DNA of 21,535 nt from Oscillospiraceae bacterium (GTDB taxonomy: Bacteria; Bacillota; Clostridia; Saccharofermentanales; Saccharofermentanaceae), in contig CACXGG010000188.1 of assembly GCA_902767145.1 (NCBI GenBank), positions 1 to 21,535 of the forward strand, in the 5' to 3' direction. Both the position numbers and the translations under genes were made by a program. The notes beneath the pieces are model-generated. The model made no database searches, was not told where the DNA came from, and was given only the letters and a program-made list of their open reading frames with translations. Below are positions 1-21,535 of the stretch, piece after piece; the stretch's first letter is position 1; each line of letters begins with the position of its first letter.

Positions 1-5
1 AAATA

Positions 6-11
6 TATAAT
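6..11 (+). promoter_or_regulatory. Possible -10 box for the PH-domain/sirtuin/mutS-like/lysA operon
   Basis: A perfect TATAAT lies 34 bp before the first ATG of the operon. The matching -35 element would fall outside the window, so this cannot be confirmed. The surrounding bases are very AT-rich, so a chance match is possible. Confidence 0.3.
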
Positions 12-44
12 TATCAAAGATTGAAAATATTAAGGAGAGATACT

Positions 45-476
45 ATGGCAAAGATCGATAACCTTTCAAAGTATGAGGAGAACGAGCCCATTATCTGGAA
101 AGACAGAAAGCGCATCCTTGGCATGCCTATCTCTTTCACAAGATACAGTTTTGACCACAATAAGTTCTACACAAAGATAGGACTTTTCAACTTAACATCC
201 GATTCACTCCTTCTCTACAGAGTACTGGATATCAAGCTTACAAGGTCGTTCTGGCAGAGGATCTTCGGTGTTGGAACAATTACACTGGTATCAGCCGATC
301 AGTCCACACCCAGTCTTACAGTCAAGAATATCAAGGATTCCGAGCGTGTAAGAAATGTCCTCAGCAAGATAGTCGAAGACGAGAGAGATGAGAAGAGAGT
401 CCTCGGTAAAGAAATGTTTGGTGCTGCAGGTGCCTTTGACATGGAGGGCGTTGAGCATCCCATTGATACCATTTGA
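45..476 (+). CDS. Bacterial PH-domain (DUF304/YdbT-like) protein
   Basis: A 143-residue soluble protein. I chose ATG 45 because AAGGAGAG lies just upstream at 32-39; an in-frame TTG at 21 has no ribosome site. Residues about 15-125 match my recollection of the bacterial PH-domain family: an IIWKDRKR-like opening, a YSFDHNKFYTKIG strand pair, LLLYRVLDI, and the WQRIFGVGTI segment typical of short DUF304 proteins. The tail is charged (EDERDEKR) and probably helical. No membrane segment is visible, unlike the longer YdbS/YdbT proteins. The precise role is unknown; PH folds usually serve as binding or scaffold modules. It opens the operon, 13 bp before the sirtuin gene. The family call is good and the function is open. 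Confidence 0.8.
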   Translation: MAKIDNLSKYEENEPIIWKDRKRILGMPISFTRYSFDHNKFYTKIGLFNLTSDSLLLYRVLDIKLTRSFWQRIFGVGTITLVSADQSTPSLTVKNIKDSERVRNVLSKIVEDERDEKRVLGKEMFGAAGAFDMEGVEHPIDTI

Positions 477-489
477 GTGAGGATTTTTT

Positions 490-1362
490 GTGGAGACCAG
501 ACTGGACAGATACAAAGGAGTCAGGGAAAACAAGATCGATCAGCTGCGTAAGCTCATCGATGAGTCTGATAACATCGTTTTTCTTGGCGGTGCCGGTGTC
601 TCTACAGAGAGTGGTATCCCGGATTTCCGAAGCGGTGACGGTATCTATAACCAGGACAGCGGACTGTCCTACAGAGCTGTAGATGTCATCTCCCATTCCT
701 TCTTCATGGAGCATCCTGCTGAGTTCTATGACTTCTATAAGAGAAAGCTCCTTTATCCCGATGCCAAGCCCAATAAGGCCCACTATGCTCTTGCAAGACT
801 TGAGCGTCAGGGCAAGCTCATGGCCATCATCACCCAGAATATCGACCGCCTCCACCAGGATGCGGGTTCAAAGAATACAATAGAGCTCCACGGTTCCGTT
901 TTCAGGAACTACTGCATGGACTGCGGCAAGAAGTTTAAGCTTGATTATATCGTTGACCACGCTGATGTTCCCAGATGTGACAAGTGCGGCGGTATCGTAA
1001 GACCCGGGATCACCTTATATGAGGAGAACCTGGAGCATGACAAGGTGGACGCTGCCATCAAGGCCCTTAAGAAGTGCGATCTTCTCATTATCGGCGGTAC
1101 ATCACTTACAGTTTATCCCGCTGCTACTTTCTCACAGTTCGTAAAGCACGACAGGATCGTTATCATCAATAAGAGCTCCACATATCTCGATCTTTCAGCT
1201 ATGCTCACTATCCATGACAGTATCGGCTATGTCCTCGATTCTGCCATCCCCAAGAGAAGGAGCCCCGAGCAGCTTGAGCATGCGAGAAAAGTCGCTGCCA
1301 AGAGGGAGGCTGCAAAGAAGAGAAAAGCCACCATGGAGGCAAAAAAGGAAAAGGAAGGATAA
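490..1362 (+). CDS. cobB: NAD-dependent protein deacylase, Sir2 family
   Basis: Removes acyl groups from lysine side chains using NAD+, giving nicotinamide and O-acyl-ADP-ribose in the cytoplasm. The NAD-binding motif GAGVSTESGIPDFR spans residues 34-47. TQNID is at 115-119, with the catalytic histidine at H134 in the LHG motif. The structural zinc site has four cysteines, C142, C145, C163 and C166. GGTSLTVYPA is the second Rossmann signature. The start is GTG 490 behind GAGGA at 479-483. The last roughly 30 residues are a strongly basic tail (AKREAAKKRKATMEAKKEKE) beyond the usual sirtuin core, which could bind nucleic acid or acidic partners (inference). It lies 13 bp after the PH-domain gene and 3 bp before the mutS-like gene, so co-transcription is very likely. 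The acyl preference cannot be read from the sequence. Confidence 0.92.
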   Translation: METRLDRYKGVRENKIDQLRKLIDESDNIVFLGGAGVSTESGIPDFRSGDGIYNQDSGLSYRAVDVISHSFFMEHPAEFYDFYKRKLLYPDAKPNKAHYALARLERQGKLMAIITQNIDRLHQDAGSKNTIELHGSVFRNYCMDCGKKFKLDYIVDHADVPRCDKCGGIVRPGITLYEENLEHDKVDAAIKALKKCDLLIIGGTSLTVYPAATFSQFVKHDRIVIINKSSTYLDLSAMLTIHDSIGYVLDSAIPKRRSPEQLEHARKVAAKREAAKKRKATMEAKKEKEG

Positions 1363-1365
1363 TAC

Positions 1366-3162
1366 GTGACAGCGGATATCTCTTTTTACGAAAAAAGATC
1401 CGGAGAGATCGCGGATCTGATCGTAGTCAAGGAAAAGGCCGACCGCAGAATGAGTGCTCTGCGGCTTATTTTTTTCCTTATATCGGCAGCACTCCTGGTA
1501 TGCGGATTTGTCTTTGGAAGGAACGTGATAATCTTCGTTCTTTCGGGTATCGTTTTTGCCGGTTTTATCGCCCTTTGTATCCTTCACGGGAAGATAAAGT
1601 ATGAGCTCACTTTTCTTCAGACTAAAAAGGAAGTGACCGAGCTTTACCTTGCCAGGATCTACGGTGATTTTGAGGTGCTGAAGGATAAGGGTGAAGAATT
1701 TTCCGACAATAAGCATGACTATGCCACAGACCTGGATCTTTTTGGTGAAAGGTCTCTTTTTGCCCTCTATAACATCTCCGAGACAGGCTATGGAAGGAAT
1801 ATGTTCTCCAGGTTCCTTAAGGGAAAGGATGATATCCCCGGAAACGCACCGGATATGGTGAAGGACCTTCTTTCAAGGAAGGACCTTCTCATCGATTATC
1901 AGACCACTTCTAAGATCCTGAAGATGGATAAGTATAAAAATGCCCTGGCTGACTTTTCGGACAGGAAAAAGGATATAGGCAGTAAGAAGCGCCTGCTCTA
2001 CAAAGTGCTTCCATGCCTTTGGATCGTGCCTCTGGTCATGTTCTTCATGGGACTTGATATCGCAGGTGCCGTGGCCTCCGTTGTGCTCCTTATAGACCTT
2101 GTGGTATGGGGACTTATCTCAGCTGAATATAAAGAGGACCTTTCCAGGACCATCTGGATATCAGAACATGCAGAGGCCCTCACTAAGTTATATGAACTTC
2201 TCGAAAAGGAGGAGTTCAGTGACAGTGCCCTTAAGGAGCTTGTATCCAAAGGCGCTCCTGAAGGGAAGAAGGTATCAGATTACTTAAGGGAGATCTCAGG
2301 GGCATGTAATCTCTGCTCTTTAAGATCCCAGCCCATCTTTGCCCTTATACTGAACTCTGTCTTTCCCTTTGATCTTTTCTGTGCAGACAGGATCTTCGGG
2401 ATGGCTGTGAGATATGGCGATAATTATAAAGAGTCTTCCGCTGCACTTCCCATCGTCGAAGCACTTATGTGCGCAGCTGTTCCCGGACTCGTCTCAAAAA
2501 GCAGTGCCTTCCCGGAATTCGTGGAGGATACAGGTGATATCTCAGATCAGGCTTATTTCAAGGGTGAGGATATATGCCATCCTCTGCTGGATCCCTCCAA
2601 GTGCGTTTCAAATTCCATAGAACTCTCTGGAAATACAGCACTTATCACAGGTTCCAATATGTCGGGTAAGACGACTCTTATAAGGACCGTAGGCGTATCC
2701 TGTGTCCTTGCATATATGGGCTCTCCTGTACCGTGCACATCTGTCAGGATGGGCAGGATGAAGATCGTCAGCTCCATGAGGATCGTTGACAGTATAGAGG
2801 AGAATATGAGTACCTTTAAGGCTGAGCTTGTCAGGATCGGAAGGATCATTGAAGTCTCAAGGGAGAACAGGCCCATGCTCTTTCTTATCGATGAGATCTT
2901 CAGGGGTACAAACTCCAAGGACAGGACTGACGGAGCCATGAAGGTACTGGAGATTTTGGATAAATCATATATAACAGGTCTTATGACTACCCATGATTAT
3001 GAGCTATGTGACAAAGTTTCCGAAAGTTTGAAATCGATTGTTTATTATCATTTTTCCGAGAAGTATAATGACAACAGCATTTTATTTGATTATAAGCTCC
3101 ACCAGGGCATCTCGCATGAGTCCAATGCCGCATTCCTTATGAAGCTGGTGGGGATAGGATAA
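1366..3162 (+). CDS. Membrane-anchored MutS-like ATPase
   Basis: 598 residues starting at GTG 1366, with AAGGAAGGA just upstream overlapping the sirtuin end. Two membrane segments lie at about residues 31-50 and 53-73 and another hydrophobic pair at about 215-255. A MutS core-type segment (DLDLFGERSLF) begins near residue 122. The ATPase domain has Walker A GSNMSGKTT (429-437), the conserved loop ENMSTFKAEL, Walker B LFLIDEIFRGTNS (D509, E510) and the TTHDYEL histidine switch. The mismatch-recognition and connector domains of classical MutS are absent, as is a Smr nuclease. This matches the family of roughly 600-residue membrane MutS homologues in Clostridia and Bacteroidetes whose function is not established. 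The ATPase looks intact. Classical mismatch repair is unlikely (inference). Confidence 0.85.
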   Translation: MTADISFYEKRSGEIADLIVVKEKADRRMSALRLIFFLISAALLVCGFVFGRNVIIFVLSGIVFAGFIALCILHGKIKYELTFLQTKKEVTELYLARIYGDFEVLKDKGEEFSDNKHDYATDLDLFGERSLFALYNISETGYGRNMFSRFLKGKDDIPGNAPDMVKDLLSRKDLLIDYQTTSKILKMDKYKNALADFSDRKKDIGSKKRLLYKVLPCLWIVPLVMFFMGLDIAGAVASVVLLIDLVVWGLISAEYKEDLSRTIWISEHAEALTKLYELLEKEEFSDSALKELVSKGAPEGKKVSDYLREISGACNLCSLRSQPIFALILNSVFPFDLFCADRIFGMAVRYGDNYKESSAALPIVEALMCAAVPGLVSKSSAFPEFVEDTGDISDQAYFKGEDICHPLLDPSKCVSNSIELSGNTALITGSNMSGKTTLIRTVGVSCVLAYMGSPVPCTSVRMGRMKIVSSMRIVDSIEENMSTFKAELVRIGRIIEVSRENRPMLFLIDEIFRGTNSKDRTDGAMKVLEILDKSYITGLMTTHDYELCDKVSESLKSIVYYHFSEKYNDNSILFDYKLHQGISHESNAAFLMKLVGIG

Positions 3163-3171
3163 GGGGGATTT

Positions 3172-4422
3172 ATGAGATCTTTTATCGAAAAGACCGATTT
3201 CTTTGGAGGCAACGACCCTGAAGCACTTGTGGCTGAGTTCGGCTCTCCGCTCTATGTCTATAACGAGGACATCTTAAGACAGTCCATGAGGACTCTGAAG
3301 AATATAATCACGAAGTATCCTTATACGGCTAACTTCTCCATGAAGGCCAACTCCAATCTTACTATCCTTAAGATGGCTCTTGAGGAAGGCCTCAACTGTG
3401 ATGCCATGAGTGAAGGAGAGATAAGGCTCCTGTTCAAGGCAGGTTTCCCCGCTGACAGGATCTTCTATGTTCCCAATAACGTAAGCGCCGAGGAGCTGGG
3501 ATATGCCCTTGAGCATGATGTTATCACCAGCCTTGACAGTATCGACCAGCTGGAGTCCTTCGGTAAGATCAACAGAGGCGGAAGATGTGCCGTCCGTTTA
3601 AATCCCGGAGTAGGCGCAGGCCATCATGAGAAGGTCATCACAGCAGGTAAGAATACAAAGTTTGCCATTACTGACGATCAACTTGATGAGATGTTCGAGA
3701 CAGCAAAGAAGTATGATCTTAAGATCGTAGGTATCAACCAGCATATCGGTTCACTTTTCATGGAACCCGAACCTTATCTCAAGGCTGTAAGGAATATCCT
3801 TCATATGGCCGAGAGATTCGACCATCTTGAGTTCATCGATTTCGGCGGCGGCTTCGGAGTGCCTTACCACAAGGTTTCCGAGGATGAGCAGCCCTTCGAT
3901 TTCGATCTTCTCTCCACAGAACTGGAGAAGATCCTTGACGAGTTTACACAGAAGGTGGGATATGTCCCTCTCTTCAAGTCTGAGCCCGGCAGATATACAG
4001 CCTGCGAAGGCGGCGTTCTCCTGGGAAGGGTACATGCCGTAAAGACAAATGCAGGAAAGAAGTTTGCAGGTACCGACATCGGAATGAATATCCTTGTCCG
4101 TCCCTCACTCTACGGTTCCTGGCATGATATCGAAGTCTTAAGGGACGGAAAGCCTGTCTATGAAGGTGACAGGGAGACCGTTACGGTAACCGGAAATATC
4201 TGTGAGTCAGGTGACATCATCGCCAAGGAAAGGGATCTTCCCGTCATCAAGACAGGTGATCTTGTCTGTGCTCTCGATGCAGGTTCCTACGGCTATGCCA
4301 TGGCCTCAAACTACAACCAGAGACTCCGTCCTGCAGAGATCCTCATAACAAGCGATAAGAAGGTAAAACTCATCAGAAAGAGGGATACATACGAGGAAAT
4401 GTTTAAATGTTTTGACATTTAA
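3172..4422 (+). CDS. lysA: Diaminopimelate decarboxylase
   Basis: Last step of lysine synthesis: meso-diaminopimelate to L-lysine plus CO2, PLP-dependent, cytoplasmic. 416 residues, normal for the family. The alanine-racemase-like barrel contains the PLP lysine K58 in FSMKANSN, HIGS, the phosphate-binding loop GGGFGVPY and EPGR. The C-terminal sheet domain supplies C344 in CESGD and the DAGSYGYAMASNYN motif that closes the active site. The start is ATG 3172 behind AAGGGGG, which overlaps the stop of the mutS-like gene. It is the last gene of its operon. No lysine riboswitch or T-box fits in the 9-bp gap, so any lysine control must act from outside the window. Related fold-III decarboxylases are a possible alternative, but the motifs favour LysA. 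Confidence 0.93.
   Translation: MRSFIEKTDFFGGNDPEALVAEFGSPLYVYNEDILRQSMRTLKNIITKYPYTANFSMKANSNLTILKMALEEGLNCDAMSEGEIRLLFKAGFPADRIFYVPNNVSAEELGYALEHDVITSLDSIDQLESFGKINRGGRCAVRLNPGVGAGHHEKVITAGKNTKFAITDDQLDEMFETAKKYDLKIVGINQHIGSLFMEPEPYLKAVRNILHMAERFDHLEFIDFGGGFGVPYHKVSEDEQPFDFDLLSTELEKILDEFTQKVGYVPLFKSEPGRYTACEGGVLLGRVHAVKTNAGKKFAGTDIGMNILVRPSLYGSWHDIEVLRDGKPVYEGDRETVTVTGNICESGDIIAKERDLPVIKTGDLVCALDAGSYGYAMASNYNQRLRPAEILITSDKKVKLIRKRDTYEEMFKCFDI
4403..4422. repeat. Perfect AT-rich inverted repeat over the end of lysA
   Basis: TTAAATGT and ACATTTAA form an 8-bp stem around a TTTG loop, ending exactly on the lysA stop codon. The stem is mostly A-T pairs and no clean run of T follows it, so it is at best a weak terminator or an RNA 3'-end structure. 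Confidence 0.5.
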
Positions 4423-4494
4423 GCCGTATTTCTTGAAAAATCTCACTCATTTTTGCCACATTTTGTTCAAAATTCATTGTGCTGTATTTCTTTT

Positions 4495-4500
4495 TATAAT
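4495..4500 (+). promoter_or_regulatory. -10 box for the kinase/vWA/PP2C operon
   Basis: A perfect TATAAT lies in the AT-rich 92-bp gap after lysA, with only a weak -35 (TTCATT at 4473-4478, 16-bp spacer). Transcription would start at about 4506-4508, only a few bases before the ATG at 4515. This implies a near-leaderless mRNA, consistent with the lack of a Shine-Dalgarno sequence. Position and consensus are seen; activity is inferred. Confidence 0.55.
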
Positions 4501-4514
4501 AAAATAAATTGAAT

Positions 4515-6284
4515 ATGGCACTTGAAGCATTGAGAAATTATAAGTCCCTGATCGTGGACTATTCCATCATCCGTGAGGCGGGAGGAACTGCTCTTTTCAG
4601 CGAGTTCCTCGACATCGTTGTGTCCTGCTCCATGGACATATATGTCAGCAAGTCATTTAAGCTTTTACACTACTGTGTTATCCATCAGGCTGACACGAAG
4701 AATGCTGCTGCATCAAATGCCATGAAGGACCTTTGCGGACTTCTGCTTCCCGAAAGAAAGCTTCATTCCGTCCAGTGTCTCGAGACTAATGATTTTGTCA
4801 GGAGTACTGCAGATATTCCCGACAGCTGTTTTGTAACTACAGCCAATTCCATCTTCACCAAGAGGATCCTGGAGAAGAGACCTGAGTTCCATAATGATAT
4901 CTGCATCATCGGTGCCAAGAGTATCAATGTCTATCACGGACTTAATGACCTTATCCTCAATATGCCCCAGGTCAGGATCAGTCCTCTGGCAAGCGTTAAT
5001 AAATATCTGGATGCTTCAGTATTCTGTAACGTAGGTGATACTGTCCTTACAGGAGACCAGAGAAAGCTCACTCTCACAAAGAGGGTAAGCAGCGGTGCAG
5101 AGGGAATGGTATTTACAACAGACGATCCCAAGCTGGTAGCCAAGATCTATCACAAGGGTGTCATCACACCCCTGCGCTGGAGCAAGCTCACCAAGATGGT
5201 ATCTATGGGTATCAAGAGCGTAGGCATCTGCTGGCCCCGTGATCTTATCTTCTACAGGGGAGTTCCCGTGGGGTATACCATGATCCTCGGTAAGGGCAAG
5301 ACACTGGGCAATGTCTTTGACGGTCCCGATGCAATGATGAACAACTTCCCCAAGTGGACCAGGGTCGATATCACCACTACTCTCTGTGACCTTCTGGAGA
5401 AGTATCTATACCTTCATATGCACAACATCATCGCAGGTGATATCCAGCTTAAGAATGCTCTTATCTTCTCTGCGAATTCCCTTTATCTCATCGATATGGA
5501 TTCCGTCCAGGTGGATGACATGCCCTGTCCGGTAGGAACTGAGGAGTTCACGGATCCCAGGCTCTGGGGCCAGAACTTCAGCGGATTCCTGAGAAAGCTG
5601 GGAGATGAGGATTATTCCATCGCCATGCTGGTATTCTCCATCCTTTTCTGCGGACTTCATCCCTATGCTACAAGGCTGGGTAAGGAGACCCTGAGGGAGG
5701 AGATAGTCGAGAAGAACTTCCCCTATGATCTTCAGAATGCTTCTGAGGAGCATATCCCCAAGGGCGGATATAACTACATCTGGCAGTACCTTCCAGAGAA
5801 TATCAGGAACATGCTCTATAACGTTTTCAAGAACGGTGCCTCCTATGAGGCAGTGGAATGGTATGATGCTGTCCTTTCATATAAGGAAGCACTTACAAGC
5901 AGGAATATGGAAGATGAGGAAGCTTATAAGATCTTCCCGAAGATGGAATATCATCAGACGGCAGAAGCAGCTCCTGCCGAGGAAGCTCCCGCAAGACCCA
6001 TGTTCAAGACGAGATTTCAGGGACTCAACGACCCTAATATATACAGCGGCGGTCTGGGAGACCAGAACAGCAGACCCGTAAATCCCCATAAGTATCCGGG
6101 ACCTTTCGTCCCCAAGGAGGACACGGGATTTGATAATCCGCCCACTTCGCCATTTGCACCGCCGGTATCTCCTTTTGCCGCACCTTCCGAAAGGCCACAG
6201 GCGACGGCTGAACCGGAAGACAACAGTGGTGACGACAGCGGTAACGGTGTATTTAAGAAATTCAAGAAAGGCCTTTTTGGCTGA
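4515..6284 (+). CDS. Ser/Thr-type protein kinase with N-terminal PIN-like region (TerY-P triad kinase)
   Basis: 589 residues from ATG 4515; an in-frame TTG at 4509 is the only earlier start, and neither has a Shine-Dalgarno. Residues about 8-170 resemble a PIN-like fold (SLIVDYSII with D15; CFVTTANSIFTKRIL near 105-118) but lack most catalytic acids. The kinase domain covers about 182-400. It has a glycine loop SSGAEGMVF (192-200), VAKIY with K210, a catalytic loop AGDIQLKN (D309, K313, N314), LIDMDS replacing DFG (D327), and DEDYSIAML as the alpha-F region. All core catalytic residues are present although HRD reads AGD. Residues about 420-589 are a Pro-rich, probably disordered tail with two SPFA(P/A)P units, ending in a basic VFKKFKKGLFG. 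It is followed after 18 bp by a vWA gene and then a PP2C gene, the context of the TerY-P signalling triad. Confidence 0.85.
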   Translation: MALEALRNYKSLIVDYSIIREAGGTALFSEFLDIVVSCSMDIYVSKSFKLLHYCVIHQADTKNAAASNAMKDLCGLLLPERKLHSVQCLETNDFVRSTADIPDSCFVTTANSIFTKRILEKRPEFHNDICIIGAKSINVYHGLNDLILNMPQVRISPLASVNKYLDASVFCNVGDTVLTGDQRKLTLTKRVSSGAEGMVFTTDDPKLVAKIYHKGVITPLRWSKLTKMVSMGIKSVGICWPRDLIFYRGVPVGYTMILGKGKTLGNVFDGPDAMMNNFPKWTRVDITTTLCDLLEKYLYLHMHNIIAGDIQLKNALIFSANSLYLIDMDSVQVDDMPCPVGTEEFTDPRLWGQNFSGFLRKLGDEDYSIAMLVFSILFCGLHPYATRLGKETLREEIVEKNFPYDLQNASEEHIPKGGYNYIWQYLPENIRNMLYNVFKNGASYEAVEWYDAVLSYKEALTSRNMEDEEAYKIFPKMEYHQTAEAAPAEEAPARPMFKTRFQGLNDPNIYSGGLGDQNSRPVNPHKYPGPFVPKEDTGFDNPPTSPFAPPVSPFAAPSERPQATAEPEDNSGDDSGNGVFKKFKKGLFG

Positions 6285-6302
6285 TAAGGGAGGAAATGAA
6301 AA

Positions 6303-7025
6303 ATGGCTGATAATTTCAGTGCTTCAGATTTCGGTAACAGTACCAAGAGACGACTTCCCATCTGTTTTTGTCTCGATACATCCGGTTCCATGATGGGTGA
6401 TCCCATCAGGCAGCTCAACATGGGACTTTCGAACTTTATCGCATCCATCAAGGCTAATGATGATACAAGATCTGCTACGGATATCGCCATCATCACCTTC
6501 GGTTCTTCCGTAGAGATCGTAATGCCCTTCGGTAAGATCAAGGATGAGGGACTTCCCGAGATCTCAGCATCCACCACCATGACCCCCATCGGTGAGGGTA
6601 TCCTTACTGCACTGGAGCTCCTTAATGCCCGTAAGGAAGGATATAAGGAGATGGGTATCAAGTATTACCAGCCCTGGCTGGTAGTCATCACCGACGGTGC
6701 TCCCCAGGGTCCCAATGCCATGGCCAACATGAGACTTGCCATCCAGGCATGTAATGAACTGGAGAAGGATGACAAGCTGGTCATCTTCAATATCGGTGTA
6801 GGAAACAGCGTTGATTTCGATATATTAAAGCAGCTCTCAGTAAAGAGGGAAGAGCCCATCTCCGTAACATCGGGAGATTTCGGAAAGCTCTTTGAATTCC
6901 TGGGTTCCTCCTCATCTTCAGTCGTATCCTCCGGTATGAGCGATGATGCTCTTTACAACATCAACACCGAGCCCGAGGGCGAGTCAGTTGAAGTCGACGA
7001 TTTCTTTAAGTATATGGAAGAATAA
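6303..7025 (+). CDS. von Willebrand factor A domain protein, TerY-like
   Basis: 240-residue soluble protein. The start is ATG 6303 behind GGGAGG at 6288-6293. The vWA fold covers about residues 17-205 with a complete metal-ion-dependent adhesion site: DTSGSM (D25, S27, S29), TTMTPIGEG (T94 region) and VITDGAP (D131). The length and the PICFCLDTSGSM and MTPIGEG motifs fit the TerY family, cytoplasmic vWA proteins of tellurite and stress gene neighbourhoods. A Ser-rich linker (about 204-213) leads to an acidic tail ending VDDFFKYMEE. It sits between the kinase and PP2C genes with 18-bp gaps on each side, so all three are expected to be expressed together. Its role as an assembly or substrate-presenting factor for the kinase/phosphatase pair is inferred. 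Confidence 0.9.
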   Translation: MADNFSASDFGNSTKRRLPICFCLDTSGSMMGDPIRQLNMGLSNFIASIKANDDTRSATDIAIITFGSSVEIVMPFGKIKDEGLPEISASTTMTPIGEGILTALELLNARKEGYKEMGIKYYQPWLVVITDGAPQGPNAMANMRLAIQACNELEKDDKLVIFNIGVGNSVDFDILKQLSVKREEPISVTSGDFGKLFEFLGSSSSSVVSSGMSDDALYNINTEPEGESVEVDDFFKYMEE

Positions 7026-7043
7026 CAGGAACAGAAGGTATAT

Positions 7044-8135
7044 ATGCCGGATATTAAAACAGCAGCAGTCACCATAATCGGACAGAAGCACAGGCAGCGC
7101 GGGATCCCCTGTGAGGATTCATCCTGCACTCTTTCCAGAAATGGTGTAGATGTAGTCGTCGTTGCAGACGGCGCAGGCTCAAAGCAGTATACACATGCAA
7201 GATACGGTTCCGCAGCAGCGGTAAGGACTATCTCCGAGCTTCTTGCAGACCACTTTGATGCAATATATAACGAGAACAGGGAGGCGGCTGTAAGGAGCCT
7301 TATCATCGCCTCCATCACCATAGCTTTTGCGGATCTTGTAAAGGAGCATAAGCTGGATTCCATGGAGAGGCTTTCCTGTACGCTTCTCTTCTGTGCCGTA
7401 AAGGACAGAAGGATGATCGCAGGCCACATAGGTGACGGTCTTATCGTAAGGGTATCTCCTTCAGGAGTCAGTCCTCTTACAATGCCCCAGAACGGAACTA
7501 ATGCTTCCTCCACATATTTTGTAACTGCTCCCCATGCGGCAGATTATTTAAGGCTCATAAAGACCACCACAGATGATATCCACGCCATCGCCATCATGAC
7601 CGACGGTGTCCAGGATTCCGTCTACGATGAGAATAACGGACTTGTAAAGCCGGTTGTGGCCAGGATGGTAGAGACCTTATCCTTCGGTAAGGAAAAGAGT
7701 GAGACAGAGATAAAGGCTATACTTGAAAAGTATATAGTAGGTGCCAGCAACAACAGCGACGACGCTTCCTTCGGTGCTCTTTATATCGATAAGACAAAGG
7801 GCCCTGATGCCAAGTCGCTTCCCACAGGAGCCGATGCTTTCCCCAGAAACTCCGAGACGTTCAAGGACCTTCAGAACCTTATGCTCCCGGATGTAAAGAA
7901 AGCCAGGAACATACTCATAGAGGCCAAGGCCAATACTCCTGTCGGAAAGAATGAGGATGAGGAACATCCCACAAGGAAGAATGCCGAGAACGAGAAGGCA
8001 GCTTCCGTCACACCCGATAAGATCAAAAAAGTAACATCATCAACGAAACGTACATCTTATCTTGTATATGGTTTGGCAATTCTGGAATTTATTGCGATAA
8101 TAATCTTACTGGTTAAGATCTTTTTCTTGAAATAA
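7044..8135 (+). CDS. PP2C-family protein phosphatase with C-terminal membrane anchor
   Basis: 363 residues, starting at ATG 7044 behind AGAAGG. The N-terminal roughly 255 residues carry the PP2C metal-binding signatures: CED (E24, D25), VVADGAGS (D42, G43), GHIGDG (D131), IMTDGV (D187) and NNSDDAS (D239, D240), so it should be an active Mn/Mg-dependent serine/threonine phosphatase. A polar linker (about 255-335) is followed by one hydrophobic segment at about 339-363 that ends the protein, a tail anchor that would leave the phosphatase in the cytoplasm. It is the third gene of the kinase operon and the presumed counter-enzyme to the kinase. Regulation by the vWA partner is inferred from known triads. 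Confidence 0.9.
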   Translation: MPDIKTAAVTIIGQKHRQRGIPCEDSSCTLSRNGVDVVVVADGAGSKQYTHARYGSAAAVRTISELLADHFDAIYNENREAAVRSLIIASITIAFADLVKEHKLDSMERLSCTLLFCAVKDRRMIAGHIGDGLIVRVSPSGVSPLTMPQNGTNASSTYFVTAPHAADYLRLIKTTTDDIHAIAIMTDGVQDSVYDENNGLVKPVVARMVETLSFGKEKSETEIKAILEKYIVGASNNSDDASFGALYIDKTKGPDAKSLPTGADAFPRNSETFKDLQNLMLPDVKKARNILIEAKANTPVGKNEDEEHPTRKNAENEKAASVTPDKIKKVTSSTKRTSYLVYGLAILEFIAIIILLVKIFFLK

Positions 8136-8147
8136 AGGAGGGGACTT

Positions 8148-9029
8148 ATGAATTCAGACGAAAAGAAATATGAAGTACTTCCCGGCGTACAGACACCGGA
8201 CATGAAAACTATAGTTGCAGCCGCATCGGATTTCACAGTATCCGGTGTTGACGATGTGGATGTTAAGAGGATCGAAGAGATCGTTCCTGCCAAGGATGCC
8301 ATCAGGGCAGCCACCAACGCTGATGCCACTGAGCTTCAGGCTCTCGGCAACAAGGTTGCTGAAGAGGAGCAGAGAGCTTCCGAAGAGAGTAAGAAGAGAA
8401 TGGCAGCCATCAAGAACCAGGCTGTATCTGCTCCTGAATCCATTTCCTCCCTTAAGCAGAAGGCAAGCACCATAGCAAGCGAAGAGCGTAAGGAAGCCAT
8501 CGCCAAGGAGCAGGAGGAGCAGAAGGCTAAGCAGGCTGAGGAAGAGGCTAAGCAGGCTGCAAGAGAAGAGAGAAGACAGAAGCAGCAGCAGGCTCTCGAG
8601 GAAAGCCTTGCCAGAAAGGCAAAAGAAGCAGAGAAGAAGGCTGCCGAAGAGGAAGCTAAGAGATCTGCCGAAAAGGCTGAGGAAGATGCAAAGCAGGCTG
8701 AAGAGAAGAAAAAAGCCAAGGAAGAAGCTCTTGCCAAGGTCAACAGCGCCAATAAGGGATCTGCCCAGGACGACGAATATAAGGCATGGGTCAAGGCCAA
8801 GAAAGAAGCTGCCATCAAGGAACAGCAGGAGAAGCAGGCAAAAGCCGGCGAAGCTGCCAAGAAGGCAGAGGAAGCTCCCAAGGAAGAGCCTGCACAGGAA
8901 GAGGCTCCCAAAGTAGAAGAGCCCAAGCCGGCGCCGGCACCGGCACCGAATCCTTCTTCAAGCGAAGGAGAAAAGGGCGGCATAGCATCTGACGATGAGA
9001 CTATGGATGACTTCAGTGAATTCCTCTGA
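8148..9029 (+). CDS. Lys/Ala/Glu-rich coiled-coil protein of the kinase operon
   Basis: 293 residues, unrecognised by family. The start ATG 8148 has the strongest ribosome site of the operon, AAGGAGGGG at 8135-8143, overlapping the PP2C stop. Residues 1-60 are acidic and less repetitive (EVLPGVQTPDMKTIVAAASD). About 65-245 is a long charged helix rich in EEQ/AKQAEEEAK heptad-like runs, resembling TolA- or tropomyosin-like coiled coils by composition only. A Pro-Ala hinge (PAPAPAPNP near 261) leads to an acidic end, DDETMDDFSEFL. There is no signal peptide or membrane segment. As the last gene of the kinase/vWA/PP2C operon it may be the scaffold or a phosphorylation substrate; this is inference. 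Database hits would be dominated by low complexity. Confidence 0.75.
   Translation: MNSDEKKYEVLPGVQTPDMKTIVAAASDFTVSGVDDVDVKRIEEIVPAKDAIRAATNADATELQALGNKVAEEEQRASEESKKRMAAIKNQAVSAPESISSLKQKASTIASEERKEAIAKEQEEQKAKQAEEEAKQAAREERRQKQQQALEESLARKAKEAEKKAAEEEAKRSAEKAEEDAKQAEEKKKAKEEALAKVNSANKGSAQDDEYKAWVKAKKEAAIKEQQEKQAKAGEAAKKAEEAPKEEPAQEEAPKVEEPKPAPAPAPNPSSSEGEKGGIASDDETMDDFSEFL
8928..8948 (+). repeat. Short 6-bp tandem repeat encoding Pro-Ala
   Basis: Three near-identical CCGGC(G/A) units plus a final CCG encode alternating proline and alanine in the coiled-coil gene. It is the most GC-rich spot of that gene and could slip in frame (two residues per unit). Confidence 0.6.
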
Positions 9030-9995
9030 TCAATGTAAGATCAAAGCAAGAACTATATAAACGATATCAATAACAAGGGCAGCTGACACGATCACTGCCC
9101 ATGTTTTTTTCACGCTCAATCCCTTGCGCTTCTTAAGGTGATCGTGGATAGGCGTAGTTACGTTCTTTAAGATGATGACCTTCTTCTTTGTAAGCCTTCC
9201 GATGGTGATCTTAAGGATGGAAAGACCGCCGTCGAAAAGGAAGGGAAGACAGATCACCAGATATGCAAAAGGTATCTTCAGATACATGGAATAGATGGCT
9301 ATGAAAAATCCCAGGGCCCTGGAACCTGCGTCGCCCATAAGGACCTTACTGGGGTTGAAGTTGAAGATGAGATATGCCAGAAGGGCAGATATAAGGATAA
9401 GGCCTCTCAGAAGACCGTGTTCGGTAAGAGTACCGTTTATCACTGCAACGATGATAAAAGTGATGATGCTCAATATGGTAAGGGTACCTGAAAGACCGTC
9501 CACGCCGTCAGTTGCATTTGTGGCATTTACCGCAACTACTATGAGCATGACTGCAAGACAGAAGAAGATGGGTGCGGAGATGAAAAGTGACTGGCCCGTA
9601 AGACCGATCTTTACTTCTGTTCCGTAAGCGACTACGAATACTGCGGCACCGATACCTGCCACAAGAAAGTCCAGGGCGCCCTTTATGTATTCACCCCAGG
9701 GCTCGTCGGATCTGTCGTCCAGAAAGCCGAAGATCATGGAGAGAAGCACCAGGAGCATCAGGAAAAGACAGCCTGAACCGCCGAAAGTGAATATAAGGGA
9801 TACGATCACCGTTACCGTTATAAAGTAGATACCCACTCCGGTGGGCTTTCCTATATTGACCTCGCTTCCTGCGGCATAGAGACGGCCTCTGTCGTGGCCG
9901 AGAAGCTTTTTGCCGAAGGGAAGAAAACGCATACACAGAAAGACCGCAATAAAGGAAACTGCACATGCTGCTATTGATATTACCGTATTACCCAT
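9030..9995 (-). CDS. mraY: MraY-family phospho-sugar transferase (phospho-MurNAc-pentapeptide transferase-like)
   Basis: 321-residue polytopic membrane protein. It would transfer phospho-MurNAc-pentapeptide from UDP to undecaprenyl phosphate (lipid I) at the inner face of the membrane. Motifs: GKPTGVG (49-55), FGFLDD (D93, D94), NATNATDGVDGLSG (157-170), NFNPSKVLMGDAGS (212-225, D222) and the C-terminal loop TPIHDHLKKRKG with H284 and H286 (HDH where MraY usually has HHH). About ten hydrophobic segments. WecA/Rfe-type GlcNAc-1-P transferases are the main alternative, but the PIHDH loop favours MraY. No other cell-wall cluster gene is nearby, so it could be a second or relocated copy. Start ATG at 9995; GAGGAGAG and AGGA lie upstream. 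Its stop abuts the stop of the coiled-coil gene with no spacer. Confidence 0.72.
   Translation of the reverse strand: MGNTVISIAACAVSFIAVFLCMRFLPFGKKLLGHDRGRLYAAGSEVNIGKPTGVGIYFITVTVIVSLIFTFGGSGCLFLMLLVLLSMIFGFLDDRSDEPWGEYIKGALDFLVAGIGAAVFVVAYGTEVKIGLTGQSLFISAPIFFCLAVMLIVVAVNATNATDGVDGLSGTLTILSIITFIIVAVINGTLTEHGLLRGLILISALLAYLIFNFNPSKVLMGDAGSRALGFFIAIYSMYLKIPFAYLVICLPFLFDGGLSILKITIGRLTKKKVIILKNVTTPIHDHLKKRKGLSVKKTWAVIVSAALVIDIVYIVLALILH
9077..9110 (+). terminator. Intrinsic terminator of the kinase operon, inside the mraY-like gene
   Basis: GGGCAG (9077-9082) pairs with CTGCCC (9095-9100). Inside it, after a bulged C, TGA pairs with TCA around a CACGA loop. ATG then seven T (9104-9110) follow on the plus strand. 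It lies 47 bp past the stop of the coiled-coil gene. On the minus strand the same bases encode residues about 296-307 of the MraY-like protein (KKTWAVIVSAAL). Confidence 0.75.
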
Positions 9996-10026
9996 ATATG
10001 ATCCTGACTCTCCTCACTAATAAAAT

Positions 10027-10032
10027 ATTATA
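10027..10032 (-). promoter_or_regulatory. Possible -10 box for the mraY-like gene
   Basis: Minus-strand TATAAT lies 32 bp before ATG 9995 in the divergent gap shared with argS. No good -35 is seen at the right spacing, and the region is AT-rich. Confidence 0.35.
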
Positions 10033-10053
10033 ATACAAATATGCGTTCAGATT

Positions 10054-10062
10054 TGATATAAT
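10054..10062 (+). promoter_or_regulatory. Extended -10 promoter of the argS operon
   Basis: TGATATAAT is a full extended -10 (TGnTATAAT), which reduces the need for a -35; the sequence at the -35 position is poor. It would start transcription near 10069, giving a leader of about 37 bases before ATG 10106. Confidence 0.6.
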
Positions 10063-10093
10063 TTTTGTCGTTAAATATATAAAAATAATGGCC

Positions 10094-10099
10094 GGGAGG
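10094..10099 (+). promoter_or_regulatory. Ribosome binding site that decides the argS start
   Basis: GGGAGG lies 6 bp before ATG 10106. The in-frame upstream ATG at 10088 has no such site and would place this Shine-Dalgarno inside the gene, so 10106 is the better start. Confidence 0.8.
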
Positions 10100-10105
10100 C
10101 AGAAA

Positions 10106-11836
10106 ATGGACTATAAAACATACATATCCGGAAAACTTTCACAGATAACGGATATACCCGCAGAAGAGATATATAAGCTTATCGAGGTACCCCCCAAGCA
10201 GGATATGGGTGATTTCGCATTCCCCTGTTTTACTCTTGCAAAGACCATGAGGAAGGCACCTCCCATGATCGCCAAGGATATCCTCGAAAATGAGATCATA
10301 AGCGGAGACCAGGTCTTTAAGGCTGTATGCGTCGGACCCTATGTAAACTTCTACCTGAACAGGGAAGGCCTTGCATATGATGTAGTCTCCAGGATCAATG
10401 AGGCAGGAGAAGCTTACGGATGCAGTGATATGGGCCAGGGAAAGAATATCATCGTTGAGTATTCATCTCCCAATATCGCCAAGCCCTTCCACGTAGGACA
10501 TGCCTTTACCACTGTCCTTGGAAATTCCCTTTCCAGGATCTACAAAAAGCTGGGCTACAACGTTATAAGAATGAACCACCTGGGTGACTACGGTACCCAG
10601 TTCGGTAAGCTCATCACGGCATACAGGCTCTGGGGCGACGAAGCTGCCCTTAACGAAGATCCCATCAAGGAGCTTCTCAGGATCTATGTAAAGTTCCATG
10701 AGGAGGAGAAGAACGATCCCACACTTACAGATTCCGCCAGGGATAACTTCAGAAAGCTGGAGGAGGGATCCCCCGAGGAGTATGAGCTCTGGAAGAAGTT
10801 CAGGGATATGTCTCTTGTTGTTTTCGAGAAGCTCTACAAGAGGATGGGTGTCGAGTTCGATAACTATAACGGTGAGTCCTTCTACAGCGACAAGATCCCT
10901 GCAGTAGTCGAAGACCTTAAGTCCAAGGGACTTCTCGTGGAGAGCGAGGGTGCCCAGGTAGTAGACCTTGAGGAGTACGGACTTCCTCCGTGCATCATCC
11001 TCAAGAGCGACGGAACTACCATCTATGCTTCCAGGGATATCGCTGCCGTTCTCTACAGGTATAATGAATATAAATTCGACAAGAATATCTATGTAGTAGG
11101 TTCTCCCCAGGCACTTCACTTCAGACAGGTATTCTCTGTCCTTAAGAAGGCCGGATATGATTTTGCAGATGACTGTGTCCATGTGGGATTCGGTCTCGTA
11201 AAGTTCAAGGATATGAAGTTCTCCACAAGAGACGGTAATATCGTTCTTCTTGAGGACCTTCTCAATGAGGCTGTAGCCAAGACCCGTGAAGTCATCGTGG
11301 AGAATGCAAAGACAAGAGGAACAGACATGAGCGAGGAGGAGATCGACGATATCGCCGAGAAGGTGGGTATCGGATCTGTCATCTATACTTATGTGAAGTC
11401 CGGAAGGGAAAGGGATATCGTATTCTCCTGGGAGGAGATGCTGGACTTTGAAGGCGATACCGCTCCCTATCTCATCTATACATATGCCAGGACAAGATCC
11501 ATCCTTCGAAAAGCAGCAGACCAGGGCTTTGTGCCTTCCGATGAGGAGACTGTCCTTTCAAAGCTCACTTCAGATGAAGAATATTCAGTCATCAAGTCCC
11601 TGGCTGACTTTGAGGATGCCGTCAAGAAGGCTGCAGCTTCAAATGAGCCCTTCATGATCTCAAGGCAGATCGCGCTTATCGCCAGGAACTTCAACCGTTT
11701 CTACAATAATTCCAGGATCCTGGGAGATGAGGACAGCGATATGATCAAGGCAAGGCTCGCTCTCTGTGAGGCAGTCTGCAACACCATCAAGTCAGGACTT
11801 GACCTTCTTGGAATTGCCGTAGTCGAGAGGATGTGA
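10106..11836 (+). CDS. argS: Arginyl-tRNA synthetase
   Basis: Attaches arginine to tRNA-Arg in the cytoplasm; class I enzyme, 576 residues, the usual length. An N-terminal tRNA-binding Add-1 domain occupies about residues 1-105. The catalytic Rossmann fold has the HIGH-type motif HVGH (129-132) in SSPNIAKPFHVGH, and the ArgS version of KMSKS, KFSTRDGN (from K371), which lacks the usual second lysine as in many ArgS proteins. The C-terminal anticodon-binding DALR domain ends normally in VVERM. It is the first gene of a four-gene run; the M3 peptidase gene starts 4 bp after its stop. The divergent gap upstream holds an extended -10 but no room for a T-box leader. Confidence 0.96.
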   Translation: MDYKTYISGKLSQITDIPAEEIYKLIEVPPKQDMGDFAFPCFTLAKTMRKAPPMIAKDILENEIISGDQVFKAVCVGPYVNFYLNREGLAYDVVSRINEAGEAYGCSDMGQGKNIIVEYSSPNIAKPFHVGHAFTTVLGNSLSRIYKKLGYNVIRMNHLGDYGTQFGKLITAYRLWGDEAALNEDPIKELLRIYVKFHEEEKNDPTLTDSARDNFRKLEEGSPEEYELWKKFRDMSLVVFEKLYKRMGVEFDNYNGESFYSDKIPAVVEDLKSKGLLVESEGAQVVDLEEYGLPPCIILKSDGTTIYASRDIAAVLYRYNEYKFDKNIYVVGSPQALHFRQVFSVLKKAGYDFADDCVHVGFGLVKFKDMKFSTRDGNIVLLEDLLNEAVAKTREVIVENAKTRGTDMSEEEIDDIAEKVGIGSVIYTYVKSGRERDIVFSWEEMLDFEGDTAPYLIYTYARTRSILRKAADQGFVPSDEETVLSKLTSDEEYSVIKSLADFEDAVKKAAASNEPFMISRQIALIARNFNRFYNNSRILGDEDSDMIKARLALCEAVCNTIKSGLDLLGIAVVERM

Positions 11837-11840
11837 TCAC

Positions 11841-13550
11841 ATGACCGAATCAGTCCTCGGAAGCATGCCGGATTTCAAGAATATAAAGTACAGCCGTCCT
11901 GATATAGATGCTTTCACCGAGCTCATCAAGGAGCTCAGGCTGAAGCTCATGACATGTCAGGATGTGGATCAGGCATCTGAATATATCTTTAAGTATGAGA
12001 AGGAACTGGCGTCCTTTGACACCCAGTATGCACTCTGCAATATCCTTCACGACCTTGACACATCTGATGATTTCTATACTGATGAGCTGGAGTTCTTTGA
12101 CGAGGCTTTTGCCACTGTCAGCGAGCTCTGTGCCGCGCTTCTTACCAGCATGATCAACTGCCCCTGTGCAGATGACCTGAAGGCCAAGTACGGGGATATG
12201 ATCTTCAGGAAGGCCGTCAACCAGAAGGAGACTGTCTCCAATGAGATCATCGACGAGCTGGTAAAGGAATCATCCCTTGAAAATGACTATTCCCAGATCC
12301 AGTCTGAGGCTGAGATCGAATTTGAGGGACAGACCCTTAATCTGAGCCTTTTATCCCCCTATCTCGAGTCCACTGACAGGAAGGTGAGAAAGAAGGCCCA
12401 CAAGGCCCTTGATGCTTACTATATGAGCAAGAAGGAGACCTTCGACAAGATCTATGACGATCTTGTAAAGGTCAGGACTTCAGCTGCCCTGAAGCTGGGT
12501 TATAACAGCTTTACCGAACTCGGCTATAAGAGGATGGAGAGATATGACTACACCAGGGAGGATGTTAAGGCCTTCCGCGATGCAGTGGTCAGATATATCG
12601 TTCCTATTACCACACAGATAAGAAAGCTCCAGCAGGAGAGGCTCGATCTGGAAGATCTTATGTTCTACGATCTGCCCTGTCTTTTTAAGAAGGGAAATCC
12701 CGTTCCCATCGTTCCCGGAGAGGGCTACGAGAGGGTGGCAGGCGATTTCTTCAGAAAGATCTTCGGCGTTGATCCCAGTTTCTTTGACGTGCTCTCAGAA
12801 CATGGATTTACGGACCTTCTTTCGAGAAAGAACAAGTCCACCGGCGGATACTGCATGTATCTTGAGGATTATGCCATCCCGTTTATCTTTATGAACGGCA
12901 ACGGTACTGCAGATGATGTGGCTACTGTTGTCCATGAGGGAGGCCATGCCTATGCAGCCATCCAGAGTGCGGAGGTTTCTCCCTTTGTGGAATGTCTTTC
13001 ACCGACACTTGAGACATGTGAGATCCATTCCACATCCATGGAGTTCCTTTCCTATCCTTATATGGATATGTTCTACGGCGACAAGGCCGAGCAGTACAGG
13101 GAACTTCATATGACCCAGGGACTTCTTTTCCTGCCCTACGGCTGTATGGTGGATGAGTTCCAGCACATCATCTATGACGATCCGGATCTTACTCCGGACG
13201 AAAGACATAAGGTTTGGCATGATCTTGAGCTCAAGTACCAGCCCTTTATCAATTATGATAATGACCATCCCTTCCACGCCATGGGAGGTGCCTGGATGAA
13301 AAAGGATCATATCTTTACCACACCTTTCTACTATATCGATTACTGTCTCGCCCATATGTGCGCACTGCAGCTCTGGGACGAGTCCAGGACCGATATGAAG
13401 TCTGCTCTTGATAAGTACAACAGGCTCTGTGCCTCCGGCGGTACTGATACTTTCCTGAAGCTCATCAAGAACGCAGGCCTTGAGTCTCCCTTTGATGTAA
13501 AGGTTATTAAGAGACTTGCATTCTCCACATGTGAGTTCCTGAAATTATGA
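11841..13550 (+). CDS. M3-family oligoendopeptidase (PepF-like)
   Basis: Zinc metallopeptidase that cuts short peptides in the cytoplasm. 569 residues, typical for the family. The zinc site is HEGGH (H365, E366, H369) with the third ligand E394 in EIHSTSMEF, exactly 25 residues after the second histidine as expected for M3. The N-terminal half is helical (M3_N-like); YYIDYCLAHMCALQLW near residue 500 matches the conserved substrate-binding tyrosine segment. The start ATG 11841 is preceded by GAGAGG 10 bp upstream, inside the end of argS. Its TGA overlaps the rsmF start by 4 bp (ATGA), a sign of translational coupling. PepF versus another M3 subgroup is not resolved. Confidence 0.92.
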   Translation: MTESVLGSMPDFKNIKYSRPDIDAFTELIKELRLKLMTCQDVDQASEYIFKYEKELASFDTQYALCNILHDLDTSDDFYTDELEFFDEAFATVSELCAALLTSMINCPCADDLKAKYGDMIFRKAVNQKETVSNEIIDELVKESSLENDYSQIQSEAEIEFEGQTLNLSLLSPYLESTDRKVRKKAHKALDAYYMSKKETFDKIYDDLVKVRTSAALKLGYNSFTELGYKRMERYDYTREDVKAFRDAVVRYIVPITTQIRKLQQERLDLEDLMFYDLPCLFKKGNPVPIVPGEGYERVAGDFFRKIFGVDPSFFDVLSEHGFTDLLSRKNKSTGGYCMYLEDYAIPFIFMNGNGTADDVATVVHEGGHAYAAIQSAEVSPFVECLSPTLETCEIHSTSMEFLSYPYMDMFYGDKAEQYRELHMTQGLLFLPYGCMVDEFQHIIYDDPDLTPDERHKVWHDLELKYQPFINYDNDHPFHAMGGAWMKKDHIFTTPFYYIDYCLAHMCALQLWDESRTDMKSALDKYNRLCASGGTDTFLKLIKNAGLESPFDVKVIKRLAFSTCEFLKL

Positions 13551-14977
13551 GACTTCCCGAGGGATTTACTTCAAGGATGAACGATTTCTTTGACCGCGCA
13601 GGTATTACCGGCGCGGGTTTTGAGGAGAGCTTTGACAAGGAGCCTCTGAAGGGGATAAGGATCAACAGGTCCAAGGTCCCTGAGGAGAAGTACCAGGATA
13701 TCCTTTCATCCCTGGGCCTTTCCGAAGATCCTGTTGCCTGGTGTGACGGGGGCTTTTACGATACCAATGAATCCTCTGGAAACGACCCTTATTACCACGC
13801 CGGTGTCTATTATCCCCAGGAGCCTTCAGCCATGCTGCCCGCCCAGGTTCTCTCCGCTAAGCCCGGAGACAGGGTGCTGGATCTCTGTGCTGCCCCGGGA
13901 GGTAAAGCCTGCAGGCTGGGGGAGGACCTGAAGGGGGAAGGACTTCTCATCGCCAATGAGATAAATGCAACCAGGGCAAAGGCGCTCCTTAGAAATATCG
14001 AGAGGATGGGTATAAGTAATGCCGTGATCCTCAACGAGACTCCCGAAAAGCTGGCAGGCCGTTTCAAGGGCTTTTTCGATAAGATCCTCCTTGACGTTCC
14101 CTGTTCCGGGGAAGGCATGTTCAGAAGAGACCCCAATGCGGTGAAGAGCTGGGAGAGGTTCGGACCTGACACATGTATGCCCATCCAGGAGGAGATACTG
14201 GAATGCGCTCATCTGATGCTGAGAAGCGGTGGTGAGCTCGTATATTCCACATGTACCTTCTTTGAGGGTGAGGATGAGGAGCAGATAATAAAGTTCATGG
14301 AAAGGCATCCCGGATATAAGGTGATAAGCCATCCGGAGATCTCAGGAGTCACATCCCAGGGGGAGGACGGCATCCTTCCCGGAAGCATGAGGATCTGGCC
14401 ACATCTGTCCAGAGGAGACGGCCATTTCTGTGTCCATCTAAAGAAGTCCGGGGATGAGGAGACGGAGACATTCTCACTGGAAAAGCTCCCTTCCTACAAA
14501 AATAAGAGAGACGATAACTATGGTTTCGGTAAGTCCAGGGAAGCATATATCTCTTTCCTTAAGGAGATCCTGAAAGACCCGCCGAAGAATATCGACGGCT
14601 TTCTCATGCACAGGGAGAAGATCCATATCCTCCCGGTAAATGAAAGGCTCTTTGACGGCCTTAAGACGGTCAAGCTGGGGATGTTCCCGGGAGAGATCAA
14701 GCTCACGACCACGGAGAGGCTGTTTATACCTTCGCATTCACTGGCTCTGACCCTCAGGCAGGAGGATATAAGGGAAGATTCACTTCTCCGCCTTTCCAGG
14801 GATGATGAGAGGCTTATCAGATATCTTAAGGGTGAGACCATCATATCTGATGACAGTACATTAAAGAATAAGGGACACGTGATCATTTCCGTTGACGGCT
14901 ATCCTCTGGGATTCGGAAAGATATCCGGGGACGGATCCGTGAAGAATATGTATCCCAAGGCATGGAGGTTATTATGA
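13547..14977 (+). CDS. rsmF: RsmF-type rRNA cytosine-C5 methyltransferase (NOL1/NOP2/Sun family)
   Basis: S-adenosylmethionine-dependent 5-methylcytosine methyltransferase acting on rRNA. 476 residues. YYPQEPSAMLPA precedes the SAM motif LDLCAAPGGKA near residues 110-125. Motif IV is DVPCSGEGMFRRDP (D183, C186) and motif VI STCTF carries the nucleophile C236. The C-terminal part (about 300-476) with GFLMHREKIHILP and HVIISVDGYPLGFGK fits the PUA-like RsmF C-terminal domain, which separates RsmF from RsmB. The start codon overlaps the M3 peptidase stop (ATGA) and its own stop overlaps the rdgB start in the same way. The exact target base is assumed from the family. Confidence 0.9.
   Translation: MRLPEGFTSRMNDFFDRAGITGAGFEESFDKEPLKGIRINRSKVPEEKYQDILSSLGLSEDPVAWCDGGFYDTNESSGNDPYYHAGVYYPQEPSAMLPAQVLSAKPGDRVLDLCAAPGGKACRLGEDLKGEGLLIANEINATRAKALLRNIERMGISNAVILNETPEKLAGRFKGFFDKILLDVPCSGEGMFRRDPNAVKSWERFGPDTCMPIQEEILECAHLMLRSGGELVYSTCTFFEGEDEEQIIKFMERHPGYKVISHPEISGVTSQGEDGILPGSMRIWPHLSRGDGHFCVHLKKSGDEETETFSLEKLPSYKNKRDDNYGFGKSREAYISFLKEILKDPPKNIDGFLMHREKIHILPVNERLFDGLKTVKLGMFPGEIKLTTTERLFIPSHSLALTLRQEDIREDSLLRLSRDDERLIRYLKGETIISDDSTLKNKGHVIISVDGYPLGFGKISGDGSVKNMYPKAWRLL
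14964..14968 (+). promoter_or_regulatory. Ribosome binding site that decides the rdgB start
   Basis: GGAGG sits 5 bp before ATG 14974. An in-frame ATG at 14962 overlaps this motif and has no site of its own, so 14974 is preferred. The site lies within the last codons of rsmF. Confidence 0.8.
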
Positions 14978-15564
14978 GGATCGTTATAGCTACAGGCAAT
15001 AATGATAAGGTAAGAGAGATAAACGAGATCCTTCAGGGGACAGGATTTGAAGCTGTTTCCATGAAGTCCATCGGAATCGATCCGGACATCGTGGAGGATG
15101 CTGATTCCTTCAGGGGCAATGCCCTTAAGAAGGCCATGGCAGTACATGAATATACAGATGATATCGTGATGGCAGACGACTCAGGTCTCTGTATCGACGC
15201 TCTTGACGGCGCTCCCGGTATATATTCCTCCAGATTCTGCGGTGAGGATTCCACCTACGAAGAGAAGTTCAAAAAGATCTTCGAGATGCTGAAGGATGTT
15301 CCTGAAGAGAAGAGGACAGCACACTTTACCTGCGCCATCGCAGTCGTATATCCCGACGGATCCAGCTTTACCGTGGAGGAGATCTTCGAGGGAGTGCTCC
15401 ACGAAGAGCCTAAGGGAGAGAATGGTTTCGGCTATGATCCCATCTTCTATGTGCCTGAATACGGCATGACATCTGCGGAGATGAGCCCCGCCATGAAACA
15501 CAGCATGAGCCACCGCGGAAAGGCACTTCGTGCGATGGTTGAAAAGCTGGTTGAAAAGTGTTAA
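14974..15564 (+). CDS. rdgB: XTP/dITP pyrophosphatase (RdgB/HAM1 family)
   Basis: Hydrolyses non-canonical purine nucleotides (dITP, XTP, ITP) to the monophosphate and pyrophosphate, keeping them out of DNA and RNA. 196 residues. Motifs: TGNNDKVREI at 7-16, the active-site segment ADDSGLCIDALDGAPGIYSSRF, NGFGYDPIF and SHRGKALRAM near the end, all standard. It begins by ATGA overlap with rsmF, so the two are co-translated. The first four genes from argS thus form one block; a 71-bp gap with two palindromes then precedes pheB. Confidence 0.95.
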   Translation: MRIVIATGNNDKVREINEILQGTGFEAVSMKSIGIDPDIVEDADSFRGNALKKAMAVHEYTDDIVMADDSGLCIDALDGAPGIYSSRFCGEDSTYEEKFKKIFEMLKDVPEEKRTAHFTCAIAVVYPDGSSFTVEEIFEGVLHEEPKGENGFGYDPIFYVPEYGMTSAEMSPAMKHSMSHRGKALRAMVEKLVEKC

Positions 15565-15572
15565 TATCGTTC

Positions 15573-15582
15573 GTACGCGTAC
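15573..15582. repeat. Perfect palindrome upstream of pheB-hom
   Basis: GTACGCGTAC is its own reverse complement and lies in the 71-bp gap between rdgB and pheB. A TACAAT that could act as a -10 box overlaps its end (15580-15585), so a bound repressor here would block it. An operator role is inferred. Confidence 0.5.
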
Positions 15583-15586
15583 AATT

Positions 15587-15603
15587 GTCCACCGTATGTG
15601 GAC
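15587..15603 (+). repeat. Short hairpin upstream of pheB
   Basis: GTCCAC and GTGGAC form a 6-bp perfect stem around CGTAT. No T run follows, so it is not an intrinsic terminator. It could lie at the 5' end of a pheB-hom transcript or be a second protein-binding site. Confidence 0.5.
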
Positions 15604-15635
15604 TGTCTGAATAAAGAAGAGGAGGGACTTTACAC

Positions 15636-16082
15636 ATGGAAATGGAAACGACAGAATATTATCTCGTTGACAAAAAGGTCCTTCCGGAAGTCTTTATCAA
15701 GGTCATGGAAGTCAAGCAGCGCCTTAATACAGGCGAGTCTGTATCCGTAAACGAAGCGGTGAGGAAGACAGGGCTTTCCAGGAGCGCGTACTATAAGTAT
15801 AAGGATTCCGTTCTTCCTTTCTTTGAGGCAACTAACGGCAAGAAGGTGACAGTCCTTATCACAGTAGAGAATTTCCAGGGAATCCTGTCCTCGATACTCA
15901 ATATAATCGCAGAGTCCAGGGCCAATATCCTGACCATCAATCAGAACATCCCCATCAACGGACTTGCGGATATCTCAGTCTCCATGGAGACACTCAATAT
16001 GTTCGGTTCCGTAGAGGATATCGTAACAGACATCAAGAGGATCGCGGGAGTCCGTGAATGCAGGGTACTGGGAAGAGAATAA
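15636..16082 (+). CDS. pheB: ACT-domain protein PheB (UPF0735)
   Basis: 148 residues. The N-terminal part (about 1-62) is helical with an HTH-like stretch, SVNEAVRKTGLSRSAYYKYKDSV. The C-terminal part (about 68-146) is an ACT amino-acid-binding domain (KVTVLITVENFQGILSSILNIIAESRANILTINQNIPING). This matches the UPF0735/PheB proteins commonly found beside hom in Clostridia and Bacilli. ACT domains usually sense amino acids; its ligand and target are not known. The start ATG 15636 follows GGAGG at 15621-15625. Hom follows after 33 bp, so the two are almost certainly co-expressed, which suggests a regulatory link to the threonine/methionine branch. Confidence 0.9.
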   Translation: MEMETTEYYLVDKKVLPEVFIKVMEVKQRLNTGESVSVNEAVRKTGLSRSAYYKYKDSVLPFFEATNGKKVTVLITVENFQGILSSILNIIAESRANILTINQNIPINGLADISVSMETLNMFGSVEDIVTDIKRIAGVRECRVLGRE

Positions 16083-16115
16083 ACAGATAATAAAAGTGAA
16101 TGGAGATATAAGAAA

Positions 16116-17333
16116 ATGATCAACGTAGCAATTTTGGGATTCGGTGTAGTCGGAGCAGGCGTAGCCGAAGTATTGTCGATGAATGCCGACAAGATCTCAA
16201 GACACATGGGAGAGGATGTTAAGGTAAAATACATCCTTGATATCAGGGATTTCCCCGGAAGCCCCTTTGAAAGCCTTGTCACCCACGATGCCGACCAGGT
16301 ATTCGGTGACCCTGACGTAAGCGTCGTAGTAGAGACCATCGGCGGCGCAAGGATCGCTTATGAGTATACGAAGAGAGCACTCTCTTCCGGAAAGTCTGTT
16401 GTAACCAGCAACAAGGAGCTTGTTGCTACCCACGGCGTCGAGCTCATGCAGATCGCCAAGGACAATGGCTGCAGATATCTCTTTGAGGCTGCAGTAGGCG
16501 GTGGTATCCCCATCATCAGGCCTCTCCACAGATGTCTTGCAGGAAATAAGATCATGAGGATCGCAGGTATCGTCAACGGTACCACAAACTATATCCTTAC
16601 AAATATGAGGACATCAGGCCTTTCCTACGAGGAAGTGCTTAAGCAGGCTCAGGAGAAGGGATATGCCGAGCAGGATCCCACAGCTGACGTTGAGGGTATC
16701 GATGCCCAGAGAAAGCTGTCCATCCTTTCCTCCATCGCCCTGGAAGGTGACTATGTATCTCCCGATGAGATCCATACTGACGGTATCTCCGGCATTACAT
16801 TGAACGATATCAACTTTGCAACGAAGATCAACTGTTCCATCAAGCTCCTGGCTGTATTCTCCCATATGGACGATCAGAAGCCTTCAGCTTATGTAGCACC
16901 TCACTTTGTAGCGAAAAAGTCCCAGCTTGCCCCCGTGGAAGGTGTTTTCAATGCCATCCTCGTAAAGGGTAATGCAGTAGGTACCACCATGTATTACGGA
17001 AGAGGAGCAGGTAAGCTTCCCACGGCTTCAGCTGTTGTAGGTGACGTCCTTGAGGCAGCACTTCCCGCCGAGAGAAACGCATATTCATCTGACTGGCACT
17101 TTACTGATGCTTCCAGGGTAACTGCTGATTATGAGGATGTGGTAACAAATATCGTCGTAAGGGCAAAAGCAGGCTCCATGGAGAACCTGGTGGATAAGTT
17201 CTCTGCCTATACCGTCAAGTCTGTATGGGACGGAAATGACTGCAGTGCAGTTATCGTATTCGGTATCGCACACAAGGATATCGATGCTCTCGTAAAGTCA
17301 GTGGAAGGTAATTGGATGCATTACATGGAGTGA
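16116..17333 (+). CDS. hom: Homoserine dehydrogenase
   Basis: Reduces aspartate semialdehyde to homoserine with NAD(P)H, the branch point to threonine and methionine. 405 residues. The nucleotide-binding fold opens with AILGFGVVGAGV; TSNKELVA, AAVGGGIPIIRPL, GIVNGTTNYIL and DVEGIDAQRKLSIL mark the catalytic domain; GRGAGKLPTASAVVGD ends it near residue 310. The remaining roughly 95 residues are shorter than usual. The segment VTNIVVRAKAGSMENLVDKF looks like an ACT domain without its usual D-x-PG turn, so feedback control may be altered. Start ATG 16116 with GGAG 10 bp upstream. Its last 13 bp overlap the end of the opposing CmpB-family gene. An intrinsic terminator follows at 17408-17435. Confidence 0.95.
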   Translation: MINVAILGFGVVGAGVAEVLSMNADKISRHMGEDVKVKYILDIRDFPGSPFESLVTHDADQVFGDPDVSVVVETIGGARIAYEYTKRALSSGKSVVTSNKELVATHGVELMQIAKDNGCRYLFEAAVGGGIPIIRPLHRCLAGNKIMRIAGIVNGTTNYILTNMRTSGLSYEEVLKQAQEKGYAEQDPTADVEGIDAQRKLSILSSIALEGDYVSPDEIHTDGISGITLNDINFATKINCSIKLLAVFSHMDDQKPSAYVAPHFVAKKSQLAPVEGVFNAILVKGNAVGTTMYYGRGAGKLPTASAVVGDVLEAALPAERNAYSSDWHFTDASRVTADYEDVVTNIVVRAKAGSMENLVDKFSAYTVKSVWDGNDCSAVIVFGIAHKDIDALVKSVEGNWMHYME

Positions 17334-18160
17334 AGACGGGACTGAAGGTCTTTTATGATCTCCTTGTAGTCTCTGTGTCTTACACCCGGGAAAACATTGA
17401 GCATACGGCCGGCACCATAGTGCCGGCTTTTTATTATGGACTGCCTTATCTCTTCGGCACGCTTTTCCAGCTCTATACGGCTCTCCCTGGCGGCGTCCTT
17501 TATCTCGGCTTTGGCCAGGGCTGCACGCACGCGTTTTTCCTGGGCGGCCTGGGTGGTCTTGAGCGCGTTGCTGCCGATCCTGTCTGACATCCGATCGCTC
17601 AGGTCCTTAAGGGATGATCCGATCCTGTCCAGCTCAGCCAGCTTTTTGTTGAGGCCTATAAGGGTCAGGGCTGTGATGACAGTATCGGCGATCAGGAGGA
17701 TATAGAAAGATACGAGAAGTGGGATGTTGAGCATATTTCCCATGAGGACCTGTACTGCCATGGCGATGCCTTTGTGGGCGATCTTTATGGCAAATACCAC
17801 AGCCAGTCCCCAGATAAAGCTGAAGGCGGGACAGATATATCCGTTCAGGTTGAGGGGCATATCGGAGTAGTCCCACCATCTGGCGTGGAAACACTTATCC
17901 AGGATAAAGCCTGCGATGAGCTCGATGACCGTGGTGAAGACGATGCCCTCAAGGAACAGGAGGATAAAGCTGTCGGATCCTATGAGATAGTAGAAATAGA
18001 GAACGGCCGTCATGCCGAATCCGTAGACAGGGCATACCGGGCCGTTTAAAAATCCTCTGTTGACTATATTGCCTTTGACTGAAGCGTGGAAGATAACTTC
18101 GACTACCCAGCCGATAAGGGAATATATGATAAAGAACCACAAGACTTCGTTGAGTGTCAT
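17321..18160 (-). CDS. CmpB-family (PF06541) membrane protein, annotated as putative ABC transporter permease
   Basis: 279 residues. The N-terminal roughly 165 residues hold about five membrane segments with the family motifs IYSLIGWVVEVIFHA, NRGFLNGPVCPVYGFG, LDKCFHARWWDYSDMPLNLNG and CPAFSFIWGLAV. The C-terminal roughly 110 residues are a charged cytoplasmic helix (LNKKLAELDRIGSSLKDLSDRM onwards). The family name suggests an ABC permease, but no ATPase partner is nearby and the actual function is unknown. It starts 5 bp after the glutamine-synthetase-like gene and has no clear ribosome site, so translational coupling is likely. Its 3' end overlaps hom by 13 bp and carries hom's terminator in its coding sequence. 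Confidence 0.8.
   Translation of the reverse strand: MTLNEVLWFFIIYSLIGWVVEVIFHASVKGNIVNRGFLNGPVCPVYGFGMTAVLYFYYLIGSDSFILLFLEGIVFTTVIELIAGFILDKCFHARWWDYSDMPLNLNGYICPAFSFIWGLAVVFAIKIAHKGIAMAVQVLMGNMLNIPLLVSFYILLIADTVITALTLIGLNKKLAELDRIGSSLKDLSDRMSDRIGSNALKTTQAAQEKRVRAALAKAEIKDAARESRIELEKRAEEIRQSIIKSRHYGAGRMLNVFPGVRHRDYKEIIKDLQSRLHSM
17408..17435 (+). terminator. Intrinsic terminator of hom, inside the CmpB-family gene
   Basis: GCCGGCAC (17408-17415) pairs perfectly with GTGCCGGC (17420-17427) around CATA, followed by TTTTTATT on the plus strand. It lies 75 bp after the hom stop. On the minus strand the same bases encode residues about 242-251 (KSRHYGAGR) of the CmpB-family protein; no T run follows the hairpin in that direction, so it should be one-way. 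Confidence 0.9.
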
Positions 18161-18165
18161 GGTGA

Positions 18166-20076
18166 TCAGATCTGGTTGTCGCAGTATTCCTTATAAAGTA
18201 CAGCCAGTTCGTTCATATCCTGGTTCATCTTGACCTGGAGCCTTGAGATATCCTTAAGGTTCTTGGCCTCGATGGCGTGCTTGATGGATGTGAATACAGA
18301 AGTCGTCTCATCAGTATTCTTAGCAAGTGACATCCTGATGCTGTCGATGTCAGACCAGGCTACATCGTCGATCATATTGGATGTGGAATGCTTCTTTGTA
18401 TAACCGCGGAGCGTTACCAGGTTAGAGGGGATGATCCTCTCAAGGAGCTCATACTGCCACTTATCCAGCATGGCGTGGGAGTAGGAGGAAAGGATCCTGT
18501 CATTGAAGACGCCGCCTGCGCAGAGGATGTCCGTAACGGAATCTGCGGAGATGAAGTTCTTCAGTGAATCATATACTGTGGCAGGAGGAGTTCCGAAGAG
18601 CTTATCTCTCTCGTCCTCTGTCATATCCTCGAAGATATCATCCTCGCATCTGTAGAGACGGTCTGCCTCCAGATAGTCACCGGGTGTGCCGTAGGGCTTG
18701 ACAAATTCAGCCTCAAGAGAAGAAGTGTCCTTTCCGGACTTAAGTGCATAGTCGATACCGTCCAGCATGCACTGATAGATAGCTGAAAGGCAGAGATATG
18801 TATTCGTGTGGGGGTTAGGGGAGCGGAGCTCGAACCTTGTAGCCTTGGGATTGTTCTCTGTCCTTACGAGACCCAGGAGAACGGAACGGTTCCTGGAAGG
18901 GGACAGCACGTCCTTTCCGATGGAGGCTACCGCATGGGTGGGGGCCTCGAATCCGGGCTGAAGTCTCATAAATGCATCAGTCGTGGCAGATACGAAGGGA
19001 TTGATAAGATCGTAGTTCTTCATGATGCCCATGAGGGAACCCCAGCCGATCTTGCTCAGGAAATCCTTCTGCATATCCCTGGGAGCGAAGAGGTTGATCT
19101 TCTTTCCGTTCTTAAGGAATGCAACTGCATTTACATGTGTATGCTCACCAGAACCTGCGACTCCGGGGATAGGCTTAGCATCAAAGCTTACCTCAAGGCC
19201 GTGCATACGGAAGATCTCCTTGATGAGGATCCTGGCCGTAAGCTCATAATCTGCACCCTGAAGGGCATCTGAATATCTCCAGTCCACCTCCAGCTGCTCC
19301 ATGATGCTGTGGAAGTCTCCTGATGAAGTAACAGCAGCCTTTACGCCGCCTACTTCCTTATGTCCCATCTCGGGATTGAAGCCGTACTGGTCGAGTACCA
19401 GGATGACCTGCTCGAGAGCTGTCCTTACGACGCCCTTTGTCCTCTTCCAGTATGATTCCTTAAGGGTCTGGGAGATGGAGAGCTGCTCAGTGGAGATCTT
19501 CTCGTCCGGGGAGTTTACCCAGAACTCAAGCTCTGTAGCCATGATAAGGGTGATCTTGGAAAGGTCTTCGGGCTCAAAGCCGTATTCCTCGCAGAGCTCC
19601 CTGTTGTTCTCGAAGATATCGAAGAGCCTCTTTTCGAAGTAATCAGCGCTCTTCTTAAGGACTGACCTGGAGCATACAGGCTCTCCGTTGTGGAGAAGGA
19701 AGGAGGGGATACGGAGTGTTCCCACGGGAAGTCCCGTGACCGTATCTATGTGCTCATAGTTGTAATCAACATACCAGACTACTTCCGAGTCGGGTACCAG
19801 ATCTACCTTACCGTCGTTAAGGGTGGCGATGCCGGGAAGGACAACGGAAGAACCGTCTGTCTGTACCGCATCTCCGTTTAAGTAATTTTCAAGATTGTCG
19901 TGGAAGTCCTTGATGGGGATCTTCTCGTCCGTGTCATTTCCTGCCAGATCTACAGCTGCCAGAGAAACGAACCTTATCTCGGGATGTGCCTCAAGTATTG
20001 CTGTAATGTCCGAGACAGAATGCTTCTCGGGGGGGATGATGCTGACAAGATCAGGATATACCTTGAATTCAGTCAT
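18166..20076 (-). CDS. Glutamine-synthetase-like ligase, large Clostridia-type form
   Basis: 636 residues, against about 440-470 for ordinary GlnA. The N-terminal beta-grasp part includes TDGSSVVLPG (73-82). The catalytic domain has ELEFW (E182, E184), HKEVGG (E241), GSGEHTH (H312), SRNRS (R395, R397) and RFELRSPNP (E416). These keep five of the six usual metal ligands by eye alignment; the glutamate that follows in a GQNE-like motif in GSI is replaced (GGVKAAV). There is no NLYDLP adenylylation site. The last roughly 190 residues form a helical extension with no recognised domain. It probably makes glutamine from glutamate and ammonia, but another amino acid or amine substrate is possible. 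Start ATG at 20076 with TAGGAA upstream; it leads a two-gene operon with the CmpB-family gene. Confidence 0.85.
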   Translation of the reverse strand: MTEFKVYPDLVSIIPPEKHSVSDITAILEAHPEIRFVSLAAVDLAGNDTDEKIPIKDFHDNLENYLNGDAVQTDGSSVVLPGIATLNDGKVDLVPDSEVVWYVDYNYEHIDTVTGLPVGTLRIPSFLLHNGEPVCSRSVLKKSADYFEKRLFDIFENNRELCEEYGFEPEDLSKITLIMATELEFWVNSPDEKISTEQLSISQTLKESYWKRTKGVVRTALEQVILVLDQYGFNPEMGHKEVGGVKAAVTSSGDFHSIMEQLEVDWRYSDALQGADYELTARILIKEIFRMHGLEVSFDAKPIPGVAGSGEHTHVNAVAFLKNGKKINLFAPRDMQKDFLSKIGWGSLMGIMKNYDLINPFVSATTDAFMRLQPGFEAPTHAVASIGKDVLSPSRNRSVLLGLVRTENNPKATRFELRSPNPHTNTYLCLSAIYQCMLDGIDYALKSGKDTSSLEAEFVKPYGTPGDYLEADRLYRCEDDIFEDMTEDERDKLFGTPPATVYDSLKNFISADSVTDILCAGGVFNDRILSSYSHAMLDKWQYELLERIIPSNLVTLRGYTKKHSTSNMIDDVAWSDIDSIRMSLAKNTDETTSVFTSIKHAIEAKNLKDISRLQVKMNQDMNELAVLYKEYCDNQI

Positions 20077-20113
20077 ATTGATTGTTCCTACCGCTTCTTT
20101 ATAAATTCACTGT

Positions 20114-20122
20114 ATTCTATCA
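20114..20122 (-). promoter_or_regulatory. Extended -10 promoter of the glutamine-synthetase-like gene
   Basis: On the minus strand TGATAGAAT is an extended -10 with one mismatch to TATAAT, 37 bp before ATG 20076. The -35 region is weak (TTAAAA). It lies in the AT-rich divergent gap of 90 bp; a 10-bp palindrome TTAATATTAA (20138-20147) is just upstream. Confidence 0.45.
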
Positions 20123-20166
20123 TATTTAACTTGATTTTTAATATTAAGTTGTTGCAAAATCATCCC

Positions 20167-20946
20167 ATGAGAAATTCTTTGTTGGATATATTCAAAATAG
20201 ACGACGTCGGGAAGCGGATTTCTGTGCGTATCATATTCGCAGCCATGCTCCTGATGCGCGTTTCGATATATCTCTGTCCCATCGGAGACAACGATTTTGA
20301 TCAGTTTTACTACTGGTTCCTGGATGTGGGATCCGATATGGACAAGATGGCATCAGTGACCTTGGCAGATGTTCCCATTACCCGGGGCAATCTCCTGAAC
20401 CTCTTATCCATCGTGGTCATAGATTTCCTGTGCATCGTGGGATCCTACCTTTATGTGGCTCTCTATATCAGGGATTACAGGCTTAAGGGCCTTTCCCCCA
20501 GAAGACCCCTTGATGCTTCCAATATACTCTTACGCTTAATTATCATCTCCCTGATCACTGCATTTTTGTATATTCCGCTCTTTATATTGGTATTGTATTT
20601 ATTTCTGATTTTTATTATCATCTTCCCGTGCATGGCGATGTATCCCGCATGTTTTCTGTCAGGAGACTCCGGGATATTCGATTCGGCAGTGCAGGCGGTA
20701 AACCGCACAAAGGGATATTTCATCGTAAATATGAGGAATTTCAGCTTGATACTGCTGGGCTTTTTCATCCTTGACGGGGTTGCTTCCCTTATAGGACACT
20801 TTCTTCCTGCCGCCGGGTACGTCTTAAGGCCTTTGGTTGCAGTATTTGCGCTTCTGTCCTGTGCACGTTATATCGGAATGGTCTACTGCAGGATGCTCGA
20901 GATCCCGGGTAACCGCCGCCGACCCCCGGCACGGCCGGCCGCTTAA
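20167..20946 (+). CDS. Multi-pass membrane protein of unknown function
   Basis: 259 residues with about five or six hydrophobic segments: near residues 18-38 (IIFAAMLLMRVSIYLC), 77-101, 120-155 (a long ISLITAFLYIPLFILVLYLF stretch) and two or three from about 195 to the end. The pattern SGIFDSAVQAVNRTKGYFIVNMRNF before the last segments recalls DUF975-like and related integral membrane proteins, but I cannot assign it. The tail is basic and Pro-rich (GNRRRPPARPAA) and its DNA is unusually GC-rich. ATG 20167 is the earliest sensible start, yet it has no Shine-Dalgarno; GTG 20224 (before RIIFAAM) has a weak GGGAAG site. It is transcribed divergently from the glutamine-synthetase-like gene, with no obvious partner. 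Confidence 0.7.
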   Translation: MRNSLLDIFKIDDVGKRISVRIIFAAMLLMRVSIYLCPIGDNDFDQFYYWFLDVGSDMDKMASVTLADVPITRGNLLNLLSIVVIDFLCIVGSYLYVALYIRDYRLKGLSPRRPLDASNILLRLIIISLITAFLYIPLFILVLYLFLIFIIIFPCMAMYPACFLSGDSGIFDSAVQAVNRTKGYFIVNMRNFSLILLGFFILDGVASLIGHFLPAAGYVLRPLVAVFALLSCARYIGMVYCRMLEIPGNRRRPPARPAA

Positions 20947-21016
20947 CAGATAATGATGCTTCAGCTGAGGCAAAGTTATATACAGATTTAATTAACATAG
21001 ATGGAGGTTGACTTTA

Positions 21017-21535
21017 ATGGACAACAACGAATTAGCGATCTTAAAGCACACTGAGTGGCAGGGAAAGATCGAGGTTATCGCACGTGCTCCCGTAAGTTCC
21101 AAGGAGGATCTTGCAGTAGCATATACACCCGGTGTAGCAGCACCCTGCCTTGAGATCTCTGACAATACTGATCTTTCCTACAAGTACACGAGAAGACATA
21201 ACCTTGTAGCAGTAGTTACAGACGGTACAGCAGTTCTCGGACTCGGTGATATCGGACCTGAGGCCGGTATGCCCGTTATGGAAGGTAAGTGTGCTCTCTT
21301 CAAGGCATTCGGTGACGTAGACGCTTTCCCTCTCTGCATCCGTTCCAAGGACGTGGACGAGATCGTTGATACAGTTGCTCTCCTTGCCGGTTCCTTCGGC
21401 GGTGTCAACCTTGAGGATATCTCCGCTCCCAGATGCTTCGAGATCGAGAAGAAGCTCAAGGAGAGGGAAGATGTCGATATCCCGATCTTCCACGATGACC
21501 AGCATGGTACAGCTGTTATCACACTTGCAGGTATG
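21017..21535 (+). CDS. Malic enzyme (oxaloacetate-decarboxylating malate dehydrogenase), N-terminal part
   Basis: The first 173 codons are seen; the gene runs off the window. Converts malate to pyruvate and CO2 with NAD(P)+. Motifs: [11 protein letters not shown] with the catalytic tyrosine, [34 protein letters not shown] with the catalytic lysine, and the metal-binding FHDDQHGTA. This is the short bacterial form without a fused phosphotransacetylase as far as can be seen (the C-terminus is missing). ATG 21017 follows GGAGG at 21003-21007. The 70-bp gap upstream has a possible TATATA (20977-20982) but no clear promoter. NAD versus NADP use cannot be judged from this part. Confidence 0.93.

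What the first reader, a model, noticed from the sequence alone, without database searches (positions are those of the whole stretch)
4515..9029. Kinase-vWA-PP2C operon (TerY-P-like triad) with a fourth coiled-coil gene and no ter genes
The three signalling genes carry intact catalytic or metal motifs and are spaced 12-18 bp apart, matching the TerY-P arrangement of kinase, TerY-type vWA and PP2C. Known examples are discussed with tellurite or chemical-stress (TerC/TerD) genes, none of which is in the window. The added Lys/Ala/Glu coiled-coil protein with a strong ribosome site is a candidate dedicated substrate or scaffold. It could be a self-contained phospho-signalling module of unknown input and output.
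Basis: partly seen in the sequence, partly recalled or inferred. Interest (0 to 1): 0.72.

Follow-up and report, generated by a model that had tools for sequence, protein, structure and literature searches.

The report
Family-core four-gene phosphorylation switch operon
A family of gut bacteria carries, at a largely fixed place in the chromosome, a four-gene operon for adding and removing phosphate on proteins: a relative of the poorly understood E. coli YegI/PphC/YegL set, with a rod-shaped fourth partner that shares a tail motif with one of the other three.

Summary
Four ORFs (kinase 4515-6284, TerY-type vWA 6303-7025, PP2C 7044-8135, coiled coil "CC4" 8148-9029) lie 18, 18 and 12 bp apart. 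They stand together in 31 of 33 same-genus loci (two end at contig edges) and in all 20 sister-genus loci read (of 28; CC4 diverged in some). The kinase is in 108 of 115 family genomes searched; the misses are 64-88% complete. TerC and TerD gave no match in 59 same-genus genomes.

The triad is homologous to E. coli YegI-PphC-YegL and so to TerY-P, but lacks the C-terminal zinc ribbon or OB-fold of TerY-P kinases and has an N-terminal domain of PIN-like topology (unconfirmed by sequence). The phosphatase is tail-anchored in every relative checked; the kinase anchor survives mainly in sister genera.

New: vWA and CC4 end in the same acidic-aromatic motif (DDFFKYM; DDFSEFL). In the window's (78% complete) genome that pattern occurs twice, at these two C-termini.

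Best reading: a vertically inherited second Ser/Thr phospho-switch (a PrkC-like pair is also present), with CC4 as its docking scaffold or substrate. New variant of a known kind; input and output unproven.

The parts
4515..4964 (+). kinase gene, N-terminal alpha/beta domain (aa 1-150), PIN-like order of strands and helices; of the acidic residues of a PIN nuclease (recalled) only D15 is conserved
   Evidence: AF2 secondary structure b1 a1 a2 b2 a3 a4 b3 a5 b4 a6 b5 with 10-residue means of 90 or more; conserved D15, S17, F48, K49, H52, R117; sequence tests for PIN not significant
5040..5939 (+). kinase domain (aa 176-475), YegI/TerY-P class, with K210, D309, N314, D327
5940..6284 (+). disordered, cysteine-free kinase tail ending GVFKKFKKGLFG; stands where 16 of 20 sister-genus kinases have a C-terminal TM helix
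   Evidence: pLDDT under 50 at 495-506, 508-582, 584-589
6303..7025 (+). TerY/YegL-type vWA protein with complete MIDAS; the most conserved of the four (80-98% identity to the window in the loci)
6996..7015 (+). C-terminal DDFFKYM of the vWA protein (motif shared with CC4)
7044..8135 (+). PP2C-type phosphatase, PphC-like; metal-site motifs present by eye
   Evidence: PF13672 6.1e-40; PphC 26%; sequence
8052..8132 (+). C-terminal TM helix (tail anchor) of PP2C, by hydropathy
   Evidence: best mean 2.88 over 19 residues; at least 1.6 in 77 of 77 loci and above 2 in 20 of 20 sister-genus loci (five loci shared)
8148..9029 (+). CC4, coiled-coil/rod protein with conserved ends and variable middle
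8163..8249 (+). conserved N-terminal motif of CC4, KKYEVLPGV..PDxKTI..AASDF[ST]
   Evidence: invariant Y8, L11, P12, G13, P17, D18, S27, D28, F29 in 39 sequences; a related motif in sister genera
8481..8837 (+). single predicted helix aa 112-230 of CC4
   Evidence: AF2
9006..9025 (+). C-terminal DDFSEFL of CC4 (motif shared with the vWA tail)

Best explanation
A second, chromosomally fixed Ser/Thr phospho-switch of the YegI-PphC-YegL (TerY-P-like) type. SHOWN by sequence and models: four co-directional genes inherited together across one family; a YegI-class kinase with its catalytic residues and an extra N-terminal domain; a MIDAS vWA protein; a PP2C with a hydrophobic tail anchor; and a rod-like CC4 whose two ends are conserved while its middle drifts. 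vWA and CC4 carry the same C-terminal acidic-aromatic motif. INFERRED: kinase and PP2C are opposing writer and eraser held at the inner face of the membrane, the PP2C by its TM tail, the kinase by a TM tail in most sister-genus loci and by its basic-aromatic tail or by partners in the window's genus. The metal-dependent vWA protein is the hub that bridges kinase, phosphatase and client. CC4 is the dedicated client or scaffold, recruited because its C-terminus mimics that of the vWA protein, so both compete for, or jointly occupy, one acceptor groove (perhaps the kinase's N-terminal domain). Phosphorylation would then switch what CC4 holds together. Cell-envelope control is the likeliest output but only weakly indicated.
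For: Homology to the E. coli set. In E. coli, YegI is reported as a membrane-bound autophosphorylating kinase that PphC dephosphorylates (passage of PMC13232886; the two primary papers were not held). Conserved operon. Catalytic and MIDAS residues. Tail anchors. CC4 conserved at both ends. Shared tail motif: D[DE]F..[YF][LM] in the last 20 residues of 41 of 79 vWA and 36 of 69 CC4 proteins against 0 of 866 other ORF tails of the same 80 loci. In the window's genome the back-translated pattern occurs twice, at exactly these two C-termini. In 12 genomes 16 of 29 hits are these C-termini; the only other hits within 10 residues of a stop are two in 12-codon frames. Another kinase (PASTA-like repeats, by eye) with its own PP2C gene stands elsewhere in the window's genome, so this is a separate system.
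Against: No binding, phosphorylation or co-expression was measured. Homologues are not independent samples, so the motif counts overstate the evidence. The exact pattern misses CC4 in 7 of 12 genomes and the vWA protein in 1 of 12. In sister genera the CC4 tails that were printed differ (SESVDDDFLDF-like, or no such end) while the vWA tail stays. No complex could be modelled. The kinase lacks a TM in the window and in 4 of 20 sister-genus loci. The promoter scan was no better than shuffled sequence, so the transcript start is unproven. The input signal is unknown. The envelope link rests on neighbours that are convergent, not co-transcribed.
Confidence: 0.6

Rival explanations
1. It is a stand-alone anti-phage TerY-P-like defence cassette, like the OB-fold variant tested by Gao et al. 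2020.
For: Same three enzyme classes; TerY-P-like modules were reported as antiphage systems (passage of PMC11090510). A distant class-level relative (L183) has a TIR-domain gene directly upstream of a kinase-zinc-ribbon gene and a vWA gene. The PP2C has a weak match to a PADLOC candidate model, PDC-M21C, E 0.00026.
Against: Present in 108 of 115 family genomes searched, behind the same MutS-domain and often lysA-like genes in most loci read, where defence cassettes are usually patchy; no OB-fold or zinc ribbon; no PADLOC model named TerY-P was hit at E<=0.1.
Confidence: 0.12
2. It belongs to a tellurite/chemical-stress (Ter) response whose TerC/TerD partners lie elsewhere in the genome.
For: The vWA protein is of TerY type.
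Against: TerD 0 of 59 and TerC 0 of 59 same-genus genomes; the same searches found matches in 2 and 9 of 14 control genomes.
Confidence: 0.03
3. CC4 is only a co-transcribed passenger (for example an envelope or cytoskeletal rod protein) and the triad acts on unrelated targets.
For: CC4 evolves fastest (37-65% identity over the aligned part) and is much shorter in some sister-genus loci (114-135 aa).
Against: Adjacent in every locus with sequence there; conserved N-terminal motif; C-terminal motif matches that of the vWA protein.
Confidence: 0.2
4. The module regulates septal or lateral wall synthesis through a phospho-reader FHA domain on an FtsW/RodA-type protein.
For: In two sister-genus genomes an FtsW-type gene and a PBP gene lie next to CC4; in L251 they lie between CC4 and the MraY-like gene and the FtsW protein has an FHA domain (53.8 bits). 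In L142 the FHA match is only 13.0 bits, below the cut-off, at a contig end. In 23 of 80 loci the MraY-like gene is found downstream.
Against: The genes are convergent; the next neighbour after CC4 varies in most loci; PrkC-type kinases are the usual partners of such FHA proteins (recalled); none of 18 FHA matches in 12 same-genus genomes lies within 85 kb of the operon on the same contig.
Confidence: 0.25

Closest known systems
E. coli YegI (kinase) - PphC/YegK (PP2C) - YegL (vWA)
   Same: All three enzymes are homologous (YegL 35% over 194 aa, PphC 26%, YegI kinase domain hhalign 99.3%); chromosomal, with no ter gene in the 15 kb seen; membrane kinase in E. coli, membrane-anchored phosphatase here.
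   Different: E. coli order is yegL-pphC-yegI with yegJ inserted in K-12; YegI starts with its kinase domain and has hydrophobic stretches and further sequence behind it; no CC4; PphC has no TM tail and YegL no DDFFKYM tail.
TerY-P triad (TerY vWA + PP2C + STK with C-terminal zinc ribbon; Anantharaman et al. 2012 as described in PMC11090510, passages)
   Same: Same three enzyme classes as adjacent genes; TerY-type vWA.
   Different: No zinc ribbon; extra N-terminal domain; no TerC/TerD match in the genus; family-core instead of patchy; CC4 added.
PIN-kinase-zinc-ribbon proteins of other Clostridia (L182 type; named relatives in Peptostreptococcus and Selenomonas)
   Same: N-terminal domain before a kinase of the same class, followed by a TerY-type vWA gene.
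   Different: L182 reaches PIN_4 exactly at its cut-off, keeps PIN acidic residues (by eye) and has a C-terminal zinc finger; N-terminal domains show no significant sequence match to the window's.
PrkC/Stp PASTA kinase-phosphatase pair
   Same: Reversible Ser/Thr phosphorylation at the membrane; such a pair is in the same genome.
   Different: Different kinase class; no PASTA domains, vWA and CC4 partners instead.

Membership tests
TerY-P triad | TerY-type vWA protein with MIDAS | tested here: met
   YegL-like, 35% identity; D25, S27, S29, T94, D131 invariant
TerY-P triad | adjacent PP2C phosphatase | tested here: met
   PP2C_2 6.1e-40; 18 bp after the vWA gene
TerY-P triad | Ser/Thr kinase of the same class | tested here: met
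   hhalign to YegI 99.3% over 289 columns
TerY-P triad | zinc ribbon fused to the kinase C-terminus | tested here: not met
   tail disordered; 66 of 71 tails without Cys, at most 2
TerY-P triad | linked to ter genes or DNA-processing modules | tested here: not met
   TerD 0 of 59, TerC 0 of 59; neighbours in the window and loci read are of other kinds. A MutS-domain ATPase gene lies upstream; DNA-processing modules elsewhere in the genome were not searched
OB-fold TerY-P-like antiphage system | OB-fold at the kinase C-terminus | tested here: not met
   residues 495-506, 508-582 and 584-589 below pLDDT 50, no strands
OB-fold TerY-P-like antiphage system | confers phage resistance | not testable with these tools
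   needs a plaque assay
YegI-PphC-YegL type module | homologous kinase, PP2C and vWA encoded together | tested here: met
YegI-PphC-YegL type module | membrane-bound kinase dephosphorylated by its PP2C | tested here: inconclusive
   kinase TM tail in 16 of 20 sister-genus loci but not in the window; dephosphorylation not testable
PIN domain (N-terminal part of the kinase) | PIN order of strands and helices | tested here: inconclusive
   order seen in the AF2 model and read against the PIN fold from recall; the rows shown of the fold searches (50 of 1996, and 50) are kinase chains
PIN domain (N-terminal part of the kinase) | significant sequence/profile match | tested here: inconclusive
   hhalign to PIN-kinase N-termini E 0.78, reversed control 0.34, to single sequences 0.47 and 0.16; no PIN family among Pfam hits of 29 members; no PDB match below E 0.55
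PrkC/Stp | extracellular PASTA repeats on the kinase | tested here: not met
   no TM tail in the window kinase, disordered tail; no PASTA among Pfam hits

The most novel reading that the evidence does not exclude
A metal-gated membrane phospho-switch in which a vWA hub and a rod-forming coiled-coil client use matching C-terminal docking motifs to compete for one groove, perhaps on a nuclease-dead PIN-like domain of the kinase, and in which phosphorylation of the rod controls envelope assembly (FHA-FtsW/PBP) as a core function of one whole bacterial family.
Probability: 0.15. Interest if true: 0.75.

Novelty: new variant of a known kind. Interest (0 to 1): 0.5.

Why it matters
How the vWA protein of YegI-PphC-YegL and TerY-P sets couples kinase and phosphatase, and what they act on, is to my knowledge largely open. 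Here the set is a family-core operon with a single obvious candidate client, CC4, that shares a short C-terminal motif with the vWA protein. That makes the question directly testable with four proteins and two peptides, outside any defence or tellurite setting.

Tried and rejected
Ter-cluster reading: rejected for TerC and TerD within the genus (59 genomes drawn from a larger group, 32 of them at least 90% complete).

PIN identity of the kinase N-terminal domain: topology fits, but profile comparison with 60 PIN-kinase N-termini (60 of the 120 listed homologues, length 750-840 aa) was no better than a reversed control, and single sequences gave nothing. Pfam on 29 members gave no PIN family and the PDB sequence search gave four matches, best E 0.55, none a PIN protein. 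I therefore say PIN-like topology only.

Mobile defence cassette: not favoured because of near-universal presence in the family and conserved upstream neighbours. PADLOC hits at E<=0.1 were PD-T4-6, PDC-M21C (PP2C, E 0.00026) and PDC-S02, none named TerY-P.

FHA readers as a direct partner in the window's genus: FHA domains match in 11 of 12 genomes; the window's own (78% complete) had none. Of the 18 FHA matches I read four loci (L198, L205, L208, L215): none shows FtsW fused to FHA. The other 14 were not read.

Leaderless kinase mRNA: a TATAAT box 14 bp before the ATG is seen in the window, but distances from such boxes to a start vary from 0 to 39 nt across 67 loci, and the promoter scan of 4300-9200 found 7 sites where shuffles give 6.3 and did not list this one; not pursued. 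The ribosome-site counts were made on mechanical ORF starts and are not used.

Rows dropped and caveats: two CC4 relatives that look frame-shifted (P0152, P0156) and P0142 (named partial) were left out of alignment A3 (A2 lacked only P0142). CC4 is absent by tblastn in 7 of 80 loci: three end at contig edges (L064, L071, L101), four (L139-L142) have a diverged ORF with the N-terminal motif. The 20 sister-genus loci are 20 of the 28 sister-genus genomes with a kinase match. In one search, 60 genomes without a match were not listed; the figure of 115 family genomes assumes that these 60, which follow rows marked 'same order', lie outside the family. In one search the greedy ORF picker missed some CC4 genes overlaid by antisense frames (for example L079); (tblastn) is the count used.
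Full report
What is there. Four genes on the + strand: kinase 4515-6284 (589 aa), vWA 6303-7025 (240 aa), PP2C 7044-8135 (363 aa) and CC4 8148-9029 (293 aa), with gaps of 18, 18 and 12 bp. Upstream lie PH, Sir2, MutS-domain and lysA-like genes; downstream, on the other strand and abutting, an MraY-like gene. The genome is a draft of 1.89 Mb, 78% complete. Named relatives are Saccharofermentans and Mageeibacillus sp. and unclassified Clostridiales, many from rumen or gut by their record titles.

vWA and PP2C. The vWA protein is 35% identical to YegL over 194 aa and keeps the full MIDAS. It is the most conserved member: identity to the window is 80-98% in the loci, against 48-87% for the kinase and 37-65% over the aligned part for CC4. 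The PP2C has its metal motifs (by eye) and a C-terminal hydrophobic helix in 77 of 77 loci and 20 of 20 sister-genus loci (five shared, so 92 distinct). The kinase has such a helix in 16 of 20 sister-genus loci and in 5 of 80 loci of the other set, those five being L139-L143. Elsewhere it ends in a basic-aromatic peptide (70 of 71 by a loose rule).

CC4. The protein search returned 42 homologues (only the 7993 candidates sharing most words were scored). The ends are conserved and the middle is low-complexity and variable. The model is a long helix with a short C-terminal helix at a mean confidence of about 70. Sister genera carry a shorter or diverged form with a related N-terminal motif (hhalign 96.3%, E 1.8e-9).

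Shared tail motif. vWA ends ...VDDFFKYMEE and CC4 ...MDDFSEFL. D[DE]F..[YF][LM] is found in the last 20 residues of 41 of 79 vWA and 36 of 69 CC4 proteins, and in 0 of 429 unnamed plus 0 of 437 other named ORFs of the same loci. The back-translated pattern occurs 29 times in 12 genomes. Sixteen are these C-termini (vWA in 11 of 12 genomes, CC4 in 5 of 12). Of the other 13, eight lie 91-484 residues before the stop, three 11-23 residues before it, and two end 12-codon frames. The window's genome has 2 hits, both in this operon. The pattern read backwards gave 2 hits in the 12 genomes. In sister genera the vWA tail persists ([DE][DE]FF in 20 of 20), while the CC4 tails that were printed end differently (SESVDDDFLDF-like, or no such end). 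So the vWA tail seems older, and CC4 seems to have gained the mimic in the window's genus (inference).

Distribution. Kinase: 108 of 188 genomes of the order at E<=1e-10, all in one family (80 of 85 of the genus, 28 of 30 of other genera). The 7 family misses are 64-88% complete; no genome of the rest of the order matched (with the caveat on 60 unlisted rows). In the class, 20 of 393 genomes matched, 14 in the family and 6 outside it (E 3e-77 to 1.7e-8). Gene order KIN-VWA-PP2C-CC4: 31 of 33 loci; CC4 in 73 of 80 by tblastn, plus 4 diverged and 3 loci cut at contig ends; triad in 20 of 20 sister-genus loci read (of 28), CC4 in 19 by tblastn and the last by its ORF. What follows CC4 varies. TerD 0 of 59, TerC 0 of 59. 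A kinase of 703 aa with PASTA-like repeats (by eye) directly after a PP2C gene stands at another locus of the window's genome, and a strong Pkinase match in a frame of 687-752 codons is in all 12 genomes tested.

Comparison. In print (passages only), TerY-P is described as a TerY vWA, a PP2C and a kinase with a C-terminal zinc ribbon, with an OB-fold variant active against phage (PMC11090510); a TerY-P island in Helicobacter pylori carries restriction-type and secretion-type partners (PMC4978471). YegI is described as a membrane-bound autophosphorylating kinase that PphC dephosphorylates (PMC13232886). The window's set resembles these but fails the zinc-ribbon and OB-fold tests. My searches for TerY-P with vWA/PP2C, for Saccharofermentans, and for TerY with a PIN domain listed no paper whose title or abstract describes this combination (listings, and passages of four papers).

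Mechanism. Shown: gene set, catalytic residues, anchors by hydropathy, tails, inheritance. Inferred: writer and eraser at the membrane, vWA as hub, CC4 as docking scaffold or substrate. The envelope output is a weak lead: in two sister-genus genomes an FtsW-type gene and a PBP gene lie next to CC4, with a clear FHA domain on the FtsW protein in one of them (53.8 bits, L251) and only a sub-threshold match at a contig end in the other (13.0 bits, L142); both sets run convergently to the operon.

Noticed in passing
L251 8564-12731 and L142 10945-13838: Between CC4 and the MraY-like gene (L251) or directly after CC4 (L142, contig end) lie, convergently, a PBP transpeptidase gene and an FtsW-type gene; the FtsW protein of L251 has an FHA domain (53.8 bits), that of L142 a sub-threshold match (13.0 bits).
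   Followed up: partly
window 1366-3162: MutS-domain-V ATPase of 598 aa with hydrophobic N-terminal stretches (by eye) and no other MutS domain in Pfam at E<=0.1, next to Sir2 and a bacterial PH-domain gene in most loci read.
   Followed up: no
window 4415-4515: A TATAAT box 14 bp before the kinase ATG and no clear ribosome site: the kinase mRNA may have an almost absent leader; not constant across loci and not above chance in the promoter scan.
   Followed up: partly
L183 2-3824: TIR plus Sel1-repeat gene directly before a kinase-zinc-ribbon protein and a TerY-type vWA protein: a TerY-P-like set in a possible defence setting.
   Followed up: no
L182 14-3204: Two adjacent genes with PIN-like regions (the first only E 0.23 to PIN_4), the second a PIN-kinase-zinc-finger protein with 1372 database relatives at E<=0.001; an architecture worth a survey.
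   Followed up: partly
L208 1459-2565: FHA protein with DUF6382 next to ATP synthase genes and a secretion-like membrane protein; a protein of similar look in L205.
   Followed up: no
window 9030-9995 (-): MraY-like enzyme far below the MraY cut-off (78.9 against 192 bits): probably a paralogue; found downstream of the operon in 23 of 80 loci.
   Followed up: no
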